The notes under the pieces: model-generated | The model's database searches: none | What the model saw: only the letters and a program-made list of their open reading frames with translations | Told to the model about the DNA's origin: nothing | Shown here: positions 1-46,142 of the stretch, one piece after another | How the letters are laid out: each line of letters starts with the position of its first letter | How positions within the stretch are numbered: the first letter of the stretch is position 1 | DNA from: an uncultured Bacteroidales bacterium | Lineage (GTDB): Bacteria > Bacteroidota > Bacteroidia > Bacteroidales > WCHB1-69 | DNA: 46,142 nucleotides | Reading direction: 5' to 3' | NCBI GenBank assembly: GCA_900315705.1 | Contig: ONAB01000028.1 | Coordinates: forward strand, 1 to 46,142 | Program-made: the position numbers and the translations under genes

Positions 1-311
1 AAGCCCCACCTCACATAAACAGTCCGCCCCTGGTCCGCTATGCTGTAATCCGCCGCGCCCGAAACGGTCCACGTGTACTGGGATGCGTTGGCGCACTCCG
101 CCGTGTACCAGACAATATTCCCCTTGCAAGCCAGCATACAGTCCTGAACATCCATCTCCAAAAGGTCGGGACAGCACTTGATGTAGTCCGTCAGTAGACA
201 CTCCGTATCAAAGCCAGAACTTATATGCAGCCCGCAACCCGGCTGGTTCTGAGAATACACACCCGTTATGCCGCACAAAGAAAGAATCAAAAGCAACAAT
301 ATTTTCTTCAT
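1..311 (-). CDS. Secreted cysteine-rich protein with PKD-like segment (3' end outside window)
   Basis: The reading frame starts at ATG 311-309 and runs off the left edge, so about 103 residues are visible. The first 20 residues are a clear signal peptide (MKKILLLLILSLCGITGVYS, then QNQP). The mature part is cysteine-rich (GCGLH, TECL, KCCPD, DCMLACKG, AECAN). The last visible stretch, YTWTVSGAADYSIADQGR followed by TVYVRWG, resembles the PKD-like beta-sandwich repeats common in Bacteroidota surface proteins; that family match is inference. It starts 18 bp after the stop of the upstream T9SS cargo gene, so the two are probably co-transcribed and exported together. The C-terminus is not visible, so a sorting domain cannot be checked. 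Confidence 0.6.
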   Translation of the reverse strand, partial: MKKILLLLILSLCGITGVYSQNQPGCGLHISSGFDTECLLTDYIKCCPDLLEMDVQDCMLACKGNIVWYTAECANASQYTWTVSGAADYSIADQGRTVYVRWG

Positions 312-329
312 AATGTTATAGTTTCATGG

Positions 330-2345
330 TTAATAATTGGTTTTGACGAATTTCTCTACAGAGACTTCTCCTTCGCGCACTGTTTCCAGCAAGTATGTTC
401 CCGCGGGCAGACGTGTGACATCTACTGTAAAACTGATGTCCCCGACGGCTTTCTTCACAAGCGTTTTGCCGTTCAGGTCCATTATGGTGATATAGTCTAT
501 AGGTATATTGTCACTTTCCACATACAGAATATTGTTTGCGGGGTTGGGCCAGAGTTTCAGGTTGGAGAGAGTCTCGCCACGATCGGCTATTCCAACGTAT
601 GGCGTAGCGAACTCCGGATTGTGGTAGAGGGCAAACACCGCACTAGAACAACCTGTAGGACAGTTGACAGAAACGTTGCCACTGAAGGTTACAGGAGATG
701 TGGCCCTAAAAGAAACCAATAAATGACCATCGTCCCTAGCAATTATGGCTGCTTTTTCAAGGACATTTGATGAAAAAATGGTATCCGATTTGATATATTC
801 ACCATTGGTGCACCATTCGGATATGACTTCGTTCAAGTCGTTTAGTTTTGTATAGGCAAACAGCCGATTATTTATTACGGCGGGAAACACCTCTGGGAAA
901 GCCCTCATTGCAGGAACAATTCCTTGATTGACGTATTGTCCTGTCTCCGAGTCTAATCCAACGAAGAAACCAGTATTGCACGAGTTGGAACTATTGAACG
1001 GAGCAAACACTTGTAAAATATGGGTCGTGTCGTCAAAATAAATAATGCCATCTATGGCTGCAGTCCCTTTTCCTATGAGATATAAATGATGGTCAGAATA
1101 TTTACAACCAAGCCAGTAGGCTGTCGCTAAATTAGGATTATTGGGATTGTCGCTGCCCATCGTGTATATTTGATTGCACCATAGAACCTCGCCATCCGGA
1201 CTGTATTTGACAACGAATGGCATATTCTGACAAGAACTCTCATCTAGTATGGTTGCATAGTGCGTACTGTCCCAAAATATGTGGATGGGATATTGGTGCA
1301 ATTCACCGCCCCAGCCTTCATAAAGATCAAGTCGTATATAACCTGATACATACATATTGTCATTCTCGTCAAAGGACATTCCTTGTATATACAGATTGTA
1401 ACGTTGGTTGACACTGTCGTGTGCCCATTCCCACGAAGTGGCAATACCCTCCGTATGATGCACCATTGGTTTTCCATACACCAGTTCCCAGTCGGGTGAG
1501 AACTTGTACATCATACCCGTGTGAAGGACCGAATTTGTACCTGGAAGATATAAGTCATAGGTTCTGTTCGTGTCATCATCAATGATGATGGTGTAAGGGT
1601 CACTTTCAAAACCAGCGTATTCCAGTTTGGTATAAATGTATGTATTACCGTCGTTGTCAATATGCATTGGGCTAAACCCCAACCCCGTTCCGTTGCATAA
1701 GAATTCAAAACCCCGGATCCCCCCTCCGGAGATTCTCCTTGCTCGCGCCTCCACAAAATGATTGTCCAAAAGGTTGCCATCCAGATCGAATGTGGCAATA
1801 TAGGTATATCGCCCAGCCTTGTAAGGCGGTGTCCTTTCTTCAACAGGCATCTCGAAGACCTGGACTCCCCTAATCAATGTGTCAAAATAGTATGACCAAA
1901 CATTTATGTAATAGCCATCGTTATAATCCACATAATCCATTTCATAATTACCCGACACATAAACTCTGTTGTCTTTCACTTCCATCCAGTGGGCGAAACA
2001 TTCAGCACCGGTACTTGCCTTCACCACCTTATACCACAGCATATTGCCAAGAGTGTCGAATTTGGCCAGCAAACTCGCCCGTCGGTTCAGACTGTAAGCC
2101 GGAACATCATTTACATATTGGAACCTTTGACCGTCGAAAGTGGACAATCCTCCCATCTCGCCGAAGACATAGATGTTCCCCTCATCGTCAAATGCGGTTC
2201 TGGATACTGTGTTGTAATAATCTGTTAGAAAACCATCACGACCGCTCCAATAATGTGCCCACTTCCACTCGCCTTGGCCGGAGGCGGTGAGGGTGAAGAA
2301 AAGGGTGGCGAGGATTGCGAAGAAAAGGGGTATTTGTTTTTTCAT
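330..2345 (-). CDS. T9SS-sorted secreted protein with repeated beta-propeller-like segments
   Basis: This 671-residue protein has an N-terminal signal peptide (MKKQIPLFFAILATLFFTLTASG). The body carries recurring 'D..GN.Y..G' segments such as FDDEGNIYVFGEMGG, DNDGNTYIY and DENDNMYVSGYI, alternating with 'KF/YSPDGEVLW' segments, the look of a beta-propeller-like repeat protein. The last ~80 residues form a T9SS type A sorting domain: LKLWPNPANNILYVES, then ITIMDLNGKTLVKK, then LPAGTYLLETV near the end. The expected fate is export by Sec, passage through the type IX system and attachment to or release from the cell surface. No catalytic motif is visible, so the function is unknown. The gene leads a probable two-gene unit with the partial secreted protein downstream. 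Confidence 0.85.
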   Translation of the reverse strand: MKKQIPLFFAILATLFFTLTASGQGEWKWAHYWSGRDGFLTDYYNTVSRTAFDDEGNIYVFGEMGGLSTFDGQRFQYVNDVPAYSLNRRASLLAKFDTLGNMLWYKVVKASTGAECFAHWMEVKDNRVYVSGNYEMDYVDYNDGYYINVWSYYFDTLIRGVQVFEMPVEERTPPYKAGRYTYIATFDLDGNLLDNHFVEARARRISGGGIRGFEFLCNGTGLGFSPMHIDNDGNTYIYTKLEYAGFESDPYTIIIDDDTNRTYDLYLPGTNSVLHTGMMYKFSPDWELVYGKPMVHHTEGIATSWEWAHDSVNQRYNLYIQGMSFDENDNMYVSGYIRLDLYEGWGGELHQYPIHIFWDSTHYATILDESSCQNMPFVVKYSPDGEVLWCNQIYTMGSDNPNNPNLATAYWLGCKYSDHHLYLIGKGTAAIDGIIYFDDTTHILQVFAPFNSSNSCNTGFFVGLDSETGQYVNQGIVPAMRAFPEVFPAVINNRLFAYTKLNDLNEVISEWCTNGEYIKSDTIFSSNVLEKAAIIARDDGHLLVSFRATSPVTFSGNVSVNCPTGCSSAVFALYHNPEFATPYVGIADRGETLSNLKLWPNPANNILYVESDNIPIDYITIMDLNGKTLVKKAVGDISFTVDVTRLPAGTYLLETVREGEVSVEKFVKTNY

Positions 2346-2436
2346 AATAGTAGATTTAAAGGGGGGGATGGTTTGTTGTATTTAATTATAATTCAAGCGG
2401 TAAAGATAAAAAAAAATCTTTTGCCATTATCTATTG

Positions 2437-2478
2437 GTCTTCAGTCTTAAGTCTTCCGTCTTAATTCTCAATTCTCCA
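2437..2478. repeat. Period-7 degenerate tandem array at the tolC-like 3' end
   Basis: Six consecutive heptamers are visible: GTCTTCA, GTCTTAA, GTCTTCC, GTCTTAA, TTCTCAA and TTCTCCA. The array overlaps the stop codon (2468-2470) of the TolC-family gene. It belongs to the same class as the arrays near 11458, 13241, 22466 and 29086-29291. Confidence 0.75.
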
Positions 2479-3844
2479 CTCCCAACGTCGCGTCCAAATT
2501 CGCCTTCGCGGTGAGGTAGTTGAAGATGGACTGGCAGTAGGTGAGCCGGGTGCTGGTGAGCGTCAGCTCGGCATTGTTCAGATCCAGCCAGGTGTTCATT
2601 CCCACCTCATACTGCTTCTGGGCTATCTCGTACGCCTTCTGCGCCTGAAGCATTGTCTCGCGGTCGGCGGCAATGCTCTCCATAGCCTGCTGCATATCGT
2701 TCAGATAACTCTGCACCCCGACACGGAGGTTTCGCTCCACATCCAACCGCTGGTCCTGCATATTCTGGATGTTCAAGTCCGACTGCTTCAGTTTGTAGGA
2801 GGTGGCCACCCACGAGACAATCGGCACCTGCAGCGAGAGCGCCACATACGAATAGGGATAGTTGGTGAACTTACCGCCATCGTCACCCATACCGGAATAC
2901 TGGAACGCACCAGCCAAGGCCAGCATCGGCAAAGAGGAGCCGCGGATAATCTTCTTGGACTGCTCCATCTCGCGAATGCCCAAATCCAACTGGCGCAAAG
3001 CGGAGTTCTGGGCAAGCTGGATTTCCTGTTCCGAAGGCATCTTGGCACTGAGCACCCCCTGTTCGTAGTCGGAGAGGTTGCCGTCGAAAATGACGGGCTC
3101 GTCCATATTCATTCCCAAGAGGACCTTGAGACGCATAATGGCCAGACGCACACTTTTCTCGGCGGAGGTGACAGCCGGACGCTGGTTCTGCAACGCCACG
3201 TCGGAACGCAACTTCTCGAACTCGGAGACCAGGCCCTGGTTGAACGAGTTGGTCACCAGCTGGTTGCTGGCCTCCAACTGGGCATAGCTCTTTTGCAGCA
3301 CATCATACGATTGCTTGGCCAATAAATATATATAGTAGGCCTGTTTCACCTGATTCACCAAATCCAATTTGGAGGAGCGAGCCGCTTCCTGGGCCAGTTC
3401 GATGTCCATCGCGCTGAGCTTGAGGTTCGACCAGAGCGGGAAGGCAATAATCGGCAGGCTCAGGTTGGCGCCGACGGAATAGGTGTTGTCGCGGCCCACC
3501 TTGATGTTCATCGTCTGGCCGCCCATATCCATCGACATCGTCTGCTTGAGCAGCGTGCGGTTGTAGTTCGAGGCAATCGACACATCCGGGAAAAGCGCGG
3601 CAATCTGCTCTTTCCGATAGAGTTGCTTGATCTGCACATCCCGGTCGGCAATGCGCATCGTGGGCGTCTCCGAAAGCGCAATCTGTATCGCCTTGTCCAG
3701 GTTCACGTGAACGGAGTCCTGCCCATACACATTATTATATATGCACAAGAACAGGAACACCGCGATTCCACAAAAGATCCGCACCAGTCCGTTACTTTTG
3801 GTAACATTTCCGTCTCTTCCAATACAATTCATCTTCTTTATCAT
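2468..3844 (-). CDS. TolC-family outer membrane efflux protein
   Basis: The product is a 458-residue outer-membrane factor that would form the exit duct of a tripartite efflux or type I secretion system. A signal peptide is visible (IFCGIAVFLFLCIYNNVYG, then QDS). The mature protein shows the two repeated OEP halves: the start 'VNLDKAIQIALSETPTMRIADRD', long amphipathic helices rich in A, Q and L, and the ending 'YEVGMNTWLDLNNAELTLTSTRL'. Length matches the family. Two in-frame ATGs are plausible (3844 and 3832, the latter preceded by AAAGAAG); I kept the longer. No inner-membrane pump or adaptor gene is adjacent, so its partners are elsewhere. It is transcribed divergently from the Nudix gene. 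Confidence 0.88.
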   Translation of the reverse strand: MIKKMNCIGRDGNVTKSNGLVRIFCGIAVFLFLCIYNNVYGQDSVHVNLDKAIQIALSETPTMRIADRDVQIKQLYRKEQIAALFPDVSIASNYNRTLLKQTMSMDMGGQTMNIKVGRDNTYSVGANLSLPIIAFPLWSNLKLSAMDIELAQEAARSSKLDLVNQVKQAYYIYLLAKQSYDVLQKSYAQLEASNQLVTNSFNQGLVSEFEKLRSDVALQNQRPAVTSAEKSVRLAIMRLKVLLGMNMDEPVIFDGNLSDYEQGVLSAKMPSEQEIQLAQNSALRQLDLGIREMEQSKKIIRGSSLPMLALAGAFQYSGMGDDGGKFTNYPYSYVALSLQVPIVSWVATSYKLKQSDLNIQNMQDQRLDVERNLRVGVQSYLNDMQQAMESIAADRETMLQAQKAYEIAQKQYEVGMNTWLDLNNAELTLTSTRLTYCQSIFNYLTAKANLDATLGVEN

Positions 3845-3906
3845 ATTTATAATTACTTTATTATCAATATATTAATCACAATAACACCCTTTTCAGGCAG
3901 AAAGCG

Positions 3907-3914
3907 CAAAAATA
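3907..3914 (-). promoter_or_regulatory. Bacteroidota -7 element for the TolC-family gene
   Basis: On the minus strand the sequence reads TATTTTTG, a match to the Bacteroidota sigma-ABfr -7 consensus TAnnTTTG, about 63 bp before the start codon. No convincing -33 TTTG was seen at the usual spacing. Confidence 0.55.
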
Positions 3915-3962
3915 TAAAAAAACACAATACAATGTGTACAAAATACACTTGAATATTTTTTG

Positions 3963-3970
3963 TATTTTTG
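3963..3970 (+). promoter_or_regulatory. -7 element for the Nudix gene
   Basis: TATTTTTG lies 46 bp upstream of the chosen ATG at 4017. It supports starting the Nudix gene at 4017 rather than at the in-frame ATG at 3960, which would lie upstream of the transcript start. Confidence 0.6.
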
Positions 3971-4016
3971 CCGCGCTAAAATCATCAGAAAACACAATAT
4001 ACCAAAAGAAGCAAAT

Positions 4017-4709
4017 ATGGGTGAGAAAGGCAAATATTGTTATGACTACTGGCGGCCGGCGGTAACTGCCGACAATGTAGTGTTCTGTTTCGACGGCAAC
4101 CATCTGAACGTGCTGCTTATCAAGCGCGGGCGGGAGCCGTACAAGGACTGCTGGGCTTTTCCGGGCGGTTTTTTGGAAGAGAACGAGACTTTAGAGGAGG
4201 CGGCGCGCCGGGAACTGAAGGAAGAGACGGGACTGGAACCGCTTTATATGGAGGAGATTGGCGCTTTCAGCGGTGTGGACCGCGACCCGAGAGGGCGCGT
4301 CATCAGCGGGGGCTTCTACTCCGTGGTGTCACCCGCCGACAAAGAGCGGGCCATTGCCGGCGACGATGCCGCGCAGGCCTGCTGGTTCCCCGTAAACGAG
4401 CTTCCCCCGCTGGCGTTCGACCACGCCGAGGTTTTCCGCAAAGCCCTCGTCCACCTGCGCATCGGCTTCCACCTCATTCCCGTGGCATTCCTGTTGTTGG
4501 GCGACATCTTCACAATCCCGGACATCCAGCGGCTCTACACGGATGTCTTCTGCCGTACATTCGACCGCCGCAATTTCCAGAAACGCTTCCTAAAACTCGG
4601 CCTGGTGGACCCTGTCGATGAGCCGGAAAGGTCGAAACGTCTGCCCAAGCGCTACCGTTTCAACGAGGAGGCGTATTATCAACTGCGGAAAAAAGTGATG
4701 AAATTCTAA
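4017..4709 (+). CDS. Nudix hydrolase with C-terminal winged-helix domain (NrtR-like architecture)
   Basis: The product is 230 residues from ATG 4017; the upstream in-frame ATG at 3960 overlaps the promoter and was rejected. Residues 51-73 fit the Nudix box G-x5-E-x7-REL-x-EE-x-GL exactly, so the hydrolase site looks intact. The C-terminal ~75 residues (GDIFTIPDIQRLYTDVFCRT, then KLGLV and RYRFNEEAYYQL) look like the winged-helix domain found in NrtR-type regulators and in related Nudix proteins. It could be a nucleoside-diphosphate-sugar pyrophosphatase, a transcription factor sensing such a ligand, or both. No NAD-salvage or sugar gene is adjacent to decide. It converges on the MATE gene with only 5 bp between stops. 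Confidence 0.85.
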   Translation: MGEKGKYCYDYWRPAVTADNVVFCFDGNHLNVLLIKRGREPYKDCWAFPGGFLEENETLEEAARRELKEETGLEPLYMEEIGAFSGVDRDPRGRVISGGFYSVVSPADKERAIAGDDAAQACWFPVNELPPLAFDHAEVFRKALVHLRIGFHLIPVAFLLLGDIFTIPDIQRLYTDVFCRTFDRRNFQKRFLKLGLVDPVDEPERSKRLPKRYRFNEEAYYQLRKKVMKF

Positions 4710-4714
4710 AGTCT

Positions 4715-6055
4715 CTAAGGCATCTCGCGCAGCGCCCGGCCGCAAAGGATGGCCGCCATTGCGATGGAGAACACGTCGGCAATGGGCTGGGCGATAATCA
4801 TACCGAACATTCCGAAAAGCCAAGTTCCCCAATAGAGGAGCGGGATAAAGAAGAGCCCGTGCCTTCCGATGGCCACGAGGGTGGCGCTCACGGTTTTCCG
4901 GATATTCTGCAGGTACATATTGGCGATAACGACAAATCCCACCAAAGGGAATGTGTAGCATTGGTAACGCAGCACCTGCGCGCCTATGTCTATAACATCG
5001 GCATCTTCGGCACGGAACAGCGTGATGATGCCGGTGGCAAAGAGTATGCCCAAAAGGCTTATCACCACGCAATACGCCGTCGCCACCATCACGCTGAAGT
5101 TGAAGGCTTTGCGCACGCGCGCGTAGAGGCCAGCGCCGTAGTTGAACCCGCAAACAGGCTGGAAGCCCTGGCCGAACCCCAGCAGGGCAGCCATCACGAG
5201 AGCCATCACCCGGTTGACCACCGAAAATGCCGCCACTGCCGCATCACCATAACCGGCCGCCAAGTTGTTGACACACAACGACACCACGCTGATGAGGCTC
5301 TGGCGCACCAGGGAGGGCAGTCCGCCCGCCACTATCTCGCGGAACTGTTCAAGCGTGGGCTTGAAAAGACGCAAACGGATATGGATGCCGCCGTTTCGGC
5401 CAATGATGGCGAACATAATCCAGAAACTGATGAATTGGGAAATGGCCGTGGCAAGACCGGCGCCGGCCACGCCCATCTTGAAACCGAAGATGAACAAAGG
5501 GTCGAGGGCGATGTTGAGCACCACACCGGAGAGGATGCCAATCATCGAGAGGGTCGCATTGCCCTGCAGACGCATCTGGTTATTCATCACAAACACACCC
5601 GACATAAAAGGGGTGCACAACAGGATATATCCGAAGTAGGGCCGCGCTACCGGCAGAATGGTCTCCGTGGAACCGAAGAAACGCAACAGCGGATCCATAA
5701 ACAGGAAACCGCAAATTGCCATAAAGGTGGTCAGGATGATGGCGGAGAAAAAGCCCGTGGCGGCCATCGCCTCGGCCTCCTTGAACTTGCGGGCGCCCAG
5801 GGCATTGGAAATGAAAATGCCCGACCCCTGGCCTAGAAAGAACGATATGGCCTGCAACAGGGTCATATAGACGAAGACGATGCCGAGGGCGGCTGTGGAC
5901 TGAGTGTCGATCTTGCCCACGAAGAAGGTGTCCACCACATTGTAGAAGCCCGTGGCGAGCATACAGACCATCGAGGGGACGGCCATTTCGCACACCAAAC
6001 GCCCGACGGGCTGGGTGGTCATCTTCTCATATTTCACATCGCGCTGATTCACCAT
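4715..6055 (-). CDS. MATE-family multidrug/organic-compound exporter
   Basis: This 446-residue polytopic protein has about twelve hydrophobic helices in two homologous halves. The N-terminal hallmark is 'MAVPSMVCMLATGFYNVVDT' followed by FFVGKIDT and 'AALGIVFVYMTL'; the second half repeats the pattern with 'GGLPSLVRQSLISVVSLCVN'. It resembles the NorM/MepA-type branch that uses a Na+ or H+ gradient to expel cationic compounds across the inner membrane. The substrate cannot be read from sequence. It is a single-gene unit with its own -7 element, divergent from the downstream lipoprotein gene. Confidence 0.9.
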   Translation of the reverse strand: MVNQRDVKYEKMTTQPVGRLVCEMAVPSMVCMLATGFYNVVDTFFVGKIDTQSTAALGIVFVYMTLLQAISFFLGQGSGIFISNALGARKFKEAEAMAATGFFSAIILTTFMAICGFLFMDPLLRFFGSTETILPVARPYFGYILLCTPFMSGVFVMNNQMRLQGNATLSMIGILSGVVLNIALDPLFIFGFKMGVAGAGLATAISQFISFWIMFAIIGRNGGIHIRLRLFKPTLEQFREIVAGGLPSLVRQSLISVVSLCVNNLAAGYGDAAVAAFSVVNRVMALVMAALLGFGQGFQPVCGFNYGAGLYARVRKAFNFSVMVATAYCVVISLLGILFATGIITLFRAEDADVIDIGAQVLRYQCYTFPLVGFVVIANMYLQNIRKTVSATLVAIGRHGLFFIPLLYWGTWLFGMFGMIIAQPIADVFSIAMAAILCGRALREMP

Positions 6056-6092
6056 ATCTTACAGTTGCAGCATCTCTTTTTTTCTGGAACTG

Positions 6093-6100
6093 CAAAAGTA
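6093..6100 (-). promoter_or_regulatory. -7 element for the MATE gene
   Basis: The minus strand reads TACTTTTG 38 bp upstream of the MATE start codon, matching TAnnTTTG. Confidence 0.55.
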
Positions 6101-6138
6101 CATTAATTTCAAGTGCAAAAAAACATTGAGATTTTTAT

Positions 6139-6146
6139 TATTTTTG
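6139..6146 (+). promoter_or_regulatory. -7 element for the small lipoprotein gene
   Basis: TATTTTTG lies 45 bp upstream of ATG 6192. Together with the minus-strand element at 6093-6100 it makes a divergent promoter region. Confidence 0.55.
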
Positions 6147-6191
6147 CGCACTCTTTAAAACACAAGTGAAAACCTTTAAAAAAAGCATATT

Positions 6192-6551
6192 ATGAAAAGA
6201 TTCAGCATTTTATTCCTGCTCATCCCGATGATGGTGTTGTTCTCCTCCTGCAAGCAGAGCCAGATCAAGAAACTGGAGAAATTCACCACGGAAGTATCGG
6301 AACACTATGATGGTTATTCCAATTCCGACTTGGAAAAGGCCCAAGTAAAATTCGAAAAGTTGCTTGCCACCGTCGAAAAAAACGAATTGACAGGCGACGA
6401 ACAGCGACACGTCAACGAACTGAAGGGCGAATGCAAAGGCTATTTTGCCCAAGCCAAGGCGCGCATTCTCCTCGATGAGTTCAACGCCGCCGTGGAAGAG
6501 GCTGGAGATGAGGTAAAAGGCGCCGTAAAATCGATTCAGGACAAGCAATGA
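6192..6551 (+). CDS. Small helical lipoprotein (DUF6565-like)
   Basis: This 119-residue protein begins with a lipoprotein signal (MKRFSILFLLIPMMVLFSS, Cys20). After Cys20 comes KQSQ with no acidic run, so the Bacteroidota surface-export signal is absent and a periplasm-facing location is more likely. The rest is charged and predicted helical ('YSNSDLEKAQVKFEKLLATV', then 'YFAQAKARILLDEFNAAVEE'), resembling the small DUF6565-type lipoproteins of Bacteroidales. That family name is from memory. No catalytic residues are evident. It stands alone with its own -7 element and is followed by T-runs without a clear hairpin. Confidence 0.75.
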   Translation: MKRFSILFLLIPMMVLFSSCKQSQIKKLEKFTTEVSEHYDGYSNSDLEKAQVKFEKLLATVEKNELTGDEQRHVNELKGECKGYFAQAKARILLDEFNAAVEEAGDEVKGAVKSIQDKQ

Positions 6552-6593
6552 TTTTTTTCTGTTTTTTTTGAGCCGCCGTATCAATATTTTTTA

Positions 6594-6601
6594 TATTTTT
6601 G
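6594..6601 (+). promoter_or_regulatory. -7 element for tRNA-Val
   Basis: TATTTTTG ends 14 bp before the first base of the mature tRNA, giving a very short 5' leader. Confidence 0.6.
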
Positions 6602-6615
6602 CGGCCTCAAAAAAC

Positions 6616-6693
6616 GGGACGTTAGCCCAGTCGGTTTAGAGCGCTGCTTTCACACGGCAGAGGTCACTGGTTCGAGTCCAGTACGTCCCACCA
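6616..6693 (+). tRNA. tRNA-Val (anticodon CAC), CCA encoded
   Basis: The 7-bp acceptor stem GGGACGT/ACGTCCC pairs fully. The anticodon arm is CTGCT-TTCACAC-GGCAG, giving anticodon CAC, which reads valine codon GUG. The T arm is ACTGG-TTCGAGT-CCAGT. The D arm (GCCC...GAGC) has one mismatch. The discriminator base is A6690 and CCA (6691-6693) is encoded. The identity was derived by hand folding; a covariance-model scan would confirm it. Confidence 0.93.
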
Positions 6694-6702
6694 GACATCA
6701 AA

Positions 6703-6738
6703 AACAGGAGCATTCCGCGGAATGTTCCTGTTTTTTTT
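6703..6738 (+). terminator. Rho-independent terminator of the tRNA
   Basis: A 14-bp stem (AACAGGAGCATTCC with GGAATGTTCCTGTT, one G-U pair) with a two-base central GC is followed by eight T residues. It begins 10 bp after the encoded CCA. Confidence 0.85.
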
Positions 6739-6794
6739 GCTATTTCTAACACTCTCAACTTCAGCTGTCCGCACAGAAGTGTGGGCACTCTAAA

Positions 6795-6840
6795 ACTCCC
6801 CTTCTATTGTAGAAGGGGTGGCCGTAGGCCGGGGTAGTAA
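6795..6840. repeat. REP-like palindromic element, copy A
   Basis: Two adjacent hairpins are present: CCCCTTCTA-TTG-TAGAAGGGG (6798-6818) and GGCC-GTA-GGCC, followed by GGGGTAGT. It is the inverted partner of copy B at 6951-7001. A third copy lies at 29199-29246. The wider stretch 6739-6881 contains no gene that I can see. Confidence 0.8.
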
Positions 6841-6881
6841 TATAAAGAATATAAACACCTTGGCAGGGAAAAAAACAATCA

Positions 6882-7751
6882 TCAACAATTCTTGAAACAA
6901 GGATATCTTGTCCGCAACCTTTCTATAAATAAGGAATTATAATCCATATTAACTACCCCGCCCTTCGGGCACCCCTTCTGAAAATCAGAAGGGGAGTTGG
7001 CGCCTCGCTTTGTCCGCCACTGTTGCATCACGATGGCGGCGGCCACGGCGGCATTGAGCGACTCGGAGGAGAGGCCGCTCCCCTCCCCTCTCGGGATGGT
7101 CAGGCGGTGGGTGACACACTCTGCAACCGGCGCAGAGATGCCGTCCGATTCGCTGCCAATGACGAGGATGTCGTCGGGTTGGAAAGCGAATGTGCCGAGG
7201 GGTTCACCATTGAGGAAAGTGCCTGCGATATGGCGGCCGGCGGGCTGTTTCGACAAATAGGCGGGGATATCGGCACGGGCGACCTGCACGTCGCAGAATG
7301 CGCCCATAGTGGCCTGGATGCACTTGGGGTTGTAGAACTCCACGCAGTCGGGCGAGCAGAGCACGTGGCGGATGCCGAACCAGTTGGCGGTGCGCACGAT
7401 GGTGCCGAGGTTGCCCGGGTCGGCGATGCGGTCGAGCACGAGCAGAGGCACGTGCGCGGGCGGCAACACTTCAGCGGGCTGCTCCACGACTGCCAGCAGC
7501 TCGGGAGGCGTGCTCAGCGTGCTGATGCGCCCCATCTCGTCAGGCGTCACCAGGGTGGCGGGCACGTCGCGCAGCAGGGAAACGTGTTCGTCACGGAACC
7601 GCTCCGTGACGAAGAGGTCGCGCACCCGCAAGTCGGAACGCAGCAGCATCTCCACGCTCTTGCGCCCCTCCACGAGGAAAAGACGATGCAGGTCGCGGAA
7701 CTTTTTCAAGTGCAACTTGCGGATCTCTGAAATTCTGTTTTTGCTAATCAT
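6882..7751 (-). CDS. SpoU/TrmH-family RNA 2'-O-methyltransferase with repeat-derived C-terminus
   Basis: From ATG 7751 the product is 289 residues. An upstream in-frame start at 7868 was rejected because 7751 overlaps the previous stop as ATGATTAG, a translational-coupling arrangement. An N-terminal substrate-binding region ('KFRDLHRLFLVEGRKSVEML') precedes the SPOUT fold, with motif 1 'DRIADPGNLGTIVRTANWFG' (~107-126), motif 2 'ILVIGSESDGIS' (~195-206) and motif 3 'IPRGEGSGLSSESLNAAVAA' (~219-238). It would methylate a ribose in rRNA or tRNA using SAM. Residues ~251-268 are translated from a REP-like palindrome, and the remaining ~20 residues come from the sequence beyond it, so the native protein probably ended near residue 250. 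Confidence 0.88.
   Translation of the reverse strand: MISKNRISEIRKLHLKKFRDLHRLFLVEGRKSVEMLLRSDLRVRDLFVTERFRDEHVSLLRDVPATLVTPDEMGRISTLSTPPELLAVVEQPAEVLPPAHVPLLVLDRIADPGNLGTIVRTANWFGIRHVLCSPDCVEFYNPKCIQATMGAFCDVQVARADIPAYLSKQPAGRHIAGTFLNGEPLGTFAFQPDDILVIGSESDGISAPVAECVTHRLTIPRGEGSGLSSESLNAAVAAAIVMQQWRTKRGANSPSDFQKGCPKGGVVNMDYNSLFIERLRTRYPCFKNC
6951..7001. repeat. REP-like palindromic element, copy B, inside a coding region
   Basis: CTACCCC, hairpin GCCC-TTC-GGGC, then a perfect 10-bp stem CCCCTTCTGA-AAA-TCAGAAGGGG (6972-6994) and AGTT. Orientation is opposite to copy A, about 110 bp away. It lies inside the 3' end of the RNA methyltransferase frame. Confidence 0.85.
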
Positions 7752-8172
7752 TGGGGAGACCTTCAAAATCGAGGAAGAGTTTCTTCTGGTCCTCCCGAAT
7801 GGGAATGGAGGTGTGGGTTTGTCGGTCAAAACCAGCGAGAACGCTGTAACAAGTGGTCTTGACCACATTGGTACGCGTATCTCGCAGTTGTTGCATCATT
7901 TTAACGCTTTTGTGACCGATGGAGACGATTCTGGTTTCACAGACAAGCTGGTCGTGGAATTCCACGCCTTGTTTGAAATCGAGCTCCACGTGGACGAGAA
8001 CCAAGTCCATAGTGCGCCAATCCACAGGGACGCCCAGGACGTGCTCGAAATAGCAGCTCCGACCGTAATCGAAATAGTTGCATTGTGCACCATTGTTGAC
8101 GTGCACAAACGGGTCCAAATCACTCATCCGCACCTGGATAGGCACGGAGAACTGATAGGTGTCGGTCTGCAT
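7744..8172 (-). CDS. Acyl-CoA thioesterase, 4HBT hotdog family (YbgC/FadM-like)
   Basis: This 142-residue protein has the hotdog-fold signature at its N-terminus: 'VRMSDLDPFVHVNNGAQCNY' followed by FDYGR, where the Asp in SDLDP and the HVNN segment correspond to the 4HBT active-site region. A central 'LVHVELDFKQGVEFHDQLVC' is also typical. It probably hydrolyses acyl-CoA or acyl-ACP thioesters in the cytosol; chain-length specificity cannot be read. Its stop overlaps the methyltransferase start by 8 bp, and rpsT lies 8 bp upstream, so the three are likely one transcript from the rpsT promoter. Confidence 0.85.
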   Translation of the reverse strand: MQTDTYQFSVPIQVRMSDLDPFVHVNNGAQCNYFDYGRSCYFEHVLGVPVDWRTMDLVLVHVELDFKQGVEFHDQLVCETRIVSIGHKSVKMMQQLRDTRTNVVKTTCYSVLAGFDRQTHTSIPIREDQKKLFLDFEGLPND

Positions 8173-8180
8173 CTCTGGTT

Positions 8181-8432
8181 TTAGAGGGCGTTGATTTTCT
8201 TCATCAGGCCGGATTTGAGGTTAGCGGCCTTGTTCTTGTGGATCATTCCTCTCTTGGCGAGTTTGTCAATCATAGAGGTCATCGCAGACAATTTGCTGCT
8301 CGCCTCGTTCTTATCCTCGATGGCGCGGATGTCTCTCAAGGCATTGCGCATTGTCTTGGAATAATAACGATTCTCCAATCTCTTTTTCTCGTTTGCTCTG
8401 ATTCTTTTGATGGATGACTTATGGTTTGCCAT
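8181..8432 (-). CDS. rpsT: 30S ribosomal protein S20
   Basis: An 83-residue, strongly basic helical protein with the S20 pattern: [20 protein letters not shown] at the N-terminus, then [12 protein letters not shown] and '[20 protein letters not shown]' at the C-terminus. It binds 16S rRNA in the body of the small subunit. Its length is typical. It appears to lead a transcript carrying the thioesterase and the RNA methyltransferase downstream. Confidence 0.97.
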
Positions 8433-8478
8433 TTCTTACTTTGATTTATAATTTGTTACGTTTAAAATTTTCGGGCGG

Positions 8479-8508
8479 CAAAAATACACTTTTTTTGTTA
8501 TCATTCAA
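8479..8508 (-). promoter_or_regulatory. rpsT promoter (-33/-7)
   Basis: On the minus strand TTG (8508-8506) is followed after 19 bp by TATTTTTG (8486-8479), 46 bp before the start codon. This is the best -33/-7 pair in the window for the TTTG-N19-21-TAnnTTTG consensus. Confidence 0.65.
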
Positions 8509-8522
8509 CCGCCCCGGATTTT

Positions 8523-11222
8523 TTATTTTTCGACAGGGTTTTCAGGCGTCTTTGATCTCCGGCGAGAGGCGGGTTGCTCCTCGTCAGGCTCGGTTTCCAC
8601 CTTGGTGTCTGCATCAGTCTTGTCGGCCTTGGCCTTGCGTTTGCGTTCGGGCTTGGCTTGTGTCTGGGGCATCTCCACGTGGCGCACATACACGTCGCGC
8701 TGCGGGAACGGGATCTCGATATGGTTCCTGTTGAGCGTATTGTAAATCACCTCCTTGACTTTGGCCACGAAGGCGGCCTTCTCTTCCACCAGCACCCAGC
8801 ACATCACGAAGAGGTCCACGCTGCTCTCCCCGAAGTCGTTGAATATCACCGAAATCCCCTGGTTGGTATCCACGATGCTCTTTCCTGCGGAGGTCTTGGC
8901 CTGCAACTGGTTGAGGTCCTTGAGCAGCAGTTCGCGCACCTTGTCCACGTTGACGCCGTAGGCCACGCCCACGGGCACTTTCACCAGCACATAGCCGTGG
9001 TTGCGGGTGAGGTTCTTGAAGTTCTTGCTGAACAGGGCGGCGTTCTGGAAGGCGATGACGCAGCCGTCGAGGGTGACAATCTGCGTGCTTTGATAGTTGA
9101 TGCTCTCCACCTTACCCTGCACCCCGTCACACTCGATGTAGTCGCCCACGCGCAGGCGCCCGGTCATCAAGGAGATGCCGTAGATGAAGTTCTCCAAGAG
9201 GTCTTTCATAGCAAAACCGAGACCAGTGGCCAAACCTGCCATCACGATGGAGATGCCGCTGCTGGGCACTTGCAGGATGACCAGGGCAGAAATCACATAA
9301 AGGCCCCATACCACAAAGGAGATGATGTTATTGGCCAGCGTGGCGTTGCCCTGCCCACGCACCAGCGAGTCTCTCTTCTTGCGTTTGCGCAACACCTTGT
9401 AGAACGCCTTGATGGCATAGTTGAGGTAGCGGAACAGGAAATAGAGTTCCAGCACCAGACATATCTTATATAAGGAGAGTTGAATAAGACCTGGCTTGTT
9501 GAGGAATACATACTCGAAGATTTTCCGGCAGAACGAGCTCATCTCGAAGATATCGGCGGCCCAATAGACGCTGGCGGGCACAGAGAGCACCGCCAAGATG
9601 GGAAGCAGGGCCTTCATTATAAAGTCGTAGAACCAAGTGTAGGTGATATATTCCCCCTTGAGCATCTTGGGCTGCAGTTTCTTGTAAGCTTTCACCAAAT
9701 CCACCGGCTGTTTCTTGAACTCGCTGTCGCTATCCTTCACAATCCGGCGAATCAGATGCCGCTGCTCGTAGATTTTGGAAAGGTCGTAGATGCAAGTGAT
9801 GGTTTGGATGGCGGCCAGCTGAATGGTCCACCATATCATCACCTGGACTGCCAGAAGCACGAATCCGCTCCAGGCGGCCACGGTAGCCACCACCATAGCC
9901 ACTAAGGAGATGACCGTATATACGATGTCGCTGTCGGGCAGTTTGACGATTTTCTTCTTCATCACAATGAACTGCCAGATGGTGAACAGCAGCAGGATAG
10001 GCGGGTAAATCAGATTGACCAGATTGTTCGGTATCAGCACAATACGGAACACAATCACCAGAAGGGCCATCAAGATAAACGGGAAATAGGCGCGCACTCC
10101 CGCACGAATCTGTTTATCGGAAAGACGGATCAGCAGCGAGACCAGAATCACCTCCACCAGCCAGGCGAACGTGGTCATCAGGTTGATGGCCATCAGCACG
10201 AAATTCTGCTTCACATAGAAGCGGGCGATGGAGATGGAGATGGCGAAGATAGCCACCCCGCAGGCGATGGTGAGGAAGGGACGCTTGTTGTTGTCGGCAA
10301 TGCGCTCGCGCCACTTCTTGGGCAGCACCCAGCGCATAATGACGTAGCTGAGCAGGCTGGCAACGAGGATGTAGAAGAGCATAAAGACACTGACGCCGTA
10401 GATGACAGGGCCGCGCCATTCGGAGGTGCGCCCCAGGGGCTTGTACTTGTCGTCCACATCCTTTTTGGCCAGGATGTACGACATTTTGAAGCGTTTCAAG
10501 GTTTTGAAATAGCTGCCGGAGCCATTGACAAAGATGTTCTTCTGCATCTTCTCGTAACGGGCGAGGGCGTAGTTATTGAGTTTTTCCACTCGTTTGCTGA
10601 CCCGCTCGTAGTACTCCTGGTCGCGTTCCACATTCTCGAGGATTTTAGCATAGTTGTCGCGGATAGCGGTGGCGTAGTCCACGCAGGCCTCACGGTCTTT
10701 CAGCCCCTGTTCGTCGAGAAAATAGGGGGCGATTTTGGAGGTGTCGAGCAGCCTTTTGGGCATCATCTGCCGGATGGAGTCGGGCAGGGTCGCGATATCG
10801 CCGTTGGGCAGGAGGCGCGGGGGCAGGTTCATCAGGATCTCGATGAGGGCGTCATAGCGCTCGATTTCAGAACGGAGGCGTTCTTTCATCTTCTCGTATG
10901 GCATATGGCGGTTTTTGAGCGTGCGGTACTGCTCGGTGGCCGCCTGGCAGGCGTAGGCCATATCAAAGGTGAAGTCGGAGTTCTGTGAATAGAGCATCAG
11001 TCCTATCTGATTGCTCTTCTGCAACATAGCCACCAGATTGGCGTGTTGTGCAGAGGTGCGTTGCTCCATCCGGGCCATAATGGCCTTCTGGTCTTTGTAG
11101 GTCTGCTCCAGCTCGGCACGGAGCACCCCGATGGTCTGGGGAAGGTCTTTCTCCTTGAGCACAGCGTGTGCCTGGAAAACGGTGAGCACCGACAGCAGGA
11201 GGAGTAGGAGGATTCTTTTCAT
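8523..11222 (-). CDS. Large mechanosensitive channel (MscS/MscK-type) with exported N-terminal domain
   Basis: From ATG 11222 the protein has 899 residues and starts with a signal peptide (MKRILLLLLLSVLTVFQAHA). An earlier in-frame ATG at 11288 lies upstream of the -7 element and was rejected. The order is signal peptide, long coiled-coil-prone periplasmic region, a cluster of about eight to ten membrane helices from roughly residue 280, then the MscS pore and beta domain: 'GISIVMAGLATGLGFAMKDL' pore helix, GDYIECDGVQGKVESINYQS, and 'VDLFVMCWVLVEEKAAFVAK'. The C-terminal tail is charged and low in complexity (Lys, Glu, Arg, Pro). It would release solutes on hypo-osmotic shock. The size and exported N-terminus match MscK/MscM-like channels rather than the small MscS. 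It is apparently monocistronic. Confidence 0.88.
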   Translation of the reverse strand: MKRILLLLLLSVLTVFQAHAVLKEKDLPQTIGVLRAELEQTYKDQKAIMARMEQRTSAQHANLVAMLQKSNQIGLMLYSQNSDFTFDMAYACQAATEQYRTLKNRHMPYEKMKERLRSEIERYDALIEILMNLPPRLLPNGDIATLPDSIRQMMPKRLLDTSKIAPYFLDEQGLKDREACVDYATAIRDNYAKILENVERDQEYYERVSKRVEKLNNYALARYEKMQKNIFVNGSGSYFKTLKRFKMSYILAKKDVDDKYKPLGRTSEWRGPVIYGVSVFMLFYILVASLLSYVIMRWVLPKKWRERIADNNKRPFLTIACGVAIFAISISIARFYVKQNFVLMAINLMTTFAWLVEVILVSLLIRLSDKQIRAGVRAYFPFILMALLVIVFRIVLIPNNLVNLIYPPILLLFTIWQFIVMKKKIVKLPDSDIVYTVISLVAMVVATVAAWSGFVLLAVQVMIWWTIQLAAIQTITCIYDLSKIYEQRHLIRRIVKDSDSEFKKQPVDLVKAYKKLQPKMLKGEYITYTWFYDFIMKALLPILAVLSVPASVYWAADIFEMSSFCRKIFEYVFLNKPGLIQLSLYKICLVLELYFLFRYLNYAIKAFYKVLRKRKKRDSLVRGQGNATLANNIISFVVWGLYVISALVILQVPSSGISIVMAGLATGLGFAMKDLLENFIYGISLMTGRLRVGDYIECDGVQGKVESINYQSTQIVTLDGCVIAFQNAALFSKNFKNLTRNHGYVLVKVPVGVAYGVNVDKVRELLLKDLNQLQAKTSAGKSIVDTNQGISVIFNDFGESSVDLFVMCWVLVEEKAAFVAKVKEVIYNTLNRNHIEIPFPQRDVYVRHVEMPQTQAKPERKRKAKADKTDADTKVETEPDEEQPASRRRSKTPENPVEK

Positions 11223-11267
11223 AAAACTAATTAAACTAAAATCAAAAAGAAGATTGTAAAAAGAGTG

Positions 11268-11275
11268 CAAAAGTA
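11268..11275 (-). promoter_or_regulatory. -7 element for the large MscS-type gene
   Basis: The minus strand reads TACTTTTG 46 bp upstream of ATG 11222. This position decides the start choice for the channel gene. Confidence 0.6.
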
Positions 11276-11339
11276 CATTTTTTTTCATTGCAGTCCTTCA
11301 AAAACGGAAACGGGGGACGCATCTTGTCCACATCACAAG

Positions 11340-11419
11340 GTCACCACAACGTGAAGACGGGGCGCGATTTACGAAAGAGGTCTATGATCTAGTCACCACA
11401 ACGTAGAGACGGGGCGCGA
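11340..11419. repeat. 28-bp direct repeat pair with palindromic core
   Basis: GTCACCACAACGT..GACGGGGCGCGA occurs at 11340-11367 and 11392-11419 with two differences, 52 bp apart. The second copy continues into CCCGTCT, so GACGGG...CCCGTC forms an imperfect palindrome around CGCG. It lies between the esterase and the channel gene and has no coding content. Confidence 0.75.
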
Positions 11420-11457
11420 CCCGTCTGTTCCCCTGCGCACATACGATACCCCCTCCC

Positions 11458-11513
11458 TCAATTCTCAATTCTCAATTCTCCATTCTCCATTCTCCATTCT
11501 CAACTCTCCATTC
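11458..11513. repeat. Period-7 degenerate tandem array after the esterase gene
   Basis: About eight heptamers: TCA then ATTCTCA x2, ATTCTCC x3, ATTCTCA, ACTCTCC, ATTCATC. It ends at the esterase stop codon, mirroring the array at the tolC-like stop. Confidence 0.8.
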
Positions 11514-11514
11514 A

Positions 11515-13119
11515 TCAATATTTCACCGTCTTGCTAAACTCCACCCCGTTCTTGTATTTTCCGGAGAATGTAAGCGAGCGTTTGGACTCATCGCTGAAGA
11601 AGAGCACCCTGACTGCCTTGGGACTTTCCTCCAACAAGACACCACCCGTGACCTTCCAATAGATTTCGGCGATGTTGGCGTTATCGTAGCGGAACTCCAG
11701 CGGCCGGTCGGCGGAATGGCGCAAGCGCAACGGCACCGGCACCATTTCCCCATAGAAGAAACGGGCCACGGAGTCGCGGATGGTGTAGAAATAGGGCACT
11801 ATATTGCGATGCTCGTCCACGTGCAGGCTGTGTCCCCCACCCTTCTTGGTGAAAAGACGGCTGCGCATCCCGTGACGATGGGCATACTGGTCGATGCAGT
11901 AGGAACCAAACATCTTGGAGATCATCTGGTCGTGAAGGGAATTGCCCTTGTTGGCTCCGGGTGATTTGCCCCCGTCATCGTGTCCAATCACCCCGCCGGC
12001 GGGATTGAGGATGCTCTTGAAGGGATAGTCGTGTCCATAGGGCACGATGGCATCCGCATCGCCGTGGAAGGAGATGATGGCCGTGGAGGGGGAATTTTGC
12101 AGTATCAGCATATCGTGCACCGCGCCCCAGAGGTTGGCCACAGCCCGCACCTTGACCTTCTCGGGACAATCGGTCGCCAGTTTTGCGATTTTGCCCTCGT
12201 CGAGGACGGTTTGCGGGCGATCCTTGTCGCGCATAAAGGCCACGTTAAGAGCCGTGATGGCACCAGCGCTCGAACCGCCCACGAAGACCCAGTCGGGGTT
12301 GATGCGGTAAGTGGAGGCACGATGCAGCATATAGCGCACGGCGGCGTGCACATCCTGCACGGCACGATAGCCAGCCTTGTCGATGGACTCGCGATAGGGC
12401 ACAAAACCCATCCTGTAGTTCGGGGAGACCACCACATAACCCAGCGAGGCGTAATGGCGGCACCACTTGACGATCGGGTCGTCCTGCTTGTCGCCGTTGA
12501 AGAAGGCGCCACCGTGGACAAACACCATCATCGGGCGGCGCGACGAGCCGCCGTCGTCCGGCTCATAGATGTCCATCTTCAAGTCGAGCGGCTGCATTCC
12601 CATCAAGAGATTGGGAATCTTGCGGGCATATATTTTCGCAAAACTCTCGTCGGCATCAGGATACTGCGACCAATAGCCTTCCGCCTTGGCATAGACAACG
12701 TCTTTCTTCACCTTCACCTTATAGAGTGGCGACTCGTACTGGGCTGTAAATGCTTTGTAATCGGGTATGTCGAGGGGTTTTATGGAAAAGTGCTTGGGAA
12801 GAGGGTCGCCGGCGCGGCATTTCACACGCTCCCCCTCTTTCCGGATACGGATGGTGACGCGCTCGGCCACACCGGGCATATTGAGCGTGCAACTCTTGCG
12901 CCCGATTTGGGCCGTGAAGGGATGCGCCTCCGACACCAGCCGGTCGGCCTTGTAGGCCCTGCCCGTCAATTGGTCATCGGACACCTCATCAAACCGCACC
13001 ACCCAATCGGCATCCTCCATTTCGACAAGATAGGCGGGGTGCTGGCGCAACTGCTGCACATCAAAACTCTCGCAAGAAGCGAAAAGCACGAGAATCAGGA
13101 AATATAGAATCTTCTTCAT
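11515..13119 (-). CDS. Alpha/beta-hydrolase esterase lipoprotein
   Basis: From ATG 13119 the product is 534 residues, beginning with a short lipoprotein signal (MKKILYFLILVLFAS, Cys16). An in-frame start at 13200 would add a non-signal extension and was rejected. The catalytic region shows the oxyanion motif HGGAFFNGDK, the nucleophile elbow GGSSAGA (Ser within G-x-S-x-G), an acidic residue in FHGDADAIVPYGH and a late His in KKGGGHSLHVD, so the triad looks complete. The arrangement resembles BD-FAE/carboxylesterase-type enzymes acting on acyl or feruloyl esters. About 180 residues precede the hydrolase fold and ~90 follow, both of unrecognised type. It is probably anchored in the outer membrane. 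It is divergent from the C10 protease cluster. Confidence 0.85.
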   Translation of the reverse strand: MKKILYFLILVLFASCESFDVQQLRQHPAYLVEMEDADWVVRFDEVSDDQLTGRAYKADRLVSEAHPFTAQIGRKSCTLNMPGVAERVTIRIRKEGERVKCRAGDPLPKHFSIKPLDIPDYKAFTAQYESPLYKVKVKKDVVYAKAEGYWSQYPDADESFAKIYARKIPNLLMGMQPLDLKMDIYEPDDGGSSRRPMMVFVHGGAFFNGDKQDDPIVKWCRHYASLGYVVVSPNYRMGFVPYRESIDKAGYRAVQDVHAAVRYMLHRASTYRINPDWVFVGGSSAGAITALNVAFMRDKDRPQTVLDEGKIAKLATDCPEKVKVRAVANLWGAVHDMLILQNSPSTAIISFHGDADAIVPYGHDYPFKSILNPAGGVIGHDDGGKSPGANKGNSLHDQMISKMFGSYCIDQYAHRHGMRSRLFTKKGGGHSLHVDEHRNIVPYFYTIRDSVARFFYGEMVPVPLRLRHSADRPLEFRYDNANIAEIYWKVTGGVLLEESPKAVRVLFFSDESKRSLTFSGKYKNGVEFSKTVKY

Positions 13120-13187
13120 TTTACGCACAATTACATCCACTGCCAGAGGCAAAAACCAGTTGCTTCCACAGTCTTTTTTAGAATTTG

Positions 13188-13195
13188 CAAACTTA
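13188..13195 (-). promoter_or_regulatory. -7 element for the esterase lipoprotein gene
   Basis: The minus strand reads TAAGTTTG, matching TAnnTTTG, 69 bp upstream of ATG 13119. Confidence 0.45.
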
Positions 13196-13240
13196 CACAA
13201 AAGTTTTGAATTAAAGAATCATTCTGCAACCTAACTTTTT

Positions 13241-13268
13241 CTGTTCGCTGTTCACACATCACTGTTCA
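13241..13268. repeat. Short period-7 array upstream of the C10 protease promoter
   Basis: Four heptamers, CTGTTCG, CTGTTCA, CACATCA and CTGTTCA, end 10 bp before the -7 element at 13279-13286. Confidence 0.6.
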
Positions 13269-13278
13269 CTTTTTTTGC

Positions 13279-13286
13279 TATATTTG
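13279..13286 (+). promoter_or_regulatory. -7 element for the C10 protease cluster
   Basis: TATATTTG lies 22 bp upstream of ATG 13308, implying a short leader and excluding the in-frame start at 13275. Confidence 0.6.
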
Positions 13287-13307
13287 CGCCCTCAATTTTT
13301 AACCCCT

Positions 13308-15437
13308 ATGAAAAAACTCTATTTTACCTTATTATTGGTGATTTGTGGTCTGTTTTTCGGCACCCTGAGTGCACAACAAGCCACTCAGGAGCAGGCCTCC
13401 CTCGCCTGTTCCCATTTTCTGGCCGACCGTTTTTATCCCCAGACGGCCCCCTCTTTCAAATTTGAAGAGGCCCTCACGAATGAGAACGGCGATGTTTGCC
13501 TTTACCGTTTCAGTCTGGACGGGACGGGATTTGTCATTGTCTCCGCCTCCCAGTCGGTGATGCCGGTGCTGGCCTACTCTTTTGACGACAATTTCGAGAT
13601 GATTCCTCCTGTGAAGGACATCCTGCATCTTTACGGACAGGTGGTGCGCGCTACCGAGGAGGGCAATGCCCCCGCCGACCTGAAGGGTGTGGCCGACTGG
13701 AGGCGCTATCTTTCGGATGATTTCACCCCCAGTGCCCCCAAGACGCCCACACAGGGACCGCTGTTGACCACCCGTTGGAACCAGAACAAGTTTTATAACA
13801 CCTATTGTCCTTGGGATGCCGCTGCCGGCAGTTACTACGACTACCGTGTCCCCAACGGCTGCGTGGCCCTCGCCTGCGCGCAGATTATGAACTACCACCG
13901 TTTCCCCGACCAGGGCACCGGCGGCAGCACCTACGTGCCGCAGGGCTATCCTCGCCAGACGGTCAACTACACACAGCACCACTACTACTGGAACGCTATG
14001 TGCAACAGACCTGAAAGCTATGCTTGTGAGATTGCGAAATTGGCTTGGCATTTCGGCGTGGCCATCAAGATGGGCTACACTCCCGACGGCTCTGGTGCCC
14101 AGACCGACGACGCTATGCACGAGCTGGCCACGAGATTCCATTATGACGCCAACATCAAGAAATACGAGCAGGACCTGTTCACCGCCGACTCGGCCAGCCG
14201 CGTTTTCTATGTCAATATGCTGAAGGGGGAGATTGACGCCCGCCGACCGGTCTATTACGCCGGTTGTTCGGAATCCAGTTGCCACGCCTACGTGCTGGAC
14301 GGCTATGACAGCGACGACCGTTTCCACCTCAACTACGGCTGGGGCGGCGCCTCCAACGCCTTCTATGCCCTGCAAAGCTTCACGGCCGGCAACACGCATT
14401 ATGACTATAGCGGTTCCGCCATTGTGAAAATATATCCTTCCGGCACCATCCCTGATACTTATTGCCAAGGACACCAGCGCAACACCGCCTCCTTCGGCTA
14501 TGTGGCAGACGGCTCCCCCACCACCAAGCCCTACCAGCCCAACCCCGACTGTTCCTGGATGGTGGCCGTGCCCAACGCAAGCTCCTACACCTTCAGTTTC
14601 GACCGGCTGGACCTCAACCCTAATGTGGACTATGTGACCATCTACAACGGTCCCACAGTACAAAGCGGCGTGAAAGTCGCGCTGACGGGCAACAACGTGC
14701 CCGGCGGCACCTATACGGTCAATGCCGACAGCGTGCTCATCACCTTCACCACCACGGGTTCTGTCGCCTCCAACACCGACTACTACGGGTTCCTCATCAG
14801 CTACACCTCCGAGCTGGCCACGCCCACTTGCGGCGCCTACAACATCACGGATTGGCACACCGAGTTGTCGGACGGCAGCGCTGACGGCGTCGCCTACCGT
14901 GCAGAGTCGAACTGTTCTTGGAATATCTCGCTCAACTACATCGCCGGCTACGCCTTCAACTTCACCAAGTTCGACCTCGGCTACGGCGATTTCGTGGACA
15001 TCTACGACGCCACCACCAACCCGCCGACACTCCACCAACGTTTCGACATCTACAATCCTCCCACCGGCATCTACAATGTTCCTTTCAGGAAGATGAGGGT
15101 GAACTTCGTCGCCGACAACTACGATCAGAGAGACGGATTTGTGTTCAGCTACTACGCCATCGCCGGCGTGGAGGAGTACAGCGGCCTTGAAGACCTCACC
15201 GTCTATCCCAATCCTGCCTCCGACGCCATTCACGTGCGCTTCAGTCTGGACGAGGCCTCCGCGGTGAACTGCCGTTTGACGGACCTTGCCGGAAAGACCC
15301 TGCGCACTGAATCCATCCCTGCCGAAAGCGGTGAGAACAGCTACACGATTGATGTGTCTTCCCTCTCTTCCGGTTTCTATATGCTGGAGATGTCCACCTC
15401 CAAGGGCAAAGCAGTGCGGAAGGTGATGGTACAGTAA
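13308..15437 (+). CDS. Streptopain-like C10 cysteine protease with two CUB-like domains and T9SS signal
   Basis: This 709-residue secreted protease has a signal peptide (MKKLYFTLLLVICGLFFGTLSA). A Spi-type propeptide occupies about 24-130. The C10 catalytic domain (~150-376) has nucleophile Cys185 in PNGCVALACAQIMNYHRFP and His326 in SCHAYVLDGY, followed by LNYGWGG. Two cysteine-framed CUB-like beta domains follow: 386-500 ('FDRLDLNPNVDYVTIYNGP') and 508-618 ('FTKFDLGYGDFVDIYDATT'). A type A T9SS sorting domain ends the protein ('LTVYPNPASDAIHVRF' ... GFYMLEM). The likely role is a surface or released protease acting on host or environmental proteins, kept inactive until the propeptide is removed. 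Similar C10 enzymes are known in Bacteroides fragilis and periodontal Prevotella. It heads a run of seven co-directional genes. Confidence 0.92.
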   Translation: MKKLYFTLLLVICGLFFGTLSAQQATQEQASLACSHFLADRFYPQTAPSFKFEEALTNENGDVCLYRFSLDGTGFVIVSASQSVMPVLAYSFDDNFEMIPPVKDILHLYGQVVRATEEGNAPADLKGVADWRRYLSDDFTPSAPKTPTQGPLLTTRWNQNKFYNTYCPWDAAAGSYYDYRVPNGCVALACAQIMNYHRFPDQGTGGSTYVPQGYPRQTVNYTQHHYYWNAMCNRPESYACEIAKLAWHFGVAIKMGYTPDGSGAQTDDAMHELATRFHYDANIKKYEQDLFTADSASRVFYVNMLKGEIDARRPVYYAGCSESSCHAYVLDGYDSDDRFHLNYGWGGASNAFYALQSFTAGNTHYDYSGSAIVKIYPSGTIPDTYCQGHQRNTASFGYVADGSPTTKPYQPNPDCSWMVAVPNASSYTFSFDRLDLNPNVDYVTIYNGPTVQSGVKVALTGNNVPGGTYTVNADSVLITFTTTGSVASNTDYYGFLISYTSELATPTCGAYNITDWHTELSDGSADGVAYRAESNCSWNISLNYIAGYAFNFTKFDLGYGDFVDIYDATTNPPTLHQRFDIYNPPTGIYNVPFRKMRVNFVADNYDQRDGFVFSYYAIAGVEEYSGLEDLTVYPNPASDAIHVRFSLDEASAVNCRLTDLAGKTLRTESIPAESGENSYTIDVSSLSSGFYMLEMSTSKGKAVRKVMVQ

Positions 15438-15467
15438 TCCTGCCTCCCCATAAAAAAACTGTTTGTT

Positions 15468-16184
15468 ATGAAAAAGATCATCAGCCTCTTCACACTGCTG
15501 CTATTGCTCGCTGGAATCAGTTCGTGCAATCGCGGGGAGGGCACGGGCGGCACAGGCACCATTGAGGGCACTGTGTTCTCCGTCTTGCATCCCGACGACA
15601 ACTACAACCTCGAGACCGACACCATACCCGCCGCCAAAACGGATGTGTTTCTCGTGTACGGCACCAGCGGGTTTTATGGCGACGATGTGGAGACCGACCA
15701 TACTGGTTTCTACCAGTTCAACTACCTGCGGCCGGGCACCTACACCCTATACGCCTACTCCACCAAGCCCTCCGGCGAGCGCGTGGCCGTGTCGCGGACG
15801 ATAACTGTGGAGCGCGGCAAGGTGACAACCGCCCCCGACATCTACATCCACTCCGGCAAGGCCTACGGCACCTCCATCGTCAAGGGAGTCGTTAACGCCA
15901 CTTATATTGACAAGAACGGAAACGTCACCGGCACCGGGCCCGCCTACGAGCATCGGATGTACATCCAGCGCAAGAGCGAACCCTACCCCTTTGATGATGT
16001 GCGCGCCGGCATCGACGGTGTGTTTATGTTCCAGAAAATCGACCCGGGGCAATATATCGTCTTCACCACCTCGGTGTACAACGAAGACGAGGTACCCTAC
16101 ATCGTCCAAAAGGAGGTCACCGTGGAAGAGGCCGGCACCATTGTGGAAATTCAGGAACCTTTTGCCGTGACCATCCGCCCGTAA
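15468..16184 (+). CDS. Lipoprotein with carboxypeptidase-regulatory-like beta domains
   Basis: The 238-residue product has a lipoprotein signal (MKKIISLFTLLLLLAGISS, Cys20). After a Gly/Thr-rich linker there appear to be two transthyretin-like beta-sandwich units: first 'GTIEGTVFSV...' with DHTGFYQFNYLRPGTYTLYA, then 'IVKGVVNATYI...' with DGVFMFQKIDPGQYIVF. The 'G.Y.F..L.PG.Y.L.A' pattern is the hallmark of CarboxypepD_reg/SdrD-B-like modules used for carbohydrate or protein binding at the surface. No enzyme motif is present. It lies 30 bp after the protease gene and is probably co-transcribed with it. Confidence 0.75.
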   Translation: MKKIISLFTLLLLLAGISSCNRGEGTGGTGTIEGTVFSVLHPDDNYNLETDTIPAAKTDVFLVYGTSGFYGDDVETDHTGFYQFNYLRPGTYTLYAYSTKPSGERVAVSRTITVERGKVTTAPDIYIHSGKAYGTSIVKGVVNATYIDKNGNVTGTGPAYEHRMYIQRKSEPYPFDDVRAGIDGVFMFQKIDPGQYIVFTTSVYNEDEVPYIVQKEVTVEEAGTIVEIQEPFAVTIRP

Positions 16185-16186
16185 AT

Positions 16187-16219
16187 AATAACGAACGCCA
16201 TTGTCCGTTATTCCTTTTT
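16187..16219 (+). terminator. Possible weak terminator or attenuator
   Basis: A 7-bp inverted repeat AATAACG/CGTTATT (16187-16193 and 16206-16212) with a 12-base loop is followed by CCTTTTTATT. It could partly separate the protease-lipoprotein pair from the genes downstream. The stem is short and AT-rich. Confidence 0.35.
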
Positions 16220-16238
16220 ATTAATAACCTACAAAACG

Positions 16239-16655
16239 ATGAAAAAAAACTGGATTATCACGCTCATCCTGATATTGGCCGTATCGTTTGCCGCCGCGCA
16301 GACCACCACGGGCAAGGATTCCAAGAAAAACCTCACCATCAAGGAGTGGAAGAAGCCGGCCGACGGCAAGAGCGCCCGTTTCCTGGACCACGTTACCAAA
16401 TACAACTCCAAGGGTCAAAAGGTGGAAGAGATTGAATACGACTCCAAAGGGACGGTGACCAACCGTGTGGTGTACGAGTACGGCTCCAACGGGAAAGTCT
16501 CCCGCCAGATTATTTATGGCGCAAACAACAAAGTGTACCGCATCCGCAAGTACGAGTACAACACCGACGGCACCAAACACAAGCAATACAACTACGCTCC
16601 CAACGGAAAACTCTTGTCCACCAAGGAATTCGAGTACATCCAGAGCTCCAAGTAA
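16239..16655 (+). CDS. Small exported protein with YD/RHS-like beta repeats
   Basis: A 138-residue protein with a signal peptide (MKKNWIITLILILAVSFAAA, then QTT). The mature part consists of four short repeats of the type 'KYNSKGQKVEEIEYDSKG', 'YEYGSNGKVSRQIIYGANN', 'KYEYNTDGTKHKQYNYAPNG' and KLLSTKEFEY. This is the 'Y-x-x-x-G-K' rhythm also seen in YD/RHS-like and MORN-like proteins. It has no cysteine for lipidation and no sorting domain, so it is probably periplasmic. It ends 11 bp before the VTC gene, suggesting a shared transcript. The function is unknown. Confidence 0.7.
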   Translation: MKKNWIITLILILAVSFAAAQTTTGKDSKKNLTIKEWKKPADGKSARFLDHVTKYNSKGQKVEEIEYDSKGTVTNRVVYEYGSNGKVSRQIIYGANNKVYRIRKYEYNTDGTKHKQYNYAPNGKLLSTKEFEYIQSSK

Positions 16656-16666
16656 GGCACACACCT

Positions 16667-17467
16667 ATGGCAAGTCCTTCCGATCTCACCGATATTTTGC
16701 AGACGCTCCCTTCCATTTCCCTGGAGGAGATGAGTGCTGTGAAGCTGATGAACCGCACGGACACCAAATACCTGCTCAACGAGCAGATGCTGGCGGGGCT
16801 TGCCCAACAATGGCCCGGACTGTTTTATGTACAGGAGAACCTCTACCTGCGCACGGCCGGTTACAAGACGTTGTACTTTGACACGCCCGACGCCCTCACC
16901 TACACCATCCACCACAACCAACAACTTCACCGCCAGAAGGTACGCGAACGCATCTACGTGGAGTCCAACCTCTGTTTCCTTGAAGTCAAGAACAAGGTGA
17001 ACACGGGGCGTACCAAGAAGAAGCGCATCGCCATCCCGATGGAGGAGTTCGGCAGTTTGTACGACACGGCCGCGAAGCGCGATTTCCTGCGCGAAAAGGT
17101 CTGGGTGACGCGCGACGAACTGCAGCCCCGCCTGCAGAACGCCTTCCGGCGCATCACGCTGGTGAACCGTCAGCGGACCGAGCGCATCACCATCGACTCC
17201 GGCATCTCATTCCACAACCTCCTAACCGGGCGCGATGCAGACGCCTCCGGACTGGTCATCATCGAGGTGAAGCAGGACGGCAACTGCCCCTCCGACTTCA
17301 AGCGGCTGCTGCGGGAGGCACGCATCCAAAGCCACGGCCTCAGCAAATACTGTCTCGGGATGCTCCTCACCGACGACCGCATCAAGTACAACCGCTTCAA
17401 GCCCAAAATGCGCTTCGTTTCCGACCTCATCGGGCGGGAACTGGCCATCGCCGCCCTACCCTCTTGA
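16667..17467 (+). CDS. VTC-domain protein (polyphosphate polymerase-like)
   Basis: This 266-residue soluble protein shows the VTC tunnel-fold motifs in order: MNRTDTKYLL (~24-33), TLYFDT, 'NQQLHRQKVRERIYVES', FLEVKNKVNTGRTKKKRI, 'RQRTERITIDSGISF' and 'LVIIEVKQDG'. The alternating basic residues (R, K) and the acidic pair in EVK are those that in yeast Vtc4 bind ATP, phosphate and metal to make polyphosphate. Bacterial VTC-domain proteins are usually found next to DUF4956, as here. Whether this one makes polyphosphate has to be inferred. It lacks the SPX domain of the yeast protein. Confidence 0.85.
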   Translation: MASPSDLTDILQTLPSISLEEMSAVKLMNRTDTKYLLNEQMLAGLAQQWPGLFYVQENLYLRTAGYKTLYFDTPDALTYTIHHNQQLHRQKVRERIYVESNLCFLEVKNKVNTGRTKKKRIAIPMEEFGSLYDTAAKRDFLREKVWVTRDELQPRLQNAFRRITLVNRQRTERITIDSGISFHNLLTGRDADASGLVIIEVKQDGNCPSDFKRLLREARIQSHGLSKYCLGMLLTDDRIKYNRFKPKMRFVSDLIGRELAIAALPS

Positions 17468-17511
17468 GCCTTTTCATATTTAACCTTAATAGATACCAAA
17501 AACAACACCCT

Positions 17512-18240
17512 ATGATACAAGATTTTCCCGATTACGACCCGGAAATAGCCCGCGAATTTGGAATGGAGACCATTGACAGTGCCGGACAGCTCTTCGGCAT
17601 TCCCTTCTTCGACGGACCCACCCTGTGGCAAATGCTGTTCCGTTTTGCCATCAACCTAGTGTTCTGCTGGCTTATTATCGGACTCTTCTACTACCGGAAG
17701 AGCAAGCGCCGCGACTACTACTTCACCTTTATGATGTTCAGCATCACCATCTTCTTTATGATCTTTTTGATGGACAACGTGAAGGTGCAGATTGGGTTCG
17801 CCTTAGGACTGTTTGCCATCTTCGGGATGATACGGTACCGTACCGAGACGATACCCATCCGCGAAATGACCTATCTGTTCATCTCCATCGGCCTTTCCGT
17901 CATCAACGGTTTGGCAATGACCGCCAGTTATGCGGAGCTGCTGCTCACCAACATCATTGTGCTGGCTGCCGTCTGCATCTTCGAGCGGGTGAAATGGAAA
18001 AGACACACCGAAACCAAGATTATCCTTTACGAGAAGATAGAGTTGGTCAAGGCGGGACGCGAGGCCGAGCTCAAAGCAGACCTTGAGGAGCGCACCGGAC
18101 TGCACATCACAAGTATGGAAGTCGGCCACATCAACTTCCTGAAGGACACGGCCTACATCAAGATCCATTACAAATCGGAGCAGCCGATGTACAACAGCGT
18201 CAACAACCTGACCAAGGTCAAATCAGACCAATATTTCTAA
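17512..18240 (+). CDS. DUF4956 membrane protein
   Basis: From ATG 17512 the protein has 242 residues. Residues ~40-60, 70-90 and 95-155 contain about four to five membrane helices ('RFAINLVFCWLIIGLFYYRK', 'DYYFTFMMFSITIFFMIFLM', 'GFALGLFAIFGMIRYRTETI'). The conserved loop GMIRYRTETIPIREMTYLF and the following cytosolic ~80-residue ferredoxin-like tail are diagnostic of DUF4956. It is nearly always found beside a VTC-domain gene, implying a shared process at the inner membrane, possibly polymer export or anchoring; that role is inference. Its stop is 2 bp before the DUF2490 gene. An in-frame start at 17464 overlaps the VTC gene and was not chosen. Confidence 0.88.
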   Translation: MIQDFPDYDPEIAREFGMETIDSAGQLFGIPFFDGPTLWQMLFRFAINLVFCWLIIGLFYYRKSKRRDYYFTFMMFSITIFFMIFLMDNVKVQIGFALGLFAIFGMIRYRTETIPIREMTYLFISIGLSVINGLAMTASYAELLLTNIIVLAAVCIFERVKWKRHTETKIILYEKIELVKAGREAELKADLEERTGLHITSMEVGHINFLKDTAYIKIHYKSEQPMYNSVNNLTKVKSDQYF

Positions 18241-18242
18241 CA

Positions 18243-18917
18243 ATGGAAGCCCGAAGAATCCTCACCCTGTGCCTTATTCTCCTTTGGGGAACCATCGTGC
18301 ACGCCCAGACTTTCGAGACGGGCGGGCTGGTGGGTGCCGAATATGAGATGAAGATCCTGAAGGGCTGGCACTGGAGTGCCGAGACGCAACTGCGCTTCGA
18401 CCAGCACTTCACGCACTACGACCGCTGGAAAGTGAGCGTGGGCACGGACTACACCTTCCTGAAAAAGCACGTCAAGATCGGGGCCTATTACGGTCTCCTG
18501 AACTACCAGAGCAACGAGGGGGTGTTCGACTGGCGCCACCGGGTGACCGGCACCCTGACCGTGTCGCACAAGTTCTCCAACTGGCGACTCGCCTACCGGG
18601 CCGCTTTCCAGTGGACCTTCCGCGACGAGCGGCGCGGCAGTTACCGCTTCAACCCCAAATCGTATATGCGCAACCGGCTGACCGTCACCTACTCCATCCC
18701 CAACAAGCCCGTGAAAATCTACGCTTCGGAAGAGTTCTGGTGGAGGCTCTACCATCCCGGCAAAAACATCATCGACAACCTGCGCACCACCGTAGGGGTC
18801 CAATACAGCATCAACAAGCGCCACACCTTGGACTTCTATCTCCGCTCCAACAATGAGGTGCAGGTCTCCAACCCCGACCACAAGTTGTACTTGGGCATCA
18901 AATACAGTTTTGACTAA
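18243..18917 (+). CDS. DUF2490 outer-membrane beta-barrel-like protein
   Basis: The product is 224 residues with a signal peptide (MEARRILTLCLILLWGTIVHA, then QTF). The mature chain alternates short amphipathic strands rich in Trp, Tyr and Arg ('WHWSAETQLRFDQHFTHYDR', 'WRLAYRAAFQWTFRDERRGS', 'TLDFYLRSNNEVQV') and ends in an aromatic/acidic terminus (YLGIKYSFD), as expected for an outer-membrane barrel recognised by the BAM complex. It matches the DUF2490 type. In the VTC/DUF4956 setting it could be the outer-membrane end of an envelope-spanning module, but no direct evidence shows this. Confidence 0.8.
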   Translation: MEARRILTLCLILLWGTIVHAQTFETGGLVGAEYEMKILKGWHWSAETQLRFDQHFTHYDRWKVSVGTDYTFLKKHVKIGAYYGLLNYQSNEGVFDWRHRVTGTLTVSHKFSNWRLAYRAAFQWTFRDERRGSYRFNPKSYMRNRLTVTYSIPNKPVKIYASEEFWWRLYHPGKNIIDNLRTTVGVQYSINKRHTLDFYLRSNNEVQVSNPDHKLYLGIKYSFD

Positions 18918-18950
18918 TACAATATTATAATATAGTAAGCCGAAAAAAGA

Positions 18951-19775
18951 ATGCAAGAAATCATCACCGCCGCCAAAACATTTATGACAGACGTGCTCTT
19001 CAAGGGCATCCCGAAACTGCTCATCGCCATTCTGGTCTTCTGGATTGGCTGGAAACTCATCAAGTTGCTGAACAAGACCTTGAAAAGGAGTTACGAGCGG
19101 CACACCGTGGACCCGTCGTTGCAGCAATTCCTCAACTCGCTGATTGACATCTCGCTGAAAGTGCTGCTGGTATTGACCGTAATGGGCATTTTAGGCATCA
19201 AGATGACCTCTTTTGTGGCCATCGTGGGTGCAGCGGGTCTGGCGGTGGGTATGGCTTTGCAAGGCACGCTCCAGAACTTTGCGGGTGGTGTCATCATCCT
19301 GCTGCTCAAGCCCTTCAAAGTGGGCGACTACATTGAGCAGGGCAGCTATGCGGGATTCGTGGAGAGCATCCAGATTTTCAACACCACGCTGCGCACCTAC
19401 GACAACCGCAACATCATCGTGCCCAACACCGAGCTGGCCACCAAGTCGCTGGTCAACCACTTCAACCTGCCGATGCGCCGCGTGAAGATCGCGGTGAGCA
19501 TCGCTTACGGCGAGTCCGTGGACAAGGCCAGGGAGGTGCTGTTGCGCGTGGCCAACACCCACCCTTTAGTGCTGAAGGAGCCCAAGGCGCCCTTCGCCCC
19601 CGTGGAGGAACTCGGCGAAAGCTCCGTCAATATGAGTGTTTATGCTTGGTGCCTGCCCGAGAACTACTGGACTGTGCTGTACGACCTCAACCAACAGGTG
19701 TACGACGCCTTGATGAAGGAGCATATCGAAATCCCCTTCAACCAGTTGGATGTGCATATTAAAACAGACAAATAG
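18951..19775 (+). CDS. Small-conductance mechanosensitive channel (MscS family)
   Basis: A 274-residue protein of typical MscS length. Three membrane helices come first; the third is the glycine/alanine-rich pore helix 'VAIVGAAGLAVGMALQGTLQ' followed by NFAGGVIIL. The beta domain follows ('FKVGDYIEQGSYAGFVESIQ', 'RNIIVPNTELATKSLVNHF'), then the C-terminal alpha/beta cage ending 'HIEIPFNQLDVHI'. It opens on membrane tension to relieve turgor. It is the last gene of the co-directional run and its stop is 4 bp from the convergent PpiC-like lipoprotein gene. Confidence 0.95.
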   Translation: MQEIITAAKTFMTDVLFKGIPKLLIAILVFWIGWKLIKLLNKTLKRSYERHTVDPSLQQFLNSLIDISLKVLLVLTVMGILGIKMTSFVAIVGAAGLAVGMALQGTLQNFAGGVIILLLKPFKVGDYIEQGSYAGFVESIQIFNTTLRTYDNRNIIVPNTELATKSLVNHFNLPMRRVKIAVSIAYGESVDKAREVLLRVANTHPLVLKEPKAPFAPVEELGESSVNMSVYAWCLPENYWTVLYDLNQQVYDALMKEHIEIPFNQLDVHIKTDK

Positions 19776-19779
19776 GATA

Positions 19780-20613
19780 TTACTGGGTGACCGACCCGCT
19801 CTTCAGGGCCTTCTCGTAAAGCTGGTCCACGTGTTGCTTGATAATCTGTTGCTTGCGCTGGTTGAGCAGCATCATACGGGCAGCGGCCTTCTCCTCGTTG
19901 GTCTCGCTCACTGAACGCTGATTCTTGTAGTCCAGAATGACCAACAGGTAGTGGTAGTCGCCAATCTCCTTTTCAATGCACTTGTGTTGGGCCACATCTT
20001 CCTGCGAGAAATCAAAGGAGACCTCGTTCTGGATATCGTCCAGATAGAGCCACGCGTCATCATCCAGCAGATACTCGATGGAATCGCCCAGCAGCACCAT
20101 CAGCGGTTCTTTCTCCTCCACCCTTCTCTCCTTGTCGAAAAGGATGCCCTTGACCACCTCCACCAGCGGGGATTTCTTGGGCAACTTCACATAGTTGACC
20201 TTCACAATCTCCTTCTCGATAGTGTAACGTTTGTCAAAACTCCTCATAAACGCCTCCAAATCCTCATCCGTGATGTTCATATTGGCGGTGTCGGAGATGA
20301 TTTTGTTGAAATAGGTATTGATAAGCAGGTTGTTGCGGTACTCCTCCAGCTGGCGGTCGAAATTCTTCTCGCGGGGAGAGAGTCTCTTCTCGGCCTCGTG
20401 CAGGATGAGCTGCTCGCGCACCCAGTTGTCGATGAAATCGTTCACCAGGGCGATGCTGTCGGCGGGCGACAGGCCCGTGGGCATATTCTTCAGCACCTCC
20501 GACTCATAGAGCTTATGGTAATATACCTGCGCCATCACCTTGTCCTCGTGCCGGTGGCAGGAGGAGCAAAGCAACAGGAGCAATAGCACTATCAGCAGGG
20601 GGGCGTTTCTCAT
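19780..20613 (-). CDS. SurA-N-like lipoprotein (chaperone-type, no PPIase domain)
   Basis: The 277-residue protein has a lipoprotein signal (MRNAPLLIVLLLLLLCSS, Cys19). The region around 40-115 ('NDFIDNWVREQLILHEAEKR', 'EEYRNNLLINTYFNKIISDT', then MNITDEDLEAFM) resembles the N-terminal helical chaperone domain of SurA/PpiC proteins. The part where a parvulin domain would sit lacks the 'ASHIL' and 'G..F..LA' motifs. It probably binds unfolded envelope proteins rather than catalysing proline isomerisation. It follows the PpiC gene with a single intervening base, so the two are translationally coupled and likely functional partners. Confidence 0.75.
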   Translation of the reverse strand: MRNAPLLIVLLLLLLCSSCHRHEDKVMAQVYYHKLYESEVLKNMPTGLSPADSIALVNDFIDNWVREQLILHEAEKRLSPREKNFDRQLEEYRNNLLINTYFNKIISDTANMNITDEDLEAFMRSFDKRYTIEKEIVKVNYVKLPKKSPLVEVVKGILFDKERRVEEKEPLMVLLGDSIEYLLDDDAWLYLDDIQNEVSFDFSQEDVAQHKCIEKEIGDYHYLLVILDYKNQRSVSETNEEKAAARMMLLNQRKQQIIKQHVDQLYEKALKSGSVTQ

Positions 20614-20614
20614 C

Positions 20615-22360
20615 TTATCGCTTCAAGAGAGTTTGGAAAATCTTCTCGTCCACCACCACAGGATACTTGTTGCGAAGCTCTTTAATCCATTGCGCTTCCA
20701 GATAATCCTGGTAACGGCCGATGACCACGGCGCGGATCTCCTGCAGAGGCTTGTACGTCACAGCACCGGTGGAATCTTTCACGGGGAAGTCCTTCTTCAC
20801 CACTTCGTAATAGTTCTCGATGCCCACGCTGTCCTGGATGGCGGCGTTCCACACCTTCTGGGAGTTGATTTCGTAAAGGAGCATACCATCGTGGAACTCC
20901 TTCACCAAGTCTCTGTATTCAGGATACTTTTCGGTAAGATGCAGTTTCTCGTAGCGGATAATCTTCTCGGTTACAAAACCGGGATAGAGGGATTGGATGA
21001 AATCGATGACAGGACCGTTAATGGGGGTGCCTTGATAGCGGGCCACAAACTGGGCAAACTCGGTGGCTGTGCCCGTCTGATCGGCGAAGGTGAACATCGG
21101 TTTCAGTTTCTCGATGCCCTTCAGGCGAGTGATATCAGTAGCAGTGGACTGGAAATAGTTTTCGGGAACGTTCTTCTTGAAGAACTTCATAGCCGCATTC
21201 TTGCCGCCTTCCTGGAAGTTATACTCCTTTTTGAGGCGGTTGACAAGCGATTCGCGGCTGGTGCGGGCACGGGAGTCGCGGGCCAGGGCAGATTTGAGCA
21301 TATACTTGGCATCTTCCGTGATGAAAAGCTTCACCACAGAGTCGCATCTGAGGATATGCCATCCGAGGTTGGAAGGTATGGGCTCGGAAATCTCACCCTT
21401 CTTGAGCTTGAGTGCAGCGGCGACATAATTGCCTGGGCGGCGGTTGGGCGTGAAGGGCTCCATCTTGCCACCTTCGTTCTTCGTGGCCTTGTCTTCCGAA
21501 TAGTTCTGGGCCAGTTCCTCAAAAGACATCTTGCCGCTCTTGTATTGATTCTGTATGAGTTTCAGACGCTCGGCAATCTCCCCTTGCGGGGCGCCGGCCA
21601 GGGCGTTGGTGTCCTGCACGAAAACCTGCGACACGAAAATCTTGCCCACGGCGGGAATCTTGTCCTGAACATATATCAGGTGATAGCCGTATTGGGTGCG
21701 AACTGGCATAGAAACCTGTCCCACAGGAAGGCTGAAAGCCGCTTTCTCGAAGGGATAAATCATTTCCAAAACCGAGAAATAGCCCAGTTCGCCCTTGTTG
21801 CCATACTGCTTTCTCTGCAAGTGGGGGTTATAATGATCCTGGGCCGACTCGTCTTCAGAATAGAGGACAGCCGCCTCGTTGAAATTCATCCCCTTCACGA
21901 TCTTGTCGCGAATCTGCATAATCTTGTGATAAGCGGCCAAGGTATCCTTGGGGTTGGCGTTGGGGTTGCAGCGGACCAGAATATGCGAGGCACGCACCTG
22001 GTACTTGGAGTTTTGGAAGGCTTCCTCCAAAAGATGGTCACTCACCTCCGTATCCACGAGATACTGCTGTGCGGACTGCGTCTGATAGGAGGCCAGCTCA
22101 TTCTTGAACTGCGATGATGTGTCCATCTGCAGTGAAATAGCCTCCTGCACCTTCATCCGGTAGTTGATGTAAAGGTCCAGATACTCACGCAAATCCTTTT
22201 CGGTGGCTTCACTCAGCGTATTGTTTTTCTGATAAGCATTCAGGAATTCGTCAACCGTAACACTCTCCTTGCCAATGCGGACAAGCACGTTGTTGTTTGT
22301 CTGGGCATAGAGGGCTATCATTGAGCCCAAGAGCAGGAATGATAAAAAAATCCGTTTCAT
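20615..22360 (-). CDS. Periplasmic peptidylprolyl isomerase with two parvulin domains (SurA/PpiC-like)
   Basis: The 581-residue protein has a signal peptide (MKRIFLSFLLLGSMIALYA, then QTN). An N-terminal SurA-type helical region is followed by a canonical parvulin domain (~124-235: 'QVRASHILVRCNPNANPKDT', GMNFNEAAVLYSEDES, GNKGELGYFSV, 'PVRTQYGYHLIYVQDK'). A second, more diverged one lies at ~240-345 ('GKIFVSQVFVQDT', 'SFEELAQNYSEDKATKNEGG', 'PSNLGWHILRCDSV'). A ~230-residue C-terminal region, rich in charged residues, would complete the chaperone cradle. It should fold outer-membrane proteins in the periplasm. Confidence 0.9.
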   Translation of the reverse strand: MKRIFLSFLLLGSMIALYAQTNNNVLVRIGKESVTVDEFLNAYQKNNTLSEATEKDLREYLDLYINYRMKVQEAISLQMDTSSQFKNELASYQTQSAQQYLVDTEVSDHLLEEAFQNSKYQVRASHILVRCNPNANPKDTLAAYHKIMQIRDKIVKGMNFNEAAVLYSEDESAQDHYNPHLQRKQYGNKGELGYFSVLEMIYPFEKAAFSLPVGQVSMPVRTQYGYHLIYVQDKIPAVGKIFVSQVFVQDTNALAGAPQGEIAERLKLIQNQYKSGKMSFEELAQNYSEDKATKNEGGKMEPFTPNRRPGNYVAAALKLKKGEISEPIPSNLGWHILRCDSVVKLFITEDAKYMLKSALARDSRARTSRESLVNRLKKEYNFQEGGKNAAMKFFKKNVPENYFQSTATDITRLKGIEKLKPMFTFADQTGTATEFAQFVARYQGTPINGPVIDFIQSLYPGFVTEKIIRYEKLHLTEKYPEYRDLVKEFHDGMLLYEINSQKVWNAAIQDSVGIENYYEVVKKDFPVKDSTGAVTYKPLQEIRAVVIGRYQDYLEAQWIKELRNKYPVVVDEKIFQTLLKR

Positions 22361-22395
22361 CTATTCTTTAAAATTTATTGTAAGTTATTATTATT

Positions 22396-22403
22396 CAAAT
22401 ATA
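22396..22403 (-). promoter_or_regulatory. -7 element for the PpiC/SurA-like operon
   Basis: The minus strand reads TATATTTG 36 bp upstream of the start codon at 22360. Confidence 0.5.
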
Positions 22404-22465
22404 TAATACAAAATTCGCCTTTACACCAAAAGTCTGCAAACATACATAATTTTTCGGAATAATCG

Positions 22466-22577
22466 GCTATTGGCTATTTGGTAAAAGCTAATCGCTAAAG
22501 GCTAATGGCTAAAAGCTAATGGCTAAAGGCTAATGGCTAACAGCTAAAGGCTAAAGGCCAATGGCTAACAGCCAACG
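22466..22577. repeat. 112-bp period-7 tandem array (unit GCTAANN)
   Basis: Sixteen consecutive heptamers are visible, most GCTAAAG, GCTAATG or GCTAACA, with degenerate edges (GCTATTG, GGTAAAA, GCCAACG). It fills the divergent region between the ppi gene and folC, ending 16 bp before the folC -7 element. No coding content was seen in 22361-22624. Confidence 0.9.
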
Positions 22578-22592
22578 TACTGGAAAATATCG

Positions 22593-22600
22593 TACTTTTG
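22593..22600 (+). promoter_or_regulatory. -7 element for folC
   Basis: TACTTTTG lies 25 bp upstream of ATG 22625. The in-frame start at 22598 overlaps it and was therefore rejected. Confidence 0.6.
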
Positions 22601-22624
22601 CCGTCCATTTCAAATTGGTTAAAA

Positions 22625-23908
22625 ATGTACAACGAACTTTTGGAAGAGATATTCAAGGCGTACCCGATGTATCACAAAATCGGGTCGGCGGCCTACAAAG
22701 AGGGACTGGAGAACATTGAGGCGCTGCTTGCCATTGTGGGCAATCCCGAGCGGCGTCTGAAGGCCGTGCACATCGCCGGCACCAACGGCAAAGGGTCGGT
22801 GGCCCACCTGATGGCCTCCTACTGCCAGGAACGCGGCTTGAAAACCGGCCTGTTCACCTCGCCCCATCTCGTGGACTTCCGCGAGCGCATCCGCATTGAC
22901 GGCGAGATGATTGCCGAGGAGGCGGTCGTGGAGTTCTTCCGACGGTTCAAAACCCAGTTCGACCAGCTGGAGCCCTCTTTTTTCGAGATGACCACCGCCT
23001 TGGCCTTCTACTATTTTGCCGAGCAGAAGGTAGATGTGGCCGTGGTGGAGGTGGGCCTGGGCGGGCGACTCGACTGCACCAACGTGCTCCGTCCCCTGCT
23101 CTCCATCATCACCAACATCACGCTGGAGCACACCCAGATGCTGGGCGACACGATTGCCAAGATCGCTTTCGAGAAGGCAGGCATCATCAAACCCGACACG
23201 CCCGTGGTCATCGGGGAGTTCCATCCCGAGAGTTTCCCCGTCTTCACCGACATCGCCAACCAGCGCAACGCACCCCTGTTCCTCGCGGAGGACAACTACA
23301 CCGTGGAGGGCAGCCTGGACGACTGCACTGTGCTGGATGTGACAGGGAACGTGCTGTACGAGCACCTCAACCTGCCCCTGGGCGGCGAGTACCAGCGCAA
23401 GAATCTGGTCACCTTCCTGCAGGCCGTGGAGGTGCTGGAGCAGCTCTGGCCCACCGACAAGGACGTGGTGCGCCCCGCCGTGGAACACGTCATCGGCAAC
23501 ACCGGCTTCCGCGGTCGCTGGCAGGTGCTGCGCCAGCAGCCGCTCACCCTCTGCGACGTAGGTCACAACGTGGGAGGGCTTTCGCTCACAATGCGCCAGC
23601 TGGACGCGATGCCCTGCCGCCAGCTGCGCATCGTCTTCGGGATGGTCAGCGACAAGGACCTTGAGCACGTCATCCCCCTCCTGCCGCAGAAAGCGCTCTA
23701 CTACGTGTGCCGTTCCAACAACGACCGCGCCATCCCCGCTGCTGAGCTCGCCGCCCTGCTGACCGCGCACGGATTAGAATGCCGCACTTGCGGAAGCGTG
23801 GCGGAGGCATTCGCCGCCGCCGACCACGACTGCGCCCCCGACGACATCCTGTTCATCGGCGGCAGCTGCTTCGTGGTGGGAGACCTTCTGCAAAACATCC
23901 AATCCTAA
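22625..23908 (+). CDS. folC: Bifunctional dihydrofolate synthase/folylpolyglutamate synthase
   Basis: A 427-residue Mur-ligase-family enzyme that adds glutamate to dihydropteroate and extends polyglutamate tails on folates. The ATP P-loop is AGTNGKGSVAHLMAS (~51-65), followed by 'FTSPHLVDFRERIRIDG', the omega-loop region 'EPSFFEMTTALAFYYFAEQK', the motif EVGLGGRLDCTN and 'NITLEHTQMLGDTIAKIAFE'. In the C-terminal Rossmann-like domain 'GFRGRWQVL' and DVGHNVGG are typical. Length is normal. It is a single-gene unit converging on the aldolase gene. Confidence 0.95.
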   Translation: MYNELLEEIFKAYPMYHKIGSAAYKEGLENIEALLAIVGNPERRLKAVHIAGTNGKGSVAHLMASYCQERGLKTGLFTSPHLVDFRERIRIDGEMIAEEAVVEFFRRFKTQFDQLEPSFFEMTTALAFYYFAEQKVDVAVVEVGLGGRLDCTNVLRPLLSIITNITLEHTQMLGDTIAKIAFEKAGIIKPDTPVVIGEFHPESFPVFTDIANQRNAPLFLAEDNYTVEGSLDDCTVLDVTGNVLYEHLNLPLGGEYQRKNLVTFLQAVEVLEQLWPTDKDVVRPAVEHVIGNTGFRGRWQVLRQQPLTLCDVGHNVGGLSLTMRQLDAMPCRQLRIVFGMVSDKDLEHVIPLLPQKALYYVCRSNNDRAIPAAELAALLTAHGLECRTCGSVAEAFAAADHDCAPDDILFIGGSCFVVGDLLQNIQS

Positions 23909-23916
23909 TTCACCCC

Positions 23917-23948
23917 TTAACTTCTTAATTTCTTAGTTTCTTAATTCC
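23917..23948. repeat. Short period-8 array after folC
   Basis: TTAACTTC, TTAATTTC, TTAGTTTC and TTAATTCC follow the folC stop codon by 8 bp. It is similar in placement to the period-7 arrays but has an 8-bp unit. Confidence 0.6.
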
Positions 23949-23980
23949 CATCATCCATATTTCCCCAAAATAAGCACAAA

Positions 23981-24013
23981 AAAAGCGGCCGCCCCTTCCG
24001 GGACCGCCGCCTT
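23981..24013 (-). terminator. Terminator of the aldolase gene
   Basis: On the minus strand an 11-bp GC-rich stem (GCGGCGGTCCC with GGGGCGGCCGC, one mismatch) and a GGAA loop are followed by seven T residues, about 20 bp after the aldolase stop codon. Confidence 0.85.
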
Positions 24014-24033
24014 TGTATCATTGGGAATAGTGA

Positions 24034-25113
24034 TTAGAGTCTGTCGATGCAGTTCAAGTCGCTGAAGGCCACCTTGAGGCGTTCCACCATCGACTTCTCG
24101 CCTTCGCGCAGGAAGACGCGCGGGTCGTAGTACTTCTTGTTGGGCTTGTCTTCGCCTTCGGGGTTGCCGATTTGCGCTTGCAGATAAGCCTCGTTTTTCT
24201 TGTAATAATTCATAACACCTTCCCAGAAAGCCCATTGCGTGTCAGTGTCGATATTCATCTTGATGACGCCGTAGCTGATGGCTTCCTTGATCTTGGCGGG
24301 TTCGGAGCCGGAGCCGCCGTGGAACACGAAGTTCACGGGGTTGGGTTGGGTGTTGAATTTCTTCTGGATGTACTCCTGGGAGTTGTGCAGGATGATGGGC
24401 TCGAGTTTCACGTTGCCGGGTTTATAGACACCGTGCACGTTGCCGAAGGAGGCAGCGATGGTGAAGTTCGGGCTGATCTTGCTCAGTTCCTCGTAGGCGT
24501 ATGCCACATCCTCGGGCTGCGTGTAGAGGCGGGCGCTGTCGATGCCGGTGTTGTCCACGCCATCCTCCTCGCCGCCGGTGATGCCGAGCTCGATTTCGAG
24601 GGTCATCTCAATCTTGGCCATACGGGCCAGATATTTCTTGCAGATCTCGATATTCTCCTTCAGGGGTTCCTCGGAGAGGTCGAGCATATGGGAGCTGAAG
24701 AGGGGCTTGCCGTGGGCGGCATAGTATTTCTCGCCTTCGTCGAGGAGACCGTCGATCCACGGGAGGAGCTTCTTGGCGGCGTGGTCGGTGTGCACCACCA
24801 CGGGAATGCCGTACATCTCGGCCATACGGTGGATGTGCAGGGCACCGGAAATGCTACCCTGGATGGCGGCCTGCTGGCCGTCGTTGCTCAGCGACTTGCC
24901 GGCGCAGAAAACGCCACCGCCGTTGGAGAACTGGATCATAACGGGCGAGTTCACCGCCTTGGCGGCCTCCATCACTGCGTTGATAGAGTCGGTACCAACC
25001 ACGTTCACAGCGGGAAGGGCGAACTTGTTTTCCTTAGCAATGCGGAAGATTTCCTGCAAATCTTTACCATAAACCACACCGGGTTTCACTTTTGATAAAA
25101 TTTTCTCTGACAT
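24034..25113 (-). CDS. fbaA: Class II fructose-1,6-bisphosphate aldolase
   Basis: A 359-residue zinc aldolase, the same length as E. coli FbaA. It interconverts fructose-1,6-bisphosphate with glyceraldehyde-3-phosphate and dihydroxyacetone phosphate in glycolysis and gluconeogenesis. Visible active-site segments are VVHTDHAAKK (zinc-binding His and catalytic Asp), 'LEIELGITGGEEDGVDN', FGNVHGVYKPGNVKL (zinc His), FHGGSGS (zinc His, phosphate loop) and MNIDTDTQWA. It is monocistronic, with its own -7 element and strong terminator. Confidence 0.96.
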   Translation of the reverse strand: MSEKILSKVKPGVVYGKDLQEIFRIAKENKFALPAVNVVGTDSINAVMEAAKAVNSPVMIQFSNGGGVFCAGKSLSNDGQQAAIQGSISGALHIHRMAEMYGIPVVVHTDHAAKKLLPWIDGLLDEGEKYYAAHGKPLFSSHMLDLSEEPLKENIEICKKYLARMAKIEMTLEIELGITGGEEDGVDNTGIDSARLYTQPEDVAYAYEELSKISPNFTIAASFGNVHGVYKPGNVKLEPIILHNSQEYIQKKFNTQPNPVNFVFHGGSGSEPAKIKEAISYGVIKMNIDTDTQWAFWEGVMNYYKKNEAYLQAQIGNPEGEDKPNKKYYDPRVFLREGEKSMVERLKVAFSDLNCIDRL

Positions 25114-25164
25114 AATGAATTGTTATTGATAGATTTGATAAATATGATCTTCAAAAAAAACGTG

Positions 25165-25172
25165 CAAAGGTA
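25165..25172 (-). promoter_or_regulatory. -7 element for fbaA
   Basis: The minus strand reads TACCTTTG 52 bp upstream of the aldolase start codon. Confidence 0.6.
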
Positions 25173-25198
25173 CAATTTTTTTCGTCATTGTACACTCC

Positions 25199-25516
25199 CT
25201 ACCGTTTTCTTCTTTTCCATAGCCAGCGCGCCACCTTGGCTCCGACGGACAGGGCGGTCAGCAGGACCGGTTTCCCCGACGAGTTGTTGTTTTTCGACAA
25301 CTTGGAAGAGAAAAGGCCTCTGCCCTCGCCCGAACCGATACGGGTGATGCCGGAGATCCGGGACCATACACGCTTGAGTGTGTCCACGTCTTCCCGATAG
25401 GCCTCCAGATCGCGGCCAATGAGATTCTCCTGACGTTTGATGCGCTTGCGCAACTGCGCCTTGCGGAGGGCTATCTCCCTCGGGTTAGAGAAAGGGGCAT
25501 TGGATTTATTGCTCAT
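25199..25516 (-). CDS. Small basic protein of the YtxH/YqjE-like trio
   Basis: The product is 105 residues from ATG 25516, which overlaps the upstream stop by 11 bp. An in-frame start at 25624 lies inside the preceding gene and was rejected. It is strongly basic: a helical N-terminal half ('REIALRKAQLRKRIKRQENL', 'DLEAYREDVDTLKRVWSRIS'), a Gly/Ser/Asn-rich middle, and a C-terminus with one hydrophobic patch plus WLWKRRKR. It is not recognisable by motif. By position it parallels the third gene of the proteobacterial yqjD-yqjE-yqjK cluster, which is inference from gene order only. Confidence 0.7.
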   Translation of the reverse strand: MSNKSNAPFSNPREIALRKAQLRKRIKRQENLIGRDLEAYREDVDTLKRVWSRISGITRIGSGEGRGLFSSKLSKNNNSSGKPVLLTALSVGAKVARWLWKRRKR

Positions 25517-25934
25517 TGCCACCTCCTTTCTCCTCCAGTTCCGGGGAAATCTCCTCGGCGGGTTGCTCGTCCTCCTGCTCAGGATAGAGTATTCTGCTGA
25601 ACTTGCGGATGAAGGCATTGACAAAGAGTTTGTCCTTGTAATGCAGCACCACCAGGATGACCGCGATGAAGAGCGCGCAGACTATGGTATAGGCCCAACC
25701 GGCATTGAGAGCGATGGTGAGCCAGCTGATCAGGGCGTTCGACAGGTAGATGAACACCGCCAGCGCACACACCACCACAATGACCATCGAGAGGATGACG
25801 GAGAGAATCTGCGACGACTTGTCCAACAGCTCCAATTTCAGCAAATCGTAGCGTTGTGAGAGGTAGTCCTGCACATCCTTCACCGTCTTCTCGTTGCGCG
25901 GGGATTTACCCAACAGTTTTTCCAGAAAATTCAT
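25506..25934 (-). CDS. YqjE-like membrane protein (phage-holin III superfamily, DUF1469-like)
   Basis: The 142-residue protein begins with a soluble helix ('TVKDVQDYLSQRYDLLKLEL') followed by two long hydrophobic helices ('VILSMVIVVVCALAVFIYLS' and 'AWAYTIVCALFIAVILVVLH') and a Glu-rich tail. This is the layout of YqjE/DUF1469 proteins, often labelled 'phage holin family' although they are chromosomal envelope proteins. It lies between the YtxH-type gene and the small basic protein. Confidence 0.8.
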   Translation of the reverse strand: MNFLEKLLGKSPRNEKTVKDVQDYLSQRYDLLKLELLDKSSQILSVILSMVIVVVCALAVFIYLSNALISWLTIALNAGWAYTIVCALFIAVILVVLHYKDKLFVNAFIRKFSRILYPEQEDEQPAEEISPELEEKGGGNEQ

Positions 25935-25945
25935 AATGGGGGAAA

Positions 25946-26188
25946 TTAGTCTTCCATTTCTTTGGATTCTTCATCCTCAAACAGGTCTTCCGGAGAGAAA
26001 TCCTCTTCCGAAGGGGCATTCTTGCGATAGTTCTTCAGTTTGGCAATGAGATTGTCGATTTCCTCCTTGGTCATCTTGGAGGCGACCTTTTCACGGATGT
26101 CCTTGCCCTTGTCTGTCGTGAACAAAAGAGTGATGCCAGCAGCGGCTGCGGCGCCGGCAAAGAACGATAAAATTTCAGAAGCTTTCAT
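25946..26188 (-). CDS. YtxH-domain protein
   Basis: This 80-residue protein begins with a Gly/Ala-rich membrane helix ('ILSFFAGAAAAAGITLLFTT') directly followed by DKGKDIREKVASKMTKEEID, the standard YtxH pattern, and ends in an acidic tail (EEDFSPEDLFEDEESKEMED). YtxH proteins are envelope-associated and often stress-linked. It starts 36 bp after the uvrA stop, so it may share the uvrA transcript or use a weak promoter in that gap. Confidence 0.85.
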   Translation of the reverse strand: MKASEILSFFAGAAAAAGITLLFTTDKGKDIREKVASKMTKEEIDNLIAKLKNYRKNAPSEEDFSPEDLFEDEESKEMED

Positions 26189-26224
26189 AATTATAAAAGT
26201 TTTGGGGTTAAAAAATACAGTTGA

Positions 26225-29065
26225 TTATCTTACGTCTTTTATACCCAGTTTCCCCTGCAGGGCCTGGGCCGTGTATGATTTTTTCTTCTCCATCAGCTTT
26301 TCAGGCGTGCCTTCAAACACAATTTTGCCACCACCCTCGCCGCCTTCAGGACCCATATCAATAATCCAGTCGGCGCACTTGATGATTTCCGTGTTATGCT
26401 CAATGACCACAATGGTGTTGTTGCGCTCCACCAAACGGTTGAAGGCCACATACAGTTTGTTGATGTCGTGGAAATGGAGGCCGGTGGTGGGCTCGTCGAA
26501 GATGAAGAACTTGTTTTGGTCGTTGTCGTCGAGGGAGAGATAATAGGCCAGTTTCACGCGCTGTGCCTCGCCGCCGGAAAGCGTGGAGGAGGGCTGGCCC
26601 AGAATGAGATAACCGAGCCCAACGTCCTGCAACGGGAGCAGACGGCGCACAATGTTCTGGGTGAGGTCCGTGACCGGCAGCTGGCGGAAAAACTCCAGCG
26701 CCTCGTCCACGGTCATATTGAGGATGTCGGTGATGGTTTTGTCCTTGACCTTCACGTCCAATGCCTCGTCGCGAAAGCGCGAGCCGTTGCACGAGGGACA
26801 AATCATCTCCACATCGGCCATAAACTGCATATTGATGCGGATCTTGCCGTCGCCCTCGCACTCCTCACAGCGGCCGCCAGGCACATTGAAGGAGAAAAAG
26901 CCCGGCCGGTAGTTGCGCTGCTTGGCCAACGGCTGCGAGGCGAACAGGTCGCGCACATAATCATAAGCCTTGACGTAGGTCACCGGATTGGAGCGGCTGG
27001 AACGGCCGATGGGGTCCTGGTCCACCAGCACCACATCGGATATCTTGGTCATATCAGCCTCTATGGCGACGCAACGGCCCGGTTTGGGACCGTTCTTGTC
27101 GAGTTTGCGCAGCAAGCCCGGATACAGGACATTGGAAATCAGGCTGCTCTTGCCCGAACCGCTCACACCCGTGATGACGGTCAGGCACTCCAAGGGTATC
27201 TTGACATCCACATTCTTCAGATTGTGCTCCTTGGCACCTTTGATTTCCACATAGTTGCGCCAGCGACGACGGCGCGTGGGCGTGGGAATATAGCGACACT
27301 CCTCCTCCGGGAAGCCACCCACCAAGCCCCGGATATAGGAGGCCGTGAGGTTATCCTTCACCTGAAGGATGCTGTCAAAGTCGCCCGTGAAGACCACCTC
27401 GCCGCCGAACTGCCCGGCACGGGGACCGATATCGACAATATAGTCGGCAGCGCGGATGATGGACTCGTCGTGCTCTACCACGACCACGGTATTGCCGATG
27501 TCGCGCAAGTGCTTGAGCACGCGGATAAGGTTCTGCGTGTCGCGGGGATGGAGCCCGATGCTAGGCTCGTCGAGGATATAGAGCGACCCCACCAAGCTGC
27601 TGCCCAGAGAGGTGGCTAGGTTGATACGCTGCGACTCGCCGCCCGAGAGGGTGCCCGTGGTGCGGTCGAGGGTCAGATAGCCGAGGCCCACCTCGTTGAG
27701 GAGCCCGATACGGGTGCGCAACTCCTTGAGCACATTGCGGGCAATCTCCTCTTCATTGGAAGACGAGAGCTTGAGTTGGTTGAAGAAGGTCTGCAGGTCG
27801 CTGACCGGCATCGCCAGCAAATCGGTGATGGACTTGCCGCCGACCTTCACATATTGCGCGTCCTTGCGCAGGCGCGTGCCGTGGCATTCGTGACAAACCT
27901 CACGCCCGCGATAACGGGCCTGCAGCACACGATACTGTATTTTGTAAGTGTTGGCTGCCACAAACTGGAAGAACTGGGTGATACCCTCCACGTGATGTTT
28001 GGGGTCGCCGAACCACAGCAGGTCGAACTCCTTCTGCGTCAGGTCTTCGATGGCACGATAAACGGGGAAGTCGAGTTTGGTGGCCTGCTGGATGAAATAG
28101 CGGTTCCATTCGCCGAGCACCTCGCCGTGCCAGCAGGCCACTGCGCCGTCAGCCACCGAAAGCTGCCGGTTGGGAATCACCAGGTCGGGGTCCACGCCTT
28201 CCACCATACCTGTGCCGAGGCAGGTCTTGCACGCCCCATACGGGTTGTTGAAGCTGAAGAGGTTGACGGACGGCTCCTCAAATTGGATGCCGTCAGCCTC
28301 AAAACGGTTGTTGAACGACTTCTGGGAGACGCTCTCCCCTTCCGTCTGTATGGTGCAGGCGCCCTTGCCCTCGGAGAAGGCCACGTTGATGGAATCCTGC
28401 AGGCGAGACAGGTTGTCTTCTATATTCTCGGATTTGAAACGGTCGATGAGCACATACATCTCGTTGATGCGCGTGCATTTCTTGCCGTTGAGGAACTCAT
28501 CGATTTCGAAAAGGTTGCGACAATAGACCACACGGCTGAAGCCCTGCTGCCGCAGGATGGCAAGCTGCTCCAGGAGGGTGCGCCCCTCGGGGAGCACTAT
28601 CGGGGCCAGCACATAGACGCGCAGCCCGGGAGGGGTCTTGCGCACGTAGCGGACCACATCGGCGGCATCATCGCTGCGCACCTCCTTGCCGCTCACGGGC
28701 GAGAAGGTGTGGCCCACACGGGCGAACAGCAACTTCAGGTACTCGTAGATCTCCGTCACCGTGCCCACCGTGGAACGCGGGTTGTTCGACATCACGTGCT
28801 GCTCGATGGCAATGGCCGGCGGGATGCCCGTCACGGACTTCACCTCCGGCTTGCGCATACGCCCCATAAACTGGCGGGCGTACGAGCTGAGGCTCTCCAC
28901 ATAGCGGCGCTGTCCCTCCGCATACAGGGTGTCGAAAGCCAGCGATGACTTGCCCGATCCGGACAAGCCCGTGATAACCACCAGCTTGTTGCGGGGAATG
29001 TCAACATCAATGTTCTTCAAATTGTTGACTTTTGCGCCTCGTATGGATATGATGTTGGAGTTCAT
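26225..29065 (-). CDS. uvrA: Excinuclease ABC subunit A
   Basis: This 946-residue DNA-damage recognition ATPase of nucleotide excision repair has two ABC modules. The first has Walker [21 protein letters not shown] (~33-52) and signature [17 protein letters not shown]; the second has [10 protein letters not shown] and [16 protein letters not shown] with [14 protein letters not shown]. Zinc-binding cysteine pairs are visible in [29 protein letters not shown] and [11 protein letters not shown]. Length matches UvrA exactly. Upstream 29066-29296 contains repeats but no recognisable -7 element. Confidence 0.98.
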
Positions 29066-29085
29066 TTTTCGGGAAAGTGGGAGAA

Positions 29086-29121
29086 GGTTAAGGGTTAAAG
29101 GTTAAGGGTTAAAAGGTTATT
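29086..29121. repeat. Period-7 array (unit GGTTAAG/A) upstream of uvrA
   Basis: GGTTAAG, GGTTAAA, GGTTAAG, GGTTAAA, then after one extra A, GGTTATT. It continues into a CGATTAGG/CGATTAGA/CGATTATT period-8 stretch. It begins 20 bp upstream of the uvrA start codon, so it lies in the probable leader. Confidence 0.75.
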
Positions 29122-29153
29122 CGATTAGGCGATTAGACGATTATTGGTTTTTG

Positions 29154-29195
29154 TTCTTTGGTCTTTGTTCTCTGGTCTTCGTTCTCAAGTCTCTC
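29154..29195. repeat. Period-7 array (TTCTCNN/GTCTTNN) left of REP copy C
   Basis: Six heptamers alternate TTCT... and GTCT...: TTCTTTG, GTCTTTG, TTCTCTG, GTCTTCG, TTCTCAA, GTCTCTC. They abut the REP-like copy C. Confidence 0.75.
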
Positions 29196-29198
29196 ATA

Positions 29199-29246
29199 TT
29201 ACTACCCCGCCCTTCGGGCACCCCTTCTACAATAGAAGGGGAATTT
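29199..29246. repeat. REP-like palindromic element, copy C
   Basis: ACTACCCC, hairpin GCCC-TTC-GGGC, then CCCCTTCTA-CAA-TAGAAGGGG and AATT. Same orientation as copy B at 6951-7001 and nearly identical outside the hairpin loop. Period-7 arrays flank it on both sides. Confidence 0.85.
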
Positions 29247-29249
29247 TGC

Positions 29250-29291
29250 GTCTCAGTTCTTCAGTCTTCAGTCTCAAGTCTTACGTCTCCA
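29250..29291. repeat. Period-7 array right of REP copy C
   Basis: GTCTCAG, TTCTTCA, GTCTTCA, GTCTCAA, GTCTTAC and GTCTCCA run up to 5 bp from the cdsA stop codon at 29297. Confidence 0.75.
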
Positions 29292-29296
29292 GCGAA

Positions 29297-30175
29297 TTAG
29301 CAAGGAGCATCAATGAATAATATTGTAATATAGATAAGGGCGGGGATGGCGGCGAAGAGCAGGGAGTCAAAACGGTCGAGGATGCCACCGTGGCCCGGCA
29401 TAATGTTGCCGCTGTCCTTCACGCCTGCGTTGCGTTTGAACAGCGACTCCACCAGGTCGCCGCAAGTACCGAACACCACAATTATAAGGGCGAAAAGAAT
29501 CCATTCCCAATGATTTCCCCGCATTGCTCCAAAATATGGAATGAGGGGCAAAAACCACGCTAACACCAAGGTCATCACGCAACCGATGATTGTGCCTTCC
29601 CAAGTTTTCCCCGGGGAAATGTGGGGGCACATCTTGTGTTTGCCCAACAGGGTGCCGCCGAGGTAAGCGAACGTGTCATAAGACCAGATCAGGATGAAAA
29701 GGGCGAGTGCGTCGGAGGGCCTGATAAAAGAGAGTGTCGTGATGGCGGCCAGCGGACAGACAATCCACAAGGTTCCGCCCAAGCCCGTGGAGATGCGTTC
29801 TATGGAATTGGTTTGAGGAGATATAAGTTCTCGAAGGGAAAAAACAGCAGCGAGCAGGAAGATGGATGCGAGGACAAGCACATAGAAGATAATCACGACG
29901 GATGCCTTGCCATCGTACAAATATCCACCGCCTTCGTTGTAATATTCAAACAGGAGACAGAACTGGGTGACGATGGCCGCGACCGTCATCAGGATTCGGG
30001 TGAAGATGCCAGTGGGGGTTGACGTGAGATTCCCGAACTCATATATGGCCAAGCCGGAGACGGCAGCCATAAGCACACACATCAGTGGCGGGCAGAAGGT
30101 GCCAGCCACCATAAGGGCCACATAGACGATTCCGGCGGCAGTGCGTACCAGCAAGTTCTTAGTCTTGGGATTCAT
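29297..30175 (-). CDS. cdsA: Phosphatidate cytidylyltransferase
   Basis: A 292-residue integral membrane enzyme that makes CDP-diacylglycerol from phosphatidate and CTP, the entry to phospholipid head-group synthesis. Around eight membrane helices are visible. The C-terminal CTP-transferase signature is intact: SLFKRNAGVKDSGNIMPGHG followed by GILDRFDSLL. The conserved HISPGKTWEGTIIG segment is also present. It overlaps the upstream LUD gene by 17 bp and is the last gene of the rsfS-ftsH-LUD-cdsA unit. Confidence 0.96.
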   Translation of the reverse strand: MNPKTKNLLVRTAAGIVYVALMVAGTFCPPLMCVLMAAVSGLAIYEFGNLTSTPTGIFTRILMTVAAIVTQFCLLFEYYNEGGGYLYDGKASVVIIFYVLVLASIFLLAAVFSLRELISPQTNSIERISTGLGGTLWIVCPLAAITTLSFIRPSDALALFILIWSYDTFAYLGGTLLGKHKMCPHISPGKTWEGTIIGCVMTLVLAWFLPLIPYFGAMRGNHWEWILFALIIVVFGTCGDLVESLFKRNAGVKDSGNIMPGHGGILDRFDSLLFAAIPALIYITILFIDAPC

Positions 30176-30884
30176 CGGAGGGAGCGTTTTCAGGTTGTAC
30201 CTCAGATGCAGGGGCAGGTTGGCTCTCAGGGCGGGGTTCCTCGATAAGCATCAGGATAATGCGGGGATTGAGGGGGGTGTAAACCGGTTTCCCGTCCACC
30301 TCCTCGGGATGGGTGGGCACGATAAACTCCGTCATCGGATAGGGTGTCTGGCCGTTGCGCTTGCATTGGTACTCGAGAGCGCTCTCATAGTCGGGGAAAA
30401 TGCAGCGCTCGCGAGAGACCACGATGATATCCTTGGCCAGATTCTTCACAGAGGCGTATTGCGACACCGGCTGGGAAAAGCCAATGGCACCGGAGCGAGC
30501 CACCAGCACATCGGAGAAGAAGAGGGCGGCATCCACCGGTTCGTTCAGCTGGACGGCATTGACGTGGCGCACCTTGTATTTGTCGAGATAGGCCCCCAGG
30601 TTGGGGCTGGTGTTCAGCAACATACTATATTGCTGTCCCTGGGCGATTTTGACCAGATACTGCACCATATTCTGCGTCGTGCAGGGTATGTATTTGCCGC
30701 CTGCCGCACGGAATGTTTCCACAAACTGTACAAAAAGGTTTGAAACGGGTGGGAACAACTCTCCCGACACGTTCGGCACAGATATTGAGGAAGGACTCTT
30801 GTAATTCAATCCGTTGCGAATATTCTTGCGGATGGTTTCCTTTCCGACAAACATTTTGGGATTCAATGAAGTATTCTCTTCCAT
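30159..30884 (-). CDS. LUD-domain protein (LutC/YkgG-like)
   Basis: A 241-residue cytosolic protein. The LUD fold is suggested by 'FVETFRAAGGKYIPCTTQNM', the 'DAALFFSDVLVARSGAIGFS' strand-loop region with QPVSQYASVKNLAKDIIVVS, and RNGQTPYPMTEFIVPTHPEE. The C-terminal ~40 residues are a Pro/Glu/Ser-rich tail. LUD proteins include LutB/LutC of lactate utilisation, but no lutA or lutB neighbour exists. Its place between ftsH and cdsA is one I recall as recurrent in Bacteroidales, so a role tied to membrane or protein quality control is possible but unproven. Confidence 0.8.
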   Translation of the reverse strand: MEENTSLNPKMFVGKETIRKNIRNGLNYKSPSSISVPNVSGELFPPVSNLFVQFVETFRAAGGKYIPCTTQNMVQYLVKIAQGQQYSMLLNTSPNLGAYLDKYKVRHVNAVQLNEPVDAALFFSDVLVARSGAIGFSQPVSQYASVKNLAKDIIVVSRERCIFPDYESALEYQCKRNGQTPYPMTEFIVPTHPEEVDGKPVYTPLNPRIILMLIEEPRPESQPAPASEVQPENAPSDESQD

Positions 30885-30905
30885 AACGGGGTAAGGTTTC
30901 TTTGA

Positions 30906-32975
30906 TTAACAAGCAGGTGTATCCTCGTTTTGAACGGGTGTTTCAGGGACTTGAGACTCAGCAGGTTCAACCACGTCAGCGGCAAAGGGACGTTTGCCGA
31001 GGATACGCTCCACATCTTCGGTGAAGATGACCTCGCGTTCCAGGAGCAGAGCGGCGAGCTGGTCGAGTTGCTCTTTGTGCTCAGAAAGTATCTGCTTGGC
31101 CTTGGTGTAGCAAGACTCAATGAGGGCGTGCACCTGCTCGTCAATGGCCTCGGCCGTCTTCTCGCTATAGGGTTTCTGGAGACTGTACTCCTGCTGGCCC
31201 GTGGAGTCGTAATAGCTGACATTGCCGATTTTCTTGTCGAGGCCGTAATAGACGACCATCGCGTAGGCCTGTTTGGAGACACGTTCCAGATCGTTGAGGG
31301 CGCCGGTGGAGACGGTGTTGAAGACCACCTCTTCGGCGGCGCGTCCGCCAAGGAGGGCGGTCATCTCGTCCACCAGCTGGTCGTAGTTGGTGAGCTGGCG
31401 TTCCTCGGGCAGGTACCAGGCGGCGCCGAGGGCCTTGCCACGGGGCACGATGGTCACCTTCACCAGCGGCGAGGCGTACTTGAGCAGCCAGCTGACGGTG
31501 GCGTGGCCCGACTCGTGATAGGCGATGGTCTTCTTCTCCTGCGGGGTGAAGACACTGCCGCGGCGTTCCAAGCCTCCGATGATTCTGTCCACAGCGGCGA
31601 GGAAATCCTCTTTCTCAATCTGTTGCTTGTTGTTGCGGGCGGCGATGAGCGCGGCCTCGTTACACACATTGGCAATGTCGGCGCCGGAGAAGCCGGGGGT
31701 CTGCTTGGCGAAGAAGTCGAGGTCCACATCGGGACCGAGTTTGAGTTTGCGCACGTGCACACCGAAGATGCCGCGGCGCTCGTTGAGGTTGGGCAGCTCC
31801 ACCGCAATCTGACGGTCGAAGCGGCCAGCACGCAGCAGGGCGCGGTCGAGGACATCGGCGCGGTTGGTGGCCGCCATAATGATAACGCCCGCGTTAGTGG
31901 AGAAACCGTCCATCTCGGTCAGCAACTGGTTGAGGGTGCTCTCGCGCTCGTCGTTGGCGTTCGAGATAGCGCTCTTGCCACGGGCGCGCCCGATGGCGTC
32001 TATCTCATCGATGAATATGATGCAGGGGGCCTTCTCTTTGGCAGTCTTGAAGAGGTCGCGCACACGGGAAGCGCCCACGCCCACGAACATCTCCACAAAG
32101 TCGGAGCCCGACAGCGAGAAGAAGGGCACCTTGGCCTCGCCGGCCACGGCCTTGGCCAAGAGGGTTTTGCCCGTGCCCGGAGGGCCTACCAGCAGCACGC
32201 CCTTGGGGATCTTGCCGCCCAGCACCGTGTATTTCTTGGGGTTCTTGAGGAAGTCCACCACCTCCTCAATCTCGAACTTGGCGCCTTCCAGTCCGGCCAC
32301 ATCCTTGAACGTGACCAGCTGCCCAGACTTCTCGTCAAACTCCTGGGCACGCGATTTCCCGATATTGAAGATGCTGCCGCCACCGCCCATTCCAGCGCCA
32401 CCTCTCGCCATAGAGCGGATGGACCAGATAATGAGAAAGATAAACAGCAGCATCGGGAGAATCCAAAAAACGAACTCAAAACCGTAGTTCTTGGTATTGT
32501 CCTGTTTCACGGGAAAATCATACTCATCCACAACGTCCATCTCCGTGAGGGTGCTGTCCTTGGCAAGGCGTTTCTGGACGGCGTTTCCCCGGATATCCTT
32601 CAACTCGTTGTAGAAGACCTGGAAGTCGCCAGCGGGCAGGGAGTACTGGGGCCCGTCCACGTTCTCTTTCACCTTGTCGTAAGCGGGCTTGTCGAGGGCC
32701 TCTGTCTTAAGGAAAATATTGACTTTCTCCACGCTGCGTACATACTCCACGTGGTCGATGTCGCGGTTTTCCACCATCTGCTTGAACTGGGTGTTGTCCA
32801 CCTCAACGGTTCGCGTCTCAGTGCCGGAAAGCAACCAATAGCCCAGCAGGACGAGGAAAAGCAACAAATAGACGAGGCTGAAGTTGAATTTTTTCTTGTC
32901 TTTGGGGTCTTTTCCCGACAAATTGAAGGGATTCTTGCCAGCGCGATTGTTATTTTGCTTGTTTTGCGGATCCAT
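30906..32975 (-). CDS. ftsH: ATP-dependent zinc metalloprotease FtsH
   Basis: A 689-residue membrane-anchored AAA+ protease that extracts and degrades membrane and regulatory proteins. Transmembrane helix 1 lies near 33-49, a periplasmic domain follows, and helix 2 lies near 167-187, then a Gly-rich linker. The AAA module has Walker A GPPGTGKT (264-271), Walker [10 protein letters not shown] (318-326) and the SRH arginines in RAGRFDR (382-388). The zinc site is HESGH (487-491). The C-terminal tail is Glu/Pro-rich. It starts 18 bp after the rsfS stop codon. Confidence 0.98.
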
Positions 32976-32993
32976 AGGATAGAGATAGAGGGG

Positions 32994-33374
32994 TTAGAAC
33001 TTTTGGATGTCGGCATCATTCCAGAGCGCCTCGATGTTGTAGTACTCGCGGGCCTCGGGCTGGAAAATGTGGACCAGCACGTTGAAATAGTCGAGCAGAA
33101 TCCATTCTTTGTTCTCCAGGCCTTCCACGTGGAGGGGTTTGGTGTTGGCCACGCGCTGGGTTTGCTCCTGCACATAGTCGCACAAAGTTTCCACGTGAGG
33201 CTTGGAATTTCCCGTACAAATTATGAAATAATCAAAATATACGTGATTGATTTTTTTCAAGTCTATGCACTGGATATCCACCCCCTGCTTTTCTATAAGT
33301 GATTGTATAATAAGTTCTTCAATATTTCCTTCGTAAGGAGTTCCTTCAAATTTGACTTTTTTTCTCGTAGCCAT
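32994..33374 (-). CDS. rsfS: Ribosome silencing factor RsfS
   Basis: A 126-residue RsfS/Iojap-family protein. Diagnostic segments are KKINHVYFDYFIICTGNSKP, 'HVETLCDYVQEQTQRV' and GLENKEWILLDYFNVLVHIF with a following 'REYYNIEALWNDA'. It binds uL14 on the 50S subunit and blocks subunit joining under starvation. It leads the rsfS-ftsH-LUD-cdsA transcript. Confidence 0.95.
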   Translation of the reverse strand: MATRKKVKFEGTPYEGNIEELIIQSLIEKQGVDIQCIDLKKINHVYFDYFIICTGNSKPHVETLCDYVQEQTQRVANTKPLHVEGLENKEWILLDYFNVLVHIFQPEAREYYNIEALWNDADIQKF

Positions 33375-33397
33375 AAACTGTTATTAATTTTGGGTGG

Positions 33398-33425
33398 CAA
33401 AGGTACATTTTTTTTTATACTTTTG
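33398..33425. promoter_or_regulatory. Back-to-back divergent -7 elements (rsfS operon / serine protease)
   Basis: On the minus strand TACCTTTG (33405-33398) is 24 bp before the rsfS start. On the plus strand TACTTTTG (33418-33425) is 31 bp before the protease start. Only 12 bp separate them, so their upstream contact regions overlap and the two promoters should compete for polymerase. Confidence 0.6.
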
Positions 33426-33455
33426 CGGCCTCAAAAAAAACAATAATATTAGTCT

Positions 33456-35102
33456 ATGAAAAAAATCATTCTTCTCATCACCTTTGCATTTGTCGCCACA
33501 TTCATCGCGAATGCTCAGAGAGACATTGTTGGCACGCCCTACACTTTCAATCACAATGACATATCATTGGCTGTGGACCGCATTGACCTGCCTGCATTTG
33601 ACAAGGAAGAGTTGATGGCCGAGGACGCCATCAGGGCCAAGGAGGGTGCTCCTATGCGTATTGGTGCGATGCACCACGTCAGCTACAATTTCAACAACAG
33701 CGGCCGCAAGGACATCCTGCCCGACGGTTCCACCCTTTGGCGCTTGACGCTCCATTCCCCGGATGCTGTGGCGATGGCCGTGTTCTTCTCCACGTTCAAC
33801 ATTCCCGAAGGCGCCACAATGCACATCTACAGCGGTGACCGCAAACAACTGACCGGCACCTATACCGTGAAGGATGTGGAGTCCAATGGTGTAATGCCTT
33901 CCGAGTTCATCGGTGGCGACGAGGTGACGATTGAGTATCACGAGCCCGCAGACGTCCCTTTCCACGGTGTGATTGAGATTGACCGCGTGAGCCATATTTA
34001 CCGTACAGTTTTAGACATACCCGGTTACACGAAAGGTAACGTGGACGAAGCTGAAGACTGTCACTACCACGCTTCCTGTCCGGAAGGCGCTTCCTGGCAC
34101 GACCAGATCAACTCTGTGGTGAGAATCACCATTTCCGGCACTTCCGGCACCTATTTCTGCTCCGGCGCCCTCATCAACAACGTGCGTATGGACAAGACCC
34201 CGTATGTGTTGTCCGCCAACCACTGCCTCGACGGTGCTTCCTCCACTTTCCGTTTCGACTTTTTCTACCAGTTCCTGCATTGCGACGGTTCAGGGCTCTC
34301 CCCTGCCAAATATGTGCAAGGCGGTGAAATCAAGGCTATGATCAGTTATAATTCGAGCACAGGCACCAGCACAAGTTCCGACTTCCTGTTGCTTCTCATC
34401 ACCAAGGACCTGTCCACCAGACCTTGGTCCGACAGCCTTTATTTCGCTGGTTGGGACGCCGGTGGCTCCTCCTCCGTGGGTCTGGCCATCCACCACCCTG
34501 CCGGTGCCCGCAAGCGTTTCAGCTTCCCGCGCCAAGTGTTCTCCTACGGCAACAAATACTGGGGTGTCAACTGGTACACCAACCCCAACCGCGGATGCAC
34601 AGAACAGGGTTCTTCCGGTTCCCCGCTCTTCAACGCCAACAAGCTCATCATCGGCGACCTCAGCTCCGGTTCCAGTTCCTGCGATAACCCCTCGGGTTCC
34701 GACTACTACGGCAAGCTTTCCTACTCTTGGACCAACAACAACAACTCCAATAACGCCCGTAAACTCAAGCCGTGGCTTGACCCGGACAACACTGGCACGC
34801 TTTCCTTGCCTGGTATGGATTTCCACGGTGTTGTCGGTGTGCGTGACAACAGCAGCCACATCCGCTATTTCAACGTCTCCCCCAACCCCTCCAACGGCAA
34901 CGTGACCGTCAAGGGCTCCTTCAGCGAAAACAACGGAATCTGCAATGTTTACAACGCTATGGGTATGCTTGTCCATTCTGAAGACATCTCCCTCGCCCCG
35001 ACCTTTAACCTCAACCTCAGCCACCTCAACCACGGCATCTACTTCGTCGAGATCAATGACGGCGGACAGGTGTACCGTTCCAAGGTGGTCATCGCCCAAT
35101 AG
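33456..35102 (+). CDS. Secreted trypsin-like serine protease with T9SS signal
   Basis: A 548-residue exported protease. Signal peptide MKKIILLITFAFVATFIANA, then QRD. A ~180-residue N-terminal beta-rich region (propeptide or accessory) precedes the chymotrypsin-fold domain. The triad appears complete: His256 in SANHCLDG, Asp309 in SSDFLLL and Ser387 in CTEQGSSGSPLF. The overall form resembles lysyl-endopeptidase-like secreted proteases of this phylum. A T9SS type A sorting domain closes the protein ('YFNVSPNPSNGNVTVKG' ... NHGIYFVEIND). It would be released or displayed on the surface. The WbqC gene starts 23 bp downstream. Confidence 0.9.
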   Translation: MKKIILLITFAFVATFIANAQRDIVGTPYTFNHNDISLAVDRIDLPAFDKEELMAEDAIRAKEGAPMRIGAMHHVSYNFNNSGRKDILPDGSTLWRLTLHSPDAVAMAVFFSTFNIPEGATMHIYSGDRKQLTGTYTVKDVESNGVMPSEFIGGDEVTIEYHEPADVPFHGVIEIDRVSHIYRTVLDIPGYTKGNVDEAEDCHYHASCPEGASWHDQINSVVRITISGTSGTYFCSGALINNVRMDKTPYVLSANHCLDGASSTFRFDFFYQFLHCDGSGLSPAKYVQGGEIKAMISYNSSTGTSTSSDFLLLLITKDLSTRPWSDSLYFAGWDAGGSSSVGLAIHHPAGARKRFSFPRQVFSYGNKYWGVNWYTNPNRGCTEQGSSGSPLFNANKLIIGDLSSGSSSCDNPSGSDYYGKLSYSWTNNNNSNNARKLKPWLDPDNTGTLSLPGMDFHGVVGVRDNSSHIRYFNVSPNPSNGNVTVKGSFSENNGICNVYNAMGMLVHSEDISLAPTFNLNLSHLNHGIYFVEINDGGQVYRSKVVIAQ

Positions 35103-35125
35103 GGGTCCACTTTTCATAGGCCGCT

Positions 35126-35767
35126 ATGACTCCGCTACTGTCCACGAGCTTCCTGCCCCCCGTTGAGTACTTTGCCTTCTTGACGCAGCAGGAGGTGCAG
35201 GTGGAGAGTTGCGAGCACTACCAGAAGCAGAGTTTCCGCACGCGCTGCGCCATCTTCACCGCCAACGGGCGGGAGACCTTGTCGCTGCCCGTCGTGCACT
35301 GCCCCGACAAGGAGTCCATTCTCCAGACACGCATCGACTACAGCACGCCCTGGCAGCGCACCCTTTGGCGCGCCATCGAGTCAGCCTACGGCGGAAGCCC
35401 CTTCTTTCTCTACTACCGGGACGCCATCCAGCCCTTCTTTGAAAAGCGGTACGAGCTGTTATTCGACTACAACCTTCAGATTATCAAAACCATCCTTCGC
35501 GCACTCCGCCTGCCCACCGTCATCACAACGACCGATGATTTCCAGCCAATGGCGGAGAACGACTTGCGCGAGCTGATACATCCGCGCCGGCAATCGAAAG
35601 CCGACTACCCTCTCCGTCTCACAGAGCCCTACTACCAGGTGTTCGCCCATAAGTTCTGCTTTGTGCCCAACCTCTCCGTCATCGACCTGCTTTTCAACCT
35701 CGGTCCCGAGGCCGGTCCATACCTGCAACGCCTCCGCACCCGCTTCCAACACGAAATGAATCTATAG
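35126..35767 (+). CDS. WbqC-family protein
   Basis: A 213-residue protein of the WbqC type. Features are the N-terminal 'LSTSFLPPVEYFAFLTQQEV' followed by EHYQKQSFRTRCAIFTANGR (the family usually reads 'Y.KQ..RNR..I...NG'), then PVVHCPDKESI, 'ALRLPTVITTTDDFQ' and the C-terminal 'NLSVIDLLFNLGPEA'. The family occurs in surface-polysaccharide loci and near protein-export genes. The biochemical role is not settled. It ends 2 bp before the GT39-like gene. Confidence 0.88.
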   Translation: MTPLLSTSFLPPVEYFAFLTQQEVQVESCEHYQKQSFRTRCAIFTANGRETLSLPVVHCPDKESILQTRIDYSTPWQRTLWRAIESAYGGSPFFLYYRDAIQPFFEKRYELLFDYNLQIIKTILRALRLPTVITTTDDFQPMAENDLRELIHPRRQSKADYPLRLTEPYYQVFAHKFCFVPNLSVIDLLFNLGPEAGPYLQRLRTRFQHEMNL

Positions 35768-35769
35768 CA

Positions 35770-37638
35770 ATGTCAGAAGAAAAACTCAGTTTCGGGGATA
35801 AGATATACCTCCTTTTCAAACAATTCCTCAACCGAATCACCTATTCGCAGAATCTGTTTGACGAGGATGTTTGGAAATTGCGTTTCTCCAAAAAACAAGA
35901 GCAACGGAAATACACCATCGAGAAGAGTCTTTTCAGCTTTTCCCTCAAGAGTTGGGACGACATTTTCAAATACCTGCTCGGCATCTCCTTGCTGGTGATG
36001 CTGGTGTTTATGGTGCTGCTGAGCCGCAACGTCGGCATTTCCGAACGGGAGATAGAGCAGAACGCCTATTCGGAGCTGGTGTACAACTATTTCCACCACA
36101 ATGTGGATGCCAAGACTTTCCACGCGCACCCGTATGCCTCCACCCAGGCCCAGTACATTGACCTGGTGCTGTACAACATCGGCAAAATCCTTCACGTGGA
36201 AGATGTTTTCGTGATGAAGCATCTGGTCAGTGCCATTTTCGGATGGCTGCTGATTGTATATCTCTCCATCCTCATCCTGAGGGCTTTCAACTGGCGGGCG
36301 GCGTTCTTCACAGCCTTCTTCCTGTTCATCTCGCCCCGTTTCACCGGCTACTCGGTGAGCAACGTCGTGGATGTCACCTTCGCCTTCGGGTTCGTGTTCA
36401 CCATCACGCAGATCTACTACTTCTGCCGGGAGCTGCCGGTCATCCGCATCTTCCGACTGGTAAAGATAGTGCTTGGCACGCTGCTGGCCGTTTCCACCTT
36501 CAACGCCGGCTTCATACTTGTCCACTTCTTCACCATCTTCGTGTTGCTCAACTTCTTGTTGTACAACCCCCTCAAAAAGATGTTCACCAAAGAGTACCTG
36601 AAACCGTTGGGCATCCTGTGTCTGATGATAGTGGCTTATACTGTGGTGATCTACATCATACACGCGGTGGGCACCTTCTTCCTGGCCAAGTCGGTCATAG
36701 CCCCCAGCCAGGCCTTCAGTCTGCTAACCATCAACTACCCGTGCGCGCAGAACCAGCTGTTCGAGGGGCATCTCATCGGCCCTGACAACCATCCCACTCA
36801 CTATTTTGTCAAGTACCTTTTCATCACCATACCCACCGTGGTGCTCATCGGGTTCCTGCTGTTCTTTGTCTTCTTAAAGACAGCCGTAAAATCGCTGAAG
36901 CCCTACTCCACCTTCATTTTCCTTTACACTTTCCTGTATTGTGTGTTCAAGGTGCGGCTGCATTACCTGAACCCTGACACGATGTGGGCTATCTATTATT
37001 GCGTGTACCCGTTGTTTATGCTGATTGCGGCCAGCGGATACGAATGCACCCTGGAGAGTATCAACGACAAATACACCAACGTCGTGGTGGTGGGTCTGGT
37101 CGCGCTGCTGTCGTTTATGCCCATACGGCATATCGTCTTCAACCAGCCGCTCACCTCGGTCTATTTCAACGAGATATCAGGCGGCATCCACAATGCGTAC
37201 AGCAAATACGCCTTGGACGTCACCGACGACGCCAACAAGCAGGCCTGCCAATGGGTATCCGACTACATCCATCGGAACGAGGTGGGGCGGCACGCCGATG
37301 GCGACCGGTTCATTGTGGGCACGAACGGCAACGACGCCTGCCCGCTGTTTTTCGAGCGCGACACCAACATCGTGCTGGTCCAGAAGCCCTATAGCAAGAG
37401 TGACACGACGTGGGACTACTACATTGCCTTTTGCCACGACCTGCCGGCCGCACAGCTCCGCAACGGCACTTGGCCCGCCGACTCGACCATCCACCGGATC
37501 TCCATCGAGACAAAACCCATCGTGGCCGTCTATCGCAACGACTACCGTCATCGCCTGCATCTGCTCAACGACAGCATCGCCGCCATCGAGTTGCAGCGCC
37601 TCGACAGCATCGCCGCCGCCAGCCTTTCAGCCGAATAG
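35770..37638 (+). CDS. GT39/ArnT-like membrane glycosyltransferase (putative)
   Basis: The 622-residue protein has roughly 11 membrane helices between about residues 65 and 450, then a ~150-residue soluble C-terminal domain. The first extracytoplasmic loop contains acidic residues ('ISEREIEQNAYSELVYNYFH'), the position where GT39/PMT-type enzymes carry their catalytic acid. The helix pattern 'ILILRAFNWRAAFFTAFFLF', 'ISPRFTGYSVSNVVDVTFAF' fits the GT-C fold. It would transfer a sugar from a polyprenyl-phosphate donor to a protein or glycan outside the inner membrane. The acceptor is unknown. Coupling to WbqC supports a glycan role. Confidence 0.65.
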   Translation: MSEEKLSFGDKIYLLFKQFLNRITYSQNLFDEDVWKLRFSKKQEQRKYTIEKSLFSFSLKSWDDIFKYLLGISLLVMLVFMVLLSRNVGISEREIEQNAYSELVYNYFHHNVDAKTFHAHPYASTQAQYIDLVLYNIGKILHVEDVFVMKHLVSAIFGWLLIVYLSILILRAFNWRAAFFTAFFLFISPRFTGYSVSNVVDVTFAFGFVFTITQIYYFCRELPVIRIFRLVKIVLGTLLAVSTFNAGFILVHFFTIFVLLNFLLYNPLKKMFTKEYLKPLGILCLMIVAYTVVIYIIHAVGTFFLAKSVIAPSQAFSLLTINYPCAQNQLFEGHLIGPDNHPTHYFVKYLFITIPTVVLIGFLLFFVFLKTAVKSLKPYSTFIFLYTFLYCVFKVRLHYLNPDTMWAIYYCVYPLFMLIAASGYECTLESINDKYTNVVVVGLVALLSFMPIRHIVFNQPLTSVYFNEISGGIHNAYSKYALDVTDDANKQACQWVSDYIHRNEVGRHADGDRFIVGTNGNDACPLFFERDTNIVLVQKPYSKSDTTWDYYIAFCHDLPAAQLRNGTWPADSTIHRISIETKPIVAVYRNDYRHRLHLLNDSIAAIELQRLDSIAAASLSAE

Positions 37639-37658
37639 CAGAGGAGAAACCTAACAGA

Positions 37659-37674
37659 TATTTTTGTATTTTTG
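37659..37674 (+). promoter_or_regulatory. Tandem duplicated -7 elements upstream of DUF4290
   Basis: TATTTTTG occurs twice in immediate succession (37659-37666 and 37667-37674), 33-48 bp upstream of ATG 37707. Either copy could set the transcript start. Confidence 0.6.
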
Positions 37675-37706
37675 CACTCTTATTTTGATAATCATCATCA
37701 TTCACA

Positions 37707-38375
37707 ATGATAGAATATAATACCAAACGAAACAAACTCATCATCAGAGAATACGGTCGTAACGTCCAGAAGATGGTGGAGGACACCCTCGCCATTGAGG
37801 ACCGTGACCAGCGCACCGCCGCCGCCCGCGCCATCGTGCGCGTGATGGCCCAGCTCAACGACCCGACCGACAAGCCCACCGTCTCCACCCAGGAATCCAT
37901 CGACTATTGGCACAAGCTCTGGGACCATCTCTACATCATCTCCGACTACAAACTCGACATCGACAGTCCCTTCCCCAAGCCGGTGCCCGACACCAGCGAG
38001 AAGAAGGTGGTGAAACCTGACTACAACAAGCACCGCATCACCCTGCGCACCTACGGGCGCAATATGCAGAACGTCATCAAGGAGGTCTCCTCCTACCCTG
38101 AAAAAGAGCGGGAACGTATGGCCAAAGTGCTGGCCAATGACCTCAAGATGATGTACTTGAGTTACAACCGTGACTCCGTCAACGACGAGCTCATCAAACG
38201 GCAGTTGCACGAACTCTCCGAGGGCGCATTGACCGTGCCCGAGGACTTCTCCCTCTCCACTACCAAGGAGTTGTTGCATCTGGTCAACAGCAACACCTCC
38301 TTCTACATCACGCCTGCCAAGCCCAAGAAGAAGAAAAAGAAAAAGAAGAAAAAGAAAAATCCTCCCACAGAATGA
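37707..38375 (+). CDS. DUF4290 protein with poly-lysine tail
   Basis: A 222-residue protein whose N-terminus 'MIEYNTKRNKLIIREYGRNV' is characteristic of DUF4290, a family largely confined to Bacteroidota. It contains two similar 'Y(N/G)...L..R.YGRN.Q' segments (~4-24 and ~126-145), suggesting an internal duplication. The C-terminus is extreme: PAKP, then 11 consecutive lysines, then NPPTE. The basic tail could contact nucleic acid or the ribosome, which is inference. The stop overlaps the next start as ATGA, so translation is coupled to the ABC transporter. The function is unknown. Confidence 0.85.
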   Translation: MIEYNTKRNKLIIREYGRNVQKMVEDTLAIEDRDQRTAAARAIVRVMAQLNDPTDKPTVSTQESIDYWHKLWDHLYIISDYKLDIDSPFPKPVPDTSEKKVVKPDYNKHRITLRTYGRNMQNVIKEVSSYPEKERERMAKVLANDLKMMYLSYNRDSVNDELIKRQLHELSEGALTVPEDFSLSTTKELLHLVNSNTSFYITPAKPKKKKKKKKKKKNPPTE

Positions 38376-39310
38376 ACATCATAGAAGTACAAGAGGTCAC
38401 CAAACGCTATGCCAACCATTTGGCATTGGACAAGGTCTCCCTCTCCGTCCGCGAGGGTGTTGTTTTCGGTTTGTTAGGCCCCAACGGTGCCGGCAAGACC
38501 ACCCTCATCCGCATTTTGAACCAAATCACCTACCCTGACTCGGGCGCCGTCTTTTTCAAAGGCCACCCGCTCCAGGCGGATGACGTGCTGCAAATAGGAT
38601 ACCTTCCGGAAGAGCGCGGGCTTTACAAAAAGATGAAAGCCGGCGAGCAGGCCCTCTATCTGGCCCGTCTCAAGGGCCTTGACCGCGACACGGCCTACAA
38701 GCGCCTGCGCGAGAAATTCCAGCAATACGGCATCCTCGACTGGTGGAATCGCCCCGTGGAGGAGCTCTCTAAGGGAATGCAGCAGAAACTGCAGTTCATC
38801 ACCACCATCCTGCACCAGCCCGCCTTCCTCATCCTCGACGAGCCCTTCAGCGGCTTCGACCCCATCAACACCAACCTTCTCAAGGAGGAAATCCTGCAAC
38901 TCAAGAAGGAGGGCACTACCATCATCCTCTCCACCCATAATATGGCTTCCGTAGAGGAGATTTGCGACGAAATCGCCCTCATCAACCAGTCACGGAAAAT
39001 CCTGGAAGGCAACCTCTTCGATGTCAAAAACCGGTTCAAGAAGAACATCTTCTCTTTGGAAATCCAGGAAGAGGACCCCGTTGTGGAGGCTATGCTCGGC
39101 GAGCAGTTCTCCGTTTTGGGGAAAGAACCGCTCCCCCACTCCGTGCAATACAGGATCCAGATTCCGGAAGGCAAACGTTCCAACGACCTGCTTTCCGCCG
39201 TTATGCAGCATACCGACATCCTCTCCTTCAGCGAGATACTCCCCACGATGAATGAGATTTTCATTGAACAAGTAGAAAACTTCAACAAAGCGCACCACGA
39301 TGAAAAATAA
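38372..39310 (+). CDS. ABC transporter ATP-binding protein (NatA-like)
   Basis: The 312-residue ATPase has Walker A GPNGAGKT (36-43), Q-loop NQITYPDSG region, signature LSKGMQQ (131-137), Walker B FLILDEPFSG (151-160) and H-switch STHNM. The C-terminal ~90 residues form a DUF4162-like extension ('FKKNIFSLEIQEEDPVVEAM'). It energises export together with the permease that follows. Its last 11 bp overlap the permease start, so the two subunits are made in coupled amounts. Confidence 0.93.
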   Translation: MNIIEVQEVTKRYANHLALDKVSLSVREGVVFGLLGPNGAGKTTLIRILNQITYPDSGAVFFKGHPLQADDVLQIGYLPEERGLYKKMKAGEQALYLARLKGLDRDTAYKRLREKFQQYGILDWWNRPVEELSKGMQQKLQFITTILHQPAFLILDEPFSGFDPINTNLLKEEILQLKKEGTTIILSTHNMASVEEICDEIALINQSRKILEGNLFDVKNRFKKNIFSLEIQEEDPVVEAMLGEQFSVLGKEPLPHSVQYRIQIPEGKRSNDLLSAVMQHTDILSFSEILPTMNEIFIEQVENFNKAHHDEK

Positions 39311-40619
39311 CAAGACCTTTCTCATCATCGCCCGCGAATACATCACCCGCGTGCGCAAAAAATCGTTCATCCTCATCACCATCCTGATGCCCATCCTGAT
39401 GGCGCTGCTGATTGCCCTGCCGGCCCTGCTGGTCATCAAGAGCGAACAATCACAACACACCCACGTGCTCGTGGTCGATGACACGGAAATCTTCATCAAC
39501 GGTTTCCAGCCCAACGACAACATCCAGTTCAGCTATGCCTCCGGCAACGTGGAAGCGCTCAAGCAGGACGCCTTCAACAACGAGAAATACGACTGCGTGT
39601 TCCATATCCTTGACAATTCCGTCGGGTTAAAATCGAACCTCTATTACCGGAAGCACATCCCCAGCCATCTCCAGTCCACACTGGAGAGCCAGATGAACGA
39701 CATCTTCTTTGACAAGATGCTGGTGGACTCATTGCACATACAGCCCGACCGTTTTGCCAAGCTGCAAGAACTGACCAAAGCGGACATCACCACTATACAG
39801 GTGGATGACAAGGGCAATGAAAAGGAGAATATCGCCGAGATCAACGAGATTGTCGGAATGTTCTGTGGCTTCTTCATCTATTTTGTCATCATCATTTTCG
39901 CCAGCCAAGTGCTGCGCGGGGTGCTGGAGGAGAAAAGCAACCGCATTGTCGAGGTGCTTATCTCGTCCGTCAAACCAATGCAATTGCTGGTGGGCAAGAT
40001 TGTGGGTATCGCCCTGGTGGGCATCACGCAATTTGTCATCTGGGTAGTGCTAACCTTCGGCATTGTCTCTGTAGTCGGTTTGTTTGCCAACACCGGGTCC
40101 ATTTCGCCCGAAATTACGGAGATGGTAGCCAATGGGGACGCTGCGGACGCCGCGGCCGGACTGAGCATCTTCAAGACTATCGGCGACCATTTCACGTTCT
40201 CGTTCACCACGTTGATTCTCAGTTTCTTCTTTTTCTTCATCGTGGGATATCTCATCTACGCCACCCTGTATGCGGCAACGGGCTCAGTGGTGGACAACGA
40301 GAGCGACTCGCAGCAATACACGATGCCTGTGACCATTCCGCTCCTTTTGGCCATCATCCTCATCCCCACTATAGCCACGAACCCGTCGGGGCAGCTGGCG
40401 TTCTGGTTCTCGATGATACCGCTCACCTCGCCCATCACGATGTTGGTGCGCCTGCCGGCGGGCGTGCCCCTCTGGCAACTGCTCACCTCTATGGGCGTGG
40501 CGCTGCTCTTCCTGGTGTTCTGCATCTGGTTCGCCGCCAAAGTCTATCGTATGGGCATCCTGATGTATGGTAAGAAAAGCAGCTGGAAAGAGATTTTCCG
40601 CTGGTTGAGAAAAGCGTGA
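39300..40619 (+). CDS. ABC transporter permease (NatB/ABC-2 type)
   Basis: The 439-residue membrane protein has one N-terminal helix ('SFILITILMPILMALLIALP'), a ~140-residue extracytoplasmic domain, then five to six helices. The conserved ABC-2 segment 'SQVLRGVLEEKSNRIVEVLI' with SSVKPMQLLVGKIVGIALVG is plain, as is 'PLTSPITMLVRLPAG' near the end. This layout is typical of Na+ or small-molecule exporters of the NatAB group. The substrate cannot be read from sequence. Confidence 0.92.
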   Translation: MKNNKTFLIIAREYITRVRKKSFILITILMPILMALLIALPALLVIKSEQSQHTHVLVVDDTEIFINGFQPNDNIQFSYASGNVEALKQDAFNNEKYDCVFHILDNSVGLKSNLYYRKHIPSHLQSTLESQMNDIFFDKMLVDSLHIQPDRFAKLQELTKADITTIQVDDKGNEKENIAEINEIVGMFCGFFIYFVIIIFASQVLRGVLEEKSNRIVEVLISSVKPMQLLVGKIVGIALVGITQFVIWVVLTFGIVSVVGLFANTGSISPEITEMVANGDAADAAAGLSIFKTIGDHFTFSFTTLILSFFFFFIVGYLIYATLYAATGSVVDNESDSQQYTMPVTIPLLLAIILIPTIATNPSGQLAFWFSMIPLTSPITMLVRLPAGVPLWQLLTSMGVALLFLVFCIWFAAKVYRMGILMYGKKSSWKEIFRWLRKA

Positions 40620-40627
40620 TTTTTTAT

Positions 40628-40635
40628 TATTTTTG
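40628..40635 (+). promoter_or_regulatory. -7 element for the multi-cofactor oxidoreductase
   Basis: TATTTTTG begins 9 bp after the permease stop codon and 94 bp before ATG 40722. It suggests an independent transcript with a leader of nearly 90 bases. No known riboswitch fold was recognised in the leader. Confidence 0.55.
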
Positions 40636-40721
40636 TCCCCGCTTTTTCCAAAACCGACAAAAGCGCAAAAACCGGAATATTTTTACAACAACATAATCTA
40701 AATCAACCAAAACTTCCCACT

Positions 40722-43700
40722 ATGTATAAGATTCAGAGTCACCCGATCCTCTCCATCCCTACGGGCGATGAAGTGACCTTTGAATTTAAAGGCCAAATCG
40801 TAAAGGCGCAAAAGGGCTACACCATTGCCGCGGCGTTGCACCAAGCCGGTTTCCCCATCCACAGTCACAGTCTCACCGGACGCGAACGCAGTATGGACTG
40901 CGGCATCGGCAAGTGCGGTGCCTGCGAGATGCTCGTGGACGGTGAAGTGAAGCGCATCTGCATCACCAAAGTGGACGGTGTCCGCAAGGTGGAGGAGATT
41001 GCCCACAACCATCTGCCTGCCAGCACCCCGAACGCCACCAGCGACAAGGGCGTCAAAGTCTATAAGACCGAAGTCGCCATCATCGGCGCCGGTCCTGCCG
41101 GCCTCGCCTGCCGCGAACAACTCAACAAACTGAACATCCCCAACATCGTCATAGACAACAACGACCGCATCGGCGGCCAGTTCACGATGCAGACCCACCA
41201 GTTCTTCTTCTTCGAGAAAGAAAAGAAATACGGCGGTATGCGTGGTTTCGACATCGCCAAGACCCTCGCCGGCGACGACCACTCCGGCATCCTGCTCAAC
41301 AGCACCGTGTGGGACATCCTCGAGGGCAAGCGCGTGGCAGCCAAGAATATGGAGGACAACTCCCTCTTCTTTGTCGATGCCAACTACTTGGTGGTGGCCA
41401 CGGGTGCATTCCCGTTTATGCCCACCTTTGAGAACGACGACCTGCCCGGCGTCTATACCGCCGCCGTCGTCCAAAAGATGATGAACCTGCAGCACACGCT
41501 GCTCGGCAAGCGCATCCTCACCATCGGGGCCGGCAACATCGGCTACCTCACCTCCTACCAGGCAATGCAGGCCGGCGCGCAGGTGGTGGCCATCGTGGAG
41601 GCTATGGACCACGAGGGCGGATTCCCCGTGCAGGCCAACCGCGTGCGCCGTCTCGGCATCCCCATCCTCACGTCGCACACCCTCCTGCGGGCCATCCCCA
41701 ACGAGGACCACACTGGCGTAATTGGCGCCGTCATCGCCGAATGCAAGAACTTCCAGCCCGTGCCCGGCACGGAGCAGGTCATCAAGGATATTGACCTCAT
41801 TAATATATGCACCGGACTGAAGCCCGACAACCTGATTCTGGAAAAGGGCAAGGTCACCTTCGGGCTACACACCTACGGAGTGGGCGACGCCACCCGCGTG
41901 GGCGAGGGCACCTGTGCCGTGCTCCGCGGCAAACAGGCGGCTATGGAAATCGCCCAGGATCTCGGTGTCCGCTTCAACTACGACGACTACCTCGCCGTCA
42001 CCAAGGACTACGCCGACTCGCAACAGCACCCTGTGCGCGTGCTCGACAAGCCCAACCGTCCCGCCGGCGACCGTCTGCAAAAGCCCTTCGTGATGGCCGA
42101 CTGCCTCTACGGCTTCGCCTGCAACCCCTGCACCTTTGCCTGCCCGCAGGGCGCCATCACCAAATCAGCCACCAACTGCGTGCCACAAATCGACTACGAC
42201 AAGTGCATCGGCTGTATGAAGTGCGTGAACCACTGCCCAGGTCTGGCACTGTTTGGCTACAACCTGCCCAAGAACTGGCTCTTCCTGCCGTTTGAGTACG
42301 AGGCCGAGGAAAACGCCGAAGTCTATCTCGTGAACGACAACGGCCAGAAGGTGGGCGAAGGCATCATCGAGAAAATCACCAAGGGTGAAAACAAGACCAA
42401 CGTGGCCCGCGTGAAAGCCCTCAATGTGGAGGGCGAGGCTCTGATGGAGGTCACGGGCTTCATCCTGAAAGAGAGATACCCGAAAGCCCTGAACTGGGAG
42501 AAACTATCCGCCAAGGAAGAGGATCCCGCCTACGTCTGCCATTGCGACGACGTGAAAATCGAGACCATCCTGGCAGCCGTGAAGGGCAAGAAAATCATCT
42601 CCGTGGACGAGCTGAAGCACATCACGCGCATCGGTATGGGCCCGTGCCGCGGCAAGCGCTGCATCCCGCGTGTGAAGCAACTGCTGGCAGGCCACGGCGT
42701 GGAGGTCGTGGGCGACGCCACCCCGCGCGGACCTCTCTCCTCGCAACTCAACATCGGCGAGCTCTGCCCGAGCCAAAAGCCTGAGGAGTTTGTGACCAAC
42801 GTCAACGGCAATCCCACCCAAAAGGTGGAATGCGACGTGTTTGTGGCCGGTGGCGGCATCACGGGCAGCGGACTGTTCCGTTACTTCGCCGAGGCCGGCA
42901 AGAAGGTGGTGCTCTGCAATGCCGAACGCGGCTCCTCCTGGCGCTGCATCGGCGGCGGCCGTCCCAGCTTCTCCGTGCCGGAAATCGCCGACATCGCCGA
43001 GCACAACCGCGCCATCTTCGAGGAGATCCAGAAGGTGACCAACATCAACTACAAGCCCACCCGCTATGTGGGATTCGCCCACGACGAGGCCAACTACAAG
43101 GCCCTGGAGAAATCCCTCGAATGGAGCGACGGCTATATGGTTGACAAGAAGGACTTCCTCAAGGAGGTCTCCCCCTACTTCAACCCGAACCTGAACACCT
43201 ATCAGGCCGCCTGCATCACCAATGCGTGCTGGCAGGCCACGCCCGGCCCCACCATCAATTACATCCGCAACATCGCCATCGAACACGGCGGCGTGCTGCT
43301 GGAGGACACCCGCCTCCTGGAGGTGCGCAAGACCCCCAAGGGCTTTATGGCCCTGGTGAAGACCCACGACAAGCAGTATGTGGAGTACCATTGCGAGCAC
43401 TTCGTGAACGCCCTTGGACCGAGTGCCAACCAGTTTGCCGAGCAGCTGGGTATGCACCTCGGACTCTACCCCATCAAGCACCAGGCCTTCATCACGCACC
43501 GCCTGCCGATGCTGGGCAAGGACGGCGACTCGCTGGATATGCTCATCGACCGCCGCAAGTACAAAGGCTTCTCCGCCGTCTATGGACAGCAGTTCGCGGA
43601 GACCGGCCAGATTATCGGCTGCGCGTCGCCCGCGACCGAGCAGTTACAGGCCGGCAAGGAGCTGAAGTACAACACGCAGGACTTCCTGCAGGTGTGCGCC

Positions 43701-43955
43701 GAGATGTTCATCGACTGGATTCCGCAACTGAAGAACGTCAGCTTCCAGGCCACGTGGGCCGGCTACTACACCGAGCCGCGCTACATCGTGGATCCAGAGC
43801 ATGGCCTCTTGGTCGGTATGCGCGGCCACGGCTTTATGCTCGGCCAGTACCTCGCCAAGATCTACGTTGACAAGTACCTCGGCAAGGAGGCGCCCTCCTA
43901 TATGTCGCGCCTCGCCATCAGCGGCGACGGCCTCAGCGAGAACGCGTTCCAGTAG
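40722..43955 (+). CDS. Single-chain HcnABC-like amino-acid/amine dehydrogenase with ferredoxin modules
   Basis: The 1077-residue protein carries, in order: a [2Fe-2S] domain (~18-100; Cys60, 65, 68, 80 in the HcnA/SoxA pattern); a FAD/NAD(P)-type oxidoreductase (~115-420; FAD motif AIIGAGPAGLA at 119-129, second Rossmann TIGAGNIGYLTS near 267-278, GVGDATRVGEGT); a two-cluster 4Fe-4S ferredoxin (Cys467, 470, 474 and Cys495, 498, 501, 505); a BFD-like [2Fe-2S] domain (Cys606, 608, 642, 647); and a DAO-type FAD amine oxidase (~702-1065; VAGGGITGSG). HcnABC, nopaline/octopine oxidases and archaeal dye-linked proline dehydrogenases use these modules as separate subunits. The likely reaction is oxidation of an amino or imino acid with electrons passed to a carrier. 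It has no signal peptide. The substrate is unknown. Confidence 0.88.
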   Translation: MYKIQSHPILSIPTGDEVTFEFKGQIVKAQKGYTIAAALHQAGFPIHSHSLTGRERSMDCGIGKCGACEMLVDGEVKRICITKVDGVRKVEEIAHNHLPASTPNATSDKGVKVYKTEVAIIGAGPAGLACREQLNKLNIPNIVIDNNDRIGGQFTMQTHQFFFFEKEKKYGGMRGFDIAKTLAGDDHSGILLNSTVWDILEGKRVAAKNMEDNSLFFVDANYLVVATGAFPFMPTFENDDLPGVYTAAVVQKMMNLQHTLLGKRILTIGAGNIGYLTSYQAMQAGAQVVAIVEAMDHEGGFPVQANRVRRLGIPILTSHTLLRAIPNEDHTGVIGAVIAECKNFQPVPGTEQVIKDIDLINICTGLKPDNLILEKGKVTFGLHTYGVGDATRVGEGTCAVLRGKQAAMEIAQDLGVRFNYDDYLAVTKDYADSQQHPVRVLDKPNRPAGDRLQKPFVMADCLYGFACNPCTFACPQGAITKSATNCVPQIDYDKCIGCMKCVNHCPGLALFGYNLPKNWLFLPFEYEAEENAEVYLVNDNGQKVGEGIIEKITKGENKTNVARVKALNVEGEALMEVTGFILKERYPKALNWEKLSAKEEDPAYVCHCDDVKIETILAAVKGKKIISVDELKHITRIGMGPCRGKRCIPRVKQLLAGHGVEVVGDATPRGPLSSQLNIGELCPSQKPEEFVTNVNGNPTQKVECDVFVAGGGITGSGLFRYFAEAGKKVVLCNAERGSSWRCIGGGRPSFSVPEIADIAEHNRAIFEEIQKVTNINYKPTRYVGFAHDEANYKALEKSLEWSDGYMVDKKDFLKEVSPYFNPNLNTYQAACITNACWQATPGPTINYIRNIAIEHGGVLLEDTRLLEVRKTPKGFMALVKTHDKQYVEYHCEHFVNALGPSANQFAEQLGMHLGLYPIKHQAFITHRLPMLGKDGDSLDMLIDRRKYKGFSAVYGQQFAETGQIIGCASPATEQLQAGKELKYNTQDFLQVCAEMFIDWIPQLKNVSFQATWAGYYTEPRYIVDPEHGLLVGMRGHGFMLGQYLAKIYVDKYLGKEAPSYMSRLAISGDGLSENAFQ

Positions 43956-43980
43956 AAACAATCCACAAAACCCTATACAG

Positions 43981-44016
43981 AAAGAGTCGCCGGAAATTTC
44001 GGCGACTCTTTTTATT
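43981..44016 (+). terminator. Terminator of the oxidoreductase gene
   Basis: A perfect 12-bp stem AAAGAGTCGCCG/CGGCGACTCTTT with a 7-base loop is followed by TTATTT. Its T tract overlaps the stop codon of the convergent SDR gene at 44012. Confidence 0.85.
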
Positions 44017-44800
44017 TGATTTCCCTCTTCACAATCCTTGTCAGGATTGGAATCCTGAGGCAGTCGGGCACTATTTTGGACAGGAAATAGGCCATCGGGT
44101 TGATGACAATGAGCCGTTTGCCGCGCAGCATTTGCTGCACGCACTGGCGCGCAATACGGTCGGTGCTCTTGAGGGTGGCCCTGCCCCAGAATCCCTGTCT
44201 CTCAATACGGGCGGTAACCTCCGCGTTGGTGGCCATCGCGCCGGGCGAGCATACACTCACCGAGACGGGAGTGCCCTTAAGCTCCTCGCGCAAACCTAAC
44301 GAGAAGGAGAGCACAAAGCTCTTGCTGGCGGGATACACCGTCTTGTATCCCGTGGGATTGTGGGCGGCCATACTGCCAATGTTCAGCACATAACTCCTCT
44401 TCTGTTGCATCAAATTGGGCAGCAGGGCGTGCGTCAGCAGCGCCGTGCAGCGCACGTTCAAATCGATGATGTTCTCCAGATAATCCGTCGGGGCATCCGC
44501 AAAAGAGCGCGTACCCCCTACCCCGGCATTGTTGACCAGAATGCTCACCGAGTGCTCCCTGTTGATCTTTTCCGCCAAAGCCAGCACCTCCTCCCGACAA
44601 CTGAGGTCGGCCATATAAGCATACGACTGAGTATGATAGCGGGCCTTAATTTCCTCACACACCTGCTCCACAGTGGCTTTTGTACCCACCAGCAGGGTGT
44701 TGACACCCCGCGCCGAGAGTTCCATCGCAATGGACCTGCCCAACCCGCGGCTCGCTCCTGTGACAAGCGCAAAACTATCTGATGCAGCTTCTCCCATCAT
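44012..44800 (-). CDS. Short-chain dehydrogenase/reductase (DltE/KDSR-like)
   Basis: About 262 residues from ATG 44800; a TTG at 44803 is also in frame, and ATG 44797 is possible. Classical SDR motifs are present: TGASRGLG (cofactor loop), NNAGVGG, catalytic Ser in NIGSMAA, and YPASK (Tyr-x3-Lys). The C-terminal half ends in a hydrophobic stretch ('NPMAYFLSKIVPDCLRIPIL') like the membrane-associated DltE and long-chain ketoreductase branch. It should reduce a ketone with NAD(P)H, probably lipid-linked. It starts 5 bp after the acyltransferase stop codon, so the two probably act in one pathway. Confidence 0.88.
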   Translation of the reverse strand: MMGEAASDSFALVTGASRGLGRSIAMELSARGVNTLLVGTKATVEQVCEEIKARYHTQSYAYMADLSCREEVLALAEKINREHSVSILVNNAGVGGTRSFADAPTDYLENIIDLNVRCTALLTHALLPNLMQQKRSYVLNIGSMAAHNPTGYKTVYPASKSFVLSFSLGLREELKGTPVSVSVCSPGAMATNAEVTARIERQGFWGRATLKSTDRIARQCVQQMLRGKRLIVINPMAYFLSKIVPDCLRIPILTRIVKREIK

Positions 44801-44805
44801 CAATC

Positions 44806-45912
44806 TTATTCAATATTTTTCCTATAACAACGACGGCGGAAATAGGGCTCCGAATCGTATTTGGTCCAGATACGGGCAGCCACATTATCCTCCAACTGCT
44901 GGGAGGTGAAGGCATATTCAAAACCTTTCTTCAGAAAAGCCTGATGCATCTGCTTGTGATAGATGGCGTGCACCCCGGTATGCACATACTCGGGCAGCAC
45001 TCCCGTGAGGTACATATCCACATATTTGTTCTTCTTGAGGGCCCGCAAGACGTGATACCAACCCAACGGGAACAACGAGCCGTTGGCTTTCCGAAACGCC
45101 TCGCTCAAGGAGGGCAGACAGAACGCAAAACCGACCATCCGGCCATTGTCGTCCTCCAGCATCATCGAGAGGTCCACATCGGCCACCTTGAAATTGTCCT
45201 CCACCGCCCAATCTATCTCCGCTTCAGTAAGGGGAATGAAATTGAAAATATGCGAATAACTTTTATTAAGCACACTGAAAAACTCCTTACCGCAATCTTT
45301 TAACTGGCTTTTATGGTCAAAATGGCGCAAGTGCACGTGATAGCGCTCCGACAACGTGTCGGCCAGACGAATCATCCGCTCCGACACCTCCGTCACCTTT
45401 ACCTTATATTGTATATAATCCACCTCCTTCTCAAAACCCAACTGCTCCACCAGCCGAGGGTAATAGGGATAGTTGTAATCGGAACAGATAGAGGGGGTAT
45501 GGTCAAAGCCCTCCACCAGCATCGACTGCTTTTCCATATTGGAGAAACGCGATGGACCGCAAATCTCCTCCAACCCCTGTGAGCGGCCCCACTCTTCCAC
45601 CTTCTGAAACAGGGCACGAGTCACCTCTATGTCGTCCACTACATCGAACCATCCGAAACGGATACGTCGTTGGCCTTTGATTTCATTGCACTTATGGTTG
45701 ATCAAGCCGGCAATGCGGCCCACAATCTCCCCGTCTTTATAGGCCAACCACATCCTGAGCGTGCAGAACTCCAAAGCGGGGTGCTGCTCTATGATACGGA
45801 GCTCAGCCTTGTCGAGAGGAGGCACAAAATGAGGACACCCCTTGTACAATTTTCGCGGAAAACGAACAAAGGCTTTTCGCTGTTTCTTAGTTGTAACTTC
45901 TACTATTTCCAT
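44806..45912 (-). CDS. GNAT-type N-acyltransferase (YghO-like family)
   Basis: A 368-residue cytosolic protein with two GNAT-like halves. The N-terminal half has 'RFPRKLYKGCPHFVPPLDKA', 'WLAYKDGEIVGRIAGLINHK' and RFGWFDVVDDIEVTRALFQK, followed by 'EEICGPSRFSNMEKQSMLVE' and 'YNYPYYPRLVEQLGFEKEVD'. These match the YghO-like group, which I recall includes the bacterial ceramide synthase of Caulobacter. It would transfer an acyl group to an amine. Ceramide synthesis is possible given the SDR partner, but no serine palmitoyltransferase gene is in the window. Confidence 0.75.
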   Translation of the reverse strand: MEIVEVTTKKQRKAFVRFPRKLYKGCPHFVPPLDKAELRIIEQHPALEFCTLRMWLAYKDGEIVGRIAGLINHKCNEIKGQRRIRFGWFDVVDDIEVTRALFQKVEEWGRSQGLEEICGPSRFSNMEKQSMLVEGFDHTPSICSDYNYPYYPRLVEQLGFEKEVDYIQYKVKVTEVSERMIRLADTLSERYHVHLRHFDHKSQLKDCGKEFFSVLNKSYSHIFNFIPLTEAEIDWAVEDNFKVADVDLSMMLEDDNGRMVGFAFCLPSLSEAFRKANGSLFPLGWYHVLRALKKNKYVDMYLTGVLPEYVHTGVHAIYHKQMHQAFLKKGFEYAFTSQQLEDNVAARIWTKYDSEPYFRRRCYRKNIE

Positions 45913-46002
45913 AAGTTAGCACAATAGTTCAACATTTTTGAAACTGCCACTTTAGTGCGACTACAAATAAAGCATTTTTTTTCAAAATACGGACAACTTT
46001 TA

Positions 46003-46038
46003 CAAAAAAAGGGTGCCCGCCTTCCGGCAGACACCCTT
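46003..46038 (-). terminator. Terminator of the gene entering from the right edge
   Basis: On the minus strand a 13-bp interrupted stem (AAGGGTGTCTGCC with GGCGGGCACCCTT, loop GGAA) is followed by a run of T residues. It lies 26 bp after the stop codon of the partial gene. Confidence 0.85.
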
Positions 46039-46064
46039 GCAAGGGTCAGGGTTGTTTCCCTGTA

Positions 46065-46142
46065 TTATCGTTTCTGTACGCAGCGCACGCTGTGGCCGTG
46101 GCCCTTGGGATACACCGTGTGCATCATCTGCGGGCAGGTCAT
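46065..46142 (-). CDS. Partial protein, C-terminus only (FISUMP/SUMF1-like ending)
   Basis: Only the last 25 residues before a TAA are visible: MTCPQMMHTVYPKGHGHSVR followed by CVQKR. The 'G.SVRCV' ending is the usual C-terminus of FISUMP and formylglycine-generating-enzyme-like domains in Bacteroidota surface proteins. The ATG at the window edge is probably internal. A strong terminator follows. Confidence 0.5.
   Translation of the reverse strand: MTCPQMMHTVYPKGHGHSVRCVQKR

Follow-up and report, generated by a model that had tools for sequence, protein, structure and literature searches.

Does one gene encode, on a single polypeptide, an oxidoreductase whose modules are spread over several subunits in the enzymes studied so far, and what might such a protein do? 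The question is raised by an open reading frame near one end of a 46,142-nucleotide stretch of DNA from an uncultured Bacteroidales bacterium, the whole of which is called the window here. A reading made from the sequence only had claimed that five cofactor modules lie in line on this chain, and the domain search bore that out. Fer2_4 (residues 16-85), Pyr_redox_2 (117-381), Fer4 (488-510), Fer2_BFD (604-656) and DAO (705-1049) all scored above the curated Pfam cut-offs in the whole 1077-residue protein, giving the module order Fer2_4-Pyr_redox_2-Fer4-BFD-DAO (Table 1). Models for a 4Fe-4S dicluster at residues 466-507 fell under their cut-offs in the whole protein (23.1 versus 27 bits for Fer4_9), and Fer4_9 passed when the 2[4Fe-4S] segment was scanned alone (28.2 versus 27 bits). 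No Pfam family was found for the small beta domain at residues 511-585, and among the best 25 of 66 NCBIfam matches none reached its cut-off, the top one being the SoxA model TIGR01372 (79.4 bits against a curated cut-off of 1164). Confidence in the predicted structure was low at residues 59-66, the site of two cluster ligands.

Table 1. Features of the 1077-residue protein gene and its flanks (window positions)
Feature	Position	Strand	Basis
Gene for 1077-aa single-chain multi-cofactor oxidoreductase	40722..43955	+	ORF, ATG start, homologues
Fer2_4 [2Fe-2S] domain, aa 16-85, Cys60/65/68/80; gamma-subunit counterpart	40767..40976	+	Pfam, alignment
Pyr_redox_2 FAD domain, aa 117-381, GAGPAG at aa 122-127; alpha-subunit counterpart	41070..41864	+	Pfam, alignment
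Second dinucleotide motif GAGNIG, aa 269-274, then Glu293	41526..41543	+	Alignment
2[4Fe-4S] ferredoxin-type segment, aa 461-505, Cys461/467/470/474 and 495/498/501/505	42102..42236	+	Pfam, alignment
Small beta domain of insert, aa 511-585	42252..42476	+	
BFD-like [2Fe-2S] domain, aa 604-656, Cys606/608/642/647	42531..42689	+	Pfam, alignment
DAO-type FAD domain, aa 705-1049; beta-subunit counterpart (OdhB, PDH1 beta)	42834..43868	+	Pfam, sequence and fold comparison
Ala1010-Thr-Trp1012, in place of the Arg-x-Trp putative FMN-binding motif	43749..43757	+	Alignment
Promoter-like box TATTTTTG (TAnnTTTG type)	40628..40635	+	Box enrichment upstream
Intrinsic-terminator-like hairpin, 16 pairs, loop of 3	43979..44013	+	

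Conservation was assessed in 140 family sequences of at least 1040 residues, the 120 distinct ones of which were aligned. Sixteen cluster cysteines were conserved: those at positions 60, 65, 68, 461, 467, 470, 474, 495, 498, 501, 505, 606, 608, 642 and 647 in all 120 sequences, and Cys80 in 119. The ligand sets first proposed for the two [2Fe-2S] centers were therefore correct. The 2[4Fe-4S] cysteines were also confirmed, but only seven of the eight placed within residues 467-505 are conserved there. Cys486 is a cysteine in merely 8 of the 120 distinct sequences, so the earlier set was one ligand short, and the eighth ligand is Cys461. Three further cysteines (Cys363, Cys836 and Cys967) were invariant in the alignment.

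So far as the excerpted descriptions of these enzymes go, the module set and order are those of the three-subunit dehydrogenases OdhABC (NoxA/B, OoxA/B), D-hydroxyproline dehydrogenase and HcnABC, which have a [2Fe-2S] gamma subunit, an FAD/BFD alpha subunit and a DAO beta subunit. Five plasmid operons (Ti and other plasmids) encoding gamma, alpha and beta in that order served as references. The window protein aligned to gamma, then alpha, then beta, colinear with these operons of the opine-dehydrogenase type, which supports the earlier proposal that one chain holds all modules of the HcnABC/NoxAB-type enzymes. The order of the hcnABC genes is likewise gamma, alpha, beta. The activity that marks this enzyme family is the dye-linked oxidation of an opine, of D-hydroxyproline, of L-proline or of glycine.

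The excerpted account of OdhABC gives an alpha4beta4gamma4 assembly with [2Fe-2S] and two FAD, and with a single FMN placed between alpha and beta (PMC4575208), and the gamma, ADP-binding, second [2Fe-2S] and Arg-x-Trp motifs used here, with Arg as a putative FMN ligand, were taken from it. The gamma-type motif C-x4-C-x2-C-x11~12-C was found as Cys60-x4-65-x2-68-x11-80. The second [2Fe-2S] motif of alpha, C-x-C ... C-x4-C, was found at Cys606/608/642/647 in 120 of 120 sequences; its central spacing is x33 in the window protein and x32 in the pTiBo542 alpha subunit, and the x15~20 of the excerpted motif legend fits neither (PMC4575208). The ADP-binding GxGxxG was found in both the alpha-like part (Gly122/124/127) and the beta-like part (Gly710/712/715), again in 120 of 120, so that both cysteine motifs and both ADP-binding motifs of the three-subunit family, as excerpted, are present. 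The Arg-x-Trp motif was not: its Arg, kept in 8 of 8 reference beta subunits, is Ala in 117 and Ser in 3 of the 120 family sequences, whereas OdhABC was found with both FAD and FMN. Because this motif is altered and separate alpha, beta and gamma subunits are lacking (one chain of 1077 residues, as against three chains), the protein was not filed as a member of the three-subunit family. The broader class is well founded, and the protein would be expected to work like an OdhABC/HcnABC/PDH dehydrogenase.

Two further differences set the family apart from the five plasmid alpha subunits. An insert of about 135 residues (about 461-595), made up of the 2[4Fe-4S] segment and the small beta domain, is missing from them, and the second GxGxxG (GAGNIG), invariant with Glu293 in 120 of 120 family sequences, is degenerate at the aligned place in all five. 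The differences from the three-subunit enzymes are then the one-chain fusion, this insert, the Arg-less FMN motif and the intact second GxGxxG.

The nearest solved structure by sequence, for the alpha-like and beta-like halves alike, was the dye-linked L-proline dehydrogenase PDH1 of Pyrococcus horikoshii (1y56); by fold, PDH1 and sarcosine oxidase were tied as nearest to the DAO domain. PDH1 beta has the stretches KHQA, WAGYY and GHGFM in common with the window protein. The two differ in that the PDH1 entry holds two chains rather than one, in that PDH1 alpha lacks the Fer2_4 cysteines in the alignment shown, and in having Arg-Thr-Trp where the window protein has Ala-Thr-Trp; over the DAO domain they are 22% identical. 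Heterotetrameric sarcosine oxidase (2gag, 1vrq) resembles the window protein in its SoxA-like N-terminal half and SoxB-like DAO fold, but consists of separate subunits, and we know of no 4Fe-4S insert in it. The amino- or imino-acid substrate proposed from the sequence is thus in keeping with an imino-acid dehydrogenase as nearest relative of the DAO domain, though the comparison did not single out a specific compound.

On this evidence, the protein is probably a single-chain flavin/iron-sulfur dehydrogenase derived from three-subunit (gamma-alpha-beta) amino/imino-acid dehydrogenases, and the chain may be read as a self-contained electron wire. In this scheme the DAO domain would accept a hydride from its substrate, a small amino acid, imino acid or N-substituted amino acid. 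The BFD [2Fe-2S] and both [4Fe-4S] clusters would relay the electrons, doing the job of the FMN found between the alpha and beta subunits of the relatives. The second FAD and the N-terminal [2Fe-2S] would receive them next, before they leave for a soluble carrier, for which ferredoxin or NAD(P) is the likeliest candidate. A plainer account is that this is an ordinary member of the family in one piece, which keeps its FMN although the residue has changed and uses the insert as no more than a docking port for ferredoxin. The colinearity and the stretches common to PDH1 beta would fit this account, but the loss of the Arg from all 120 sequences speaks against bound FMN and the eight invariant insert cysteines suggest more than a docking port, so that we regard it as doubtful.

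Somewhat less likely still is that the enzyme runs mainly as a reductase. NAD(P)H and/or reduced ferredoxin would then feed the DAO flavin, and from there electrons would go to an imine or a comparable compound. The invariant GAGNIG and Glu293, degenerate in the five alphas compared, would suit such a role, the 4Fe-4S insert fits low-potential donors, imine/amine couples have a higher potential than NAD(P), and the carriers are Bacteroidales, many of them from rumen and gut samples. Against this, an intact motif is no proof that NAD(P) binds, and to our knowledge no DAO-fold enzyme works mainly as a reductase. In the same tentative spirit we raise, as rather unlikely, a new FMN-less redox architecture: the iron-sulfur clusters of this family would stand in for the FMN relay known from heteromeric amino-acid dehydrogenases, and a single chain would link NAD(P)(H) and ferredoxin to an amine/imine couple. 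Such an enzyme might serve as an imine reductase, or might even divide electrons between two carriers by confurcation or bifurcation.

Single-chain proteins of similar composition do exist. Excerpts of two papers describe glycerol-3-phosphate dehydrogenases with the order DAO-BFD-Pyr_redox_2-DUF1667 from Giardia (gG3PD), characterized as oxidizing glycerol-3-phosphate with PMS/MTT, and from Entamoeba (EhG3PDH) (PMC4450592, PMC10480196). As excerpted, these resemble the window protein in being single chains of about 1100 residues with DAO, BFD and Pyr_redox_2 modules in anaerobes, and differ from it in module order and in a GlpA-type DAO; the excerpts name neither a Fer2_4 nor a 4Fe-4S module, both of which the window protein has. 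A literature search found no sequence-close characterized protein and no study of the 1077-residue family. The earlier statement that no characterized single-chain version is known consequently holds for close relatives, but has to make room for the Giardia and Entamoeba fusions. That the window protein is itself a hydroxy-acid or glycerol-3-phosphate dehydrogenase of this GlpA-derived kind appears improbable: beyond the shared module set, there is a weak match to the GlpA model TIGR03377, best over the BFD domain, but its 54.7 bits are far from the cut-off of 552.8, the module order is unlike that of gG3PD and EhG3PDH, and amino/imino-acid enzymes rank first for the DAO domain. The glycerol-3-phosphate DAO fold 4x9m came at rank 50 in the fold search with the DAO domain. 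That DAO folds serve glycerol-3-phosphate too counts against the preferred amino/imino-acid dehydrogenase.

The single chain is a property of the family and not of one assembly. Of 393 genomes sampled from the order, 151 matched at E ≤ 1e-20, and in 141 of these 151 a single open, stop-free frame covered the chain from end to end. The remaining ten were G487, G568, G575, G587, G606, G709, G733, G735, G743 and G798; a look-up of contig ends in seven of them (all except G568, G587 and G743) showed nine truncated pieces, each breaking off within 10 bases of a contig end on the cut side. Among the window's own genome and 60 near relatives, the full chain was found in 35 of 61, at 61-95% identity to the window protein besides itself (a tally of 58 of 61 also takes in weak matches to other Fe-S and FAD proteins). 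Four more genomes of this set had pieces rather than the full chain: in G003 and G026 these end at contig ends, in G016 the copy lies on two contigs, broken by unread bases, and in G027, which is near the window's genome, the frame shifts part-way along a contig, between residues 142 and 148. Residues 1-142 of the G027 copy are 79% and residues 148-1077 are 94% identical to the window protein, and the change may mean that the gene is truly broken or that sequences of two strains were mixed during assembly. G012 has a full copy and, where one of its contigs ends, an additional N-terminal piece (79%).

A circular Parabacteroides distasonis record contains a full-length copy, 64.6% identical and annotated 'FAD-dependent oxidoreductase'. 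The search of named genomes confirmed 519 relatives, of which the best 80 were all titled Bacteroidales, Bacteroidia, Bacteroidetes or subgroups of these, bar one 'uncultured bacterium'; many of these 80 came from rumen and gut samples and others from elsewhere. In a phylum sample of 395 genomes the window's genome alone matched, five other genomes being shown as of the same order. Together these counts indicate that the protein is a conserved family of Bacteroidales, within the phylum sampled. An artificial join of separate genes during assembly or sequencing, named beforehand as what could undo the single-chain claim, can be dismissed: nothing speaks for it, the G027 gene in two frames being the opposite case, and the single-frame chains in both genome sets, the circular P. 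distasonis copy and the pieces stopping at contig ends all refute it.

The gene had also been described as standing alone, outside any degradation operon, with its own promoter and terminator, and the loci agree with this. In 34 of 48 representatives the 150 bp ahead of the gene contained the box TAnnTTTG, which we take to be the Bacteroidetes -7 box; 300 Markov shuffles gave a mean of 6.7 and a maximum of 13. There is also a sigma-70-like site at 40605-40633, which was not significant alone (2 in the region versus 1.2 expected in shuffles). These boxes, together with the strong hairpin behind the window gene, argue for a predicted single-gene transcription unit. Same-strand gaps shorter than 60 bp were found upstream in 2 of 137 loci, both with spurious-looking ORFs by eye, and downstream in 13 of 135, several of them likewise spurious-looking. 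In the window, ABC-transporter-like genes lie upstream and a convergent short-chain-dehydrogenase-like gene downstream (named by eye from sequence), and neither kind was conserved beside the gene in other loci. No neighbor family recurred widely, the commonest cluster within six genes appearing in 6 of 94 loci; the gap and neighbor counts both take in loci that are nearly identical and genomes that occur in two collections, and gene calling left out one locus with a whole copy (L093). That no conserved neighbor points to a substrate counts against the dehydrogenase reading. A proline dehydrogenase gene was the divergent neighbor in L109, L151 and L152 and lay about 8 kb off in L153, that is, in 4 of 153 loci, many with short flanks; L151, L152 and L153 belong to one family (f20) and L109 is unplaced. 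This points weakly towards proline or related compounds.

Two co-occurrence tests in the 393 genomes of the order bear on the substrate. Proline racemase/hydroxyproline epimerase (PF05544) matched in 53 genomes, of which 35 were kept (E ≤ 3e-19) and 18 with weaker partial matches dropped, 5 of these above the curated cut-off. The family occurred in 11 of the 35 racemase genomes, as against 151 of 393 overall (p 0.47). This shows no association, and the hydroxyproline route was rejected. PRODH (PF01619) was present in 228 of the 393 genomes and in 100 of the 151 family carriers, which rules out a replacement of proline dehydrogenase; the odds ratio of 1.75 (p 0.012), a statistic uncorrected for kinship, supports neither replacement nor a firm PRODH link. 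The window's own genome had no match to PF01619 or PF05544. Neither substrate nor acceptor was identified by these tests, and the missing racemase/epimerase link and the retained proline dehydrogenase both count against the preferred reading.

Of the sampled Bacteroidales genomes, about two in five (151 of 393) carry the family, for which no assigned function was found. Parabacteroides distasonis, one of its carriers, is a human gut species. Studied heteromeric members of the HcnABC/proline-dehydrogenase superfamily need several subunits, and the 1077-residue protein offers a single-gene test object for electron movement in this superfamily; the family may also show how an FMN relay can be given up. 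Its substrate, once found, would assign an unrecognized reaction to common rumen and gut anaerobes.

Three cysteines of the oxidoreductase, Cys363, Cys836 and Cys967, lay outside every recognised cluster motif of the protein and were kept in all 120 sequences of the family alignment.

In three near-relative genomes (G027, G012, and G026), the N-terminal gene piece (loci L163, L166, and L167, respectively) was 79-82% identical to that of the window, whereas other copies or parts of the oxidoreductase gene in the same genomes were 94-97% identical. This contrast may reflect either assemblies that mix strains or recombination within the first 150 codons.

A proline dehydrogenase (PRODH) gene adjoined the oxidoreductase gene in divergent orientation in three relatives (L109, L151, and L152), and in a further locus, L153, it lay approximately 8 kb away. 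The Parabacteroides distasonis homologue (L143) was found on a 219 kb record labelled as a plasmid (NZ_OY725834.1), with integrase and fimbrillin genes nearby as well as genes of ordinary housekeeping appearance, among them ppdK and rlmD. Elsewhere in the window, a 222-aa ORF had as its C-terminal end a lysine run, KPKKKKKKKKKKKNPPTE, encoded by a purine tract.

Coordinates of the features discussed
Feature	Sequence	Position	Remark
Cys363 codon	window	41808-41810	
Cys836 codon	window	43227-43229	
Cys967 codon	window	43620-43622	
DAO-domain segment, aa 939-950	window	43536-43571	holds invariant Asp-Arg-Arg
222-aa ORF	window	37707-38375	
Purine tract	window	38320-38362	
PRODH gene	L109	6605-7495	adjoining, divergent
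PRODH gene	L151	5657-6826	adjoining, divergent
PRODH gene	L152	7916-9091	adjoining, divergent

Also invariant in the family alignment was Asp-Arg-Arg at aa 943-945. The DAO-domain segment that contains it is longer than the aligned stretch of the proteobacterial beta subunits, and may be a substrate lid.
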